Of a stretch of DNA of 64,000 nt, positions 1 to 64,000 are shown piece after piece. A program made the translations under genes and the position numbers. The notes beneath the pieces were generated by a model that ran no database searches, was not told the origin of the DNA, and saw nothing but the letters and a program-made list of their open reading frames with translations. Source of the stretch: Colwellia sp. 12G3 (GTDB lineage Bacteria > Pseudomonadota > Gammaproteobacteria > Enterobacterales > Alteromonadaceae); assembly GCF_002836775.1 (NCBI RefSeq), contig NZ_PJAQ01000017.1, forward strand, positions 186,001 to 250,000, written 5' to 3'. Numbering within the stretch: position 1 is the stretch's first letter; each line of letters starts with the position of its first letter.

Positions 1-34
1 TATCTTACGCAAGAAGATGGTGTGAAGTAGTTAG

Positions 35-379
35 TTACTTCTTCAGCATTGACTTTAAATCCGCGAATGGATTATAGGTGGCGGTATCTTGGTTGGTATC
101 GCCAGCTTTAACTTCAGTTTTATAATTAGAATGGTCAGTATATTTTGCATGCTCATTATCATGACAGTAAATGCACAATAACTCCCAGTTACTGCCATCA
201 TTTGGGTTATTAGTATGATCATGATCCATATGGTGTACAGTTAATTCTCTTAAGTTAGAAAACTCAAAAGCACGTGCACATCGACCACATACCCAAGGGA
301 ATAATTTTAATGCTCGGTCACGATAACCTTTTTCTTGCTGCTTGTAGTTGGCACTAGTGCCAAAACGATCTGAGGACAT
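35..379 (-). CDS. yajD: HNH nuclease family protein YajD
   Basis: A 114-residue protein that matches the length and sequence pattern of Escherichia coli YajD. The centre holds an HNH-type zinc-finger fold: CGRC near residue 31, the block LTVHHMDHDHTNNP with the catalytic histidines, and CIYCHD near residue 69. The C-terminal NPFADLK block is also typical of YajD. HNH proteins cut or bind nucleic acids using a metal ion, but the substrate of YajD is not established. It stands alone, reading toward the window edge. Family assignment is firm; function is inferred. Confidence 0.9.
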   Translation of the reverse strand: MSSDRFGTSANYKQQEKGYRDRALKLFPWVCGRCARAFEFSNLRELTVHHMDHDHTNNPNDGSNWELLCIYCHDNEHAKYTDHSNYKTEVKAGDTNQDTATYNPFADLKSMLKK

Positions 380-478
380 AATAATTTAAAACAATAGATA
401 AATAATATTGCTAGTGTATTGCTAAGCACCTCACTTAGCAAGACTGTGTGCTTAGCAATAGCCGCGAATAAGCAAGCA

Positions 479-889
479 CTACATATTAAGAGTATTTATT
501 TCTATTTTAGTTTGCGCTTCTAATGCTTCTAGCGTTTTCCCATGTGGCATAGGTAAACGCGACTCAGGATCAACTTGCACAAAAACAATATCATCTGCCA
601 AACAAATGGTTTTTTTAGTCGCTTTATTACGCACTAAACAAGTGACGGTAATAGATGTTCGCCCTACCTTTTTAGTCACTAAGCCAAATTCGACGACATC
701 ACCTTGCATAGCTGGCGACTCAAAACTAATTTCACCAATATGCTTAGTCACTAGGCAGTTTGTCTCTAATTGACAAATTGCATAAATTGCCGCCTCTTCA
801 TCAATCCATTCAAGCGCGCGACCGCCAAATAAAGAGTTGGCGTAATTTAAATCATTAGGCATAACAAGACGACGAGAGAGAAAACGCAT
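479..889 (-). CDS. Hot-dog fold acyl-CoA thioesterase
   Basis: A 136-residue single hot-dog domain protein. The pattern NYANSLFGGRALEWIDEEAA near residue 14 corresponds to the catalytic helix of the YciA/ACOT type of acyl-CoA thioesterase, in which an acidic residue after the Gly-Gly turn activates water. These cytoplasmic enzymes hydrolyse acyl-CoA to free acid and CoA. The region KVGRTSITV is the usual second strand motif. The gene is monocistronic with its own upstream region. Subfamily and chain-length preference cannot be read from the sequence, so no gene symbol is given. Confidence 0.85.
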   Translation of the reverse strand: MRFLSRRLVMPNDLNYANSLFGGRALEWIDEEAAIYAICQLETNCLVTKHIGEISFESPAMQGDVVEFGLVTKKVGRTSITVTCLVRNKATKKTICLADDIVFVQVDPESRLPMPHGKTLEALEAQTKIEINTLNM

Positions 890-1296
890 AATAAACCTTA
901 AGGTAATAATATATATTGAAGTGGTATGACCTATTATAGCACTTTATTTAGCATATACTGAGCATTAACTCTAATTCATATAATCCTATATGGATCAATA
1001 AGGATAGAGAATTCAATGAGCGTAAATTTTCAAGAGCAAGGTGTTTGATTGAGCAATATGGCTAATAGGATTGAAAGCAACGAAGTTATTTGCTCTTTAA
1101 GTTATTTAAAAGTGACCACTTACTTAGTGCAATTGCTAATAAGGTTGTCTTTTTACCATTTCATTATTTAGCCATGACCTAGACGAATTATTAAGACTGC
1201 TTTGTATGTCAAAACAATAATATTAAAATTAACGATTTGAAAATAAAAGACTTTAGGATAAATTAAGTTACATTCATTGCTATTTAAGGAAAGGGT
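890..1296. other. Intergenic region with a degenerate dispersed repeat
   Basis: A 407-base spacer between two divergent genes. No open frame looks real. The part at about 1044-1092 contains TTGATTGAGCAATA and a following GGATTGAA that recur, slightly changed, at about 24131-24160 inside another intergenic element, so this is probably a decayed copy of the same repeat family. The remainder should hold the promoters of both neighbours. Confidence 0.5.
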
Positions 1297-1815
1297 TTGA
1301 AAAAATATATCATCTTGTTTAGAGGCATTAATGTCGGGGGTAAAAACTTATTACCGATGAAAGAGTTAGTGCCATTGCTAGAGAACAGTCTTTTTAAAGA
1401 TGTTTCATCTTATATTCAAAGTGGTAATCTAGTTTTAAAAAGCGCTAGTGAGCCTGCTGAAGCTATTGCAAGAATAGTGTTAGATAGCTTTGGTTTCTCT
1501 CCTGATATATTTACCTTGAATGCCGCTGAATTCGCTACAGCTTTAACGCATAACCCTTATCAGGCATTTGAGGGGAAATTCGTACATTTTTACTTTTGCC
1601 ATCACTCTATTGAACTAAACCAAGAAAAAATGGCAAAATATCTTGCTGAATCAGAAGAGTATCTTTTAAAAGGTAAGGTGTTTTATTTACATGCCCCTGA
1701 TGGTATTGGCCGCTCTAAACTTGTCGCTAATATAGAAGCTTGCTTGGGCCAGCCAGCAACAGGGCGTAATTTAAACACAGCAAATAAAATCAGTACTATG
1801 CTAGTAAAAACATAA
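1297..1815 (+). CDS. DUF1697 domain protein
   Basis: A 172-residue protein starting at a TTG codon, preceded by a good ribosome binding site (AAGGAAAGGG). The N-terminus KKYIILFRGINVGGKN and the segment SSYIQSGNLVLKS are signatures of the DUF1697 family, and the C-terminal half has the usual GRSKL...RNLNTANK pattern. Members are about 170-180 residues, so this copy is full length. The family is widespread in bacteria with no established reaction. The gene stands alone and ends at a bidirectional hairpin. Confidence 0.85.
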   Translation: MKKYIILFRGINVGGKNLLPMKELVPLLENSLFKDVSSYIQSGNLVLKSASEPAEAIARIVLDSFGFSPDIFTLNAAEFATALTHNPYQAFEGKFVHFYFCHHSIELNQEKMAKYLAESEEYLLKGKVFYLHAPDGIGRSKLVANIEACLGQPATGRNLNTANKISTMLVKT

Positions 1816-1842
1816 AAGGCACGACTAAAAGTAGTGCCTTTT
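1814..1842 (+). terminator. Intrinsic terminator after the DUF1697 gene
   Basis: AAAAGGCAC and GTGCCTTTT form a stem around an 11-base loop, beginning within the stop codon region of the upstream gene. The A and T flanks allow action in both directions. Confidence 0.75.
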
Positions 1843-1893
1843 AACAAGCAACAAGCAGACATCGTCTTTAACTTAAGATTATCAATACACTCA

Positions 1894-2553
1894 TCACGAG
1901 AACATTTTTTTAAAGCTATCAGCCATTTTAATGAATTTCTCTTTCACCGTGCGCTTCAAATCAATATCAACACTACTAAAGATTGAAAACCCTTCAATAA
2001 TAATGGTCGGTACTGGTGTACTTGCCCTTACATGACTCACGCCATTATTAGGCGCTGAGTTATCAATATTGGCAAAAATACAAAAAGCTTTAGAAGCAAC
2101 ATTTACATTTTCAGGTACATAAATAGTATCACTACTAAATAAACTAAAGATCTTTATACGGACTTCTTGCTGACTAAATACCGCATCAGTAAAGTCGATA
2201 TCGCTGCTACTAAATAGACTAAAATAACGTATTTCTTTGGCAACCTTAAAAGCCCCACCGCGGTTACTACTACTAAAGATATTCACCATAGTATCGACAT
2301 CCTCAGCTTCACCTGGGACATAATTTGGCGCTAAGTCATGCTTTTTATTTTCAACAAAAGCTTTATCAACCGCAAGTGGTAAATCACTGGTTAAATCAAC
2401 CAAATCTTGGTGGTTTGCCAACTCCATGGCTTGGTCTAAACGACGTTCAAAAGCCTCGTAAGATAACTCGCCGTGGCTATAGTTCATGATCAATTGATCT
2501 ATGACTTCACTACGAACGGTTTCAATCGGTCTATCTGTTAGGGTCACGGTCAT
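1894..2553 (-). CDS. LiaF-like protein with DUF1707-type N-terminal helix
   Basis: A 219-residue soluble protein. Residues 8-60 resemble the DUF1707/SHOCT-like helical segment (SHGELSYEAFERRLDQAM...DLVDLTSDLP). Residues 85-205 hold a repeated strand pattern: IFSSSNR, FSLFSSSDID, FSLFSSDTI, IFANID and FSIFSSVDID, about 25-35 residues apart. This resembles the C-terminal beta domain of LiaF-type proteins, known in Gram-positive bacteria for cell-envelope stress signalling. No membrane segment is seen, unlike LiaF itself. The start is supported by AAGGAAAG upstream. The role in this Gram-negative organism is unknown. Confidence 0.65.
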   Translation of the reverse strand: MTVTLTDRPIETVRSEVIDQLIMNYSHGELSYEAFERRLDQAMELANHQDLVDLTSDLPLAVDKAFVENKKHDLAPNYVPGEAEDVDTMVNIFSSSNRGGAFKVAKEIRYFSLFSSSDIDFTDAVFSQQEVRIKIFSLFSSDTIYVPENVNVASKAFCIFANIDNSAPNNGVSHVRASTPVPTIIIEGFSIFSSVDIDLKRTVKEKFIKMADSFKKMFS

Positions 2554-2945
2554 TTTACTTTCCTTGTTCTTATAAGTTCTTTATTACTTATTTACATATG
2601 AGTAACACTGTAGCAAATACATAAGCAATGACAATGCCAAAAATATTAATTATAAAATACAATGCGTTGCATAAAAGAAAGAAGAAGGGAAATGATTAAA
2701 ATACAATTAACTGGTTATTTTGACTAAAATCAGAGGAATATAGCAGAGGAATATAGCAGAGTAAAATTGTCGAGATATAACAAATTATTTAGAAAAATGA
2801 TGTTATAAAAAGTACTTCAACCTTGGATTACGTTTGGATTATTAACTTAGAAACTAAGCGTTAAAAACTTCATAGTTAACTGTGATCTCATAGAGATAAT
2901 ATAGTGGCTGAACTTAACCGTGTATTGTTTAATTAAAAGGAAAAG

Positions 2946-2973
2946 GCACGGAGTTGACGTTAGCCAATGAGTA
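2946..2973 (+). repeat. Dispersed GGAGTTGAC/CAATGAGTA repeat, copy 1
   Basis: Contains GCACGGAGTTGAC followed by CAATGAGTA, with a weak internal pairing of TTG and CAA. The same two blocks occur at 6599-6639 and 25077-25113, always between genes. It directly precedes the hairpin at 2980-3036. Confidence 0.6.
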
Positions 2974-2979
2974 TCTAAT

Positions 2980-3036
2980 ACCCGTAATCAATCAAGATGC
3001 AAGTTTCAGAGTGCACTTTGAATGGTTACGGGTATA
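2980..3036. repeat. Long hairpin with TACCCGTAA ends
   Basis: ATACCCGTAA at the left pairs with TTACGGGTAT at the right, and a further 10 of 14 inner positions pair, around a loop with GTTTCAGAG. The loop and left arm resemble the sequence at about 54943-54979. There is no U tract, so a terminator role is unlikely; it looks like a dispersed repeat. Confidence 0.6.
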
Positions 3037-3077
3037 GACGCATTAATTGTGCGATACACGAATAAGATAAGTAACTA

Positions 3078-3650
3078 TTAGTGAAGGGCCGCGCGTATTG
3101 GTAGACCCGCACAAATTTCAGCTTCAGCTATTAATATCTCTTCTAAGCGCTGGTCAACTTCTGCTTTGTCACAATACTCATACGCCAGCTCAATAAATAA
3201 GTTTTTATGCTTCTCTTCTGAGTTTGCAATAGCGACATACAGATCTTTATCTTTACCTTCTGGTAAAGCTTGAGAAACTAACCAGAACTTCTCATAACCG
3301 CGCGCTTCAATAACCGCTGCAACTAGGAGTCTATCCATCATAAAATAACTGGGGCCATTACGGAACAAGGCGCGAATTTGGTTGATGTAAGGATCCTTTT
3401 TATCTTGACCTAAGGTGACACCGCGAGCAACAAGTAACTTTAACACTTGTTTGAAATGAATAAGTTCTTCAATAGCTAAATCTGTCATGGCACGAACCAA
3501 TTTAGCCTTGTCTGGATAATGAGACAGCATTGCCATTGCCATACCTGAAGCTTTTTTCTCAGCTGCAGCGTGGTCTTGTAAAAAATGGCTAAAGTCTGCC
3601 ATAACTGCATCCACCCAATCTTGGCCAGTGTGGTGTTTTAATTCAAACAT
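3078..3650 (-). CDS. miaE: tRNA 2-methylthio-N6-isopentenyladenosine-37 hydroxylase
   Basis: MiaE is a non-haem diiron monooxygenase that hydroxylates ms2i6A at position 37 of tRNAs reading UNN codons. The 190-residue protein is an all-helical ferritin-like fold. The expected carboxylate and histidine ligands are visible as EELIHFKQV near residue 81 and EEKHKNLFIE near residue 145, with a further glutamate in EARGYEKF near 115. Length fits the shorter MiaE type found in marine gammaproteobacteria. It has its own promoter region and no co-transcribed partner. Confidence 0.9.
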   Translation of the reverse strand: MFELKHHTGQDWVDAVMADFSHFLQDHAAAEKKASGMAMAMLSHYPDKAKLVRAMTDLAIEELIHFKQVLKLLVARGVTLGQDKKDPYINQIRALFRNGPSYFMMDRLLVAAVIEARGYEKFWLVSQALPEGKDKDLYVAIANSEEKHKNLFIELAYEYCDKAEVDQRLEEILIAEAEICAGLPIRAALH

Positions 3651-3782
3651 ATTTACTACTCTCTAAACGATATTTATTTAATGGAAGTCACGTTCGCTGT
3701 TTAAATAGCACAATTGGCGTGATTTTACCTGTGAATTTTTCACTCTACAATAGTTAACCCCAGCGCTACTTCATAAAGACGG

Positions 3783-4418
3783 CTAATAAAGTACCTTATC
3801 AATTTTACCTTTATTGGTGGACTCTACTTTTAATTTGTTATGAAGGCCTTGCCAAGCTTTTACTTTACCACCCAAGTTAATCTGTTTAAAACCGCCCTCT
3901 CTCGCCTTAGTGCTGTCTAAATTAAGGAAAGCTAACATTTCCAGGTAACTTTTTTCATCACTGACATCAATGGTAAGCAAGTCTTGTGCTCTGTTTTGAA
4001 AGTACTCTTCAATGCCTTGTTGATGACGGTTATAACAGTTAAGTAAAAACTCATCACTGTTAAGGTTATCGTCGTTAAGTGGAAAAAACACTTCATTATA
4101 ACAACGCTTTAAATGTGGGTTAAAACCACCATCCGAGCGTTGTAAATTTACCATCATACGCTGCAATAACTGCTTAATTGACGGTAACCATCGTTCAGGG
4201 GAACGAGTGAGGTAAATAAACTTACTGCTGGGAAAGTGCTTATCTAATTTTTGGTAATCACAAAAAATCGGCGTATCAGCGAGTACCTGTGCCTGTGAAA
4301 AGGCATCTTGGGTATAGGCATTATGCGCAGTTTTAAAGCCTTGCTCTAACATTGCTAAGCAAACACTGGTGGTTGCCGTTCGGGGTAAACCAATAATAAA
4401 AATTTTTTCTATCGACAC
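3783..4418 (-). CDS. Sulfotransferase family protein
   Basis: A 211-residue cytosolic protein. The N-terminal IFIIGLPRTATTS (residues 6-18) is the 5-prime phosphosulfate loop of PAPS-dependent sulfotransferases, and FIYLTRSPERWLPSI near residue 67 fits the 3-prime phosphate-binding strand and serine. The family transfers sulfate from PAPS to an alcohol or amine; the acceptor is not evident. Related short proteins occur as single genes in marine bacteria. No carbohydrate-export or capsule genes are nearby. Its start lies about 235 bases from the divergent acetyl-CoA hydrolase fusion gene. Confidence 0.75.
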   Translation of the reverse strand: MSIEKIFIIGLPRTATTSVCLAMLEQGFKTAHNAYTQDAFSQAQVLADTPIFCDYQKLDKHFPSSKFIYLTRSPERWLPSIKQLLQRMMVNLQRSDGGFNPHLKRCYNEVFFPLNDDNLNSDEFLLNCYNRHQQGIEEYFQNRAQDLLTIDVSDEKSYLEMLAFLNLDSTKAREGGFKQINLGGKVKAWQGLHNKLKVESTNKGKIDKVLY

Positions 4419-4563
4419 TAAAAAACCCTTTAAAGATGAAAAACACTGAAAAAAATAAAACGCACATTTCAGTCAAATTGGAATGAAATAGCAGTAAAAT
4501 AGTACGAATACCTTGTTAAAAACAAGCAATTATAACTTATTTGTTAATTTAACAAACACACAT

Positions 4564-4592
4564 TTGACAGTGATCAATAAATGCCTTATTTA
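4564..4592 (+). promoter_or_regulatory. Sigma-70-type promoter of the acetyl-CoA hydrolase/GNAT gene
   Basis: A perfect TTGACA -35 box, a 17-base spacer and TATTTA as -10, about 60 bases before the start codon of the downstream gene. Confidence 0.6.
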
Positions 4593-4653
4593 TGAGAGCA
4601 TACTGAGTACATACCAAGTATATTTATAACAAAGCAGTAGCCAAGGAAAATTC

Positions 4654-6498
4654 ATGACAGCACAAGATGAGCAGCGTGATAGTGTCAAGTGGAGTGATTA
4701 CTTAAAGTCAGGTAATCGTATATTTATCGGCTCTAATGCCGCTGTACCTAATGCCTTAATCGATGATTTGATAGCCAATAGTCAAGGGCTACATGATATT
4801 GAAACCGTTCATATTTTAACATTATCTGAGAATGTCTGGGCTAAACCTGAACATAAAGACTTATTTAAAGTAAATAGTTTGTTCATCGGTGGTAAAAACA
4901 TTCGTGAAGCTATTGCCGAAGGCCGTGGTGATTATACCCCTTGTTTTATTTCCGATGTACCTCGCTTATTTAATGAAAACAGTTTACCGCTTGATGCCGC
5001 ACTTATTATGGTCAGTCCACCGGATGAATACGGCTATTGTTCATTAGGCGTAAGTGTTGATATTGTTTCGGCCGCAGTAAAAGCAGCCAAATATGTTATT
5101 GCACAAATCAACCCTAAAATGCCACGTACCAATGGTCATAGCTTTGTTCATGTAAATCAAATTCATGCATGGATAAATGTCGAGCAAGATCTGCCTCAAG
5201 TGATACCACCTGAAGTTGATCGCCGTACTGAGCAAATAGGTCAGTATGTTGCCATGCTCATTGAAAATGGTGCGACTTTACAAATAGGTATAGGAAAAAT
5301 CCCTGAAGCGGTATTACGTTATTTAGGTAACCACAAAGATTTAGGTATTCACAGTGAGATGATCTCCGACGGGGTCATTGATCTGATGCTAAAAGGTGTT
5401 ATTAATAACCGTAGAAAAACCTATCACAAAGGCAAAGCCGTAGTCACCTTCTGTATTGGTACCCAAAAAGTCTATGACTTTGTTGATGGCAACCCGCACA
5501 TTGAGTTTTATCCATCGGAGCACGTCAACTCACCAGTTAAAATTGCTAAAAATGACAACATGGTTTCTATAAATAGTGCTATTGAAGTCGACCTTACAGG
5601 TCAGGTTGTTTCAGACTCTATTGGCTACCAATTTTACAGTGGCATTGGCGGACAAGTTGATTTTGTCCGTGGCGCTTCTTTAAGCAAAGGTGGTAAACCA
5701 ATTATCGCCCTGCCTTCAACAACGAGAGATGGTAAAACATCGCGCATTGTCGCACATATTACTGAAGGTGGCGGCGTAGTAACCTCACGTGGTCATGTGT
5801 CTTATGTAGTTACAGAATTTGGTATTGCTTCTCTGCAAGGTAAAAGTATTCGAGAACGAGCCTTAGAGCTTATTAAAATTGCTCACCCTAAATTTAGAGA
5901 TAAATTATTGAGTGATGTGCGCAAGCATTATTGGGTGCCTGAATATCAAGAAAGTTCACCAAGTTCAGTACCTGAATTAGGCACCATAGAAATGAAACGT
6001 TTTAATTTTGCCGATGTAAATTACATTTTGCGACCTTTAGCGCCAGCCGATGAGCGTAAATTACAAGAGTTTTTCTATTCTCATAATAAAGAAACTCTAA
6101 TGATGCGTTACAACCATCACATTACCCAAATGACGCGAGAAAAATCTTGTAACTTAGTCAGCGTTAATCAACATGTAGATCTTGCTTTATGTTTTACTAA
6201 AAAAGATTCGTTAGGTGAAGCGATCCAAGCCGTGGCGAGATATTACTTTATTGAAAGTATCAACAGTGGTGAAGTAGCTTTTGTAATTAAAGAAAGCCTA
6301 CGTGGCCGTGGTATGGCAAGTACCTTATTAGGCGAAATGATTACCATCGCTAGAATTCGTCAACTTGATAGTTTGGTTGCTTGTGTACGCAGCGATAATG
6401 CATCAATGTTAAAAGTATTTGAAAAAGCAGGCTTTGTGCGTCAGCCTAGCGAAGATTTTGATGAAGTGAGTTTAAAACTGACACTTAATAATAATTAA
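4654..6498 (+). CDS. Acetyl-CoA hydrolase/transferase fused to a GNAT acetyltransferase
   Basis: A 614-residue fusion. Residues 1-430 match the acetyl-CoA hydrolase/CoA-transferase family, with GIGKIPEAVL near 212, HSEMISDGVIDL near 233 and EFGIASLQGKSIRERA near 389. Residues 455-610 form a GNAT fold: ILRPLAPADERKLQEFF at its start and the acetyl-CoA-binding RGRGMASTLLGEM motif near 550. The first part would handle acetyl-CoA and CoA thioesters; the second would acetylate an amine, possibly protein lysine. The architecture is a recognised bifunctional family in marine gammaproteobacteria. SD is AAGGAAAA. A deacetylase-like gene follows on the same strand, 207 bases on. Confidence 0.85.
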   Translation: MTAQDEQRDSVKWSDYLKSGNRIFIGSNAAVPNALIDDLIANSQGLHDIETVHILTLSENVWAKPEHKDLFKVNSLFIGGKNIREAIAEGRGDYTPCFISDVPRLFNENSLPLDAALIMVSPPDEYGYCSLGVSVDIVSAAVKAAKYVIAQINPKMPRTNGHSFVHVNQIHAWINVEQDLPQVIPPEVDRRTEQIGQYVAMLIENGATLQIGIGKIPEAVLRYLGNHKDLGIHSEMISDGVIDLMLKGVINNRRKTYHKGKAVVTFCIGTQKVYDFVDGNPHIEFYPSEHVNSPVKIAKNDNMVSINSAIEVDLTGQVVSDSIGYQFYSGIGGQVDFVRGASLSKGGKPIIALPSTTRDGKTSRIVAHITEGGGVVTSRGHVSYVVTEFGIASLQGKSIRERALELIKIAHPKFRDKLLSDVRKHYWVPEYQESSPSSVPELGTIEMKRFNFADVNYILRPLAPADERKLQEFFYSHNKETLMMRYNHHITQMTREKSCNLVSVNQHVDLALCFTKKDSLGEAIQAVARYYFIESINSGEVAFVIKESLRGRGMASTLLGEMITIARIRQLDSLVACVRSDNASMLKVFEKAGFVRQPSEDFDEVSLKLTLNNN

Positions 6499-6598
6499 TA
6501 CGCCTTAATGTTTACAAATAAAGCTTACTACTCATTAAAAAATTAAATATCCAGTGACTGTTCAGCTTTAAGCGTTAGAGTTCAAGTAAAAGGAAAAA

Positions 6599-6639
6599 GC
6601 ACGGAGTTGACTTCTTTTAAAGAAAAGTTCAATGAGTAC
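6599..6639 (+). repeat. Dispersed GGAGTTGAC/CAATGAGTA repeat, copy 2
   Basis: GCACGGAGTTGAC and CAATGAGTAC flank a small hairpin (TTGACTTCTTT with AAAGAAAAGTTCAA). The upstream AAAAGGAAAAAGC also matches copy 1. It lies in the spacer between the acetyl-CoA hydrolase fusion and the deacetylase gene. Confidence 0.6.
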
Positions 6640-6705
6640 TTTTGACGTATTAATTGAGTCATATAGCGACAAGATGAAAGGTCACTAACAAAATAGAGAA
6701 GAACT

Positions 6706-7671
6706 ATGCCAGTTGGAATAATAGGCCACTATCGCTGTGGTGAACATGATATGGGTGACCATCACCCTGAAAATGGTAAACGCTTAACCGCTATTTCAGA
6801 CCAATTAATTCGTAGTGGCTTAGATTACGTAGTCCGTCAGTTTGACTCGAAACCTATTGATAAGAGTTTGCTAGCCTTAGCGCACACACAAAAATATATT
6901 GATTTTGTTTTTGATAATGCCCCTACCGAAGTTAACGGTGAAGCTGAGGAAAACTTTACCGTCGGTGAAGACTCAGTGATGAATACAAAAACACTCACCT
7001 CTATTTTATATTCCGCTGGAGCGGCTGTAGATGCGGTAGATTTAGTGATGGCAGGTACCTTAGGCTCAGCATTTTGTGCGACAAGACCACCAGGACATCA
7101 CGCAGAACACGATAAAGGCATGGGTTTTTGTTTTTTCAATAACGTCGCCGTTGCTGCCGCTTATGCAAAGCAAAAATATGGGGTAAAACGTGTTGCTATT
7201 GTCGACTTTGATGTGCATCACGGTAACGGCACGGAAGATATTATAAAAAATCACTTTAAGGCTACGTCCGAAGACGATAAAGGCTACTTATTTTGCTCAA
7301 GCTATCAATATCCACTGTATCCCTTTGAAATTGAAGAAAGTGATACACCGCCCATTATCAATGTACCTTTAACGGCAACAACGAAAGGTGAGCAGTTTCG
7401 CGAAAAGTTAACCGCGCATTGGTTACCGGCCTTACATAAATTCAAGCCAGAATTAATCATTATTTCGGCTGGTTTTGATGCTCATATTGAGGATGACATG
7501 TCGCAGGTGAGTCTGACGGAAGCTGATTACCGCTGGATCACTGATGAGCTAAAAACTATCGCTAATGAATATAGTGAAGGTCGCATTGTCTCCGTACTTG
7601 AGGGTGGTTATGCGCCAAGTGCGTTAGGCAGAAGTGTCGTTGCTCATATCAATGGTTTAATTGGTAATTAA
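6706..7671 (+). CDS. Histone-deacetylase family amidohydrolase
   Basis: A 321-residue arginase/deacetylase-fold protein of the class II HDAC-like family. The zinc and catalytic motifs are present: RPPGHHAEHD near residue 127 (tandem histidines), DFDVHHGNGT near 168 (Asp and His zinc ligands), SAGFDAH near 254 (second Asp) and LEGGY near 299. Bacterial members remove acetyl groups from lysine or from acetylpolyamines. It follows the acetyl-CoA hydrolase/GNAT fusion on the same strand, suggesting linked acetylation and deacetylation, although the spacer carries a repeat. The substrate is not identifiable. Confidence 0.85.
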   Translation: MPVGIIGHYRCGEHDMGDHHPENGKRLTAISDQLIRSGLDYVVRQFDSKPIDKSLLALAHTQKYIDFVFDNAPTEVNGEAEENFTVGEDSVMNTKTLTSILYSAGAAVDAVDLVMAGTLGSAFCATRPPGHHAEHDKGMGFCFFNNVAVAAAYAKQKYGVKRVAIVDFDVHHGNGTEDIIKNHFKATSEDDKGYLFCSSYQYPLYPFEIEESDTPPIINVPLTATTKGEQFREKLTAHWLPALHKFKPELIIISAGFDAHIEDDMSQVSLTEADYRWITDELKTIANEYSEGRIVSVLEGGYAPSALGRSVVAHINGLIGN

Positions 7672-7703
7672 ATAGCGAACAGACTATGTAGATCATCACC
7701 AAT

Positions 7704-7742
7704 AAAAAAGCCGACAAGTCTTATAACTCGTCGGCTTTTATA
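7704..7742. terminator. Bidirectional terminator between convergent genes
   Basis: AAAGCCGAC-AAGT pairs with ACT-CGTCGGCTTT around a short loop and has A and T runs on both sides, serving the deacetylase gene (+) and the outer-membrane protein gene (-). Confidence 0.85.
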
Positions 7743-7760
7743 TTTTTAATGCTATATCCG

Positions 7761-8996
7761 CTAAAAATACCAAGCCAAAGATAGCTGTGCATGGTCATCA
7801 TTACTTAAGGTATAAAGTAAGTCATTTTCATCATTGCTTTGTAATAACCGCACGTCAAGACTGGCAATAAAGTTATCACCAAAGCGGCGATTTGCTTCAA
7901 TAATAAAACTAAAGGCATTGTGGTCTAAGTCACTACCAAAACCCATTAATAACTCACTGCTTTGCATGTCGTTAAAGGCCAACCTAGCCCCGACAAACAA
8001 GTCATTTTGCATGAGTGAGCCTTGCGCGCCTAATCCAACTTCACCGCGGGAATCCCAGCTATGTTCCATCAATAAGCCTAAGTCAATATTCGATTCAAAC
8101 ACACCAACAAAACTGTATTCAAAACCCGCTTGGCTTGCCATAAAATCTTCAAGACTGGTACTACGGTATATGCTTTCAAATTTCCATAACCAGTCACCTA
8201 AAGTGGCTTGTACATCAACACCCAGTTGGTCCATTTGGCTGTAATATTGTTGTAAAGTGTTCTGCGCAGTAGGCGTTAGATAAGCTTCACGATTAGTTCC
8301 ATGAAACCAAGATGCACCTAAGTCAAAGTCACCAATACTATGCGACCAACGCAAAGCTACATCAAGGTGCTGTTGCCCTGCTGAGGATTCATAGCTAACA
8401 TCGTCTTCATCAACGACTAAGGGTCCACGTAAACGCCCTTCACTACCGGCATAGGTTCTTTCTCGAAAACCGGGCAGTAAAAACACATCAACAATGCCCC
8501 AATCATTCACTAATGATAAGTTAACCATTTGCTGACCTAGCTTGTCTTCGCCATCAAAGTCTTCAACACCATCGGTTTGGTTAATCACATCAACCAGGTG
8601 TTGAAATTCAGTACCCCCCCAGAATTCTTTGCGAATACCAAGGCGTAATTCCCAATCATCACTGGCATGTATATAAGCTAACTCTCGAATATCACCGTGA
8701 GTACGCTGTGAGTCATGACTATCTACGCGATAAAAAGGAGTAAGTAAAAGGCTATCACTACCATCATTCCACTGCCAATAAAGCTCAGGCTCAACCGAGA
8801 AAGATGTTTGGCTATGACTCAATTGCTGTGAGGACAGCGCGTCATCAAAAAAATAACGCTGCTCGAGTGCAATATTACCCGAGGCTTCAAACTCAACTTC
8901 ACCCGCCTGCAACGAATGACTAAGCAGTATGCCAGTGCATACTGCGATAGCGGTTACTGATCGCTTTAGCTTCCCTGTATGTAACGAAAATCTCAT
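7761..8996 (-). CDS. Outer-membrane beta-barrel protein of the RND lipid-export-like cassette
   Basis: A 411-residue exported protein. Residues 1-31 form a signal peptide ending LSHSLQA. The rest has alternating hydrophobic and polar strands rich in aromatic residues and ends in LAWYF, the C-terminal phenylalanine signature recognised by the Bam machinery. It resembles DUF1302-type barrel proteins found beside MMPL exporters. The gene starts 4 bases after the LolA-like gene and is third in the operon after the exporter, suggesting it accepts or anchors the exported molecule at the outer membrane. Function is inferred from context only. Confidence 0.7.
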   Translation of the reverse strand: MRFSLHTGKLKRSVTAIAVCTGILLSHSLQAGEVEFEASGNIALEQRYFFDDALSSQQLSHSQTSFSVEPELYWQWNDGSDSLLLTPFYRVDSHDSQRTHGDIRELAYIHASDDWELRLGIRKEFWGGTEFQHLVDVINQTDGVEDFDGEDKLGQQMVNLSLVNDWGIVDVFLLPGFRERTYAGSEGRLRGPLVVDEDDVSYESSAGQQHLDVALRWSHSIGDFDLGASWFHGTNREAYLTPTAQNTLQQYYSQMDQLGVDVQATLGDWLWKFESIYRSTSLEDFMASQAGFEYSFVGVFESNIDLGLLMEHSWDSRGEVGLGAQGSLMQNDLFVGARLAFNDMQSSELLMGFGSDLDHNAFSFIIEANRRFGDNFIASLDVRLLQSNDENDLLYTLSNDDHAQLSLAWYF

Positions 8997-9000
8997 CAGC

Positions 9001-9801
9001 TTAGCGTGCTCGTTTTAATGAGTTACGGTTAAAGTCACTGTCAGTTAAACCTGTTTTAAAATCATAGTTACTCCATTTTAATTCAGTGCTTTTACCGTTT
9101 TGATGGTTAATCATTTCTTGGCTATCAGCACGCCAATGTTTAGCTAAATACTGCTTATAACTACTAAAGGTTAATGTCTTAAGTAATGAGTCTTTACGGT
9201 CATAGAAATCAATTTTATTAATTCTATATTCTAACGTATCAAGCCATACGATACGGCGAGTGTAGCCTGAGTTCTCATCTACTGGGTATTGCTCAACTTT
9301 AAAGTTTGTTAAGCCATTAACTTCTTCTACACCAAGATATTTATAAGAGTATTTTTCTACTTCAAAAGAACTTAAATCTTCAAAAGCAAACTCTGAGCCC
9401 ATAAATGGTCCTGACTTATTACGTGATGAAATACGTTTTACACGCTTTAGTGCCGGTAATAATAACCATTGCTCATCCGATTCAATTGGATGAGAAAAGC
9501 TTAAAAATGCGGTGCCTTTTACATCAAGTGGTTTATTAAAAATAGTTAAGCTTTTATCACCATCATCATGAACCTCTAATGACTTCATTTTAATTTCACG
9601 AAGACTTTCTTGCCCTTGCTTGTTACGTAACAACATTAACATATCAGCGGTGCTGTCTTGCCAGCCAAGGTCGCGTTTTTTAGCTTCCATTGAAATGTCT
9701 AAGCCTTTTTGTTCTTCTACACTTAGCGCAAAAGAGACATTTGAAACAAAAATTAAACTTAGTGCAGAGATAGCGCTAATGAGTATTTTCTTAGTAAACA
9801 T
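9001..9801 (-). CDS. LolA-like outer-membrane lipoprotein-sorting family protein
   Basis: A 266-residue protein with a signal peptide (residues 1-25, ending NVSFA). The mature part has the pattern of the LolA-like family that accompanies RND/MMPL exporters: paired strands such as RIVWLDTLEYRINKIDFYDRKDSLLKT and the block LLPALKRVKRIS with GPFMGSEFAFEDL. Members share the unclosed-barrel fold of LolA and LolB and are thought to carry hydrophobic cargo through the periplasm. It is not LolA itself, which is shorter and is encoded elsewhere in gammaproteobacteria. It sits between the exporter and barrel genes. Confidence 0.8.
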   Translation of the reverse strand: MFTKKILISAISALSLIFVSNVSFALSVEEQKGLDISMEAKKRDLGWQDSTADMLMLLRNKQGQESLREIKMKSLEVHDDGDKSLTIFNKPLDVKGTAFLSFSHPIESDEQWLLLPALKRVKRISSRNKSGPFMGSEFAFEDLSSFEVEKYSYKYLGVEEVNGLTNFKVEQYPVDENSGYTRRIVWLDTLEYRINKIDFYDRKDSLLKTLTFSSYKQYLAKHWRADSQEMINHQNGKSTELKWSNYDFKTGLTDSDFNRNSLKRAR

Positions 9802-9877
9802 ATAAAATCCTTATAAATTTTTTGGAAGCTCAGTCAATAAATACATCAAATGAGCTGATGTGTTCGGTGGCGAAGAA

Positions 9878-12226
9878 TTAAACCGCTTCAATCGCTTTTT
9901 TAATAGGTGCATCAACCGCAACAGCTGAACTTTCGCTCGCTTTATTTTTGCTTTTATCAAGTAAAATAAGTAACGGTGGTAAGAATAAGAAGTCAACCAC
10001 AAGTGCGATAAAGATGGTAAGTGCCGTTAAGAAGCCCATATCTGCATTCATTTTAAATGATGATTGTGCCAATACCGTAAAGCCTGCTACCAATACAAAG
10101 GTGGTTATCCAAAGTGCTCGTCCGACATTATCAAAAGCATAATGTACCGCTTCTTTCGCGCTGGCATTTTTATCACGTCTCGCATGAAGATACTTACTTA
10201 AAAAGTGCACCGTATCGTCAACAACAATGCCTAAAGTCATACCAATAACAACAGACAGCCCTAAACCAACTTGCGCGCTTAATAATCCCCAAAGACCAAA
10301 GGCAATAGCTGCGGGTGCTAAATTTGGTAATAAACTGATCAGTCCAAAACGCCAACTTTTTAACGCGACACCTAACAAGATAGAAATCAAGATAAGCGCC
10401 AGTGTTGTGCCAATAAGCATGCTAATAATATTACGTTGACCTATATGGGCAAACATTAAGCTTGGGCTAGCAAAATCAACTTCGTACTGTGGTGCGTGTT
10501 CGGCAAACCATTCAATCATGTCTTCTTCAACATTAATCAGCTCATTACTGGTCATGTTTTTAAAGGTCGCGACAATTCTTGATGAAGATTTATCAACGTC
10601 TAATTGGTTATTTAAATCCAAACCATAAGGTAATGACATTTCATATAGTAATAAGTATTGCGCTGACATTTCCTGGCTGTCTGGCAATTTATACCAACTA
10701 GGATCATCACCGTGCATATTCTTATTCAAGCGCTTTAACGTATCAGTAATCGTATTGACATGATCCGTTTCAGGGCGAGCACGTAACCAATCACTAAAGT
10801 CACTGACACTATTTAGGTACTTAGGGTTGTTAATACCACTGGATTGACCCGTTTTTACTGAGATCTCAACAACCATCATGCCCGATAAGTTTTCTTGCAT
10901 ATAATCCGTTGCTGCGCGATATGGCACAGTTTCATCAAAATATTTAACAAAATCATCATTGAGTTCATTGTTAGGAATAAACATTACTGAAGCAATAATT
11001 AACACGCTAGTTAAAGGCAGTAAGGCTTTACGTTTGGCAATAACAAAGTCTGCCAACTTAGCCATAATATCTTTCTTATGTTCAGATTGCTTTTTCACTC
11101 GCACCGGTAAAACCGTTAACAATGCTGGGAAAATAGTAATAGAAAATACAAACGCTAGCATCACACCAATAGCCACTAAATTACCTAAATCTCTAAACGG
11201 TGGAGAGTCAGAAAAATTCATGCTCAAAAAGCCAATTGCGGTGGTAATACTGGTCAAAAATATAGGTTGTAAATTGATTTTGATACTACGAACAATAGCG
11301 GTACGTTTATCCGCGCCTTGACGCATTTCATAAAACATTGAAGTTAATATATGAATACAATCCGCTACCGCTAAGGTCATTATCATCGTTGGCGCTGATG
11401 ATGAAGGTCCTGTTAGATAAAAGCCTAACCAACCAGCTAGTCCCATGGTAGTAACAATACTCATAATGATTATAAGTACCGTAGAGATAGTACCGGTAAT
11501 GGTTCTTAGTAATAAACCAATAGTCACAATAACCACAAGAAACATCAGTGGAATAAGTGTTGAACCATCACTAATTGAAGCCTCACCAAATGATGTATTC
11601 ATCATGATCATGCCCGATAGATATACTTCAACGTCTGGGTGCTCAGCTAAAAATTGTGCCTGAATAGCACGGACACTCGTGGCAACTTGTGGCGTTTCTG
11701 CCATCGGGTCAATACCCGGTAATTGCACCGTAACGTTAACAACAGAAACATGCCCTGTTTTAGAGATGATTTTATTAACGAGTAAAGGCTCGCTAATCGC
11801 AATCTGTTTAATTTTATCAAGCTTATCGCTGGTTAAATTCTTAGTAGACATGACGAGATCTTCAACGATCATGTCATCTTCTTCAGCATAGGTGTATTGA
11901 AAGTTAGTCACTGAATCAACACGTGTTGAATAAGGCACCTGCCAACTTTCTTTGGTTAATACTTTTAACGCGGCTAAATGCTCTGCGGTAAAAACATTGC
12001 CACCTTTTGGTACGACGACAAACGAAACATTATCACTTTTGGCATAGACTTTTTGCATCGACTCAAAAGCGGTTAATTGCGGATTTTCTTCACTAAAGAA
12101 CACTCGGTAGTCATTTTTAAATTCTAACTTTTGTGCTCCCATACCAGCTACCATGGCGAATGTAATACAAACTAGTATCACCCAAAATGGATTATTGCCG
12201 ACAAAATTATAGAGTTTGTCTCTCAT
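9878..12226 (-). CDS. RND-superfamily (HAE3/MMPL) exporter
   Basis: A 782-residue inner-membrane transporter with internal duplication: each half has one membrane segment, a large periplasmic loop and five more segments (about 13-31, 220-365, then 395-412, 625-755). Motifs at the proton-relay positions are LAVADCIHILTSM near residue 285 and GIVVDDTVHFLSKY near 665. Single-gene MMPL or HAE3 exporters such as HpnN move lipids or other hydrophobic compounds toward the outer membrane. SD is AAGGAG, 7 bases before ATG. It leads an operon with a LolA-like carrier and a barrel protein and is preceded by a palindromic operator also found at the tetR promoter. Confidence 0.85.
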   Translation of the reverse strand: MRDKLYNFVGNNPFWVILVCITFAMVAGMGAQKLEFKNDYRVFFSEENPQLTAFESMQKVYAKSDNVSFVVVPKGGNVFTAEHLAALKVLTKESWQVPYSTRVDSVTNFQYTYAEEDDMIVEDLVMSTKNLTSDKLDKIKQIAISEPLLVNKIISKTGHVSVVNVTVQLPGIDPMAETPQVATSVRAIQAQFLAEHPDVEVYLSGMIMMNTSFGEASISDGSTLIPLMFLVVIVTIGLLLRTITGTISTVLIIIMSIVTTMGLAGWLGFYLTGPSSSAPTMIMTLAVADCIHILTSMFYEMRQGADKRTAIVRSIKINLQPIFLTSITTAIGFLSMNFSDSPPFRDLGNLVAIGVMLAFVFSITIFPALLTVLPVRVKKQSEHKKDIMAKLADFVIAKRKALLPLTSVLIIASVMFIPNNELNDDFVKYFDETVPYRAATDYMQENLSGMMVVEISVKTGQSSGINNPKYLNSVSDFSDWLRARPETDHVNTITDTLKRLNKNMHGDDPSWYKLPDSQEMSAQYLLLYEMSLPYGLDLNNQLDVDKSSSRIVATFKNMTSNELINVEEDMIEWFAEHAPQYEVDFASPSLMFAHIGQRNIISMLIGTTLALILISILLGVALKSWRFGLISLLPNLAPAAIAFGLWGLLSAQVGLGLSVVIGMTLGIVVDDTVHFLSKYLHARRDKNASAKEAVHYAFDNVGRALWITTFVLVAGFTVLAQSSFKMNADMGFLTALTIFIALVVDFLFLPPLLILLDKSKNKASESSAVAVDAPIKKAIEAV

Positions 12227-12253
12227 TGTTAAGCTCCTTATAGTATAAATTTT

Positions 12254-12269
12254 TCTTCATTAATGAAGA
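12254..12269. promoter_or_regulatory. Second palindrome in the exporter leader
   Basis: TCTTCATTAATGAAGA is a perfect 16-base palindrome between the TetR-type operator and the exporter ribosome binding site. It differs from the TetR sites; it could be a site for another regulator or a leader hairpin. Confidence 0.35.
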
Positions 12270-12277
12270 GTCTTTTA

Positions 12278-12294
12278 GGTGACGAATCGTCACC
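12278..12294. promoter_or_regulatory. Palindromic operator upstream of the exporter operon
   Basis: GGTGACGA-A-TCGTCACC is an exact 8+1+8 inverted repeat, 52 bases before the exporter start codon. The 15-base core GTGACGAATCGTCAC is repeated exactly at the tetR promoter (13145-13159), which points to the product of the neighbouring tetR gene as the binding protein. Confidence 0.8.
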
Positions 12295-12303
12295 TTGTCT
12301 ATC

Positions 12304-12335
12304 AAAAAAATGCGGTTAATGACCGCACATTTTTA
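12304..12335 (-). terminator. Intrinsic terminator of tetR
   Basis: On the minus strand TGCGGT-CATTA-ACCGCA is followed by seven T residues. It separates tetR from the exporter promoter. Confidence 0.8.
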
Positions 12336-12358
12336 TTATCTGGTTTATTAAAAAGAGG

Positions 12359-13126
12359 CTAACTAAAACTACCAAAGTTCAGCTCACGCCCTTTTGCTTT
12401 AATTTGCGCTAACTCTTGCGGAAATAATTCTGCTAAAGCGAGTTGTAATTCAGCACAATGGCTTAGGTCTTTAGTTAAAGGTTTCCAGCCCATGCCATCA
12501 AATAACAGATTGCTTAGGTTAAAAAGCTCACGTTCAACAATTAAACTTGTTCTACCGCTACACTGTTCTACTTCACCTGAAAGCAAGGTAATAGCACCAT
12601 ATGCCATAGACCAATTACTAAAACATAATTGCTGTACATCCATATTATTTGGAAGTGCTAGGCTGTTATCGTTTAGGCCGTCTTCTACGATGCCATGAAT
12701 AGAGGTCATCAACTTAATTTCTAGCCGTTCATTTTCATTGATATGCTTTTCACTCGATTTACCAACCACATTGGGTGATTTAGCACATAGAACCGTTTGA
12801 AAAAGTGCGGGGTATAACATTGCATAAATGAGGTATGAGAAATTTAACAGTAACATGCGTGACCGAGCACAACCTTTAAACTGATATGTGCGATAAAAGA
12901 GATTTGCGAGCAGTTCCATAGAATAATTACTGATCGCCAACAATAAATCTTCTTTACCAATAAAGTGTTTATAGACAGTGCCTTTTGAAAACGGTACTTG
13001 AGCGACCACTTTATCCATGGTGAGGTTTTCAATACCATTTTGCTGAATAAGCAACACAGCAGAGTTGATTATTAACAACTCCCTTTCTTTAAGTGCTGTT
13101 TCATCGAGTAACTTAGGTGGTGTCAT
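12359..13126 (-). CDS. TetR-family transcriptional regulator of the exporter cassette
   Basis: Starting at the ATG whose complement is at 13124-13126 this is 255 residues. A longer frame begins at a GTG that lies inside the operator palindrome, so the internal ATG is preferred. Residues 13-60 form the TetR DNA-binding domain (LTMDKVVAQVPFSKGTVYKHFIGKEDLLL); the rest is a helical ligand-binding domain with no recognised ligand. The gene lies directly upstream of the exporter operon on the same strand, separated by a terminator. Matching operators before both genes suggest that it represses itself and the exporter. Confidence 0.85.
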   Translation of the reverse strand: MTPPKLLDETALKERELLIINSAVLLIQQNGIENLTMDKVVAQVPFSKGTVYKHFIGKEDLLLAISNYSMELLANLFYRTYQFKGCARSRMLLLNFSYLIYAMLYPALFQTVLCAKSPNVVGKSSEKHINENERLEIKLMTSIHGIVEDGLNDNSLALPNNMDVQQLCFSNWSMAYGAITLLSGEVEQCSGRTSLIVERELFNLSNLLFDGMGWKPLTKDLSHCAELQLALAELFPQELAQIKAKGRELNFGSFS

Positions 13127-13144
13127 AATATCTACTTTTAAAAT

Positions 13145-13159
13145 GTGACGAATCGTCAC
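13145..13159. promoter_or_regulatory. TetR-type operator, site 1 at the tetR promoter
   Basis: GTGACGAATCGTCAC is an exact 7+1+7 inverted repeat, identical to the core of the site at 12278-12294 and 18 bases before the tetR start codon. Confidence 0.8.
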
Positions 13160-13172
13160 TGACGTTTCGTCA
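13160..13172. promoter_or_regulatory. TetR-type operator, site 2 at the tetR promoter
   Basis: TGACG-TTT-CGTCA adjoins site 1. Read on the minus strand it is TGACGAAACGTCA, one base different from the site 1 core, so the tetR promoter probably has two tandem sites. Confidence 0.6.
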
Positions 13173-13868
13173 TCATACCCCCGATGTAATTATTGTCAAC
13201 GATTTTGTAACTCAAATGTACTGTGAATTTTCTTTCATCCACATAATATGTGTCACGAGTGATTTTTGTAAAAGCTTTTTCTGAACTACAAACTATGAAT
13301 TTGGGTCTGGGAGTCAATTTTTACCACTAAGGAAACATTGGCACTAGCTTAGGATTAGTGCCAAAAATCAAACTGCTTGGGGTAGTCGGTTTATGATCAC
13401 TATTACCACAAAGCGGACGGTTTTATTAATGAAAAATCGACCTTGAAACAGTCAGCAAAGATACGAAAGCGGACGTTCCCCACATTTTGAATAAAAAAAG
13501 TAATATTCAGAATTGGTTTGCACAACAGCGGAATGCACTTGTTTTTATCCGGGATTTTAGAAAACAGTATAGCTGTAGGCAAGAAATTCCTGACTTTCGG
13601 CTTTCGCTCCCTCATAGCGATGAAGAAGAGTAAATATCTAAAATATGGGCTAAAGAATATTTCATATATTACAAAAAAATGACATTTATTCTACTTATAC
13701 TCTGGTATTAATATTTGTTAGTGCTAATGTTCCCTTGGTGGGGATACTGAGCGTTATCTTTGTCCTGATTAACGGACATTACTCATAATTCGTTGTAGGT
13801 GTAGTCGTCTACACTTGAACTGAACAAGGTAAATGTAGTTATCAGAATCAGTTTTATTAGTCTTTTGT
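13173..13868. other. Gene-poor region between tetR and a solute-binding-like gene
   Basis: About 700 bases with no supported gene. A 70-codon open frame at 13403-13615 (-) has no recognisable family and no clear start signal. An inverted repeat GTGTAG-TCGT-CTACAC lies at 13799-13814, upstream of the next gene, and could be an operator or leader hairpin. Confidence 0.5.
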
Positions 13869-14693
13869 TTGTTCAGTAATAGAAAGGTATCACAATGGGT
13901 AAGAAAAGTGATTAAATATGCAGTAGCAGCCATCATGGTTTATTTATTGTCCTCTACAGTTGCTTATTCCTATAGTTTGACCAAGGTTGAAATTGCCACT
14001 GTTGTAAAATCAAACGACAGAGTAAAGACCAAAAACGTTCTAACCAACGAAGGGAGACCGGGGTGGTTTATTGAACTTTCCCGTCGTGCGGCGCTGGAGT
14101 GTAATATGGAACTCCGGTTTCAATTTGTCCCCTGGGTTCGGGGCCTATTGCTACTTGAACAAGGTAAGATAGACGCAACATTTAACAGCAACCACATGGA
14201 AATTCGTGAAAAGTATGGGGTTTACCCTCGAATTGATGGCATATTAGACGAGAAACGTGCATCAATAAAATATGGTTATTACGCTTATACTTTAAGAAAT
14301 TCGGATGACAAGAAATTGGTGGAGCGGGCTGATCTTACCAACCGCAATGTTGTAGTAGAAAGGGCTGCATCAATAATACCTGAACTTAAAAAACGCGGCG
14401 CGAAAATTCAGGAAAATGTAAATTATTTATCGATGCTAAAAATGGTTGCTTACCACCGTGCAGATGTGGCCGTCGGGATAGATAAAAGTTTTGACAGCTT
14501 ATTAGACAATACTCCGGCACTTGCCGCCATCATTATGAAGGTTAAAACGCCAGTTCAGTTAAAGGTTGGATATGTGATGTTTTCAAAAAAATTCTATGCA
14601 ACCCACCAGGAGCAGGTTGAATGTTTTTGGGACAGATCAGCAGAAAATCGTAAAACTGACTGGTTCAGGAAGTTGTACCTCTCGTATCAATGA
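13869..14693 (+). CDS. Periplasmic solute-binding-like protein (SBP_bac_3 type)
   Basis: Up to 274 residues; the start is uncertain. The longest frame uses TTG at 13869, while a GTG at 13908 gives a more usual signal peptide ending near STVAYSYS. The mature part resembles extracellular solute-binding proteins of family 3: RPGWFIELSRRAALECN, then FQFVPWVRGLLLLEQGKIDATFNSN, and later LKMVAYHRADVAVGID. Such proteins normally serve ABC importers or sensor kinases, but none is next to it. It stands alone in a gene-poor stretch and may have been acquired by transfer. Ligand unknown. Confidence 0.65.
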   Translation: MFSNRKVSQWVRKVIKYAVAAIMVYLLSSTVAYSYSLTKVEIATVVKSNDRVKTKNVLTNEGRPGWFIELSRRAALECNMELRFQFVPWVRGLLLLEQGKIDATFNSNHMEIREKYGVYPRIDGILDEKRASIKYGYYAYTLRNSDDKKLVERADLTNRNVVVERAASIIPELKKRGAKIQENVNYLSMLKMVAYHRADVAVGIDKSFDSLLDNTPALAAIIMKVKTPVQLKVGYVMFSKKFYATHQEQVECFWDRSAENRKTDWFRKLYLSYQ

Positions 14694-15434
14694 GCCATTG
14701 TCAATTGCCTGAAGTTAGCTGGACGTAAAAGCTACTTGACCAGACAATTTCAGCCATATCGCATTGGGAGGTAGTTTAGGGAAGTAACGTGCTAGCCAAG
14801 AACTTCTAGCACGTCAACGGATAGATTTTAAAGCTAATTAAGATATGGAAAAACGTGTTAGCTAATGTCAGTTTAGAGGGAAGTTCTTGTCATTGAGACA
14901 TCATAAGAACCTATCAACCACATGTTCATGATTACTATAGGCACCGTTTACATCAAGTGATGGAATGCCAACGGCAACAATTAGCTTAAACCAGCCCCAC
15001 AAGTGAGTAGAAAATCTTGGCTAATATTACCTTAAATATGCTCCTGAATCTGCAACGGCTTAATGTCTGCTTATGGCTATATTTTAACCTAAACAACAGC
15101 CAGTAGCTAACGTCAACTAAGCGCACAAAGTTATCATGTTTAATAATACCAACAGCTAACTAAATCATTCCCCATCAGAACACTCTAAACAGCGATTCTT
15201 AGACACTTTGCAGAATATTAACAATCAGTATGCATTATTTAACTTAAGTACATTAATTTGATGGTTTGGTGGATATTTGAAAGTCGAACAATTGAGTGTC
15301 ATATCAGATCAAAGGTATAAAATTTATCCAACTTCAAGACAGACATAATATAAATTTCAGGAAAATAACTACAGAGTTCGCCAACCTTCTCAGGAATAAT
15401 TAGCAACCAATTAGCAACCAATTAGCAACCAAAC
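14694..15434. other. Gene-free region next to tRNA-Leu
   Basis: About 740 bases without a credible open frame. At 15398-15430 the 11-base unit AATTAGCAACC is repeated three times exactly. No integrase or att repeat of the tRNA 3-prime end was recognised. Confidence 0.55.
15398..15430 (+). repeat. Three tandem copies of an 11-base unit
   Basis: AATTAGCAACC occurs three times head to tail, immediately before the terminator of the tRNA-Leu transcript. Confidence 0.9.
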
Positions 15435-15468
15435 GAAAAAAGGCCGATTCATCACGAATCGGCCTTTA
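15435..15468 (-). terminator. Intrinsic terminator downstream of tRNA-Leu
   Basis: On the minus strand AAAGGCCGATTC and GAATCGGCCTTT pair around a 5-base loop and are followed by a T run. It lies 24 bases past the tRNA 3-prime end and probably ends the secG-tRNA transcript. Confidence 0.85.
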
Positions 15469-15491
15469 AATGTCTATTTGTATAAGTTTAG

Positions 15492-15576
15492 TGGTGCGGT
15501 TGGGGGGACTTGAACCCCCACGACCTAAATCATTAGCCCCTCAAGCTAACGCGTCTACCAATTCCGCCACAACCGC
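15492..15576 (-). tRNA. leuU: tRNA-Leu (anticodon GAG)
   Basis: An 85-base class II tRNA with CCA encoded. The acceptor arms GCGGTTG and CAACCGC pair fully, the D-loop has AATTGGTAGACGCG, the anticodon stem TTAGC/GCTAA encloses the loop TTGAGGG (anticodon GAG, reading CUC and CUU), and the T arm has GGTTCAAGTCC. Its place downstream of secG matches leuU of Escherichia coli. Confidence 0.95.
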
Positions 15577-15660
15577 GCAATACTAAACTATACTATCTGT
15601 TTTACTAAGTTAACTTGCTCATTTTGAGGTAAATAAGAACACTTAACTTTTAGACCCGCA

Positions 15661-15702
15661 GTCCCCTCAAGCTGGCGCGTCTACCAATTCCGCCACATCC
15701 GC
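15661..15702 (-). pseudogene. Truncated tRNA-Leu (5-prime half only)
   Basis: The 40 bases from the 5-prime end through the anticodon loop match the intact tRNA-Leu at all but about four positions, including the D-loop and TTGAGGG loop. The 3-prime half of the anticodon stem, the variable arm, T arm and 3-prime acceptor are absent, so it cannot form a tRNA. It lies between secG and the intact gene and looks like the remains of a tandem paralogue. Confidence 0.85.
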
Positions 15703-15762
15703 GCAAAACTCAATTTGTAATTTTAACTTTTTATATATTAACTAAGTTGAGGCTTAGCTAAA

Positions 15763-16167
15763 TTAATCTGGAACGTTGCTGCTATCTTCTTTCTTAGCAG
15801 GTTCGTCTGATGCAGGTACATCACTGTTTTGAACAGCAGGTAATGTAGTTGCTTCAAGACTTTCACTTGGAATAGCATCAACTGCTTGCTCTGCAGGAAC
15901 TGCTAGGTTATTCCACTCATCAACAGACTTAGTCTTGTTGGCAGTTAAGTTACCTAAGATTAAGCTGATAACAAAGAATCCTACCGCTAAATACGTTGTC
16001 GCCGATGTTAGGAAGTTACCAGAACCACCTGAACCGAAAACAGTTGCAGAAGAACCCGCACCAAAAGAGGCACCCATGTCTGCGCCTTTACCTTGCTGAA
16101 TTAACACTAAGCCAATTAGGGCTAAAGCAATAAGTACGTATACGATAATTAATACTTGATACAACAT
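15763..16167 (-). CDS. secG: Preprotein translocase subunit SecG
   Basis: SecG is the small accessory subunit of the SecYEG inner-membrane channel. Starting at the ATG whose complement is at 16165-16167 it has 134 residues; a longer frame would overlap tpiA, and AAAGGAAAA lies just before this ATG. Two membrane segments (about residues 3-22 and 55-75) flank the conserved LIQQGKGADMGASFGAGSS loop. The tail is acidic and rich in proline and serine. It lies 2 bases after tpiA and before tRNA-Leu, the usual gammaproteobacterial order. Confidence 0.93.
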   Translation of the reverse strand: MLYQVLIIVYVLIALALIGLVLIQQGKGADMGASFGAGSSATVFGSGGSGNFLTSATTYLAVGFFVISLILGNLTANKTKSVDEWNNLAVPAEQAVDAIPSESLEATTLPAVQNSDVPASDEPAKKEDSSNVPD

Positions 16168-16169
16168 TT

Positions 16170-16940
16170 CTATTTTCCTTTCGCTGCGGAACAAATAATT
16201 TTAAATTGTTCAGCTTGTAAACTAGCACCGCCAATAAGACCACCGTCTATATCAGGTTGTGCGAATAATTCTTCACAGTTAGCTGCGTTAACGCTGCCAC
16301 CGTAGAGTAATGGTATTATATCCGACACTTGCTCGCTCTGTTGAGCTAAAAATTGACGAATAAATTGATGTGTTTCTTGTGCCATCGCACTTGATGCTGT
16401 TTTTCCTGTTCCTATGGCCCAAACGGGTTCATAAGCAATAACAACATCAGTAAAATTCTCTATGCCAATTTCATCGATAACTGGCTGAATCTGTGCTGAT
16501 AACACAGTTTCTGTTTCTCCGGTTGCTCGTTCTGCTTCGCTTTCACCAATACATAAAATTGGTGTTAAGCCAGCATTTAATGCTGCATGAACTTTTTTAG
16601 CAACTTGGGTAGAGGTTTCTTTATAGATACTTCTACGTTCAGAGTGACCGACTATTACATAGTTAATCGCTAGGTTTTGCAACATAGTTGTGGATATTTC
16701 ACCTGTGTAGGCTCCACTTTCATGTTCACTCACATTTTGCGATCCAACATGAATTGCTTCATTTAACTTAGCTGCTTTTATTTTCTGATTAAGCTCAGAT
16801 AAATAGGGAAAGCTTGGGCAAATAACAACATCAACGTGTGATGATAGTTTAACATCTGCCAATCCTGAAACCATAGTATCAACTAGGGCTGAGTCACCGT
16901 TCATCTTCCAATTTGCGGCTACAATTGCTTGTCTAGTCAT
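16170..16940 (-). CDS. tpiA: Triosephosphate isomerase
   Basis: This glycolytic enzyme interconverts dihydroxyacetone phosphate and glyceraldehyde 3-phosphate. It is 256 residues, full length. Catalytic residues are visible: Lys12 in AANWKMNG, His in IVGHSERRS near 97, Glu in AYEPVWAIGTGKTAS near 169 (loop 6 follows), and the phosphate-binding LYGGSVN near 232. The gene lies between glmM and secG, an insertion into the E. coli-type glmM-secG order that is shared with other marine gammaproteobacteria. Confidence 0.97.
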   Translation of the reverse strand: MTRQAIVAANWKMNGDSALVDTMVSGLADVKLSSHVDVVICPSFPYLSELNQKIKAAKLNEAIHVGSQNVSEHESGAYTGEISTTMLQNLAINYVIVGHSERRSIYKETSTQVAKKVHAALNAGLTPILCIGESEAERATGETETVLSAQIQPVIDEIGIENFTDVVIAYEPVWAIGTGKTASSAMAQETHQFIRQFLAQQSEQVSDIIPLLYGGSVNAANCEELFAQPDIDGGLIGGASLQAEQFKIICSAAKGK

Positions 16941-17204
16941 TTATACCTCTTAGCCTAGGTTGTTATCTTATGACTTCAGTTAATGATTAATTGAGGCCAT
17001 TGCTAAAATGAAGCCGCGAGATAGTAACTAACCTGCGCAAAAGATACAAGTATTTAACACATATCTTTTACTGGTTGCAGATTTTTTATACTTTTCGCGG
17101 CATTTAGCACAAAATAGTTATTAATTTACGCTCTACTCTATTCAGGCTATTTGAATTACAACCTTAAAAGAGTCGCTATTATTCATTGTGATTAATAGCA
17201 ATTA

Positions 17205-18542
17205 TTATTTAACGAGTTTCACTAAATCGGCAATTTTGTGAGCTAATAATGTGACCTCATCCATGTCCGGACCTTCAACCATGACCCGTATAAGTGGCTC
17301 GGTACCTGATTTACGTAACAATACTCGGCCACGACCGGTTAGCGTTTCATTAACTTCATCAACCGAGGCAAGTACTGTCGGATCTTTTAATGGGTTTTTT
17401 ACGCCCGAGAAACGAACATTGACTAGAAGTTGCGGTAGCATGGTAATACCTTGGCGTAATTCATGTAATGATTTTTTCTGTTTAATTACTGCTGTTAATA
17501 CATTAAGTGCAGCAATGATGCCGTCACCTGTAGAGGTGTGATTCAGGTTAATGACATGACCTGAGTTTTCTGCACCAAGTTGCCACCCTTTTACTTTTAA
17601 TAACTCCATGACATGACGATCACCAACTTTACTGCGGGTAAACTCGATATCTAACTCTTGCAAGGCTAATTCTAAGCCCATATTGCTCATTAAGGTGCCT
17701 ACAACACCACCTTCTTTACGACCTGATTTTAAGTCGTTACCCGCGATGATATAGATAATTTCATCACCATCAATAACATAACCAGTATGGTCAACCATCA
17801 TAATACGGTCGCCATCACCATCAAGAGCAATACCTAAGTCAGCGTTATGTTCAACAACGGCTTTACTGATTGCATCCATCGATGTTGCACCACAACCATC
17901 ATTGATATTGGTACCATTAGGTGAAGTACCGATTTCGATAACGGTTGCACCTAATTCACGGAACACATTGGGCGCTATGTGGTAGGTTGCACCATGGGCA
18001 CAATCAACCACTATGGTTAAATCTTTTAAAGATTTTCGGCTAGGAAAGTTACTTTTACAAAACTCAATATAACGGCCAGCAGCATCGTTGATGCGAGTTG
18101 CTTTACCTAATTTTGCAGATTCAACACATCCCATTGGTTTGTCTAATTCAGCTTCAATAGCTAATTCAACCGCATCAGGTAGTTTTTCACCTGTACTTGA
18201 GAAAAATTTGATGCCATTGTCATAAAAAGGGTTATGTGATGCACTAATAACAATGCCGGCTTCGGCTCTGAATGTTTTAGTAAGGTAGGCAATACCTGGC
18301 GTTGGCATAGGTCCAAGAAGCCCTACATCGATACCTGCAGCTGAAAAACCAGCTTCAAGTGCTGATTCAAGCATATAACCTGAAATACGGGTATCTTTAC
18401 CGATAAGTACCTTTTTAGTGCCTTGCCCTGCTAGTACTTTACCTGCAGCATAACCTAGCTTCATTACGAATTCTGGTGTTATTGGGTATTGCCCAACTAA
18501 ACCACGGATACCATCGGTACCAAAATATTTACGGTCTGACAT
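17205..18542 (-). CDS. glmM: Phosphoglucosamine mutase
   Basis: GlmM converts glucosamine 6-phosphate to glucosamine 1-phosphate for UDP-N-acetylglucosamine, hence peptidoglycan and lipopolysaccharide. It is 445 residues, as in E. coli. Ser102 in the SASHNP motif is the phosphorylated residue; [11 protein letters not shown] near 241 binds magnesium; GAENSGHVI near 323 is the sugar loop; and [15 protein letters not shown] near 410 binds phosphate. The gene follows folP by 95 bases in the same direction. Confidence 0.97.
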
Positions 18543-18637
18543 ATATTTTCCTTATATATTTTATTCTATAGCAGCATTGAGTAACTGCTAGGTTTGTTAG
18601 TTTTACTAACATTGATTATGTTTACGCTTACTGTTTG

Positions 18638-19483
18638 TTATTGATATTTAGCTGTCATGGATAATACTTTTAAGGCGTCGACAGTTTCTTTAATATCATG
18701 TACTCGAATTATACTCGCCTTTTGCTGTGCGGCTATTATAGCGGTAGTAATGCTACCTGCAAGACGTTCATCAACATTACACGCTAATAAGTTACCTATC
18801 ATTGATTTCCTTGATGTTCCCGATAACAAGGGTAAACCTAAGTCATTAAACTGGCTCAATTGGGCAAGTAGCTGATAGTTTTGCTCTAGGGTTTTACCAA
18901 AACCAAAACCGGGATCTAAAATCAGACGCTCTCGCTTAATACCTGCTTGTTCACAAACACTGATACGATCAATGAAAAACTGCTTGATATCAGCAATTAC
19001 CTCATTATATTGAGGGTTATTCTGCATTGAACGCGGTAAGCCTTGCATATGCATTAAACAGACTGGTACATCACTTTGTGCTAATACAGCTAAACATCCT
19101 TCGTTCTGTAATGCTCTTACATCATTAATAATGTCTGCACCATGGGCGATTGCTTGTGACATTACTTCAGCTTTACTGGTATCGATTGATACCTTGATAT
19201 CAAAATTTAATTTTATCGCTTTAAGTAATGGAATAACACGTGCTAACTCATCTTCTTCGCTAACATCAACGGCTCCTGGGCGGGTAGACTCTCCACCGAT
19301 GTCGATAATATCAGCTCCGTCGAGTATCATTTGTTCAACTTGAGCTAACGCTTTATCGAATGTGGCAAACTTTCCACCATCCGAGAACGAGTCAGGGGTT
19401 ACATTTAGAATACCCATCACTTGTGGCGAACTTGTGCTGCTTTGGCTGCTTTGGCTGCTTGATGATAATTTATTTAGAGTCAT
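18638..19483 (-). CDS. folP: Dihydropteroate synthase
   Basis: FolP joins dihydropterin pyrophosphate and p-aminobenzoate in folate synthesis and is the sulfonamide target. It is 281 residues with both family signatures: MGILNVTPDSFSDGGKF near residue 23 and GADIIDIGGESTRPGA near 56. The later GFGFGKTLEQN and SRKSMIG motifs are also present. The N-terminal 20 residues are an unusual serine-rich extension (SSSSQSSQSS). It lies downstream of ftsH but a terminator separates them. Confidence 0.96.
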   Translation of the reverse strand: MTLNKLSSSSQSSQSSTSSPQVMGILNVTPDSFSDGGKFATFDKALAQVEQMILDGADIIDIGGESTRPGAVDVSEEDELARVIPLLKAIKLNFDIKVSIDTSKAEVMSQAIAHGADIINDVRALQNEGCLAVLAQSDVPVCLMHMQGLPRSMQNNPQYNEVIADIKQFFIDRISVCEQAGIKRERLILDPGFGFGKTLEQNYQLLAQLSQFNDLGLPLLSGTSRKSMIGNLLACNVDERLAGSITTAIIAAQQKASIIRVHDIKETVDALKVLSMTAKYQ

Positions 19484-19527
19484 TACTTAATCTTTAGTGT
19501 GCTTTCAATGTTCAATATCTATATAAG

Positions 19528-19564
19528 AAAAAACCTCGATATTTAACATAAACATCGAGGTTTT
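19528..19564 (-). terminator. Intrinsic terminator between ftsH and folP
   Basis: AAAACCTCGAT and ATCGAGGTTTT pair around a 15-base loop, with a T run on the minus strand. It should reduce readthrough from ftsH into folP. Confidence 0.8.
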
Positions 19565-19583
19565 ACTATTTATACAAAGCTTA

Positions 19584-21575
19584 TTAACTTGAAGGAGTAT
19601 CGCCGCTTGGCTTAGTCGTATCAGGTGTTACTTCACTCGACTTTTTAGTTTCATTATCTTGTTCAGTATCTTTACTTGCCACTTCAACATCTGCAGCTTT
19701 ATCACCTTTGCCGTTATCAGAGCTAGAATTTGAACTCTCTTTGTCTTCCCATCCGGCTGGTGGACGAACAGTCTTTCTAGCCATTAAGTCATCAATTTGC
19801 AAAGCATCAATTGTTTCATACTTCATCAAACAATCTTTCATGGCGTGTAAAACATCCATGTTTTCTTTGATTAAGTTTTCTGCACGTTGATAGTTACGAT
19901 TAACTACTGCTTTTATTTCTTCATCAATAAGTTTAGCTGTTTCATCAGACATGTGTAATGACTTAGAAGAAGTGCGACCTAAGAATACTTCACCTTCTTC
20001 TTCAGCGAACAACATAGGACCCATTTTTTCAGATAAGCCCCATTGAGTTACCATTTTACGCGCAATATTAGTTGCACGTTCAATGTCATTTGAAGCACCG
20101 GTAGATACTTTATCACTACCGTAAATAACGTCTTCAGCAACACGACCGCCATATAAAGAAGAAATATTACTTTCTAAATGCTGTTTAGAATGACTGAATC
20201 GATCTTGCTCTGGTAAGTACATAGTCACACCAAGGGCACGGCCACGAGGAATAATACTTACTTTATAAACAGGGTCATGATCTGGCACTAAACGACCAAT
20301 AATTGCGTGACCCGCTTCATGATAAGCAGTCATTTCTCTTTCTGAGTCACTCATTACCATTGACTTGCGTTCTGAGCCCATCATTATTTTATCTTTAGCT
20401 GCATCAAATTCTTTCATGCTTACTACACGACGTGCAGTACGCGCAGCACATAAAGCCGCTTCGTTCACTAAGTTAGCTAGATCAGCACCTGAGAAGCCAG
20501 GAGTACCACGAGCAATAACTTCAGCTTTTACATCATCTCCTAACGGTACTTTACGCATATGTACTTTAAGGATTTGTTCACGACCGCGAATATCAGGTAA
20601 ACCAACAGTTACTTGACGGTCAAAACGACCTGGACGAAGTAAGGCTGGGTCTAATACGTCAGGACGGTTAGTCGCGGCAATAACAATTACGCCTTCATTA
20701 CCTTCAAAACCATCCATTTCTACTAACATTTGGTTTAATGTTTGTTCACGTTCATCATGTCCACCACCCATACCTGCGCCACGTTGGCGACCTACTGCAT
20801 CAATTTCATCGATGAAGATAATACAAGGAGCCGCTTTTTTAGCTTGCTCGAACATGTCACGTACACGAGATGCACCAACACCAACAAACATTTCAACAAA
20901 ATCAGAACCAGATATAGTAAAGAATGGTACTTTCGCTTCACCAGCAATCGCTTTAGCTAATAGCGTTTTACCTGTACCAGGTTGGCCGACAAGTAAAATA
21001 CCTGATGGAATACGTCCACCCAATTTTTGAAAGCGACTAGGTTCACGTAAGTAATCAACTAATTCTGCAACATCTTCTTTAGCTTCATCACAACCAGCCA
21101 CATCGGCAAAAGTTGTTTTGATTTGTTCTTCGCTAAGTTGACGTGCTTTTGATTTACCAAAAGACATGGCACCTTTACCACCACCACCTTGCATTTGACG
21201 CATGAAGAAAATCCATACACCAATAAGCAGAATCATAGGGAACCATGAAACGAAAATAGTTGTTAAGAAGCTTGTTTCTTCAGGTAATTTACCTTGGGCA
21301 CGTACGCCTTGCTTAACAAGATCGTTAATTAAATCGCGATCATAGCCACCAGGGATAACAGTTTTATATGCTTCACCACTACGTTTTTCACCAGTGATTA
21401 CGCCATTTCTATCGACATTCGCATCTCGAATTTGTCCTTGACGCACATCCTGGATGAAGCGGGTATAGTCCATTGCTTGATCTTTTGAAGTATCAGGAGA
21501 AAAGCTCTGAAATACACTCATCAAAACAACTGCAATTACTAACCATAAAATAAGATTTTTTGCCATATCGCTCAA
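19584..21575 (-). CDS. ftsH: ATP-dependent zinc metalloprotease FtsH
   Basis: A membrane-anchored AAA+ protease that degrades misfolded membrane proteins and short-lived regulators. It has 663 residues: membrane segments at about 7-22 and 105-125 around a periplasmic domain, an AAA domain with Walker A GQPGTGKT (197-204) and Walker [10 protein letters not shown], the second region of homology [20 protein letters not shown], and the peptidase motif HEAGH near 420. Walker A has Gln where E. coli has Pro, a position that tolerates change. The tail is acidic and low in complexity. It follows rlmE by about 150 bases. Confidence 0.98.
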
Positions 21576-21722
21576 CTTAGTGACCTCTTTTGGAATTTAA
21601 TATATTTATAAGAATAAATCTATTCTAGTCTATTGTGCCTAATTTACTACAATTCAAGGCTAGTCGCCATTTAACTTTAGTCGGCAGTAACAACTAGTTA
21701 CAACTTACCCTATGAAATGCTC

Positions 21723-22352
21723 TTAACCTTTATAGCCAGTAGCAACTAAGTAAACTTCTCTTGAACGTGCTCTGGATGATTCTGGTTTACGTGTTTTTAC
21801 CGCTTTAAAGACTTCACGGGTAGCTTTCATATACTGTTCAAAACCAGCGCCTTGGAATACTTTTACCACAAACGAACCATTAGGCTTTAATACTTGGCTG
21901 CACATTTCTAGCGCTAATTCGACTAAATACATACTACGCGCTGAGTCAGCACTTTCATTACCGGTCATGTTTGCCGCCATGTCGGACATGACCACGTCAA
22001 TATTTTTTCCATCAATGCGTGTTAACAAAGCATCAAGTACTTCTTCTTCACGAAAGTCGCCTTCGAGGAAGTCTACACCGACAATGGCGTCCATCGGTAA
22101 AATATCACACGCAACAACCTGTCCTTTATCACCGACAACTTTAACAGCATATTCCGACCAGCCTCCAGGTGCCGCACCTAAATCGACAACTTTCATACCT
22201 GGTTTAATCAATCGATCTTTAATATTGATTTCTTCAAGCTTAAAAACAGCGCGTGAACGCAAACCTAATCGTTGCGCCTTTTTTACGTATTCATCGTCAA
22301 AGTGCTCATCTAACCAACGTTGACTACTTGCTTTGTGTTTTTTATTCGCCAT
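21723..22352 (-). CDS. rlmE: 23S rRNA 2-prime-O-ribose U2552 methyltransferase
   Basis: RlmE (FtsJ/RrmJ) methylates U2552 in the ribosomal A loop using SAM and is heat-inducible in E. coli. It is 209 residues, full length. The SAM loop [14 protein letters not shown] lies near residue 55, the catalytic Asp in [12 protein letters not shown] near 121, and the catalytic Lys in FVVKVFQG near 161. It is divergent from yhbY and heads the ftsH cluster, the same arrangement as in E. coli. Confidence 0.97.
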
Positions 22353-22464
22353 TTTTTCCTACTCACATAACTTTAAACGCGTTAAGTTATTTAACTATTA
22401 GTATTACTCACTAGATAAGGGTAAAATGGCCGTAATTCAAGGCAACAGATAACGAAATTTAGTA

Positions 22465-22761
22465 ATGAGCTTAAACAAAAAACAAATTCAACACCTTAGA
22501 GGCGTAGCACACGCTCTAAAACCAGTGGTTTTACTTGGTAATAATGGCTTAACAGAAGCGGTTGTAGCTGAGATTGATTACGCATTAAACCACCATGAGC
22601 TAATCAAAGTAAAAATCCCTACAGATGATAAAGAAACTAAAGCGTTAATCGTAGAAGCGATTTGTCGTGAAACCAAATCTACTCAAGTACAAGTGATTGG
22701 TAAGACATTAGTGATTTACCGTGAAAGTGCAGAAAAGAAAATTAGAATCCCTAAAGTTTAA
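22465..22761 (+). CDS. yhbY: CRM-domain RNA-binding protein YhbY
   Basis: A 98-residue single CRM domain, a fold that binds pre-50S ribosomal particles. The conserved GxxG-type turn is in VLLGNNGLTEAVV near residue 25, and the spacing of LRGVAHALKPVV and ELIKVKIP is typical. It is divergent from rlmE with a 112-base promoter region between. Length equals E. coli YhbY. Its role in ribosome assembly is from family knowledge. Confidence 0.95.
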   Translation: MSLNKKQIQHLRGVAHALKPVVLLGNNGLTEAVVAEIDYALNHHELIKVKIPTDDKETKALIVEAICRETKSTQVQVIGKTLVIYRESAEKKIRIPKV

Positions 22762-22810
22762 ATGTACTTTGGCTTTTGCTTTTGCTTTGCCTGATATAGA
22801 TAAATAGTTA

Positions 22811-22841
22811 AAAAAAATGACAGTAATTACTGTCATTTTTT
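22811..22841. terminator. Bidirectional terminator after yhbY
   Basis: AAAAATGACAGTAATTACTGTCATTTTT is a perfect palindrome flanked by A and T runs, between yhbY (+) and the ribbon-helix-helix gene (-). Confidence 0.85.
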
Positions 22842-22874
22842 ATTTTTGATTTTTGATTTTTGATTGAGTATTAT

Positions 22875-23078
22875 TTATTTCTTTACAGCATCACCCTCTT
22901 CAACAATAGTTACCACTTTTTGAATCAGTTTTACTCGGCCTGAATCAACCAAAGCCTTTCTTAACACATATTCAATTTGAGCGTTAACGCTGCGCAGCTC
23001 ATCATCAGACCATCGCTGCATCGCCGCTAAAACATCAGGGTTAATTCTAAGTGGGAAGCTTTTTTTAGCTACCATCAT
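22875..23078 (-). CDS. Ribbon-helix-helix (Arc-type) DNA-binding protein
   Basis: A 67-residue protein. The short strand KSFPLRINPDVLAAMQRW followed by helices around DELRSVNAQIEYVLRKALVDSG is the Arc/MetJ-type ribbon-helix-helix pattern; such proteins bind DNA as dimers through a paired beta strand and usually tetramerise on repeated sites. The gene begins 34 bases after the SPFH gene and is probably co-transcribed with it. The repeated GATATCAC site at the shared promoter is a good candidate for its own operator. No toxin gene is present. Confidence 0.8.
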   Translation of the reverse strand: MMVAKKSFPLRINPDVLAAMQRWSDDELRSVNAQIEYVLRKALVDSGRVKLIQKVVTIVEEGDAVKK

Positions 23079-23112
23079 ATTTCCTATTAATACCTAAAAG
23101 TTTTCTAAACAA

Positions 23113-23958
23113 TTAATATAAACTGCCCGTATTGACTACCGGCTGGGTACTTTTGTCGCTGCATAATACCACCAGTAAATTACTGACCATGGCAGCTTTA
23201 CGTTCTTCATCAAGCTCAACAATTCCCTTCTCTGACAACTGAGCTAATGCCATTTCAACCATACCCACAGCGCCATCAACGATCAGTCTTCGTGCGGCAA
23301 TAATGGCTGAGGCTTGTTGTCTTTGCAGCATCGCATTCGCGATTTCTGGTGCGTAAGCTAGATGACTAATACGTGCTTCGTGTACTCTAACGCCCGCTTT
23401 ACCTAATCGTTGCTGTATTTCTATCTTTAATGCTTCTGAGACTTCTTGTGGATGACTACGTAACGCAATTTCATCACCTTCATGTTGATCATAAGGATAA
23501 CTAATCGCCATATTACGTAAAGCCGATTCACTTTGAATAGTTACAAAACTGATATAATCGTCCACTTCAAAAGAAGCCTCTGCAGTATCATCTACCGACC
23601 ATACAACAACAGTGGCAATTTCAATTGGATTACCATGATTATCATTGACTTTCATTTGATTGGATTCAAAGTTTCGTATACGCAATGAAATACTCTTACG
23701 CATAAACAGCGGAATAGTCCAACGTAAACCGCATGCCTTTACCGAGCCAACATAGCTACCAAAGAAAGTCATTACTTTCGCTTGGTTTGGTTGCACCATA
23801 AAAAATCCGGGAAGCGCCGCTAAGGTAACTATAAATACTACTACGGTAACTATTTCGATATTACCTATGGCAGCTTGGTTAACAATAAATGCTGCTGCAG
23901 CTAGCAAGACAGCAAAAACGCCATATCCACTGATTGAAAAACCTATATTCTCGTTCAT
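23113..23958 (-). CDS. SPFH/Band 7 domain membrane protein
   Basis: A 281-residue protein with two N-terminal membrane segments (about 13-28 and 35-53) followed by an SPFH domain: [17 protein letters not shown] leads into the domain, and a helical segment with [23 protein letters not shown] follows. SPFH proteins such as stomatin and HflK/HflC form large membrane rings. This one is not HflK/C, since no partner is present. It forms an operon with the ribbon-helix-helix gene. SD is AAGGAAC. The role is unknown; the pairing with a small DNA-binding protein is also seen in related bacteria. Confidence 0.85.
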
Positions 23959-23979
23959 ATTAGTTCCTTGGTATGAATT

Positions 23980-24006
23980 AAAGTGATATCACTTTGATAT
24001 CACAAA
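23980..24006. promoter_or_regulatory. Repeated GATATCAC operator of the SPFH operon
   Basis: AAAGTGATATCACTTT (23980-23995) is a perfect palindrome and is overlapped by TTTGATATCACAAA. GATATCAC therefore occurs twice, at 23985 and 23996, 11 bases or one helical turn apart, directly downstream of the -10 box. Spacing and place fit an autoregulating ribbon-helix-helix repressor. Confidence 0.65.
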
Positions 24007-24035
24007 AGAGTACTATTGATTTTGTTTTTTTGCAA
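24007..24035 (-). promoter_or_regulatory. Promoter of the SPFH operon
   Basis: On the minus strand TTGCAA, a 17-base spacer and TACTCT. The operator repeat begins immediately after the -10 box, where a bound repressor would block initiation. Confidence 0.5.
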
Positions 24036-24063
24036 GGCTAATTATTTTGACCTTAATATTGAG

Positions 24064-24217
24064 ACCAATTCCATTAAGTTTGTGACCTTGTTGTGCGCAG
24101 AAAAAACAATTCAAGGATAGACGCTTGATTGAGCAATAATGAGCTATTGGAATTGAGTGTAACGTGGGCTTTGAGTGTTTTAACCCGTACCAGTGGCAAT
24201 AACTTAATGGGATTGGT
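24064..24217. repeat. MITE-like element with ACCAATYCCATTAAGTT ends
   Basis: Terminal inverted repeats of 17 bases (24064-24080 and 24201-24217) match at 16 positions, counted as reverse complement. The 154-base element has no open frame. Its interior TTGATTGAGCAATA block recurs at about 1049-1062. Features fit a miniature inverted-repeat element with no transposase. Confidence 0.6.
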
Positions 24218-24263
24218 ATAAAATATTTAATGATTGCTTACAGTAATATCAGTTTCATTAAAT

Positions 24264-24389
24264 AAGTGATCTACTTTTTGGTGAGGAAAAATGGATAAGA
24301 ACAAGGCATAAATTTTACTAAGTAGTTATTCTACTGATGAAATTTATAACGCTGTTATTATTTATTTTAACCATCAAAAATGATCACTT
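24264..24389. repeat. 126-base imperfect palindrome
   Basis: AAGTGATC and GATCACTT mark the ends, and AGTAG-TTATT-CTACT at 24321-24335 is the centre. Intermediate blocks (ATAAATTTTACTA and GAAATTTATAACGC) pair imperfectly. It directly follows the preceding element, so two palindromic repeats are stacked in this spacer. Confidence 0.55.
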
Positions 24390-24421
24390 AATTAGTGATA
24401 TTGGTATAAATTAACGCTCAC

Positions 24422-24457
24422 AAAAAAGGCCGAAAACATGACGTTTTCGACCTTTTA
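24422..24457 (-). terminator. Intrinsic terminator of greA
   Basis: AAAAGGCCGAAAAC and GTTTTCG-ACCTTTT form a stem with one mismatch region and A/T flanks, about 50 bases after the greA stop codon. Confidence 0.75.
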
Positions 24458-24510
24458 TCTAAACAGCTAGAGCTGTATAAAATACTCTACTCACAGTCTA
24501 AAACAATCTA

Positions 24511-24987
24511 TTAGATATGCTCAACAGCAATAATTTCATATTCAACCACGCCACCAGGAATAGTTATTTCAATTTCGCTATCAACTTCTTTGCCGATTAA
24601 CCCACGTGCAATCGGTGAGTTAACTGAAATACGACCTGTTTTAAAGTCAGCTTCATCATCGCCGACAATTTGATAGGTCACTTCAACTTCAGTATCAAGG
24701 TTTAATAAGGTAACCGTGGTACCAAAAATAACTTTACCATGGTTAGGGATTGTCGTTACGTCAATCACTTGCGCGTTACATAAACGACCTTCAATATCTT
24801 GAATACGACCTTCACAAAAGCCTTGCTCTTCCTTTGCTGCATGGTATTCAGCATTTTCTTTTAAATCGCCATGCTCACGTGCTGTCGCAATGTCTTTTAC
24901 AATACGTGGACGCTTTTCTGTTTTTAAAACTTTAAGCTCTTCATGTAATAGATCAGAACCACGAAGGGTCATTGGGTATTTAATCAT
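24511..24987 (-). CDS. greA: Transcription elongation factor GreA
   Basis: GreA stimulates RNA cleavage by backtracked RNA polymerase. It is 158 residues, full length. The N-terminal coiled coil carries the acidic tip in [24 protein letters not shown] (the Asp and Glu that reach the active site), and the C-terminal domain ends in [18 protein letters not shown]. The gene is downstream of carB but 166 bases away with a repeat in between. Confidence 0.97.
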
Positions 24988-25076
24988 AATTTCTATCTTT
25001 CTATACTTTTAGGTAAGAATAAGTTATTTATTCAAATAGCTGTAAGTAGCAAAGCTAATTGACGTGATAGTGAGGC

Positions 25077-25113
25077 GGAAGCGCGGAGTTGACGAATGTC
25101 AATGAGCACTTCC
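25077..25113 (+). repeat. Dispersed GGAGTTGAC/CAATGAG repeat, copy 3
   Basis: GGAAGCGC pairs with GCACTTCC and, inside it, TTGAC pairs with GTCAA around GAAT, giving a nested hairpin. The blocks GGAGTTGAC and CAATGAG match copies at 2946 and 6599. It lies between greA and carB. Confidence 0.65.
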
Positions 25114-25153
25114 AACAAAGCTAACACGATAATTAGCAAGCTAATTGCATTAT

Positions 25154-28100
25154 TTACAACGTATTGTGCAACTCTTGCACTGTACGAACAGTACTCATTT
25201 CATCTGCAGCATGAGCCATACAAGTAGCAAATGCAGCATTTAATGTCGTAGTATAAGCAACTTTATAACGTAATGCACCACCACGTAATACTTTAGAATC
25301 TTCAATGGCTTTGCGGCCTTCTGTTGTATTAATAATGTAGCTGTATTCGCTGTTTTTGATTCTATCAAGAATATGTGGACGACCTTCATGCACTTTATTC
25401 ACACGTCGAACCGGAACGCCCGCTTCACGTAAAATGACTTCAGTGCCGTGAGTCGCATCAATATCATAACCCAAATCAATCATGATTTTAGCTAGTTCTA
25501 ATACGCGAACTTTGTCACTATCACGTACTGAAATTAAAGCTCGACCAGTTTTAGGTACCGAAACGCCAGCACCTAGGCTTGCTTTAGCATAAGCTTCTTC
25601 GAAGGTGTCACCTACGCCCATTACTTCACCTGTTGAACGCATTTCTGGGCCAACTAAAGGATCACTACCATGGAACTTGTTAAACGGAATAACCACTTCT
25701 TTAACAGAGAAATACTTCGGAATCACTTCCTTAGTAATGCCCTGTTCTTTCAATGATTTACCAGCCATTACTCGAGCACCTACTTTAGCAAGTGGTACTG
25801 ACGTTGCTTTTGAAACAAACGGAATAGTACGTGCTGCACGTGGGTTAACTTCAATGATATAAACTTCATTGTCTTTTACAGCCATTTGCGTATTCATTAA
25901 ACCAATAACACCTAGTTCAAAGGCCAAATCTGTTACTTGCTTACGCATAACATCTTGGATTTCTTGGCTTAAGCTATAGGCTGGTAATGAACATGCGCTA
26001 TCACCTGAGTGAACGCCAGCTTGTTCAATGTGCTGCATAATGCCACCAATAACAACGTCTGTGCCATCACAGACAACGTCAATGTCTACTTCAATCGCAT
26101 CATCAAGGAAGTGATCAAGTAATACTGGCGAGTCATTAGAAACACTTACCGCTTCAGTCATGTAACGACGTAAATCATCTAAATCATAAACGATTTCCAT
26201 TGCGCGACCACCCAATACATAAGATGGACGTACAACTAGAGGGAAGCCAATACCTTCAGCTTTTGCCATGGCTTCTTCTAATGAAGTTACTGTGGCATTT
26301 TCTGGTTGTAGTAAACCTAAACGGTCAACTGCTTGTTGGAAGCGTTCTCTGTCTTCTGCACGGTCAATCGCGTCTGGAGAAGTACCAATAATTGGTACGC
26401 CAGCAGCTTCTAAAGCACGAGCTAATTTAAGTGGTGTTTGACCACCGTATTGCACGATAACGCCTTTAGGTTTTTCAATACGTACAATCTCAAGTACATC
26501 TTCAAAGGTAATTGATTCGAAGTATAAACGGTCTGACGTATCGTAATCGGTAGAAACAGTTTCAGGGTTACAGTTAACCATGATAGTTTCATAACCATCT
26601 TCACGAAGTGCTAATGCAGCATGAACACAACAGTAATCAAATTCAATACCTTGACCAATACGGTTAGGGCCACCACCTAAAATCATAATTGATTCTTTGT
26701 CAGTCGGGTTTGATTCACACTCTTCGTCGTAAGTTGAATACATATAAGCCGTATCAGAGCTAAACTCTGCAGCGCACGTATCAACACGTTTGTACACTGG
26801 GAAGATATCTGCGTTATGACGTTTTTTACGTACTTCAGCTTCAGATACACCAATAAGGTCAGCTAAACGAGAATCGGCAAAACCTTTACGTTTAAGTTTG
26901 CGTAAATATTCAGGCGCTAATACTTTTAAACCACCTTCAGCAACTTTCGCTTCTTCTAAAATAATATCTTCAATTTGTATTAGGAACCAACGATCAATTT
27001 TAGTTAAATTGAAGACTTCGTCTACAGTCAAACCTAAACGGAACGCATCACCTATATACCAAATACGATCACAGCCAGCTTCTTGTAGCTCATGCATTAT
27101 CTTAGTTTTAGCACCCGGTTGAGTCACATCAACAATCGAATCAAAACCGTTTACGCCAACTTCTAAGCCGCGTAATGCTTTTTGTAAAGATTCTTGTTGG
27201 TTACGGCCAATAGCCATTACTTCACCAACAGACTTCATTTGCGTGGTTAATCTGTCTTCAGAACCAGCGAATTTTTCGAAGTTAAAACGTGGGATCTTAG
27301 TCACAACGTAATCAATAGTTGGCTCAAATGATGCTGGAGTTTTACCGCCAGTGATATCATTACTTAATTCATCTAAGGTATAACCTACCGCTAACTTAGC
27401 GGCGATTTTAGCAATAGGGAAACCTGTTGCTTTTGACGCTAATGCTGATGAACGAGATACGCGTGGGTTCATTTCAATAATAACCATACGGCCAGTATCT
27501 GGACAAATACCAAACTGTACGTTTGAACCACCTGTTTCAACACCAATTTCACGCAATACCGCTAAAGAAGCGTTACGCATGATTTGATATTCTTTGTCCG
27601 TTAAGGTTTGCGCTGGTGCAACTGTAATTGAATCACCGGTATGAATACCCATTGGGTCGATGTTTTCAATGGTACAAATAATGATACAGTTATCATTTTT
27701 GTCGCGAACCACTTCCATTTCGTATTCTTTCCAACCGATTAATGATTCATCGATTAGTAATTCTGACGTTGGAGAAAGGTCTAAACCACGCGTACAAATT
27801 TCATCAAATTCTTCGATGTTGTATGCTATACCGCCACCAGTGCCACCCATAGTAAATGAAGGCCGAATAATACAAGGAAAACCTAATATCTTACTTGCTG
27901 CGTGTGCTTCTTCAATAGTATGTACAATTTCAGCATTTGGCGTATCAAGGCCAATTGCTTTCATTGCTTTGTCAAAACGAGAGCGATCTTCTGCTTTATC
28001 AATTGCATCGGCAGTAGCGCCAATCATTTCAACATTAAATTCTTTTAGTACGCCTTTGGCTTCAAGTTCTAAAGCACAGTTTAATGCGGTTTGACCACCC

Positions 28101-28369
28101 ATTGTAGGTAGAACAGCACATGGACGTTCTTTTTCAATAATATTACGTACAACTTCCCAGTGAATTGGTTCGATATAAGTCGCATCGGCCATATCAGGGT
28201 CTGTCATTATCGTTGCAGGGTTAGAGTTAACTAAAATAACTCGATAACCTTCTTCACGAAGTGCTTTACACGCTTGAGCGCCAGAATAATCAAACTCACA
28301 GGCTTGGCCAATAACGATTGGACCTGCACCTAAGATCAAGATACTTTTTATATCAGTACGTTTTCCCAT
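25154..28369 (-). CDS. carB: Carbamoyl-phosphate synthase large subunit
   Basis: CarB makes carbamoyl phosphate from bicarbonate, ammonia (from CarA) and two ATP for pyrimidine and arginine synthesis. It is 1071 residues (E. coli 1073). Two homologous ATP-grasp halves are visible: [13 protein letters not shown] near 172 and [14 protein letters not shown] near 710, each with EVNPR or [18 protein letters not shown] metal and phosphate motifs. The C-terminal MGS-like allosteric domain begins near 935. It follows carA by 28 bases in the dapB-carA-carB order. Confidence 0.98.
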
Positions 28370-28397
28370 TACTTTCTCTCTTTTCTTGTCTGTCGGC

Positions 28398-29573
28398 TTA
28401 AGCGTTGTTTGATTTGTAGATTTTGATCAAATCAATAAAGTGATCAAATAATGGCGCGGCATCTGTTGGACCTGGGCTTGCTTCAGGGTGACCTTGGAAG
28501 CTAAACGCAGCTTTATCTGTTAAATGAATACCTTGAATCGAGCCATCAAATAATGAAGTATGCGTTACTTTAATATTTTCAGGCATATTGGTTTCATCAA
28601 TAGCAAAACCATGGTTTTGCGAAGTAATCATCACAACATCACGAGCAAAATCTTTCACTGGGTGGTTAGCACCATGATGACCAAATTTCATTTTTAAGGT
28701 TTTTGCGCCAGTGGCAAGACCTAATAATTGATGACCTAAACAGATACCAAAAACAGGTATTTCTGTTTCTAGGAATGTTTTAATCGCTGCGATAGCGTAA
28801 TCACATGGTTCTGGATCACCAGGTCCATTTGATAAGAAAATACCATCTGGGTTCATCGCAAGTACTTCACTCGCTGGTGTTTGTGCTGGTACCACGGTTA
28901 ATTTACAACCACGGTCAACTAACATACGTAAAATGTTGTGTTTAGCACCAAAATCATAAGCAACAACATGGAAGTCAAAGCTATCAGGTTTAGTAAAACC
29001 TGTGCCTGTGTTATCACCATTACTTAAATCAAGGGTCCAACTGCCTTCAGTCCACTGATATTGTTCTTTAGTAGAAACAACCTTAGCTAAATCCATGCCT
29101 TTAAGACCTGGGAATGCTTGGGCTTTTGTTAGTGCTTCAGCATGTAAACTCTCATCGCTACTATCATCAAGCGTTAAGATACAACCATTTTGAGCACCTT
29201 TTTCACGTAAAATCCGCGTTAATTTACGTGTATCGATATCCGCAATACCTAAAATATTATGGTCAATTAAGTAATCACTTAAATTTTGTTCATTTCGAAA
29301 GTTACTAGCAAGTAGTGGCAAATCACGAATAACAAGACCTTTAGCAACAATGCTATTAGACTCTTTATCTTCGCTATTAGTACCTGTGTTACCTATGTGC
29401 GGGTAAGTCAGGGTAATAATTTGCTCTGCATATGATGGGTCGGTAAGGATTTCCTGATAACCTGTCATAGAAGTGTTAAATACCACCTCCCCAACAGCCG
29501 AGCCTTGTGCACCAATTGCGGTGCCTTTAAAAACAGTGCCGTCTTCAAGCACTAAAATAGCAGATGTAGCCAA
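28398..29573 (-). CDS. carA: Carbamoyl-phosphate synthase small subunit
   Basis: CarA hydrolyses glutamine and passes ammonia to CarB. A TTG start (complement at 29571-29573) is chosen because GGAGG lies 5 bases before it and the product then begins [12 protein letters not shown], aligning with known CarA proteins; this gives 391 residues. Upstream in-frame codons would add 33 residues with no homologue. The class I amidotransferase triad is clear: Cys in [13 protein letters not shown], and His and Glu in [11 protein letters not shown]. dapB lies upstream on the same strand, 279 bases away. Confidence 0.95.
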
Positions 29574-29831
29574 TGTAACCTCCAAAGAAGAAATAAACGT
29601 AAACGCGCATGTAACAGCAAGTGCTCCGTGCATTTGCTTTTTACTGTACTTCCCGTACAAAAAAGATGTCAAAAGCTACTTTTCAGTTAAATTTTTGACA
29701 AAATCCACTTATTTTACGCTTGTACTCTACTTTCGTCTAGTAATAAAATGTAAAAACCATGCCTTTTCTTGCTTTTCCTAGCATTTACCAGTCAAAGGTC
29801 TGAAAAGACTACTTATCTATTATGAAATTCC

Positions 29832-29851
29832 GTTAATACCTGGGTATTAAC
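29832..29851. repeat. Perfect palindrome at the end of dapB
   Basis: GTTAATACCTGGGTATTAAC is a perfect 20-base palindrome directly after the dapB stop codon. It lacks a T run, so it could be an mRNA 3-prime stabiliser or a regulatory site before carA rather than a terminator. Confidence 0.45.
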
Positions 29852-29852
29852 A

Positions 29853-30659
29853 TTAATCTTTTAATCCGAGTACGTCTTGCATATCATAAAATCCTGCATC
29901 TGCATCTTTTAACCAAAAGGCTGCACGCATAGCCCCTAGAGCAAATGTCATTCGAGAGCTCGCTTTATGCGTAATTTCAAGTCGCTCACCTAGATCAGCA
30001 AAAATAGCGGTATGCTCACCAACAATGTCGCCAGCTCTAACCGTCGCAAAACCAATCGTTTCTCTGTCACGCTCTTCGGTTATGCCCTCACGACCATAAA
30101 CCGCTACTTTATTTAAGTCTCGCCCTAAAGTATCAGCAATGACTTGCCCTATTTTGACAGCCGTCCCAGAGGGTGCATCTTTCTTAAATCTGTGATGCGC
30201 TTCAAAAATTTCTATATCAGTATAGTCACCAATTGCTTTAGCGGTAATTTGTAATAACTTAAACATTAAATTAACACCAACACTGGTATTAGGCGCTAAA
30301 ATGACTGGCATAGTTTTACCCGCCTGTTCAATAATTTGTACTTGTTCATCAGAAAAGCCTGTAGTCCCTATAACTAAGGCTTTTTTATTTTTATTGCACC
30401 ATGAAAGGTTTTCTAGGGTGGTATTTATCGAGGTAAAATCAATAAAAACATCCGCGTCAGCCAATTGAGTTAATGCTGTTGATGTTTTAAGGCCTATTGC
30501 GCCAATACCTGACAATTCCCCTAAATCAAAATCGACAAAAGATGAACTGCTACGTACGCTACCACCAACCAATTCAATATTTTCATGCTCATGAGCTGCC
30601 TGAATTAAGTTACGTCCCATACGGCCACTACAACCTAAAATAGCTACTTTTACTTTCAT
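29853..30659 (-). CDS. dapB: 4-hydroxy-tetrahydrodipicolinate reductase
   Basis: DapB reduces 4-hydroxy-tetrahydrodipicolinate with NAD(P)H in lysine and diaminopimelate synthesis. It is 268 residues. The dinucleotide loop is [14 protein letters not shown] near residue 6, and the catalytic block [19 protein letters not shown] near 155 contains the active His, Lys and substrate-binding residues. It lies upstream of carA as in E. coli. Confidence 0.97.
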
Positions 30660-30774
30660 AATGTTCTCTACTGTTTTTCATAAGAGCGGAAACCGCTGAT
30701 AAATTTTAATTAAATACTCGAGACTGCCTATTCGCGATTAGTATTAGACACTATCTATTTTCAACAAATAGATA

Positions 30775-31191
30775 TTACCAACTAAGTGGCTCTGTTAATG
30801 TTAACGAGTTATCTAGTTCATGAGAAATAACATTAATAATTTTAAATGTCCCCTCGTGGTCTAAGACATGATAAATAGCAGTGAAATCTGCAAAGACTTG
30901 CCCCTGCCCATCGATAAAATCCCAATCTATGCACACTAAATATAACTGTTTACTAACCTGCTCAAAAGAGGCTTTTTTCGCAATGATATTACTGGTCTTT
31001 GCTTCTTTGAGTTGAGTTAAAATAGTTGAAAATTCTTTATCGCAATCAGATTGACTTGAAAGTAAAACTATTTTGTCAGGTGTATTTAGTGTGCATGGTA
31101 AGTGATAACAACGGCTCACCTCTTCAAGATCATATTGAAGGAAGGCATTTTGATAACGTTGAAATAGCTGTTGCAGCTTTATTTGTAACAT
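30775..31191 (-). CDS. Small protein of possible NTF2-like fold
   Basis: A 138-residue cytosolic protein without a recognised family name. The layout LFQRYQNAFLQYDLEEVSRCYHLPCTL at the N-terminus and CIDWDFIDGQGQVFADFTAIYHVL at the C-terminus resembles the helix-then-curved-sheet pattern of NTF2/SnoaL-like proteins, which serve as enzymes or binding scaffolds. No signal peptide or membrane segment. It lies between fklB and dapB in the same direction, with a terminator upstream and 115 bases to dapB. The fold is tentative and the role unknown. Confidence 0.55.
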   Translation of the reverse strand: MLQIKLQQLFQRYQNAFLQYDLEEVSRCYHLPCTLNTPDKIVLLSSQSDCDKEFSTILTQLKEAKTSNIIAKKASFEQVSKQLYLVCIDWDFIDGQGQVFADFTAIYHVLDHEGTFKIINVISHELDNSLTLTEPLSW

Positions 31192-31216
31192 AGGCTTTGT
31201 CTATTGGTTTTAGCTT

Positions 31217-31242
31217 AAAAAAAAGCCCTCAATTGAGGGCTT
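31217..31242 (-). terminator. Intrinsic terminator of fklB
   Basis: AAAGCCCTC-AATT-GAGGGCTTT is a tight GC-rich hairpin followed on the minus strand by a long T run, 18 bases after the fklB stop codon. Confidence 0.9.
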
Positions 31243-31259
31243 TCATTATAATACACTAT

Positions 31260-31871
31260 TTACTTGATGCTTAATAATTCAACATCAAATACTAACGTAG
31301 CATATGGAGGAATTGCACCTTGAGAACCGCGTTCACCGTAAGCTAAGTCATAAGGGATAGTTAATTTCCACTTACTGCCTTCAGTCATTAACTGTAATGC
31401 TTCAGTCCAACCAGCGATAACGCCGTTTACTGGAAATTCAGCCGGTTGACCGCGTTCAACAGAACTATCGAAAACGTCACCGTTAGTGAATGTACCGTGG
31501 TAATGAACACTTACAGTGCTTTCAGCTGCTGGCTTTTCGCCTTCACCGGTAGTAATTACTTCGTACTGTAAACCAGATTCAGTGACATGAACTTCATCAC
31601 GTTTAGCATTATCCGCTAAGAATTGTTCGCCTTCTGCAGATGCTTCTTTAGCAGCTGCTTGCTCTTGCTCTTGTAGTTTTTTAGACACTACAGAAAAAGC
31701 TGCGTTTAAGTCTTCATCTGAAACTTGGCTAGCTGCATCAGCAAGCGCATCAGCAATACCGGCTTGTACTGCAGTGATATCAAATTCTTTAAAAGGGTTA
31801 CTGCGAAGTTGGTCACCTAGTTGACGACCTACGCCATAACTAACACGTTGTTCAATAGTTTCAAAACTCAT
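31260..31871 (-). CDS. fklB: FKBP-type peptidyl-prolyl isomerase
   Basis: A 203-residue cytosolic FKBP close in length to E. coli FklB. Residues 1-80 form the helical dimerisation domain (SYGVGRQLGDQL...). Residues 100-203 are the FKBP domain, with VSVHYHGTFTNGDVFDSSVERGQPAEFPVNGVIAGWTEALQLM and AYGERGSQGAIPPYATLVFDVELL split across the active-site strands. It assists proline isomerisation during folding. No signal peptide, so it is not FkpA or the periplasmic form. Confidence 0.9.
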   Translation of the reverse strand: MSFETIEQRVSYGVGRQLGDQLRSNPFKEFDITAVQAGIADALADAASQVSDEDLNAAFSVVSKKLQEQEQAAAKEASAEGEQFLADNAKRDEVHVTESGLQYEVITTGEGEKPAAESTVSVHYHGTFTNGDVFDSSVERGQPAEFPVNGVIAGWTEALQLMTEGSKWKLTIPYDLAYGERGSQGAIPPYATLVFDVELLSIK

Positions 31872-32065
31872 TGGTATATAAACTCCAGACTCTGTTGTCT
31901 TTTTAATGATTAATATTTTTAAAGTAAACCTAATTAAATGAAGGTTTAAAATTATCGATATTCTAGCATAAAAGCTCTAATGCGAACAACTTGAAATTAC
32001 CCAGCGAGCCTAGAAAATTGCTGTCAATGCCCGTAAAAATCACATAAAAATAAAGACCTACAAAC

Positions 32066-32100
32066 AAAAAACTCGTTACATTTTAAGGTAACGAGTTTTT
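32066..32100 (-). terminator. Intrinsic terminator of putP
   Basis: AAAAACTCGTTAC and GTAACGAGTTTTT pair around a short loop, 31 bases after the putP stop codon. Confidence 0.85.
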
Positions 32101-32130
32101 AGACGAACTATTTATCGCACATTAAATTAC

Positions 32131-33618
32131 TTATTTATGATGCTCTAACATTTCATCAAACTTAAGACAGATACTCTCTTCAACTTTAGGAGAGAGTTTA
32201 CTGACGATATAAATAGCCAATGAACAAACAATAAAGCCAGGTACTATTTCATACATAACAGCACTAAGCGCCTGTCCACCAATGGTGATAGGTGCATAAA
32301 TCCAAATAAGTACTGTTACTGCGCCACTTAGCATTCCGACTAAGGCGCCATTACGTGTCATATCTTTCCAATATAAACAGCCAATAACAACCGGTCCAAA
32401 CGCAGCGCCAAAACCAGCCCAAGCATTACTTACTAAGCTTAAGATACTGCTATCACGATCGTAAGCTAAATAAATGGCGACCAATGCCACCAAAAGTACT
32501 GAAATTCTACCGACTAACACTAATTGCTTTTCACTGGCATCGCGATGAAGGAACGCTTGATAAAAATCACCAGTAAGCGAGCTAGAGGTAACGAGTAGTT
32601 GCGAGGATATAGTACTCATTATTGCGGCGAGTATTGCGGCAAGTAAAAACCCTGCGATTAATGGGCTGAACAATAACTGCGATAATACAATAAAAACCGT
32701 TTCTGCATCGTCGAGTTTTATACCTGTCTTTGCCACATAAGCAATGCCGGCTAAACCAGTTGCCATAGCACCAATAACCGAAACAATCATCCAACTCATA
32801 CCTATGCGGCGTGCTGTTGGCATCTCTTTTACACTTCTAATCGCCATAAAGCGAACGATGATATGCGGTTGACCAAAGTAGCCTAAGCCCCAAGCCATAG
32901 CAGAGATAATACCAATGGCGCTAACACCACTGAAAATATTTAATAGATCTGGGTTTATCGTTTCGATAGTACTTTGCATCTCAGCCAAGCCGCCTATTTC
33001 ACTTATCGCGACAACAGGCACTAACACTAAGGCAACAAACATAATACAGCCTTGTACAAAGTCGGTTAAGCTTACCGCTAAAAACCCACCAAATAAGGTG
33101 TAAGCGACCACAACACTCGCGGTCACATATAAGCCTAGCTCATAGTTCAAGCCAAAAGAGCTTTCAAATAATTTGCCACCAGCAACAACACCACTTGAGG
33201 TATAAAGGGTGAAAAACACGACAATAACAACTGATGATACAATTCTTAATAAGCGTGACTTATCGTTAAATCGATTTTCAAAAAAGTCAGGTAAAGTAAT
33301 CGAGTCATTCGCGATCTCGGTGTAGGTTCTCAGGCGTGGTGCAACCACTAAGTAATTAATAAACGCGCCTATAACTAAACCAATAGCGATCCAAAGACTA
33401 CTCAAGCCACTTATATACATGGCGCCTGGTAATCCCATCAACATCCAACCACTCATGTCAGAAGCGCCGGCAGACAATGCAGCGACACTAGGTGATAAAC
33501 TTCGACCACCTAGCATATAGCCAGCAACGTCGCTGGTTGATTTTTTGTAAGCATATAAGCCAATTAACAGCATGACGATGAAGTAGAGAGTTAAAGAAAT
33601 TAAGGTACCGATAGCCAA
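32131..33618 (-). CDS. putP: Sodium/proline symporter
   Basis: PutP imports proline with sodium in the inner membrane. It is 495 residues with about 13 membrane segments, and matches the SSSF family in SAGASDMSGWMLMGLPGA near residue 48 (sodium-site Asp55-like and Ser residues) and GYFGQPHIIVRFMAIRS near 245. The C-terminal DRDSSILSLVSNAWAGFGAAFGPV block is diagnostic of PutP. No putA is adjacent. It is monocistronic. In a marine organism it would also serve osmoprotectant uptake. Confidence 0.93.
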   Translation of the reverse strand: MAIGTLISLTLYFIVMLLIGLYAYKKSTSDVAGYMLGGRSLSPSVAALSAGASDMSGWMLMGLPGAMYISGLSSLWIAIGLVIGAFINYLVVAPRLRTYTEIANDSITLPDFFENRFNDKSRLLRIVSSVVIVVFFTLYTSSGVVAGGKLFESSFGLNYELGLYVTASVVVAYTLFGGFLAVSLTDFVQGCIMFVALVLVPVVAISEIGGLAEMQSTIETINPDLLNIFSGVSAIGIISAMAWGLGYFGQPHIIVRFMAIRSVKEMPTARRIGMSWMIVSVIGAMATGLAGIAYVAKTGIKLDDAETVFIVLSQLLFSPLIAGFLLAAILAAIMSTISSQLLVTSSSLTGDFYQAFLHRDASEKQLVLVGRISVLLVALVAIYLAYDRDSSILSLVSNAWAGFGAAFGPVVIGCLYWKDMTRNGALVGMLSGAVTVLIWIYAPITIGGQALSAVMYEIVPGFIVCSLAIYIVSKLSPKVEESICLKFDEMLEHHK

Positions 33619-33870
33619 AGTAATTACCTGCTTATTGTTGAGCTAGTTAATGATTAGGTCGCTAAACTAGCAAAATTAGCGAAACAATGAAACCTTAGTC
33701 GAATAAGTCATTGTTTGCTTATGAACATAACTAGCGTTAATAGTAAGTAAATAAGAGCGGCAATTGAGGCTAAAAGGCAAACAAATTCAAAAAACTAATG
33801 CAATAAATATGGCTATACCATATATTTAGTAGTAATTACCCCATAGAACCTGAGCTAGTTAATAAAATTT

Positions 33871-35091
33871 ATGAATTTTTACGCTGCAAGACAACCTATA
33901 TTAGATAAAAGTAAAAAACTTTTTGCTTATGAATTACTTTTTCGTGACAGCATAAATAATGTATTTCCAGATATAGATGGCGATGAAGCTACAAGCAAAA
34001 TGATTGAAGCTAGTCGATTTAATATGGGCATCAGTGATTTTACGGGTAATAAGCCCGCTTTTATTAACTTTACACTTGAAACGTTGAGTCAAGGCTACCC
34101 TGAAATGCTTACGCCTGATGAAGTAGTCGTTGAAATTCTTGAAACGATAAAACCAGGTAAAAAGTTATTAGCACTTTGTAAAGATTTACATAAAAAAGGT
34201 TACACCCTTGCGTTAGATGATTATGAACATCAAAATGTTTGGGCGCATTTTTATCCTTATATTAAAATCATTAAAATTGATATTCAACAAAGTGGACTTG
34301 ATGAAATCAAAGAAGTGCTAGGCGCGGTTAAAGATCACCCTCATATAAAAATGTTAGCTGAAAAAGTGGAAACATATGAAGAATATAATCAAATGCTGCA
34401 ACTGGGCTTTGATTATTTTCAAGGGTACTTCTTTGCTAAACCTGAAATGATTAAGACTAAAAACCTATCACCTTCACAAATGGCAATGGCCGAATTACTT
34501 TATGAAACATCTAAAACTGAGCTTGATTTAAACAGTATCACCAGTGTTTTTGAACGCGATGTTTCTTTATCTTATAAGCTATTACGTTATGCTAACTCTG
34601 CAATTTTCAAACGTCGCAACGAAATTTCTACTATCAAACAAGCGTTAGTTATTTTAGGCTCAGGTGAATTAAAACGTTTTATTGGATTAATGTTTGCCGT
34701 TACCGCAAATCCTGATAAGCCATCAGAATTAATTAACTTAGCGATGACAAGAGCAAAATTTTGTGAGTTGGTTGCACAGGATATTCGTTCTCAACTTGAT
34801 GCTTCTATCGCCTTTTTAACGGGGCTGTTATCAATGATTGACGCGATATTAGATGAAGATATGGCTACAGTGTTAGAAAAACTACCGCTTTCAAATGATA
34901 TTAAAGAGCCACTACTTACTAAAAAAGGTGTTATGGCAGCATTAATAAAGCTAGTTGAATTTATCGAACAAGCAGACTGGGATAAAACCACCTTGGTAAT
35001 GGACAAACTAAAACTCGATAAAGATAAAGTGGTTGAACATTATAATCAAGCCGTCGCTTGGGCTGATGAACAAACAGAGGTAATGGATTAA
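33871..35091 (+). CDS. Degenerate EAL domain plus HDOD domain protein
   Basis: A 406-residue cytosolic signalling protein. Residues 1-195 are EAL-like, but ELLFR replaces the EAL motif proper and LALDDYEHQ replaces the DDFGTGYSS metal region, while FINFT, VVEILE, IKIDI, EKVET and QGYFFAKP remain. Catalytic residues for cyclic-di-GMP hydrolysis therefore appear lost. Residues 200-385 form an HDOD domain (SVFERDVSLSYKLLRYANSA). This architecture matches CdgJ/YuxH-like proteins, which affect motility. It is monocistronic and ends at an unusual hairpin. Confidence 0.88.
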   Translation: MNFYAARQPILDKSKKLFAYELLFRDSINNVFPDIDGDEATSKMIEASRFNMGISDFTGNKPAFINFTLETLSQGYPEMLTPDEVVVEILETIKPGKKLLALCKDLHKKGYTLALDDYEHQNVWAHFYPYIKIIKIDIQQSGLDEIKEVLGAVKDHPHIKMLAEKVETYEEYNQMLQLGFDYFQGYFFAKPEMIKTKNLSPSQMAMAELLYETSKTELDLNSITSVFERDVSLSYKLLRYANSAIFKRRNEISTIKQALVILGSGELKRFIGLMFAVTANPDKPSELINLAMTRAKFCELVAQDIRSQLDASIAFLTGLLSMIDAILDEDMATVLEKLPLSNDIKEPLLTKKGVMAALIKLVEFIEQADWDKTTLVMDKLKLDKDKVVEHYNQAVAWADEQTEVMD

Positions 35092-35162
35092 CATTAATTT
35101 GACAAAGCTGTAATAATCAAGAAATTTGTATTCCACTACAATCTACACTTATATTTTTACTA

Positions 35163-35208
35163 AAGGTCAATTACTTAGGGTCAATTACTTAGGGTATTGA
35201 CCTTTTTA
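35163..35208 (+). terminator. Terminator with a duplicated left arm
   Basis: GGTCAATTACTTAG occurs twice in tandem (35165-35178 and 35179-35192), followed by ATTGACCTTTTT. Either GGTCAAT copy can pair with ATTGACC, so two hairpins compete for one right arm before the T run. Confidence 0.65.
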
Positions 35209-35312
35209 TACCCTTTTTATTGAAAAATCATTTAGCCATCTAAACCTCTAAGTTGACAGTTCAATTTTTACTTTTATAATGCTACAACAATATTATTTTA
35301 TGTAGTTCTACT

Positions 35313-36644
35313 ATGACTGATAAAAAAGCCCCCCAAGAAAACTTATTCGCCCTATTTCCTTTTGCTATTTTTTTAGGACTATTTCTCGGCACTGGTATTA
35401 TTTTAACTTTGCAAGGTGTTGATTTTGCTTTTTATCAACTCCCTGCAAGTATTGCTATCATTCCTGCAATCATAGCTTCTATGGCGTTAGGAAAATTCTT
35501 ATCTAAAAGCACTATCGAAGCACAAGTAGCGCAATTTATCAGTGGCGCAGGTCATAATAACATTACAACCATGTGTATTATTTATTTACTTGCAGGTGCT
35601 TTTGCTGTGGTAGCAAAGGCTACCGGTAGTGTTGATGCGAGCGTACAACTTGGCCTAGCGATATTTCCTGACTATTTATTACTACCCGGTTTATTTCTAG
35701 TCGCTGCGTTTTTATCCACTGCGATGGGAACATCAATGGGTACAATTGCTGCCATTGCTCCTGTTGCGCTAGGGTTTATTGAAACGGCAAACCTAGATGC
35801 CGCATTAGTCGCTGGTTGCTTGGTGTCAGGGGCTATATTTGGCGACAATTTGTCAATAATTTCTGATACAACTATCGCTTCTACTCGCAGTCAAGGCGCA
35901 CACATGAAAGATAAGTTTCGCGTTAACTTTAAATTTGCCGTTCCAGCAGCACTTATTTGTTTAGTGATATTTACAGTATTAGGCGGGGAAGTACATCATG
36001 AGCTAAACAGCGAGGCCGCTGTGGTCGGTTTAATTCCCTACGTAGTCATTCTTGTTCTTGCCTTGATGGGCGTAAATGTCTTTGTTGTTTTAACTTTAGG
36101 TATTGTTTTAGCTGCAGCAATTGGCATGTTAAGTAGTGGTTATCAATTATCTACTTGGTTAAAAGATATCACTGCTGGATTTTCTAGCATGCAAGATATC
36201 TTTATATTATCTCTATTTATCGGTGGTTTAAGTGAGTTAGTTCGCCAGCAAGGTGGTTTATCTGCTTTAACGCGAGTGATAGAAACACTTGCCAGAAAAA
36301 TAACCCCGAATAATAAAAAGCGTGCTGCCGGGTTGGGGATTGCAGGACTTGCCTTTGTCTGTAATTTTTTCACTGCAAACAATACCGTTTCGATTATAGT
36401 CACCGGTGATACAGCTAAAAACCTTGCCACTGATGGCGAGTTATCTCCTGCTGAGTCAGCCAGTTTACTCGATATTTTTGCCTGTATTAACCAAGGTATA
36501 TTACCTTACGGTGCTCAGGCGTTATTACTAGGCGCAACTTTACATATATCGCCACTGTCAGTAGCAAGTCATGCATTCTATCCTATGATATTATTTTTTG
36601 TGGCTGGCTTCTCATTTTGGCGATTAACCAGTAATGCTAAATAA
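35313..36644 (+). CDS. NhaC-family sodium/proton antiporter
   Basis: A 443-residue inner-membrane protein with about 11-12 membrane segments. The GDNLSIISDTTIASTRSQG motif near residue 185 is diagnostic of NhaC-type antiporters and carries the conserved acidic residues used in ion exchange. A related FTANNTVSIIVTG pattern recurs near 350, reflecting internal duplication. It exports sodium against proton entry, important for pH and salt balance in seawater. It could also belong to an NhaC-like subgroup with organic substrates, so no gene symbol is given. Confidence 0.85.
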   Translation: MTDKKAPQENLFALFPFAIFLGLFLGTGIILTLQGVDFAFYQLPASIAIIPAIIASMALGKFLSKSTIEAQVAQFISGAGHNNITTMCIIYLLAGAFAVVAKATGSVDASVQLGLAIFPDYLLLPGLFLVAAFLSTAMGTSMGTIAAIAPVALGFIETANLDAALVAGCLVSGAIFGDNLSIISDTTIASTRSQGAHMKDKFRVNFKFAVPAALICLVIFTVLGGEVHHELNSEAAVVGLIPYVVILVLALMGVNVFVVLTLGIVLAAAIGMLSSGYQLSTWLKDITAGFSSMQDIFILSLFIGGLSELVRQQGGLSALTRVIETLARKITPNNKKRAAGLGIAGLAFVCNFFTANNTVSIIVTGDTAKNLATDGELSPAESASLLDIFACINQGILPYGAQALLLGATLHISPLSVASHAFYPMILFFVAGFSFWRLTSNAK

Positions 36645-36685
36645 CTCTTTTATATTTAGTAGTAGAGCTACTTCTTAGAATATAT

Positions 36686-36713
36686 AAAAAAGGACGCGAT
36701 TAAGCGTCCTTTT
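36686..36713. terminator. Bidirectional terminator between the antiporter gene and ligA
   Basis: AAAAGGACGC-GATTAA-GCGTCCTTTT is a clean hairpin with A and T flanks between convergent genes. Confidence 0.9.
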
Positions 36714-36754
36714 CTTATTTATTTATTTATTTATTATGAAAAGCTAACCATTAA

Positions 36755-38833
<2,079 letters not shown>

Positions 38834-38940
38834 TCACTAAAATTTAATAATTTACATTAGGCCATCACTTTAAGTTTAAATAAAAAGATGACATATATAG
38901 ATAATTGGTAACAGGTCTTAAATAGTAAAGACACATTATA

Positions 38941-38968
38941 AAAAATAAAAACGGGCTTAGAGCCCGTT
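38941..38968 (-). terminator. Intrinsic terminator of zipA
   Basis: ACGGGCT-TAG-AGCCCGT is followed on the minus strand by a T-rich run, 34 bases after the zipA stop codon and before ligA. Confidence 0.8.
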
Positions 38969-39001
38969 GTAATAAATAAGTATTGTAATGTTCAGTAACA
39001 A

Positions 39002-40153
39002 TTACTCCACAAGCGAAATACGACTTTTACGATCAAACTCTCGTATTTTACCTAGGTAGTGTTGCTCAGTTTGTTTGGTCATAACATTACGCTTATCATC
39101 GATAACTTGTGCATTGAACTCTTGCGCTAGCTGCTTAGCCGCATTGAGCATCTGTTCGAAAACAGCCAAAGAATCGCCCGCATTAGGCAAGGTCATAAAT
39201 AAACTGACACCGCGTGTCGCGAAGGTTTCCATACTATCTAAATCGAATGAACCTGGGTTCATTATGTTCGCCAAACTAAAGGTCACCTTGCCATTACCCG
39301 CATTATCTTCATGGCGATGAAAAATATTCATTTCACCATACTTTAACCCAAGGGTAAGTAAACTAGGTAACAATGCCGCACCAAACATTTGCTGATTAGC
39401 AGGCATTACCACAGATAAAATAATAACTTGTGGCTCTAATCTAGTTTTACCCTTTTCAGGTGCAGTCACTGGTGTACTATTCTGATTATCAAAATCAATT
39501 TCTATTTGGTCGCGTTTTAATGAGGCTTTTGACGATGTCTTTTTAATGTTATTAGTTGGCTCGCGAGTAGGCTTAGCTTGTGTAACAGGCTGTTCATACA
39601 AAGGTTCAACGTAAACTCGTTCTTTGCGCTCCATAGACTTTGGTTCACTGTTTCCATATGAGGGTCTATTAACTGGTGTTAACTCATCACCTAATTCTTC
39701 TTTACTAAATTGGGCACTGTTGTCTTCTTTGAACCAGTCATCTTCAAGGCTGTCATCTAAAGCATTAGTGGAGCTAATATCAATTATTTTAGCTTTTTCT
39801 GCCGTTGCCTGAACAGAGATATCGGCTAAAACATCATTTTTTATTAATATTTGGCTTTTAGATAGGTCATCCGGTAAGTGAATACCTGTATTCACAACAT
39901 GCGCAGCAACAGCCTTATTTTCAAGGTTTATCTTGTCACTTTGCCCATTAGGTTTAACTTTTACTTGCCCAACACCATCTTGATCAAAGCCTTTTCGATC
40001 AAAATCACGTGTTATTGGATCGATCTTATCTTTCGATGCTTTTAGTTTATAAGGATTTTTTTGTTTTCTAATTATCCATAAGCCATGAATGAATATTGCG
40101 GTAATGACAATGGCACTAAGTATAATTAACACGTTTCTGAAGTTATCTTCCAT
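39002..40153 (-). CDS. zipA: Cell division protein ZipA
   Basis: ZipA tethers FtsZ to the inner membrane at the division site. It has 383 residues: an N-terminal membrane segment (about residues 8-27), a basic patch, a long low-complexity linker rich in charged residues, Ser and Pro (about 35-240), and the C-terminal FtsZ-binding domain from about 245, with ILSVVMPANQQMFGAALLPSLL and FSLANIMNPGSFDLD. The linker is longer than in E. coli (328 residues in total). It is divergent from cysZ. Confidence 0.93.
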   Translation of the reverse strand: MEDNFRNVLIILSAIVITAIFIHGLWIIRKQKNPYKLKASKDKIDPITRDFDRKGFDQDGVGQVKVKPNGQSDKINLENKAVAAHVVNTGIHLPDDLSKSQILIKNDVLADISVQATAEKAKIIDISSTNALDDSLEDDWFKEDNSAQFSKEELGDELTPVNRPSYGNSEPKSMERKERVYVEPLYEQPVTQAKPTREPTNNIKKTSSKASLKRDQIEIDFDNQNSTPVTAPEKGKTRLEPQVIILSVVMPANQQMFGAALLPSLLTLGLKYGEMNIFHRHEDNAGNGKVTFSLANIMNPGSFDLDSMETFATRGVSLFMTLPNAGDSLAVFEQMLNAAKQLAQEFNAQVIDDKRNVMTKQTEQHYLGKIREFDRKSRISLVE

Positions 40154-40328
40154 TTCCGAGCCTATTTACTCTCTTGATTCAATTTTTCATGCGATTATTA
40201 TCGCAATATATTAACAAGAAACCTTATCAGAAACTCGAGAGATTTGTAACAAGTTAATGTTTAAAAGTATGAAAAAAACTTCTATACTCTCGCGATGAAT
40301 ATCAGTTACTTAGGAATACTTTAACCAC

Positions 40329-41099
40329 ATGTCACAATCCCCTAAACAAGCTAAATATGCCCCTATTAATCACAGTGGTGCAAGCTACTTTATTAAGGGC
40401 TTCAGCCTGATCAGGCAAAAAGGGATACGTCGCTTTGTTTTTATCCCATTATTAATCAACATCTTACTGTTTGGCTTTACCTTTTACTTTGTCTATTTAG
40501 AATTAAATCGCTACATGGAGAGCATTATGGCGTGGCTACCCAGTTGGCTTGATTGGTTGAGCGTCGTATTATGGCCTTTAGCTGTGCTTACAGTTCTGGT
40601 CATTTTTTCTTTTATTTTTAGTACCGTTGCTAATTGGCTTGCTGCGCCCTTTAATGGATTATTGTCTGAAAAAATGGAGGCTATTTTATCAGGGCAAGAA
40701 ACACCAAAGGGGGAAATGCTCGATATAGTTAAAGATATTCCGAGAACATTGAGTAGAGAATGGCAGAAGCTTAGTTATTACTTACCCCGTGCTATTGGGT
40801 TTTTCATTCTATTGTGTGTGTTACCAATTGTAGGTCAAATAGTCTGGTTTTTATTTATTGCTTGGATGATGGCGATACAATATAAAGATTATCCTTTTGA
40901 CAATCATAAAATTTCCTTTACACAGATGAAAGAAGTACTCCAACAAAATAAGGGGATTAGTTATAGCTTTGGTATCACTGTCGCAGTATTTTCTATGATC
41001 CCCATTGTAAATCTTGTTGTTATGCCTGTCGCTATTTGTGGCGCGACAGCTTTATGGGTAGATTATTACAAAGATAAAGTATATACCCGCTCCTCTTGA
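40329..41099 (+). CDS. cysZ: Sulfate permease-like protein CysZ
   Basis: CysZ mediates sulfate uptake for cysteine synthesis in the inner membrane. It has 256 residues with about four membrane helices and the typical starts SGASYFIKGFSLIRQKGIRRFVFIPLLIN and NWLAAPFNGLLSEKMEA. It is divergent from zipA, the standard gammaproteobacterial arrangement. The last five codons and the stop codon (41082-41099) lie inside the terminal inverted repeat of a MITE-like element, so the native C-terminus was probably replaced by an insertion. Confidence 0.93.
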   Translation: MSQSPKQAKYAPINHSGASYFIKGFSLIRQKGIRRFVFIPLLINILLFGFTFYFVYLELNRYMESIMAWLPSWLDWLSVVLWPLAVLTVLVIFSFIFSTVANWLAAPFNGLLSEKMEAILSGQETPKGEMLDIVKDIPRTLSREWQKLSYYLPRAIGFFILLCVLPIVGQIVWFLFIAWMMAIQYKDYPFDNHKISFTQMKEVLQQNKGISYSFGITVAVFSMIPIVNLVVMPVAICGATALWVDYYKDKVYTRSS

Positions 41100-41344
41100 A
41101 GATGCTCGTTTCAGGAAGCTTGAGCGAATCATAATCAAGGCACATTTTTTTGTTAAGGGTCACTCCCTTAAAAACAAATGTAACGAGGAGTATGTTTTGC
41201 TCAGGCTTCCCCAAAGGGCTGGTTTATAAACGCTTTATGCTGCGTTATTGATTTCGACAATAGAATAACTATTATCTTCAATGCCTTGCCTAAAGGCGTT
41301 TATAATTCCAGCTGAAACCTGCATCTTCAAGAGGAACGGGTATA
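41082..41344. mobile_element. MITE-like element with 24-base inverted ends and two internal hairpins
   Basis: The ends 41082-41105 and 41321-41344 are inverted copies matching at 23 of 24 positions (TATACCCG...GAAGATGC). Inside, 41114-41210 folds on itself (apex AAGGG-TCACT-CCCTT) and so does 41218-41312 (apex AATAG-AATAA-CTATT), so the whole would form a three-stem junction. There is no open frame. A shorter relative with only the ends lies at 48151-48190. Confidence 0.75.
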
Positions 41345-41683
41345 ATACTAAATAACCTGAACTTCGGATAAGCGAATTTTCCCAATAACGCTATTTAAGC
41401 GACTATCAGCGTTATTTTTACTCCCAATAACCAGTTATTGGTTTGTAAAAATATCTTAATAGACACTTAAATTACGTCACTGGAACTTTAAGTTAATTTG
41501 TTCACCTAACTTCAATAAGTTACAAAACTCTTATCCAAACCTCAGGTTAAATATACTTATTGATAATGTTCTGACCTTTATAGCTTTTTTATGCTATTTG
41601 TTGTGCAGTTATCGCGTTACTGCTTAAAATCGTATATATTAAAATTATATAAAGAAACATAAACTTGAACGGAAGTGACTGAA
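41345..41683. other. Spacer after the element, with two hairpins
   Basis: AATAACGC and GCGTTATT pair at 41384-41416 and CCAATAAC-CA-GTTATTGG is a perfect palindrome at 41424-41441, followed by T-rich sequence; either may terminate cysZ. The rest should hold the promoter of the lipoprotein gene. Confidence 0.5.
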
Positions 41684-42136
41684 ATGAAAGTAAAACAAGT
41701 TATTAAGCATTTTACATTACTTAGCATGGTAGCAGTTGGCGTTAGTGCTTGTTCTTCGACACAAGATATAGAAGAGCAACCGACTCAAGCCCCTGTTGTT
41801 TTAGAACCAATGATTGAAGAGCCAATGGTTGAAGAGCCTGAAGTAGTCAGTGCAGTAATAAACAATGGTGTTATTAATATTCCTGTACTGGAAGATGCCC
41901 AAGTTTTTGCTGAATTTACCGATGCATTACCTGCTGTGATAAACTACTTCAGCCAATCAACTGAAGCGCAAGTTATCACTTTTTATCAACAAGCCTTTGG
42001 TGATGCGTATTCTCAAGAACGTAAACGTGACCGATTGACCTTAAAATATCGACAAGGTGAAGAATCAATGCGCGTTGTTATCTCACAACAAAATAAGAAG
42101 CGTCAGGTAGATGTCATTATTGAAAGTAATAAATAA
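41684..42136 (+). CDS. Small lipoprotein of unknown function
   Basis: Start set at the ATG at 41684 because GGAAG lies 8 bases before it; a GTG three codons earlier overlaps that site. The 150-residue product has a lipoprotein signal peptide ending VGVSAC, with Cys as the future lipid anchor. A Pro/Glu-rich linker with repeats of EEPMVEEP follows, then a C-terminal domain with INYFSQSTEAQVITFYQQAFGD and SQERKRDRLTLKYRQG. No named family is recognised, though the C-terminal block looks conserved in type. The serine after Cys suggests outer-membrane sorting. Confidence 0.75.
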   Translation: MKVKQVIKHFTLLSMVAVGVSACSSTQDIEEQPTQAPVVLEPMIEEPMVEEPEVVSAVINNGVINIPVLEDAQVFAEFTDALPAVINYFSQSTEAQVITFYQQAFGDAYSQERKRDRLTLKYRQGEESMRVVISQQNKKRQVDVIIESNK

Positions 42137-42186
42137 TGCCTGTAAAGATTACAGCATGATTATTTTTTCGGTTTAAGATAGCAAAT

Positions 42187-42227
42187 AAAAAAAGGGTTCA
42201 ATGTGAAAACATTGAACCCTTTTTTTA
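42187..42227. terminator. Bidirectional terminator between the lipoprotein and peptidase genes
   Basis: AAAGGGTTCAATGT and ACATTGAACCCTTT pair around GAAA with A and T runs on either side. Confidence 0.92.
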
Positions 42228-42238
42228 TGTCTGAAATA

Positions 42239-44143
42239 TTACTTCAACACACCATCCACTGTACCTTGGGCTAAACCATGGTAGCCAGGGCGCGCTTGTT
42301 TATACACAGCAAGAGCCCATGCCTTGTTCTCTGCCGTTTTGGCAAGCTCTTTATACAAAGGCACGATTAACTTACGTCGACCAATGCTTTTCAGATAAGT
42401 AGCCATTGCAGGGTAAACGTCTTTGTAACCCGCTCTAACTGATAACAAGTACCATGCATGGGTAATCTCGGCATTTGTACTATTTGTTAAATTAAATTCC
42501 TTATCTAAGCTAGTCATACGAGCTAGGCTAGTATCTAACGGTAAGTTATTAATAAAATGCAACCATTCGTGTAATGTCCACTGCGTTGTTGGTAATTGCG
42601 TTAACGTTAACTCATTAGCAACTAACTGATTTATTTGCTTATCAATAACCTTGAAGGCATTTGAAGTAGGCTGCGGTGCATAGCTTGGTAAACCAGCGTT
42701 GAAAATCCATTCATTTAATTCGCTATTGCTAACAATATTTGGATACTTATCAGTTAAATTAGCTTTTAAGTATTTAACAAAGTTATCAGTACCTAGACTT
42801 TCGAAAGCATGGCTATCAAAATACTCTAAAACAAAGGCATCAAAACGTTCGCGACCAAACTTCTCTTCTAGGTACATTAAAAACAACTGACCTTTAACAT
42901 AAGGTACACCTGAGAATGCATCATCAGGATCACGGCCTTTTAAGTCTATATAAAGCTGGGTATCACCCGCATCAAGTTCGAGTAATTCTGCATTTAAGTC
43001 TTGTGCGCCAAGCGCTTGTTCCATTACCGCTCGTTCAGTACCAAAAACAGCTTCCATAATACGGTTTTCAACGTAACTGGTAAAACCTTCGTTTAACCAT
43101 AGGTCACGCCAGCTCTCATTAGTGACTAAGTTACCTGACCAAGAGTGAGCAAGTTCATGAGCAATTAAGTTAACTAAACTTTTATCACCAGCAACAACAG
43201 TTGGTGTGATAAATGAAAGACGAGGATTCTCCATGCCGCCAAAAGGAAAGCTTGGTGGTAGCATCAATAAGTCGTAACGACCCCAACGATATTTACCATA
43301 CATCTCTTCAGCTTTATCAATCATCGCCTGCGTATCATCAAATTCAGCAACGGCTGCGTCTAAAATATAAGACTCAGCATAAATGCCTGTTTGATGGCTC
43401 ATCGCTTTAAACTGAAGGTCACCAACACCAATAGCAATTAAATAAGGAGGAATAGCTTGTGGCATTGAGAAGAAGTAATCGCCATCACGCTCTGTACCAG
43501 GTTCATTATTAGCACTCATTACCGCTAATAAGTCTTTATCGGTAGTGATACGCGCAGTATAAGTTACGCGAACACTGGGTGTATCTTGAATAGGTATCCA
43601 AGAACGCGCATGAATTGCTTGGTTTTGACTAAATAGAAAAGGTTTTTCTTTACCTGCAGTTTGCTCAGCGGATAACCACTGTAACCCAGAAGCTTTTTCT
43701 GTTGAGTGATAATAAACACGAACTTTTTTAGCATTAAATTGTGTATTGATAGTTAACTTACTACCTAAAACATCATCGCGCTTAGCTAAGTCATAGTTCA
43801 CTTTTACCCACTGTTCTTGGCTGTTTTGTGCCATTATGCGGTGAATAACAAGATCACGTGTATCTAAAATTAATGGTGTTTTACTCTTTGTAAACCAATC
43901 TAATGATAGTTCCGCAAAACCTGATAACGATTTTTTATCAAAATCGACATTCAGATCAAGATAGACATGAGTCGCTTTGACTTGGTCATAATTAGCGTAA
44001 GTATATGCATCCGTTAATTTAGACACCTTAACTTGTTTATGAGCGTCGTGTTGATGAACAGGACCTTCATGTGCCCATGTAACTGGCGCTATAGACACAG
44101 TAAAAGTGCTGAGTAACAAGCAAAGTTTTGAAAAATGTTTCAT
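42239..44143 (-). CDS. M1-family zinc metallopeptidase (leukotriene A4 hydrolase-like)
   Basis: A 634-residue exported aminopeptidase. A signal peptide (1-24, ending VTWA) is followed by a His-rich stretch. The M1 substrate motif is [13 protein letters not shown] near 293, the zinc motif [10 protein letters not shown] near 327 with the third ligand in NEGFTSYVE about 18 residues on, and the C-terminal helical domain resembles leukotriene A4 hydrolase. Bacterial members cut N-terminal residues from peptides in the periplasm. It is separate from PepN, which is longer and cytosolic. Confidence 0.92.
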
Positions 44144-44195
44144 TACATTTTATACCTTAAATTTAAATAGTCTCACTCAAACAGAGCACAGACAA

Positions 44196-44232
44196 AACAG
44201 GCCTGTAGATTACTGCGAATCGACAGGCCTGT
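44196..44232. repeat. Inverted repeat between motY and the peptidase gene
   Basis: AACAGGCCTGT and ACAGGCCTGTT pair around a 15-base loop. A second hairpin, ACAGCGC with GCGCTGT at 44291-44313, directly follows the motY stop codon. Either may end motY mRNA, but T runs are weak. Confidence 0.5.
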
Positions 44233-44317
44233 TCAATACTTTACTATAGATTTATTAAGTTTTATATTGAGTTAATAGCAAGTATTATTTACAGCGCTCG
44301 TTAAACGCGCTGTAAAA

Positions 44318-45226
44318 TTAAGGTTTTTGCATTTGAATGACTACTCTACGGTTTTTTCCTCGACCGAGCGTAGTGTCATTGGAGGAGATATGGCGTTTTT
44401 CACCATAGCCTTTTGCTTCTATTCGACCCACTTCAATGCCATTTTGTACAAAGTAATCTCTTATTTTGTCTGCACGACGTTCCGATAACTTCAAATTTGA
44501 CCACCTGCCACCATAACTATCAGAGTAAGCATCAATCAACACCAATTCTAACTCTGGGTCTAGACTCAAATATTCACGGATCATGTCAATACGTTTTTGT
44601 GATGCTTTAGTGAATTTATCACTACTTGATTGATAGTTAAGTACGGTATAGGAAATATCATCAAAGCTGTAATTGAGTAAATTCCCTACACAGCCAACAA
44701 AATCTCTATAAGCTTTTTTAAAACGAGCTGTTGATAGGCCTACAGATATTTTATCTTGTTCGCTATACCAGTCATTATAATAAAAGGTAGGACTCATGCC
44801 TTGCTCTAGCTCACTTAACATAGTCCACGCAACTTTTTTAGGCAAACTAGGATTAAACTGTTTATGTAATTTCATATTCGCTAATGTGCGTGAACCTTTA
44901 CCCGGTTGCCAATTAGGTGCAACACTGCGCACTTCAGCTAAAGAGTAATTATCGGGTAATAGCATCATATCTAGCTCAAATTCCATATTAAGCTTGCGGC
45001 TTGCTTTTGCAGAAAATCGTGCTTCACCATAGCGAGGAATTTGGTGCGACAACGTGCATTGTAGGCGTGAATCATCCGATAACTGCCATTTAGACGTATG
45101 GATGTCTGCGCTATATTGACGTATACCTGCTTTTACATCACTACTAAGCAAACTAGTCATTAAGCTAGCGATGACAAGTAAATAAGTACTCATTGATGCG
45201 ACTATTCTTTTCATAATTTTGCACAA
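44318..45226 (-). CDS. motY: Sodium-driven flagellar motor protein MotY
   Basis: MotY forms the T ring with MotX and is needed to hold the PomA/PomB stator in the sodium-driven polar flagellum of Vibrio and relatives. It is 302 residues (298 from the second ATG), with a signal peptide, a MotY-specific N-terminal domain (QCTLSHQIPRYGEARFSAKASRKLNMEFEL and WQPGK, then KKVAWTMLSELEQGMSPTFYYNDW) and a C-terminal OmpA-like peptidoglycan-binding domain (LIDAYSDSYGG...LSERRADKIRDYF...GKNRRVVI). It is next to rnt, as in Vibrio. Confidence 0.93.
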   Translation of the reverse strand: MCKIMKRIVASMSTYLLVIASLMTSLLSSDVKAGIRQYSADIHTSKWQLSDDSRLQCTLSHQIPRYGEARFSAKASRKLNMEFELDMMLLPDNYSLAEVRSVAPNWQPGKGSRTLANMKLHKQFNPSLPKKVAWTMLSELEQGMSPTFYYNDWYSEQDKISVGLSTARFKKAYRDFVGCVGNLLNYSFDDISYTVLNYQSSSDKFTKASQKRIDMIREYLSLDPELELVLIDAYSDSYGGRWSNLKLSERRADKIRDYFVQNGIEVGRIEAKGYGEKRHISSNDTTLGRGKNRRVVIQMQKP

Positions 45227-45445
45227 TATCGATAGCAGAAACAGGACTATTTAATTATTACCTGTATAGGATATAAAGGGTATCGCCCTAAAGTGATATA
45301 ACTTTAGCATTTTATCGGTAAAAAATCGCTTTCTAGGGTAAAAAATTAGACTTAATGACTTATAAGTAATCTTCACGGTCGTTTTTAAATAAACTTTCTG
45401 CGATAATAATCAGCATTATTTGAAACCTCTATTACTTAGTGACTA

Positions 45446-46141
45446 ATGCCTGAATCAAGCTCTATAGATACCCAGCAAAACGCCCATCTTAATACTGATA
45501 AAGTTAAAAGCAAGTTTGCTCAAAGATTTCGGGGTTACTTCCCCGTAGTTATTGACGTAGAAACAGCTGGCTTTAATTCCCAAACGGATGCACTTCTTGA
45601 ACTTGCTGCCTCAGTATTACATTTAGATGAAGTCACGGGTGATTTCTCTATCGATGAAACAATACAATTCAACATTGAGCCTTTTGAAGGTGCTAACCTT
45701 GAGCCAAAAGCACTGGAATTTACCGGCATAGATCCAACAAACCCATTACGTGGTGCTATTGATGAAGATGAAGCACTTAAAGTACTCTTTAAAATGGTTC
45801 GAAAAAAGATGAAGGCTGCAGGTTGCCAACGTGCCATTATTGTTGCGCATAATGCAGCCTTTGATTTAGGTTTTTTAAATGCCGCTACCGAACGCTGTAA
45901 TATTAAACGCAGTCCTTTTCATAGTTTTGTCAGTTTTGACACCACGACTCTGGCAGGTCTCGCTTTGGGGCAAACCGTTTTAGCAAAAGCGTGTATCGCA
46001 GCCAAAATAGACTTTAATAATAGTGAAGCGCATAGTGCGTTATATGATACCGAAAAAACAGCAGAGCTATTTTGTCACATAGTAAATAGATGGCGAGCAC
46101 TAGGCGGTTGGCCTTTAGTTGATGAAGAAACAGAGTCTTAA
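45446..46141 (+). CDS. rnt: Ribonuclease T
   Basis: RNase T trims the 3-prime ends of tRNA and other stable RNAs. It is 231 residues (E. coli 215). The DEDDh exonuclease motifs are visible: [10 protein letters not shown] near residue 36, [14 protein letters not shown] near 133, and [14 protein letters not shown] near 191 with the catalytic His and last Asp. Positively charged [11 protein letters not shown] corresponds to the RNA-binding patch. It is divergent from motY and convergent with the peroxiredoxin gene. Confidence 0.96.
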
Positions 46142-46169
46142 CAACTCAACTAAAAACTAAAATTTAGAC

Positions 46170-46197
46170 AAAAAAAAACCGCTTTCGCGGTTTTTTT
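46170..46197. terminator. Bidirectional terminator after rnt
   Basis: AAAACCGC-TTTC-GCGGTTTT with long A and T flanks between convergent rnt and the peroxiredoxin gene. Confidence 0.92.
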
Positions 46198-46249
46198 ATT
46201 TTTGCATTGAGATAGTTAATGTAAACAGTTAACTAGTCAACTAACAAAA

Positions 46250-46855
46250 TTATAACTTATCTGCGTTGTCAGTAAGGTAAGCAGCAACACCTTCAGGAGA
46301 AGCTGTCATGCCTTTATCACCTTTGTTCCAACCAGCAGGACAAACTTCGCCATGGTCTTGGTGGAATTGTAGAGCGTCAACCATACGTAACATTTCATCT
46401 ACATCACGACCTAGTGGTAAATCGTTAATTACTTGATGACGTACATTGCCTTCTTCATCAATTAAGAATGAACCACGAAATGCAACACCAGCTTCAGGAT
46501 GTTCAACATCGTATGCTTTACAAATTTCATGTTTAGTATCAGCAACTAATGTGTATTGTACTGGACCAATACCACCTTCATTTACTGGAGTGTTACGCCA
46601 TGCGTTATGTGAAAATTGTGAATCGATAGAAACACCAATAACTTCTACGCCACGGCTTTTGAACTCTTCCATGCGGTGATCAAAAGCTAAAAGCTCTGAA
46701 GGACAAACAAAAGTAAAATCTAAAGGGTAGAAAAACACTACTGCTTTTTTACCGTTAATTGCTTCACTTAATGTAAAGCTATCTACAATTTCACCGCTAC
46801 CAAGTACTGCTGCTGCAGTAAAATCTGGTGCTTGACGACCAACTAATACGCTCAT
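46250..46855 (-). CDS. Typical 2-Cys peroxiredoxin
   Basis: Starts at the ATG whose complement is at 46853-46855, because GGAG lies 6 bases before it; an in-frame ATG four codons earlier overlaps that site. The 201-residue product reduces hydrogen peroxide and organic peroxides. Peroxidatic Cys51 is in FTFVCPSELLAF, and resolving Cys172 in HGEVCPAGW; GGIGP and the C-terminal tail fit the overoxidation-sensitive Prx1/AhpC class. No ahpF is near; grxD and sodB follow upstream, so this is an oxidative-stress neighbourhood. Confidence 0.93.
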   Translation of the reverse strand: MSVLVGRQAPDFTAAAVLGSGEIVDSFTLSEAINGKKAVVFFYPLDFTFVCPSELLAFDHRMEEFKSRGVEVIGVSIDSQFSHNAWRNTPVNEGGIGPVQYTLVADTKHEICKAYDVEHPEAGVAFRGSFLIDEEGNVRHQVINDLPLGRDVDEMLRMVDALQFHQDHGEVCPAGWNKGDKGMTASPEGVAAYLTDNADKL

Positions 46856-46932
46856 TTTATGCTCCATTTTTATTTATGTTAAAAAGTTTACTTTACCTGC
46901 CGACTAAGATTGTGGCAGATAGATAATATTTA

Positions 46933-47283
46933 TTATGCGTCTGCTGAACTATCATCTGCTGAGGCATTATTTGCCGCGGCTGCTTTAACTAAGGTTTGTA
47001 ATTCACCTTGTTGAAACATTTCCATAATAATATCACATCCGCCAACTAACTCACCTTCAACCCATAATTGTGGGAAGGTTGGCCAATCAGCATATTTAGG
47101 TAGTTCTGCACGAATATCAGGGTTTTGTAAAATATCAACATAAGCAAATTTTTCTTCACAAGAAATTAATGCCTGTGATGCTTGTGATGAAAAACCACAA
47201 TTTGGTAATTTAGGAGACCCTTTCATATATAGCAAGATTGTATTTTCGCTAATTTGTTCTTTAATGCGCTCAATTGTATCCAT
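46933..47283 (-). CDS. grxD: Monothiol glutaredoxin 4
   Basis: GrxD binds and delivers iron-sulfur clusters, often with BolA-type partners. It is 116 residues (E. coli 115). The CGFS active site starts at Cys29 in KGSPKLPNCGFS, and WPTFPQLWVEGELVGGCDII is the cis-Pro and glutathione-binding block. It is divergent from sodB, as in E. coli, and 65 bases upstream of the peroxiredoxin stretch on the same strand. Confidence 0.96.
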   Translation of the reverse strand: MDTIERIKEQISENTILLYMKGSPKLPNCGFSSQASQALISCEEKFAYVDILQNPDIRAELPKYADWPTFPQLWVEGELVGGCDIIMEMFQQGELQTLVKAAAANNASADDSSADA

Positions 47284-47550
47284 AGTACCCTCTATTAATT
47301 AATACTTATTCTATTCTTTTGAATTGATATATCTAACATATGGAGATAAAAAATAAATTATCAACTCTTTTCAATACAAGAAAATAGAATAAGTACTATT
47401 ATCTAAAATAGCTTAGCTATTGATTTTAAGATGTATAGCCTTGATAATTGCCTTCACAATACCAATATATAAATAATACTTGAGTATTTTACTCAAGTTT
47501 ATATAAAAACACACCCATTTTTGATTAAAACTTACAATTAGGAGAGCATA

Positions 47551-48132
47551 ATGTCCATTGAATTACCTGCATTACCTTACGAGCAAAATGCATTAGAGCC
47601 ACACATTTCAGCAGAAACATTATCATTTCATTACGGCAAGCATCACAACACTTACGTTGTAAAGCTTAATGGTTTAATTGGCGGTACTGAATTTGAAAAT
47701 AAAAGCTTAGAAGAAATTGTTAAAACCTCTTCAGCTGGAATTTTTAATAATGCAGCACAAATATGGAACCATACTTTTTATTGGAATAGCTTAGCGCCAA
47801 ACGCTGGTGGTGAACCATCAGGTGATTTATTAGCTGCAATCATTAGTAACTTCGGTTCTTTTGATGAATTTAAAGCTAAATTCACTGATAGTGCTATCAA
47901 CAACTTTGGCTCTAGCTGGACTTGGTTAGTAAAAAATGCCGACGGCAGCCTAGCTATTGTTAATACATCAAATGCAGCAACACCATTAACTGACGAAGGT
48001 GTTACACCACTTATTACTGTTGATTTATGGGAACATGCTTACTACATAGATTACCGCAACGTAAGACCTGATTACCTTAACGGTTTTTGGGCATTAGCTA
48101 ACTGGGATTTTGCTCAAGCTAACTTTAGCTAA
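47551..48132 (+). CDS. sodB: Iron superoxide dismutase
   Basis: SodB converts superoxide to oxygen and hydrogen peroxide in the cytoplasm. It is 193 residues, as in E. coli. Metal ligands are His27 in LSFHYGKHHNTYV, His in AAQIWNHTFYWN near 74, and Asp and His in DLWEHAYYIDYRN near 157. The NFGSSWTWLV block with Gln-independent layout and AGGEPSG fits the iron type. A good SD (AGGAGAG) precedes ATG. It is divergent from grxD. Confidence 0.97.
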   Translation: MSIELPALPYEQNALEPHISAETLSFHYGKHHNTYVVKLNGLIGGTEFENKSLEEIVKTSSAGIFNNAAQIWNHTFYWNSLAPNAGGEPSGDLLAAIISNFGSFDEFKAKFTDSAINNFGSSWTWLVKNADGSLAIVNTSNAATPLTDEGVTPLITVDLWEHAYYIDYRNVRPDYLNGFWALANWDFAQANFS

Positions 48133-48721
48133 TAAAGACAAAACCTATTCATATCCGTTCCTCTTGCTCTTTGAAGTGGAACGGGTATAAACCTATCACA
48201 GAAGCCAGCCCTTTATTAGACCTTAACAAATAAACTGAGCTCTGCTTAGTAATTTTCTCTATCCCCCTATTTTACAAGCTTCTTTGTTAAATTCACTTGC
48301 AATAGGCCAGCTATTGACGCGTAAAGTTGCCTCGATTTAAGAAAAACATCAAGCTAGACATATTGGAATAATTTACATTATATAATTCATAAGCTTAACT
48401 ATCTATTAAACAGAGTTCAGGTTAAATAGGCTATATAGCTTCAATTTAAGATTTCGTCACCTAGTTTTTCAGACATATATCTCCGCACTGTTTTCATTAT
48501 TTTTATCCCTAAAAAATATAGTTTATTTAATGTATAAAAAACACACTTACACTAAGCTACTTTTAATAACACCATATCTTCTTGCATATAAATTCAACCT
48601 AAAGGCCTTTAAATTAGTGTTTTAGACATGATTACCGAATAGTTAGTCATTAAATTATCATGATAAAAAAGGGACTTTTTCGCATTAGATTTTCTAATGT
48701 AACTATTGCATTTTTTTTAGG
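48133..48721. other. Long gene-free spacer after sodB
   Basis: About 590 bases with no credible open frame. A short hairpin repeat lies at 48151-48190. A promoter-like sequence and candidate small RNA follow this stretch. Confidence 0.55.
48151..48190. repeat. Ends-only derivative of the cysZ-linked MITE
   Basis: ATATCCGTTCCTCTTG and TGGAACGGGTATA are close to the terminal repeats of the element at 41082-41344, but only about 12 bases separate them, so it is a hairpin of the ends with the interior lost. Confidence 0.6.
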
Positions 48722-48750
48722 TTGTCTAAATAAATCAAGACGATTAATAT
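48722..48750 (+). promoter_or_regulatory. Possible sigma-70 promoter of the candidate small RNA
   Basis: TTGTCT, a 17-base spacer and TAATAT. It faces the orphan terminator at 48904-48932; the boxes are plausible but not perfect. Confidence 0.4.
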
Positions 48751-48756
48751 AGCTTT

Positions 48757-48932
48757 GTTTTCTGAGTTAGCGCAATGATGTTTTTTCTCTTACTCCCAAA
48801 GAGCTATCATTAACTAGATTACTCGAATCGATATTGACTATCTTTTCTCTCTGACATGTTTCTTGGAATTTAATTTCCTTCTATCAACTTGATATTTGAG
48901 TTGGCCCGCACTTAGTTTGCGGGCTTTTTTTT
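48757..48932 (+). ncRNA. Candidate small RNA with its own terminator
   Basis: About 176 bases between a promoter-like sequence and a strong intrinsic terminator, with no open frame. Near the 5-prime end a hairpin is formed by AATGAT/ATCATT (48774-48811) with an inner CTCTT/AAGAG stem. The middle is unpaired and U-rich, as in Hfq-dependent RNAs. It matches no RNA family I know. It could instead be a very long sodB 3-prime UTR. Confidence 0.4.
48904..48932 (+). terminator. Strong orphan terminator
   Basis: GCCCGCA-CTTAGTT-TGCGGGC followed by eight T residues. The T run is only on the plus strand, so it does not serve lolE, which reads the other way; the nearest plus-strand gene is sodB, about 770 bases upstream. 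Confidence 0.85.
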
Positions 48933-48967
48933 GTCTTTTTTTCGCGGAAAAGCGGTACTATGGCTAC

Positions 48968-50245
48968 TTATTGCTGCCCGAGCACTTGCGCCGGTTCTAT
49001 TTTTGTTGCTCGCCATGCAGGGTATATCGTTGCCAATAAGCTCATAATTAGCGCAGTGATAACAGTGGCATAAACATCTGTCGCATTTAAAACACTAGGT
49101 AAGTAGTCAATAAAATAGACATCGCCAGACAAAAACGTAATGCCCATCAATTGCTCTACAGTACTAATTATACCCGTAAGATTTAGGGCTAAATAAACAC
49201 CGCATATAGCGCCTAATAGGCTGCCAACAACACCGTTAACCAAACCTTGAACAATAAACGTCAACATAATAGTTTTTGAACTTGCTCCCATGGTCTTTAA
49301 AATAGCGATATCACCTTGTTTTTCATTAACCGCCATGATTAAGGTTGAAACAATATTAAAACTCGCTACGGCTATGACCAACACTAAGACAATAAACATC
49401 ACCATGCGCACCAATTGAATATCATTAAATAAATGTCCCTGGCTATGAGTCCAGTTATTAAGATAAACATAGTGATCAAAGTTATAAGCAACTTTTCGTG
49501 CAATTTTAGGGGCAGAAAAAACATCGGTAACTTTTAAGCGAATACTTTGTGTTTCATTAATTTTATATCCCATAACATCACTGGCCAAAGAAAGTGGAAT
49601 ATAAGCTAAAGTTTCATCTATTGTGCCACCAAATTTAAAAATACCGACAACTTCTACCTGTCGAGTGATTGGCGCTGAAAACATTTTTTTTACATCATTA
49701 CCTCCCTCTGGCGGTGGTAATAGTAGCTGTATTTTATCACCGAGCTCTACGGAAAGTTTTTTCGCCACGCCACTACCAATAACAATGCTATTTTTATTTA
49801 ACGCTGTGGCCATTAACCCTTGCCAATTACCAGCAATGATATAATTATCAATACTTGAAACTTTCTTTTCAAGTTGTGCATCGACACCACGAACTTCTAT
49901 AGCCTTTAGCTTTAGACCATGTTGCAGCATTCCCGTCATTTTAATAACAGGTGCAGCCGCAATGACGTCAGGCTCAGTTTGTACTTTCTTAATACTTTCT
50001 CGCCAATCTTTTATTGGCTCATTAACACTGACTAACTCAACGTGCGGCACTATAGAAAGAAGCTTTTGAGATAACTCTCGTTCAAAGCCATTCATAGCGC
50101 TTAACACGACAATAAGAACCGTTACACCTAACGCAATACCAATGGTAGAAGAAGCGGAGATAAAGGCGGAAAAACCATTGCCGTGTCGACTGCGAACATA
50201 ACGCCAGCCCAAAAAAAGACTTAACGGTTTAAACATGGCGTTCAC
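48968..50245 (-). CDS. lolE: Lipoprotein-releasing ABC transporter permease LolE
   Basis: LolE is one of the two permeases that extract outer-membrane lipoproteins from the inner membrane and hand them to LolA. It is 425 residues: an N-terminal membrane segment (about 25-48) within the LolCE motif GNGFSAFISASSTIGIALGV, a periplasmic MacB-like domain, and three C-terminal membrane segments (about 275-300, 325-350, 385-405). Its start overlaps the end of lolD by 17 bases, or 8 if the fourth codon is used. It is last in lolC-lolD-lolE. Confidence 0.92.
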   Translation of the reverse strand: MNAMFKPLSLFLGWRYVRSRHGNGFSAFISASSTIGIALGVTVLIVVLSAMNGFERELSQKLLSIVPHVELVSVNEPIKDWRESIKKVQTEPDVIAAAPVIKMTGMLQHGLKLKAIEVRGVDAQLEKKVSSIDNYIIAGNWQGLMATALNKNSIVIGSGVAKKLSVELGDKIQLLLPPPEGGNDVKKMFSAPITRQVEVVGIFKFGGTIDETLAYIPLSLASDVMGYKINETQSIRLKVTDVFSAPKIARKVAYNFDHYVYLNNWTHSQGHLFNDIQLVRMVMFIVLVLVIAVASFNIVSTLIMAVNEKQGDIAILKTMGASSKTIMLTFIVQGLVNGVVGSLLGAICGVYLALNLTGIISTVEQLMGITFLSGDVYFIDYLPSVLNATDVYATVITALIMSLLATIYPAWRATKIEPAQVLGQQ

Positions 50246-50990
50246 TAACCTCAGATTTTATCTCAACTCTAGTCATGTCATTTATAACAGCTGATGCATG
50301 TTCACCGTCATCAGTTAGTGGTATTAATTTTCCTTGTACTAACTTTACTTGTCTATCCATGCGTTTAGCTAATACTAAGTCGTGAGTGACAATAACAAAG
50401 CTTGTATTAGCCGTATTATTTAAACTGCGAATTAATTGATAAATTTGCTCTGCAGTATCGCTATCTAAATTACCTGTAGGCTCATCAGCTAAAACCAAAG
50501 AGGGTTTAGTTACTAATGCTCGAGCAATAGCTACGCGTTGACGTTCGCCTCCTGATAATTGTGAAGGTCGGTAATTGATGCGATGAGACAAACCCACTTG
50601 ATCGAGCATCTCTTTAGCCGCTAACAATGCTTGCTTTGGCTTTTTACCTTGGATCATTAAAGGCATAGCAACGTTTTCTTGTGCGGTAAACTCCATCATC
50701 AAATGATGAAATTGATAAATAAAACCAATATGTTGATTTCTAAATTTAGACCTTTCTTTGTCAGATAACTGGTGAATATCAATATCATTAATAAGCACGT
50801 GCCCAGAACTTGGGGAGTCTAAAGCACCAGCAAGGTGTAAAAAGGTACTTTTTCCGCAGCCAGAACTACCGACTACGGCGAGTAGCTCACCTTTATCAAC
50901 GCTTAGCTCAAGATCATTTAATACTTTGGTTTCAATATCACCTTGTATATATGATTTTGAAAGTTGACGACACTGTAATACTTTACTCAT
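50229..50990 (-). CDS. lolD: Lipoprotein-releasing ABC transporter ATPase LolD
   Basis: LolD is the ATPase of LolCDE. It is 253 residues. Walker A is GSSGCGKST near residue 42, the LolD motif region FIYQFHHLMMEFTAQENVAMPLMI follows, the signature is LSGGERQRVAIARAL near 143 and Walker B is LVLADEPTGNLDS. A C-terminal extension of about 20 residues goes beyond E. coli LolD (233). It lies 12 bases after lolC and overlaps lolE. Confidence 0.95.
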   Translation of the reverse strand: MSKVLQCRQLSKSYIQGDIETKVLNDLELSVDKGELLAVVGSSGCGKSTFLHLAGALDSPSSGHVLINDIDIHQLSDKERSKFRNQHIGFIYQFHHLMMEFTAQENVAMPLMIQGKKPKQALLAAKEMLDQVGLSHRINYRPSQLSGGERQRVAIARALVTKPSLVLADEPTGNLDSDTAEQIYQLIRSLNNTANTSFVIVTHDLVLAKRMDRQVKLVQGKLIPLTDDGEHASAVINDMTRVEIKSEVSERHV

Positions 50991-51002
50991 TAATTTGTTG
51001 CC

Positions 51003-52283
51003 TTATTCATTTCGTAATACCTGTGCTGGCTCGGTTGTCGATGCTTGGTATGCCGGATAAAGTGTCGCCAGAAAACTCATTGCTAGTGCTGAAAAAATAA
51101 TAGTAAACACGTCAACAAACTCAAGTTTGACCGGTAAATCTTGCATGCCAAAACCAAATAAGTGGACACCTATAACTAACATTATATCGTTCAAATTTAG
51201 GGCCAATACCACACCAAGAACTCCACCTAAGCTAACGCCCCATAAGCCATTAACCATACCTTGAGTTATAAATATTTTAACTACATCTATGCGCGCTAAG
51301 CCTAACGTTTGTAATATGCCAATTTCAGCTTGTTTTTCAACAACAACCATCACTAAGGCTGAAACAATATTAAATGCAGCAACGGCAACGATTAAACTTA
51401 ACATTAACCACATCATGTTTTTTTCCATTTTCACGGCTGAAAACAGTGCCCCTTGGCTTTCATCCCAAGTACTAAAGCTAGCTGGGTTAAGCGTTTTACT
51501 TTGAGATGAATCATGCTGTTTTAGCTCAAGACTTTTCACGACTTGTTTCGCGTTAAAGGCATCATCTAAATAAAGGCGTAATTTATCAATACCATCACCT
51601 GTTCGTCTTAACAATTTAGCGCCATAACGGCTATCAACATAAACCATGGCATCATCAACTTGTGAACCAAGATGAAAAATACCCGCAATGGTAAAGACAC
51701 GTTGTACCGGAATGCGCCCCATTGGAGTAAAAACACTTTTATTAGGTAAAACCAACCGCACTTCATCACCAAGCGTAACTTGAAGTTTATTGGCTAAGGA
51801 TTGACCTATGACTAAGGAGTAACTTTGATTGGAGAGCATTTCCAAGCTGCCAGAAACCATATGAGTATTAATGATATTTGCTTGTTCATACTTGGGCATT
51901 ATGCCTTGAACAAGCACGCCTTGAAGGCCCTTAGCTGATTGGATCAGCGCTTCACTTTCAAGAAAAGGTGTTACTTGAAGCACATGCGGCTGGGAAAGTA
52001 ATGCTTCTCGTAAAACTGGCCAGCGCTTATTTTGCTTCGTACTAGCTTCTTTATCCGCCTTATTCTCAGTGAAATCACTCACAATTACGTGAGGAACGAT
52101 ACCTAAAATTCGTTTTTTCAATTCGCCTTCAAAACCATTCATCACGGACACAACCGTAATAAGAGAAGCGACTCCTAATAAAATACCAACAGTAGAGAAA
52201 AAAGTAATAAAAGAAACAAAGCCAGTATGGCTTTTGCTACGACTATAGCGTAGCCCGATGAATATACTAATAGGTTGAAACAT
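51003..52283 (-). CDS. lolC: Lipoprotein-releasing ABC transporter permease LolC
   Basis: LolC is the permease that recruits LolA. It is 426 residues, with HTGFVSFITFFSTVGILLGVASLITVVSVMNGFE at residues 18-51 (broken here only for naming the first membrane helix at about 25-47), a periplasmic domain containing a Pro-rich region near 210-220, and three C-terminal helices. It heads the lolCDE operon, divergent from the PilZ gene. The two permeases are told apart by gene order and by the LolC-type residues, so LolC and LolE names are likely but not certain. Confidence 0.9.
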   Translation of the reverse strand: MFQPISIFIGLRYSRSKSHTGFVSFITFFSTVGILLGVASLITVVSVMNGFEGELKKRILGIVPHVIVSDFTENKADKEASTKQNKRWPVLREALLSQPHVLQVTPFLESEALIQSAKGLQGVLVQGIMPKYEQANIINTHMVSGSLEMLSNQSYSLVIGQSLANKLQVTLGDEVRLVLPNKSVFTPMGRIPVQRVFTIAGIFHLGSQVDDAMVYVDSRYGAKLLRRTGDGIDKLRLYLDDAFNAKQVVKSLELKQHDSSQSKTLNPASFSTWDESQGALFSAVKMEKNMMWLMLSLIVAVAAFNIVSALVMVVVEKQAEIGILQTLGLARIDVVKIFITQGMVNGLWGVSLGGVLGVVLALNLNDIMLVIGVHLFGFGMQDLPVKLEFVDVFTIIFSALAMSFLATLYPAYQASTTEPAQVLRNE

Positions 52284-52463
52284 TGAGGTATTATTATTTT
52301 ATCTGGGACTGATTTAGAATACTATGTAGCATAACACAGTCATTATAATTGTCTGAGGTAAATAGCCGTGAGATATTTTTCGTTACAGTTCTCTCTCTTA
52401 CAATAATTAATACGCTTTTATCTTATTGATAAAAGCACTACCTTCTATCTGGAAATAAATGAT

Positions 52464-53063
52464 ATGAATTCTCTTTCTCTTGAACAAAAATTAGCACAAT
52501 ATCATGAGTTTTTTGCCATTGAACATCAATTTTCAGTCAACATTATGGCCATTGATATCAATGAAACCAACAGTTTTGATCAGTTTGTCACTAATATTCC
52601 TATGCCATTTAAACTCGCTACCGATATGAGCGCAATAGATCAATCAGCATTAAGATCATTACAAAACCTAGGTAATAGCGCCGCTCAATTAGTTAATTTT
52701 CTTAATCAGCAATCACAAAAAATTGATTTACTTATTGGTTATATCTTGAGCCAACAAGATGAAGTACAACATAGGTACCGAGGATTGGAGTTTGGTGGTG
52801 GCGGTATTAAATTTATCACGGAAAAAAAATTTAATGTCGGTCAATTGCTTGAAGTCAAAATATTTATTCTAGAAAATAATTGTGCCATATATTGCTATGG
52901 TGAGGTAGTAGATGTTGAGTCAACGAATAAACAGTTTACTCATAAAGTTATCTTTCATTTTATCCAAGAAGAAGATAGAGAAGTATTAGTTCGTACCAGC
53001 TTACTTGAGCAATCTAAGCAACTACAAAAACTGGCTAAACTGCGTGATCAAGAAAATAAATAA
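52464..53063 (+). CDS. PilZ-domain protein
   Basis: A 199-residue cytosolic protein. The second half has strands of a PilZ-like beta barrel: YRGLEFGGGGIKFITEKKFNVGQLLEVKIFI near residue 110 and YCYGEVVDVES with HKVIFHFIQEEDREVLVR near 150. PilZ domains bind cyclic-di-GMP through an RxxxR and a [D/N]xSxxG motif; here GLEFGGGGI stands in place of the second motif and no clear RxxxR is seen, so ligand binding is doubtful. The N-terminal helices have no named family. It is divergent from lolC. Confidence 0.75.
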   Translation: MNSLSLEQKLAQYHEFFAIEHQFSVNIMAIDINETNSFDQFVTNIPMPFKLATDMSAIDQSALRSLQNLGNSAAQLVNFLNQQSQKIDLLIGYILSQQDEVQHRYRGLEFGGGGIKFITEKKFNVGQLLEVKIFILENNCAIYCYGEVVDVESTNKQFTHKVIFHFIQEEDREVLVRTSLLEQSKQLQKLAKLRDQENK

Positions 53064-53098
53064 TACCACTCTACTTATCTTATAAATTCAAATAATAA

Positions 53099-54265
53099 CT
53101 AAACACAAATTCTATTAATGGTTTGCTCTACTTCTTGTGCCGTTTGTTGCTGTAGCTCAGCATGAGCTGCGACAGAGCTTAAACCGCGGTTAATTTCATC
53201 ACTTAATGATACAACCGTTAACATATTGTCATTAATAGATGACGTTGCAGTTTGTTGCGCTAGGGTACTACTGGCAATTTGTGATGTTAAGTTATCAACA
53301 TCTTGAAAAGCTACGCCTATTTGGTCTAAAGCACTAACAACCTCAGCCGAGTAACTTAAAGAGTCTTGAGTTAACTTATGACCTCGGCTAATACTATTAA
53401 CCGCATTGCTTGATTTAGCTTGTAGCCCTTCAACCATTGATTGTATTTCTACTGTTGACTGTTGCGTTCGGTGAGCTAATGCGCGAACTTCGTCTGCGAC
53501 TACAGCAAAACCTCGTCCCTGATCTCCAGCGCGAGCAGCTTCTATCGCTGCATTTAAGGCCAGTAAATTTGTTTGGTCGGCAATGCCCCTGATCACGTCT
53601 AACACAGAGCCGATTCGAGCACTTTCTTCTTGTAATAAAGCAAGTTCTTTAGCCATGTCATCTACTTCACTAGCTACAGCTACAATGGTTTGCTGACTGG
53701 TATTAGATGAATTAACGCCATTTGCTAACGTTTCCATGACAGAACTTGTTGTTTCACTTACCTGCTCTGCAGTGTGAGATAAACTCGATGAGGTATTAGC
53801 GACATCCTCAATTGATTCTGCCATTTGAGTCATTTGCCCTGCGGTGTTTTCGACAAGCTTAACTGAGTCGGCCATCTGCAAAGACAATGAAGTAGAGCCC
53901 TGACGCAATATTTCAGCTTCTTGACGAATAACACTAACCACATCAGCTAGACCGACAATAAAATGGCTCAGTTCATTGGTGACTTGAGCAAGCTCATCAT
54001 TGGCAAGATCAGTTATAGGCTCTGAAGGGGCTTCTTCAGTACTGACCACCATATCAAGATAGGTTTTTAGTTTTATTAGTCGGTTAGTTAATAATTTGGT
54101 GAAAAATAAATAACTAACGATGCTTTGTGATACAACTAAAAAACAAAAGAGTAATACTTGGGTAAAATGACTTACTGAACCACTAATAAAGAAAAGACTG
54201 ATAATAAAAAAAATACCAATAACTAAATTTGGTATGAGGAGTTTTATCGATAATTTATTGAGCAT
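53099..54265 (-). CDS. Methyl-accepting chemotaxis protein without a large sensor domain
   Basis: A 388-residue receptor. Two membrane helices (about 9-27 and 33-52) are separated by only a few residues, so there is no periplasmic ligand domain. A HAMP-like linker follows, then the long cytoplasmic coiled coil with the CheA/CheW-binding tip DQTNLLALNAAIEAARAGDQ near 235 and GFAVVADEVRALAHRTQQ. No C-terminal CheR tethering pentapeptide is seen. It may sense a cytoplasmic or membrane signal. It is convergent with the PilZ gene. Confidence 0.9.
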   Translation of the reverse strand: MLNKLSIKLLIPNLVIGIFFIISLFFISGSVSHFTQVLLFCFLVVSQSIVSYLFFTKLLTNRLIKLKTYLDMVVSTEEAPSEPITDLANDELAQVTNELSHFIVGLADVVSVIRQEAEILRQGSTSLSLQMADSVKLVENTAGQMTQMAESIEDVANTSSSLSHTAEQVSETTSSVMETLANGVNSSNTSQQTIVAVASEVDDMAKELALLQEESARIGSVLDVIRGIADQTNLLALNAAIEAARAGDQGRGFAVVADEVRALAHRTQQSTVEIQSMVEGLQAKSSNAVNSISRGHKLTQDSLSYSAEVVSALDQIGVAFQDVDNLTSQIASSTLAQQTATSSINDNMLTVVSLSDEINRGLSSVAAHAELQQQTAQEVEQTINRICV

Positions 54266-54404
54266 ACTATTTCTCTTTATTATTATTTGTAATGCGTATG
54301 AAAATTTCTATACAAAGCATTTTATATAATAGAATAAAATACCTGTATAGCTTTATTTTTGCTAGTATTTTAATCGAGGTTACTAATAAGGGTTATTCAC
54401 ATAT

Positions 54405-54575
54405 ATGTCATTAACAGCAATAATTATTACAGTACTTGCTCTCGGTATTATAATTGGCGGCATTTTTGTCTTAAAAAAGTCGGCACATAAGTTCAATTTA
54501 ACAGCAGAGCAATTAGCAATTATTAAAAAACGTAATGAAGCACTAGATAAACAAGACAGAGATCAAGAGCAATAA
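54405..54575 (+). CDS. Small single-pass membrane protein
   Basis: A 56-residue open frame starting at ATG with AAGGG about 10 bases upstream. Residues 4-23 are one hydrophobic helix (TAIIITVLALGIIIGGIFVL), followed by a basic and then charged helix with QLAIIKKRNEALDKQDRDQ. Layout and size resemble the DUF2897 family of gammaproteobacterial small membrane proteins, but that is only a likeness by eye. It lies between the chemoreceptor gene and ppiC. Confidence 0.6.
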   Translation: MSLTAIIITVLALGIIIGGIFVLKKSAHKFNLTAEQLAIIKKRNEALDKQDRDQEQ

Positions 54576-54614
54576 TAGTGCGGTGGCTAAATAGCATATT
54601 TGCTGCGATAGCTG

Positions 54615-54893
54615 TTAACTTCGGTATAAAGTCTTTATTAAGTGATAGCCAAACTTTGTTTTAATTGGTCCATGTACTTTCAACAAGGGTCTTTTAAAAA
54701 CAACATCGTCAAAAGCTTTTACCATTTGTCCACGACGAAACTCGCCTAAATCACCACCCTTTTTCTTCGACGGACAAAGTGAATGCTTTTTTGCAAGCAC
54801 GCCAAAATTAGCACCGTTATCAAGTTGTGCTTTTAAATCAGCCGCTTGTTTTTCCGTTTTTACTAGAATATGCAGCGCACATGCGTTTGCCAT
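54615..54893 (-). CDS. ppiC: Parvulin-type peptidyl-prolyl isomerase PpiC
   Basis: A 92-residue cytosolic parvulin, nearly the same length as E. coli PpiC (93). The sequence is close to family throughout: [46 protein letters not shown] and [15 protein letters not shown], with the catalytic His, Cys and Asp-type residues present. It catalyses proline isomerisation in unfolded proteins. It stands alone. Confidence 0.95.
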
Positions 54894-55239
54894 TGTTGTT
54901 TACTCATAAGATATCATTGTAATTATTATACTAGAGATATAATACCAGTTACCAATCAATATCGATGTTTCAGAGTGCTTGAGCTAATTCTATTCGGGGC
55001 ACTGTCATGAAGTGGCATTAATCAGCGCCTAAATGATTTGATAAAATCACTTAATATAAAGCGTTGAAGAATCAAAACATAAAATGGTTGTACTTAAACT
55101 CTTTATGTTCGTAAAATAAAAATAAATAATCAGATACCTTTAGTAATTCATGGCATATCATTATAAATAATTACTTTTATTTACCTTTTTCATGACATAA
55201 CATGTCATGAAATTTAACGACTCAATGTGACTTAGACCT
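54894..55239. other. Spacer with a decayed hairpin repeat
   Basis: At about 54943-54979, ACCAATCAAT and GTTTCAGAGTGC resemble the left arm and loop of the hairpin at 2980-3036. The expected right arm is lost. No gene is seen; the promoters of ppiC and the carbonic anhydrase gene should lie here. Confidence 0.45.
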
Positions 55240-55839
55240 ATGACAGCAATACAACACCTGTTTGATAATAATAAACAATGGGCAGAAAAAAGAACGAAAG
55301 AAAACCCTGAATTCTTCAAAAGATTATCTGAACAGCAATCGCCAAAATACTTATGGATAGGTTGCTCAGATTCACGCGTACCGGCTAACGCACTTCTAGG
55401 TATGGATCCGGGAGAGGTTTTTGTACACCGTAATATTGCTAACCAGGTCATTCATACTGACTTAAATTGCTTATCCGTTATTCAATATGCTGTCGATGTA
55501 TTAAAAGTACAGCATATTATTGTCTGTGGTCATTATGGTTGTGGTGGTGTTAGTGCCGCGCTTGACAACAAAAGTCATGGTTTAATAGACAATTGGTTAC
55601 GTCACATAGAGGATGTTTACCGCTTCCATCAAGAAGAAATGGACCAGGTAACCGATGAAAAAGAACGTATTAACTTATTATGTGAACTCAATGTTATAGA
55701 GCAAGTAGCCAATATCTGTAAGACTACTACACTCGTTAACGCATGGGAAAATAATCAAGATATCACAGTGCATGGCGTAGTATACAATTTGCATGATGGT
55801 ATTTTAAAAGACTTGAATGTGTCTGCTAATAGTAAATAA
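55240..55839 (+). CDS. can: Beta-class carbonic anhydrase
   Basis: It interconverts carbon dioxide and bicarbonate and so supplies substrate to carboxylases and to CarAB. It is 199 residues. Zinc ligands are in LWIGCSDSRVPAN near residue 42 (Cys, Asp, Arg dyad) and IIVCGHYGCGGVSAAL near 97 (His and Cys). HRNIANQV is also typical. A frame on the other strand at 55161-55451 is an artefact. It is followed by a shared terminator. Confidence 0.96.
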   Translation: MTAIQHLFDNNKQWAEKRTKENPEFFKRLSEQQSPKYLWIGCSDSRVPANALLGMDPGEVFVHRNIANQVIHTDLNCLSVIQYAVDVLKVQHIIVCGHYGCGGVSAALDNKSHGLIDNWLRHIEDVYRFHQEEMDQVTDEKERINLLCELNVIEQVANICKTTTLVNAWENNQDITVHGVVYNLHDGILKDLNVSANSK

Positions 55840-55876
55840 AGACTTGTTTTCGAAATAATACCAATTTATGAAAAAC

Positions 55877-55916
55877 AAAAAGCCAACAAACTTACTCAGC
55901 TTGTTGGCTTTTTTAT
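55877..55916. terminator. Bidirectional terminator between can and hppD
   Basis: AAAGCCAACAA and TTGTTGGCTTT pair around a 12-base loop with A and T flanks. Confidence 0.9.
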
Positions 55917-55937
55917 TGATTAGTGGCTACTAATTAA

Positions 55938-56993
55938 TTATAAAACACCACGTTCCATTTGGTTTAACTCAATCGATTTAAATAAGGTTGAGAAGTTACC
56001 TTCACCAAAACCCTGATCGTCTACTCGCTGAATCATTTCAATAAAAATAGGACCAAATAAGTTCTTAGTAAAAATTTGTAATAAATAAGAATTTTCACTT
56101 TGGCTATCAATCAATATTTGATGCTTTTGGATACGTGCTTTATCTTCTTTTACCCACGGTACGCGATCAAATATTTCATCGTAATACTCAGGTACGATAT
56201 TAAGTGTATCAATAATGGAGCTATCTAACTTATCGAGAGAGCCAACAAGATCGTCTGTAATAAACGCTAAATGTTGTACGCCAGGACCATTATATTCATC
56301 AAGATACTCATCAATTTGATTATTTGTACTGCCCTTACCTTCATTAATTGGAATACAGAATTTTCCACAAGGTGATGCAAGTGCATAAGAAATTAAAGCT
56401 GTTTTAACACCTTTAATATCAAAGTATCTCACCTCAGTAAAACCAAAAACGTCTTTATAAAAATCAGCCCATTTATGCATAGTGCCTTGATAAACATTAT
56501 TGGTTAAATGGTCTACCGCTAAAAAGCCTTTATCTTCAACTAATACTGGCTCTGCAATATCTTCAAAGTCGGTATCATATATTAAACCTTTGTTAATACC
56601 CGTTTTTGAAAAGTTCTCGATGAAATAGATAAGGCTGTCGCCAATACCATAAATAGCGGGATACGGAAGTTTATTTTCTTCATTTACAGCAGATTTCGCT
56701 CCACGTTTAACCGCTTCAGTAAAGGCAAAATCAGCATCTTCAACACGCCAGCCCATAGAGCAAATAGCAGGACCATGACTTTTAGCAAACTCTTTAGAAA
56801 AACCAGCTTTTTCTTTATTTAATAAAAAGTGAATATCATTTTGATTAAAGTACTCAACATCACGCCCTTTCATTTTTTTAGTTTTAGAAAAACCAAAACC
56901 ATAGAAAGCTTTTTCCATAAAGTCGGAGTCTGGTGTAGCGTATTCAGTAAACTCAATACCACATAATTTTAGCGGGTTTTTACTATCAGTCAT
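55938..56993 (-). CDS. hppD: 4-hydroxyphenylpyruvate dioxygenase
   Basis: This non-haem iron enzyme turns 4-hydroxyphenylpyruvate into homogentisate in tyrosine breakdown; homogentisate can polymerise to brown pyomelanin. The start is the ATG whose complement is at 56991-56993, giving 351 residues and the usual N-terminus; the longer frame adds 31 residues with no homologue. Metal ligands are His in AVDHLTNNV, His in VQHLAFITDD and Glu in PIFIEMIQR near the C-terminus. No hmgA is next to it. Confidence 0.95.
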   Translation of the reverse strand: MTDSKNPLKLCGIEFTEYATPDSDFMEKAFYGFGFSKTKKMKGRDVEYFNQNDIHFLLNKEKAGFSKEFAKSHGPAICSMGWRVEDADFAFTEAVKRGAKSAVNEENKLPYPAIYGIGDSLIYFIENFSKTGINKGLIYDTDFEDIAEPVLVEDKGFLAVDHLTNNVYQGTMHKWADFYKDVFGFTEVRYFDIKGVKTALISYALASPCGKFCIPINEGKGSTNNQIDEYLDEYNGPGVQHLAFITDDLVGSLDKLDSSIIDTLNIVPEYYDEIFDRVPWVKEDKARIQKHQILIDSQSENSYLLQIFTKNLFGPIFIEMIQRVDDQGFGEGNFSTLFKSIELNQMERGVL

Positions 56994-57502
56994 TGTTATC
57001 TCTCTTCTATTCAATTTTTGTCTTAAAGCTATTATCAAGGGCAATTGAACGAAGAGAAAGTCCTCATAGTACAAGGCTAAAAACAAGGTTGTAACATAAG
57101 TTGTACGAGTGTTAGTCTAAAAAAATAGCAGACTGCTAACAAGGCTATACTATGGCTCGCAGCTGAGTGTAAACAAATATTAACACCTTACTGATAGACA
57201 GAGAAAATAGGATACATTTAGCTAAGTATAATCTTATAGGAGCAATTACAGTTCTCTGTCTATATTGATATTGCTGCGATTAATTAGAAAATCGTCGTTT
57301 AATTTGAAATAACAGAGTTGATCTAACCCTGTGTTTTCTTGCCAATTACAATTTAATTCTATCTATTTCTTAGCAAAATCAGCCAGAACAACTAACCTTA
57401 AAATATAGCAAGTGCTTTTTACTTTACCTTTACAAGCTGTTAGGTGCTGGCTGTTACTAATCTTATCTTAATGGATAGCATTGTGTTCTTTTGGAGGTAG
57501 TT
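56994..57502. other. Divergent promoter region of hppD and prkA
   Basis: About 510 bases with no supported gene. I looked for a sigma-54 type GG-N10-GC element before prkA and did not find a convincing one. The region should contain both promoters. Confidence 0.5.
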
Positions 57503-59437
57503 ATGAGTATTTTTCAACATTATCAAACGCGCTATGAACAAGCCCAACAAGAAGAGTTTGGCTTACAAGAATTCTTAACTATTTGTAAAGACGATAATTT
57601 AGCTTACGCTAGTGCATCAGAACGTCTACTTTCTGCCATTGGTGAGCCTGAAATGGTAGATACCGCGACAGATCCTAGCCTTAGTAGAATATTTTCCAAT
57701 AGAGTTATTAAGCGCTACCCAGCTTTTGTTGACTTTTACGGTATGGAAGAAGCCATTGAGCAAATAGTGTCTTATTTAAAACATGCTTCACAAGGATTAG
57801 AAGAGCATAAACAAATTTTATATTTATTAGGCCCTGTAGGCGGGGGTAAATCCTCATTAGCTGAAAAGCTAAAGTCTCTAATGCAACAAGAGCCAATTTA
57901 TGTATTAAGTGCAAATGGTGTCCGTAGCCCCGTTAATGATCATCCTTTTTGCCTATTTGATGCCAATACAGACGGAAAAATTCTTAAAGATGAATATAAT
58001 ATTCCTGCTAGGTACTTAAAAAACATCATCTCTCCATGGGCTGCAAAACGCTTACATGAATTTAAAGGGGATATTGCACAATTTTCCGTTGTAAAAGTTT
58101 ACCCTTCTATTTTAGATCAAATTGCCATAGCTAAAACCGAGCCTGGTGATGATAACAACCAAGATATTTCGGCTCTTGTTGGTAAAGTAGATATTAGACA
58201 GCTTGAACATTTTGCTCAAAACGATGCTGATGCTTATAGTTATTCCGGTGCTTTGTGTCGAGCTAATCAGGGCTTAATGGAATTTGTTGAGATGTTTAAA
58301 GCACCGATTAAAGTGCTACACCCATTACTAACTGCCACTCAAGAAGGTAACTATAACCCGACTGAAGGTCTGTCAGCTTTACCTTTTAACGGAATTTTAC
58401 TTGCTCATTCAAATGAATCAGAATGGCAGACCTTTAGAAACAACAAAAACAATGAAGCATTTTTGGACCGTGTCTATATTGTTAAAGTGCCTTATTGTAT
58501 GCGAGTTTCAGAAGAAGTTAATATTTATAAAAAGCTATTAGAGCACAGTGAATTAAAAACGGCGCAATGTGCGCCAGATACCTTAGATATTCTTGCGCAA
58601 TTCTCTGTATTATCTCGTTTAAAAGACCCTGTTAACTCAAGCATTTATTCTAAAATGCGAGTTTACGATGGTGAGACACTTAAGGATACCGATCCAAAAG
58701 CAAAATCCTACCAAGAATATCGTGACTATGCAGGCATTGATGAAGGCATGTCAGGGCTATCGACCCGTTTTGCTTTTAAAATTTTATCTCGGGTGTTTAA
58801 CTTCGATAGTGTTGAAGTTGCGGCAAACCCTGTTCACTTATTCTATGTTTTAGAACAACAAGTTGAACGAGAACAACTACCCAAAGAAATCACCGAACGC
58901 TATTTAGAGTTCATCAAAGGCTATTTAACACCTCAATATATAGAGTTCATTGGCAAAGAAATTCAAACAGCTTATCTAGAGTCCTACTCTGAATATGGTC
59001 AAAATATTTTCGACCGCTATGTCACTTATGCCGATTTTTGGATTCAAGACCAAGAATATAGAGATGCTGAAACAGGTCAATTATTTGATCGACAATCACT
59101 CAATGATGAATTAGAGAAAATTGAAAAACCAGCTGGCATTAGTAACCCTAAAGATTTCCGTAATGAAATCGTGAATTTTGTTTTGAGAGCAAAAGCCAAT
59201 AACAATGGTAAAAATCCTGTCTGGACAAGTTATGAAAAACTTAGGACTGTTATTGAGAAAAAAATGTTTTCTAATACAGAAGATTTACTACCTGTCATTT
59301 CTTTTAATGCTAAAACATCAACAGATGACCAGCAAAAACATGATGACTTTGTTAAACGTATGATGACAAAAGGCTATACCCAAAAACAAGTTCGTTTATT
59401 ATCTGAATGGTATCTACGGGTTAGAAAGTCTTCTTAA
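57503..59437 (+). CDS. prkA: PrkA-type serine protein kinase (YeaG)
   Basis: PrkA/YeaG combines an AAA+ ATPase with a C-terminal kinase-like domain and acts in nitrogen starvation and other stresses in E. coli. From the ATG at 57503 it has 644 residues; GGAGG lies just before it and overlaps an upstream in-frame TTG. Walker A is LLGPVGGGKSSLAEKL near 114. The PrkA signature region includes LSANGVRSPVNDHPFCLFD and later GILLAHSNESEW and RVYIVKVPYC. It is first of three genes with yeaH and the SpoVR gene. Confidence 0.95.
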   Translation: MSIFQHYQTRYEQAQQEEFGLQEFLTICKDDNLAYASASERLLSAIGEPEMVDTATDPSLSRIFSNRVIKRYPAFVDFYGMEEAIEQIVSYLKHASQGLEEHKQILYLLGPVGGGKSSLAEKLKSLMQQEPIYVLSANGVRSPVNDHPFCLFDANTDGKILKDEYNIPARYLKNIISPWAAKRLHEFKGDIAQFSVVKVYPSILDQIAIAKTEPGDDNNQDISALVGKVDIRQLEHFAQNDADAYSYSGALCRANQGLMEFVEMFKAPIKVLHPLLTATQEGNYNPTEGLSALPFNGILLAHSNESEWQTFRNNKNNEAFLDRVYIVKVPYCMRVSEEVNIYKKLLEHSELKTAQCAPDTLDILAQFSVLSRLKDPVNSSIYSKMRVYDGETLKDTDPKAKSYQEYRDYAGIDEGMSGLSTRFAFKILSRVFNFDSVEVAANPVHLFYVLEQQVEREQLPKEITERYLEFIKGYLTPQYIEFIGKEIQTAYLESYSEYGQNIFDRYVTYADFWIQDQEYRDAETGQLFDRQSLNDELEKIEKPAGISNPKDFRNEIVNFVLRAKANNNGKNPVWTSYEKLRTVIEKKMFSNTEDLLPVISFNAKTSTDDQQKHDDFVKRMMTKGYTQKQVRLLSEWYLRVRKSS

Positions 59438-59462
59438 GTCGTATCTCTTACGAAAAAGGATA

Positions 59463-59553
59463 TATATCCGTCACCATTCAAAGTACCAATTTTAGTGGGG
59501 ATTGTAATAAATCAAAACCTATGAAATAGGTATATTTATTGGTAGCGGGTATA
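59463..59553. repeat. Hairpin-ended repeat between prkA and yeaH
   Basis: TATATCCGTCACCA and TGGTAGCGGGTATA match as inverted copies at 11 of 14 positions and resemble the TACCCG ends of other repeats in the window. It fills much of the 139-base spacer and may tune expression of the downstream genes. Confidence 0.5.
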
Positions 59554-59576
59554 AATAAAAGAGATAAGGAAAACCT

Positions 59577-60854
59577 ATGGCCAACTTTATTGATAGACGC
59601 CTGAATAGCAAAAATAAAAGTACGGTGAACCGTCAACGCTTTTTAAGACGATATAAAAACCAAATTAAAAAGTCTGTTTCTGAAGCAATAAATCAGCGTG
59701 GCGTGACCGATATTGATTCCGGTGAAAACATTATTATTCCAAAGAGAGACTTATCAGAGCCTACATTTCACCAAGGTGATGGCGGCATAAAAGATAGGGT
59801 TCATCCCGGTAATGACCAGTTTACTACGGGTGATAGAATTCCTCGCCCACAAAAAAAACAGGGGCAAGGCGCTGGCGAAGGTGATGCGAGCGATAGTGGC
59901 GAAGGTGAAGATGAATTTACTTTTTCAATTTCGAAAGAAGAGTATTTAAATCTTCTTTTTGAAGATCTAGAGTTGCCCAATCTTGAAAGAAATCAATTAG
60001 ACAAGCTAATCGAGTATAAAACGGTGCGAAGTGGTTATTGTGCTGAAGGCGTTGCTTCAAATATCGATATTGTTAAATCACTTCAAGGCTCAATTGCTCG
60101 TCGCATAGCGATGACGGCCTCAAAGCGGAAAAAGCTTAAAGTACTTGAAGAAGCCCTATTGGCTTTAAATAATGATAAACACGATAATATTCAACAAAAA
60201 CGGGATTTGATTGCTGAAATTGAAACCATAAAAGGCAAGATAGCTAAGGTTCCATTCATTGATACTTTCGACTTACAATTTCGTAATTATGCCAAGCAAG
60301 CGGTGCCAACTTCAAAAGCGGTTATGTTTTGCTTAATGGATGTATCCGGTTCAATGGACCAAGCAACAAAAGAAATGGCGAAACGTTTTTATATTTTACT
60401 CTATTTATTTCTTAGCCGTACTTATAAGAATATTGATGTGGTTTATATTAGGCATCATACTCAGGCTAAAGAGGTTGATGAGCAGGAGTTCTTTTATTCA
60501 CAAGAAACGGGCGGAACCATTGCATCAAGTGCTTTAGAGCTTATGAATAACATAATCACTGAACGCTATAATGATAATCAGTGGAATATTTATGGTGCCC
60601 AGGCATCAGATGGTGATAATTGGGCCGATGACTCCCCCCAGTGTAAGGCAATATTAGAACAACAAATATTACCTAAAAGCCGCTATTTCAGTTATATCGA
60701 AATAACCCAGCGAGCCCACCAGACATTATGGAAGCACTATCAAGAGGTGGAGGAGACTCACGCTAACTTTGCTATGCAACATATTAAATCTGTTGCTGAT
60801 ATTTACCCTGTGTTTAGAGAGCTTTTCAAAAAAAACACAAAGAGTGCCGCTTAA
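59577..60854 (+). CDS. yeaH: YeaH/YhbH family protein (UPF0229, VWA-like)
   Basis: A 425-residue protein of the UPF0229 family, whose members are co-regulated with PrkA. The N-terminus ([26 protein letters not shown]) is a family signature. A Gly/Glu-rich linker lies at about 95-115. The C-terminal half is a von Willebrand A-like domain with a MIDAS-type DVSGSM near residue 258 and GTIASSAL near 314. It stands between prkA and spoVR in the usual order. The molecular role is not established. Confidence 0.94.
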
Positions 60855-60887
60855 CAGAAACTTTTAACTAAAATAAGTGGGTGATTA

Positions 60888-62432
60888 ATGACTAATAAAA
60901 ATAATAGTGCTGAAGCTATTCATAAAGCAAAAGTAACTCCATTAGATGATACACCTGATTGGACTTTTGACTTACTTGGACAATATCAACACGAAATAGC
61001 TAGAGTTGCTGACTTTTATCGTTTAGATACCTATACCAATCAAATAGAAGTGATCACTGCCGAACAAATGATGGATGCCTATGCAAGCGTAGGTATGCCC
61101 ATTGGTTATAGTCATTGGACGTTTGGTAAGAAATTTATTCAAACAGAGCAGAACTATAAGCGGGGCCAAATGGGCTTAGCTTATGAAATAGTTATAAACT
61201 CAAGTCCTTGCATATCTTATCTTATGGAAGAAAACACCTTGACCATGCAAGCCTTAGTAATGGCGCATGCCTGTTATGGTCATAACTCCTTTTTCAAAGG
61301 GAATTATTTATTTAAGTCTTGGACTGATGCTAGTTCTATTATCGATTACTTATTATTCGCAAAAAAATATATAGCACAATGCGAGCAAAAATACGGTATT
61401 AGTGAGGTAGAAGAAACATTAGATGCTTGTCATGCATTAATGAGTCATGGGGTTGATCGCTATAAAAGACCACAAAAGATATCATTAGATGAAGAACTAA
61501 AAAGGCAGTCTGAGCGAGCCGAATATCTACAATCGCAAGTAAACGCACTCTGGCGTACGGTGCCAAAAAAAGAACAACAGGAAAATGAAAAAAAATATAT
61601 CTTCCCTAAAGAGCCTCAAGAAAATATTTTATACTTCATTGAAAAAAATGCACCTCTGTTACAGCCGTGGCAAAGAGAGATAGTAAGAATTGTAAGAAAA
61701 ATTTCTCAATACTTTTATCCTCAAAAGCAAACGCAAGTAATGAACGAAGGTTGGGCATGTTTTTGGCACTACACTATTTTAAATCACTTATACGATGAAG
61801 GCTTAGTAACAGATAAATTTATGCTGGAGTTTTTACACAGTCATACCAATGTTGTTGCACAGCCGGAATACAATAGTAAATTTTATTCCGGGATAAACCC
61901 TTATGCTTTAGGCTTTAATATGTTCATTGATATTAGGCGTATCTGCGAGCATCCCACGGAAGAAGATAAAGAGTATTTTCCCGAAATAGCTGGGAGTAAC
62001 TGGGTGGATACCGTGCATTTTGCCATGGAAAACTTTAAAGATGAAAGTTTTATCAGCCAATATTTATCACCCAAACTAATACGTGATTTTAAGCTGTTTC
62101 ACATCCATGATGATAGCGATAATAATTATGTTGAAATTGGCGCTATTCATAATGAACAAGGATATAAGAAAGTTCGTCACAATCTCGCCAATCAGTATAA
62201 CCTGAGTAATATCGAGGTAAATATTCAAATAGTTGATGCTAATATAGATGGTGACAGAGCGTTAACCCTCAGATATACACCACACAACGATGTAGAGCTA
62301 GGGAAGTCAAAAGACGAAGTATTAAAACATCTACATTATTTATGGCACTTTGACGTTAAGATTATCCAAGAAACTAAATCAGGGGAGGACAAAGTGATTG
62401 CCAGCTGCCCACAAAAAAAGAAAGACGATTAA
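60888..62432 (+). CDS. SpoVR family protein (YcgB)
   Basis: A 514-residue cytosolic protein of the SpoVR family. Conserved blocks include YSHWTFGKKFIQTEQNYKRG near 74, MAHACYGHNSFFKGNYLFK near 126 and VMNEGWACFWHYTILNHLY near 285, rich in His and Glu that could bind metal. In Bacillus SpoVR affects spore cortex; in non-spore-formers it belongs to the PrkA-YeaH-YcgB stress group. It starts 34 bases after yeaH. Its reaction is unknown. Confidence 0.93.
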   Translation: MTNKNNSAEAIHKAKVTPLDDTPDWTFDLLGQYQHEIARVADFYRLDTYTNQIEVITAEQMMDAYASVGMPIGYSHWTFGKKFIQTEQNYKRGQMGLAYEIVINSSPCISYLMEENTLTMQALVMAHACYGHNSFFKGNYLFKSWTDASSIIDYLLFAKKYIAQCEQKYGISEVEETLDACHALMSHGVDRYKRPQKISLDEELKRQSERAEYLQSQVNALWRTVPKKEQQENEKKYIFPKEPQENILYFIEKNAPLLQPWQREIVRIVRKISQYFYPQKQTQVMNEGWACFWHYTILNHLYDEGLVTDKFMLEFLHSHTNVVAQPEYNSKFYSGINPYALGFNMFIDIRRICEHPTEEDKEYFPEIAGSNWVDTVHFAMENFKDESFISQYLSPKLIRDFKLFHIHDDSDNNYVEIGAIHNEQGYKKVRHNLANQYNLSNIEVNIQIVDANIDGDRALTLRYTPHNDVELGKSKDEVLKHLHYLWHFDVKIIQETKSGEDKVIASCPQKKKDD

Positions 62433-62484
62433 TACCAATAGGATTAATCATCTTTCTTTACATTTATAAGGGATATTTCAATTA

Positions 62485-63198
62485 CTAGTCTTCAGATAAC
62501 TCTTTTAATACATCATCCTTTAATTCACTCCAAAGCGCGCCGGAGTCAATACCGTATTTTCGTACTGCGAATATAGCACCATCAAAATCATTAGCTTGAG
62601 CCAATTCTATTAACGCTTGGTAATAAGCTTTCGTTATTTCACGTCCTCTAGGATGAGCAAAATATAAATTACCAATTCGTGAATGCAACCCACTCAAACC
62701 ATTGAGTATTAATAGATAGATTGAATTTCCTGAGGCAACAACCAAATCTTTATTTAGCTGGTAATCAAACAAGGAAAAAGCTTCACCTGTGTCTTCAATA
62801 TTCAGATAACCCTTGAGGTTTTCGATTGTTTTTTCGGGATTATTTTTTATTGCGCCACGGATATATATAGCACTGATATTGGTGCGTGCTGATAATAGGT
62901 TATCAACTAAATCAGGAATGCCATCTTGATCTAATTGTGCCAACGTTTCCAGGATATTTAAACTCGATGTTTCCCAAAAATTATTTACTTTAGTTGGCTT
63001 ACCATGTCGGATAGTTAACCAGCCATCTCTGGCTAATCGTTGTAATACTTCTCTAAGTGTAGTTCGAGTGACCCCTATAAGTTCAGAGAGTTCACGCTCG
63101 GCAGGCAATATAGATCCAGGAGGAAAACCACCATTCCAAATAGATTCAACGATATATTGTTCCGCAAATCCTGCTGGGCTTTTAGCTTTAATGACCAT
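62485..63198 (-). CDS. fadR: Fatty acid metabolism regulator FadR
   Basis: FadR represses fatty acid degradation and activates unsaturated fatty acid synthesis; long-chain acyl-CoA releases it from DNA. It is 237 residues (E. coli 239). The GntR winged helix covers residues 10-75, with [42 protein letters not shown] in two segments around the recognition helix. The C-terminal FadR domain includes [13 protein letters not shown] and [20 protein letters not shown]. It is divergent from an NhaD-type antiporter gene. Confidence 0.95.
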
Positions 63199-63656
63199 TG
63201 ACTATAGTTACCTGATAATATGAATAAGGATTGATTTCCGAACAGATTGTACCAGAAGTAGACTTATGTACAAGAGTGATAAAGCTACAAACACCTTGGA
63301 TATTACCACTTAGATTAAGATTTCAGCGTAACTAAAGAGTCTATAGAGCTTTCAATAAGCTTTTTCAATCGTACGACAGTGATTTTTATCAAATGTCAGA
63401 CACGATAATTACAGATACATGAAGTATTTTAGTGAAAAAGGAGCCTGTGAGTGAACACCTCAGATTAAATCTAGTGCTTGGCTACAATTAACAAACTACA
63501 GTTTGCTTGTTATAAATCAAACTGATGGTTGTTATCAATAAAATCAATACAATTCAACAGCATTTTTGTGTCAATTAGTAAAAAATTTGTTAGTATTCAA
63601 GCCGAATAATAATTGCTAAATTAGCATATAACTTTACATTCCATTTAGAGAATAAC
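63199..63656. other. Divergent promoter region of fadR and the antiporter gene
   Basis: A 458-base spacer with no open frame that looks real. No clear copy of the E. coli FadR site (TGGTCNGACCA type) was seen. A ribosome binding site (TTAGAG) precedes the antiporter start. Confidence 0.5.
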
Positions 63657-64000
63657 ATGAAACCACTTGTATACGTTTTACTGGCGTTATCAGCAGTGCT
63701 TTTTCCAAGCATGGCTTTTGCCTCAGAGGCAGCACACCAGAGTATCGATTTGACCAATCATTGGATAGGCTATACCGCTATTGCTATTTTTGTTTTAGCC
63801 TACACCCTAGTTATTTTAGAAGAACAATTACATTTAAGAAAATCAAAACCAGTATTACTTGCTGCAGGCCTTATTTGGATTTTAATTGCTGCATATTATA
63901 GCGCTAACGGTATGCCCCATGCGGCAGAAGTAGCTATTCGCCATAATTTTCTTGAGTATGCAGAGCTATTTTTCTTCTTATTAGTTGCCATGACTTATAT
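63657..64000 (+). CDS. nhaD: NhaD-type sodium/proton antiporter (partial, cut by window end)
   Basis: The first 114 codons of a larger gene. Residues 1-23 look like a cleavable signal peptide (LLALSAVLFPSMAFA), followed by membrane helices with HWIGYTAIAIFVLAYTLVILEEQLHLRKSKPVLLAAGLIW and HNFLEYAELFFFLLVAMTY. The combination of signal peptide, EEQLHLRKSKP loop and EYAELFFFLLVAMT is typical of NhaD antiporters of marine bacteria, which export sodium at alkaline pH. The C-terminal part is outside the window. Confidence 0.8.
   Translation, partial: MKPLVYVLLALSAVLFPSMAFASEAAHQSIDLTNHWIGYTAIAIFVLAYTLVILEEQLHLRKSKPVLLAAGLIWILIAAYYSANGMPHAAEVAIRHNFLEYAELFFFLLVAMTY

Follow-up and report, generated by a model that had tools for sequence, protein, structure and literature searches.

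Positions 48757–48932 (+) of the window, that is, the whole 64,000-nucleotide stretch of Colwellia sp. 12G3 DNA analysed here, very probably constitute an independent gene for a small regulatory RNA that is widespread in a marine bacterial family, which we take, from its named members, to be the Alteromonadaceae of GTDB. Probably, this RNA of about 176 nucleotides is controlled by GcvA and works in a GcvB-like manner, with another sequence, another seed and another locus. The analysis shows directly that the unit is conserved and structured, that an operator lies ahead of it, that this operator and the one at gcvA are identical, and that GcvB was not found.

A preliminary description of the DNA, made from the sequence alone, had proposed, for 48722–48932, a candidate small RNA, so far undescribed, between a promoter and a terminator that belong to no other gene. 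Comparative evidence supports the proposal, and no Rfam family matches at threshold; the layout is real, but that span starts about 40 bases late and misses the operator (Table 1). By direct reading, the promoter TTGTCT-17-TAATAT is present, and the terminator consists of GCCCGCA (48904–48910) and TGCGGGC (48918–48924) followed by eight T (48925–48932), with the sodB end (48132) about 770 bases upstream of it and the U-rich middle located where it had been put. No open reading frame (ORF) of at least 30 amino acids lies wholly between the −10 hexamer and the terminator, in line with the absence of an open frame claimed before. The 5′ hairpin also exists, but the 48774–48811 given for it is only the inner part of the fold. 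Judged by the consensus alone, the promoter is weak, with 8 of 12 matches, and a promoter scan of 47000–50500 that needed 9 therefore left it unlisted; the case thus rests on comparison. The terminator was the top of five terminator-like matches in 47000–50500, where 2.1 ± 1.7 were expected. Just past sodB, a CCGTTCC/GGAACGG hairpin (48155–48184), found by eye, may end the sodB transcript.

Table 1. Features of the small RNA locus (window coordinates) and of the leader beside gcvA.
Feature	Position	Strand	Remarks
GcvA operator IR1, ATTAGATTTTCTAAT, palindrome ATTAG-N5-CTAAT	48684–48698		Centre about −66; predicted from sequence and published motif
T-rich kept block at the place of GcvA IR2	48707–48721		Centre about −43; conserved in alignment A2; assigned by position only
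−35 hexamer TTGTCT	48722–48727	+	TTTGTC/TTGTC in register across relatives
−10 hexamer TAATAT	48745–48750	+	Varies among relatives
Small RNA transcript, 176 nt	48757–48932	+	Start inferred from −10 and conserved GTTTTCTG
5′ stem-loop SL1	48761–48818	+	Covarying
CU-rich core CTATCTTTTCTCTCTGACATGTTTCTTGGAA, conserved; probably the seed for pairing	48838–48868	+	Alignment
Small GGAA/UUCC hairpin	48865–48878	+	96.3% of cells paired, zero both-side changes
Pre-terminator stem-loop, CAACTT/GAGTTG	48885–48903	+	Folding and covariation
Intrinsic terminator with eight T	48904–48932	+	6 of 7 pairs changed on both sides
gcvA-side leader	L065:1575–1697 (own genome, contig C19, about 284505–284627); L212:1241–1347; L223:1225–1337		Divergent from gcvA

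A search with the DNA of 48640–48960 gave matches in 21 of 24 same-genus genomes, so that the conservation in sister species, named earlier as a test, is present; of 16 further genomes searched in the order, 2 gave short weak matches. A pattern scan of genome contigs returned 18 records, namely 16 from Colwellia and one each from Thalassomonas and Litorilituus. Conservation profiles, computed from the window plus 20 relatives and from an alignment of 27 sequences, start near the palindrome at 48684, fall in the SL1 loop, are high in CTATCTTTTCTCTCTGACATGTTTCTTGGAA, and stop with the terminator. The −35 hexamer and the 5′ end are conserved over the 27 aligned sequences, as are the terminator and the CU-rich middle; the −10 is more variable, with the forms TAATAT, TATAAT, TATGAT and TAAACT. 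A coding role is disfavoured by indels that are not multiples of three and by the absence of an ORF. A small ORF in the core (ATGTTTCTTGGAATTTAA) was rejected by eye, its length not being conserved and the purine-rich site before it being absent.

The fold of the transcript beat 199 of 200 shuffles (z −2.57), and covarying stems in relatives, suggested beforehand as a check, were found in two alignments. In A2 (27 sequences including the window, realigned with upstream anchors and fitted to no model), paired cells make up 94.9%, and changes on both sides are seen in 7 of 31 pairs, a count matched by 2 of 500 shuffles; slid versions gave at most four such pairs, and the real changes lie mostly in SL1. 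In A3 (39 sequences fitted to covariance model R1, a fitting that favours the structure), both-side changes occur in 18 of 26 pairs versus 6.2 ± 1.7 in shuffles, none of 500 of which reached this number, and at most 8 in slid versions. RNAalifold missed SL1 on an earlier alignment, A1, the likely cause being seven rows misaligned at their 5′ ends. Collectively, the locus shows the marks of an independent intergenic small RNA gene: a promoter (by conservation, not by consensus score), a terminator, covarying structure and no ORF.

Model R1 matched 10 of 295 genomes of the order, that is, the own genome, eight from other genera of the same family and one from a different family (f6); within the own family, 9 of the 24 genomes listed were matched. 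The nine R1 loci outside the own genome were used to build model R2, which matched 55 of 79 chosen genomes, comprising 39 of the 57 family members from other genera (six of which had entered the model), 15 of 21 members of the genus, and the f6 genome. We checked 33 R2 loci, including 23 of the 25 weakest, the remaining two (G210 and G231) being among the R1 loci checked. In many distant members, the core has a form around GACATGTTCCCTGGAA instead.

The published GcvA site is ATTAG-n5-CTAAT, with centres at −65 (IR1) and −43 of the gcvB start (PMC5002191). The window operator, centred at −66 from the inferred (unmapped) RNA start, agrees with this GcvB-type spacing of about 65. The palindrome is exact in 36 of 39 RNA loci, carries one mismatch in one and two in another, and is missing in L011; eight of the 39 have it at −85 or −87, because the model begins inside a longer 5′ end. 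Among the nine R1 loci used for R2, it is exact in eight and has two mismatches in one, and in 28 of the 33 checked R2 loci it stands within 160 bases upstream with no more than one mismatch, its position being −72 to −74 in 23 of the 28.

Moreover, the palindrome recurs in the own genome, with a TTTTT middle, directly ahead of a LysR gene about 49 kb from the window RNA, and this gene is gcvA (448.9 bits; cut-off, 288). The 16-mer CATTAGTTTTTCTAAT is found in 47 copies in 30 of 39 genus genomes (reversed control pattern, once), all of which precede either gcvA (27) or the RNA (20). Forty-two of these loci were tested, 26 lying before gcvA and 15 before the RNA; the 42nd lies where a contig ends and was judged by homology to be a gcvA promoter, and the remaining five sites were placed at the RNA by coordinates. 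The operator of the window RNA, ATTAGATTTTCTAAT, has a different middle and is outside the 47 copies. Of 30 family loci fetched beside gcvA, 26 have the operator (at most one mismatch).

The two genes also co-occur: in the genus, the RNA is present in 30 of 32 genomes with gcvA and in 3 of 7 without it (Fisher p 0.0055), where a 'true' gcvA was defined by a cut of 395 bits, set after seeing the gap above paralogues (at most 306 bits), and RNA presence combines two methods (DNA search and model R2). The two gcvA-positive genomes without the RNA are drafts (completeness, 87% and 94%). By these counts, losses of gcvA and of the RNA tend to coincide in the genus. In G014, G021, G022 and G041, of the same genus, true gcvA, the RNA and the 16-mer operator are all missing together. 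In the wider family the association is weaker: model R2 gave no RNA match in 17 of 56 other-genus genomes with gcvA, owing to true absence or to the limits of the model. At gcvT, the operator (at most one mismatch, within 600 bases upstream) was found in none of 13 genus loci (among L143–L157); in other families it is exact at 3 of 5 gcvT loci. Judged from the sequences, the GcvA operator seems to have been lost from the gcv operon in Colwellia, so that GcvA may control little there beyond itself and this RNA.

GcvB resembles this RNA in being a small RNA of about 200 nt with an unpaired pairing region and a strong terminator, and both have a GcvA palindrome about 73 bases ahead of the start. 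Genera with GcvB-like RNAs are given in passages of PMC1557403. The Rfam model of GcvB, RF00022, exceeded its cut-off in 31 of the 148 genomes scanned from the order, but in not one of the 10 listed from the own family, of which two gave matches of about 28 bits; it was not found in the own genome, where the window reached 17.3 bits at 48792–48933, below the gathering score of 42 bits. To our knowledge, no genus named in that publication as having GcvB-like RNAs belongs to the Alteromonadaceae. In the Rfam-matched GcvB loci fetched, a GcvA-like gene adjoins 30 of 30, and a like operator (at most two mismatches) is present in 16 of 30, at −72 to −74 from the first base of the model. Twelve sub-cut-off GcvB matches were fetched. 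Ten (L172–L181) were rejected for having neither the seed nor an adjoining true gcvA, the LysR gene adjoining L180 being of 26% identity; the other two, L184 and L185, in family f9, adjoin gcvA with the seed and look real.

As to the origin of the transcript, the preliminary description had also considered a sodB 3′ UTR source. The upstream plus-strand gene is indeed sodB, both in the window and at 10 of the 20 genus loci aligned, which would accord with a stable fragment of its 3′ UTR or with read-through from it. We reject this origin as extremely improbable, since the other 10 loci have no sodB in the fetched stretch, eight of them having ybgC–tolQ (named by eye) upstream on the other strand, and since the promoter with its operator is conserved directly at the 5′ end of the RNA. 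Conserved linkage downstream of sodB was thus not observed. In the wider family, ybgC or tolQ is near 30 of the 33 checked R2 loci, which also argues against a sodB product; ybgC itself is nearby in 28 and ruvB in 27, with locus L269, probably wrongly oriented, entered as a miss. The nine R1 loci outside the own genome have ybgC–tolQ-like genes upstream (by eye), and TolQ, YbgC, RuvB and RuvA were named with NCBIfam on locus L189. The common site of the RNA is ruvB–RNA–ybgC. In the genus, lolE replaces ruvB in 19 of 20 loci, the remaining one ending at a contig edge, and with sodB upstream in half of the genus loci the RNA therefore appears orphaned in the window, where LolE scores above its NCBIfam cut-off (486.1 vs 439) and SodB slightly below (343.5 vs 348). 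As to the regulator, the palindrome could belong to a LysR-type protein other than GcvA, in which case the RNA would be unrelated to glycine; paralogues of about 270–306 bits exist in some genomes, and three genus genomes (G003, G018 and G019) have the RNA yet no true gcvA. We consider this very unlikely, because the palindrome fits the published GcvA motif (PMC5002191) and the 16-mer stands at gcvA itself for 27 of its 47 sites, and at the RNA for the other 20, across the 39 genus genomes.

The relation to GcvB is a closer question. A true GcvB orthologue that moved from gcvA to the ruvB–ybgC site and diverged beyond recognition would explain why operator and spacing agree, and with them probably the regulator, and model R2 indeed matched several GcvB loci weakly at the place of GcvB itself, the best match, at E 0.17, not being significant. 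We regard such descent as possible but doubtful, given that no significant match of sequence or structure was obtained in either direction, that the GU-rich R1 seed of GcvB (TTGTGTTTG), present in 29 of the 30 Rfam-matched loci and missing in all 30 family loci fetched beside gcvA, is not in the window RNA, which has the CU-rich core instead, and that the neighbourhood differs, GcvB being divergent from and next to gcvA, whereas this RNA sits between ruvB (or lolE) and ybgC (or sodB). As three defining GcvB features failed, the RNA was not filed as GcvB. To non-orthologous replacement, in which the GcvA of this family lost gcvB (in Colwellia apparently also the gcvT operon) and was rewired to an unrelated small RNA that lies at the ruvB–ybgC site and has a different seed, we give about an even chance.

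For the GcvA-controlled small RNA as proposed here, we infer binding and activation by GcvA, a response to glycine, a part for Hfq, repression, and targets. GcvA, the LysR-type glycine regulator, would bind the palindrome at 48684–48698, probably also the block at −43, and would activate the RNA when glycine is plentiful, as at gcvB, although GcvA might instead repress the RNA. By its probable control, the RNA should work like GcvB: the conserved CU-rich core would pair with purine-rich translation-initiation regions, covering ribosome-binding sites, and the RNA would repress a GcvB-like regulon of amino-acid and peptide uptake and serine–glycine metabolism. Hfq is probably involved, the U8 tail being suited to it. 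Against the proposal, a duplex scan of the starts of 249 ORFs, which covered 304 kb or about 6% of the genome, gave the real core no advantage over shuffled ones, 16 of 60 of which did as well. A 20-base, GU-tolerant complement of the core occurs at seven places in the own genome besides itself (reversed control, 2) and pointed to no convincing target; only one of the seven (L201) overlaps a likely start codon, that of a membrane-protein-like ORF, and is unconvincing. Among the ten best duplex partners of the core, a list that overall is not above shuffles, is an ORF at about 356887–358263 of own contig C19 (−23.0 kcal/mol), presumably L-serine dehydratase-like. A pairing between the core and the leader beside gcvA (GAGAAAAGGU), noticed by eye, was given no weight because both are A- or U-rich.

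That leader, divergent from gcvA where other families have gcvB, is conserved and strongly folded (GUAGAUGAAGGAC ... UCCCAACCC ... GGUCC ... AUCUAU), with z from −2.1 to −4.9 in three examples and 22 sequences aligned. In L065, it lies 73 bases past the start of the GcvA operator and ahead of an apparent small exported-protein gene. No Rfam match was found at that place, and it looks like an undescribed riboswitch-like leader. Also near gcvA in the own genome, L065:2167–2272 gave sub-threshold matches on both strands to STnc370 (36.8 bits against a gathering score of 54) and MicX (23.5 bits against 75), which are probably due to a strong inverted repeat or terminator.

Like the preliminary description, which recognised no known RNA family, an Rfam scan gave none at gathering score for the window RNA; relaxed matches, including JA04 (31.2 bits) and rseX (29.1 bits), were all below it. 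In distant members, the 3′ half matched suhB/mmgR (RF00519) at 28.0–30.7 bits in three loci (gathering, 41) and anti-hemB (RF02837) at 25.8 and 32.5 bits in two (gathering, 49.5), which we read as a UUCCUUC stretch plus the terminator. Both suhB/mmgR and anti-hemB have been described in other proteobacterial classes. The sibling small RNAs NgncR_162/163 of Neisseria, again another proteobacterial class, are among the closest known systems, likened by description and not by sequence, and the passages describing them state no GcvA control. Among the matches listed in a search of open PubMed Central titles and abstracts, none describes this RNA; a Shewanella screen with a comparison to Colwellia 34H (PMC5471319) contains, by term search of its main text, no occurrence of GcvB, ybgC, ruvB or tolQ. 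The RNA forms a new family within a circuit of known type, and covariance models R1 and R2 make it available for marine bacterial annotation.

In Gammaproteobacteria, GcvB counts as the master RNA for amino-acid uptake, and the present RNA seems to take its place in these bacteria. A marine family has kept both regulator and operator, but among its genomes examined none has a recognisable GcvB, and another RNA stands under the same operator. If replacement is the true history, the same glycine signal would drive a differently built post-transcriptional regulon. The family thereby allows testing of how a core regulatory RNA gets replaced, and of whether its targets persist as the seed changes.
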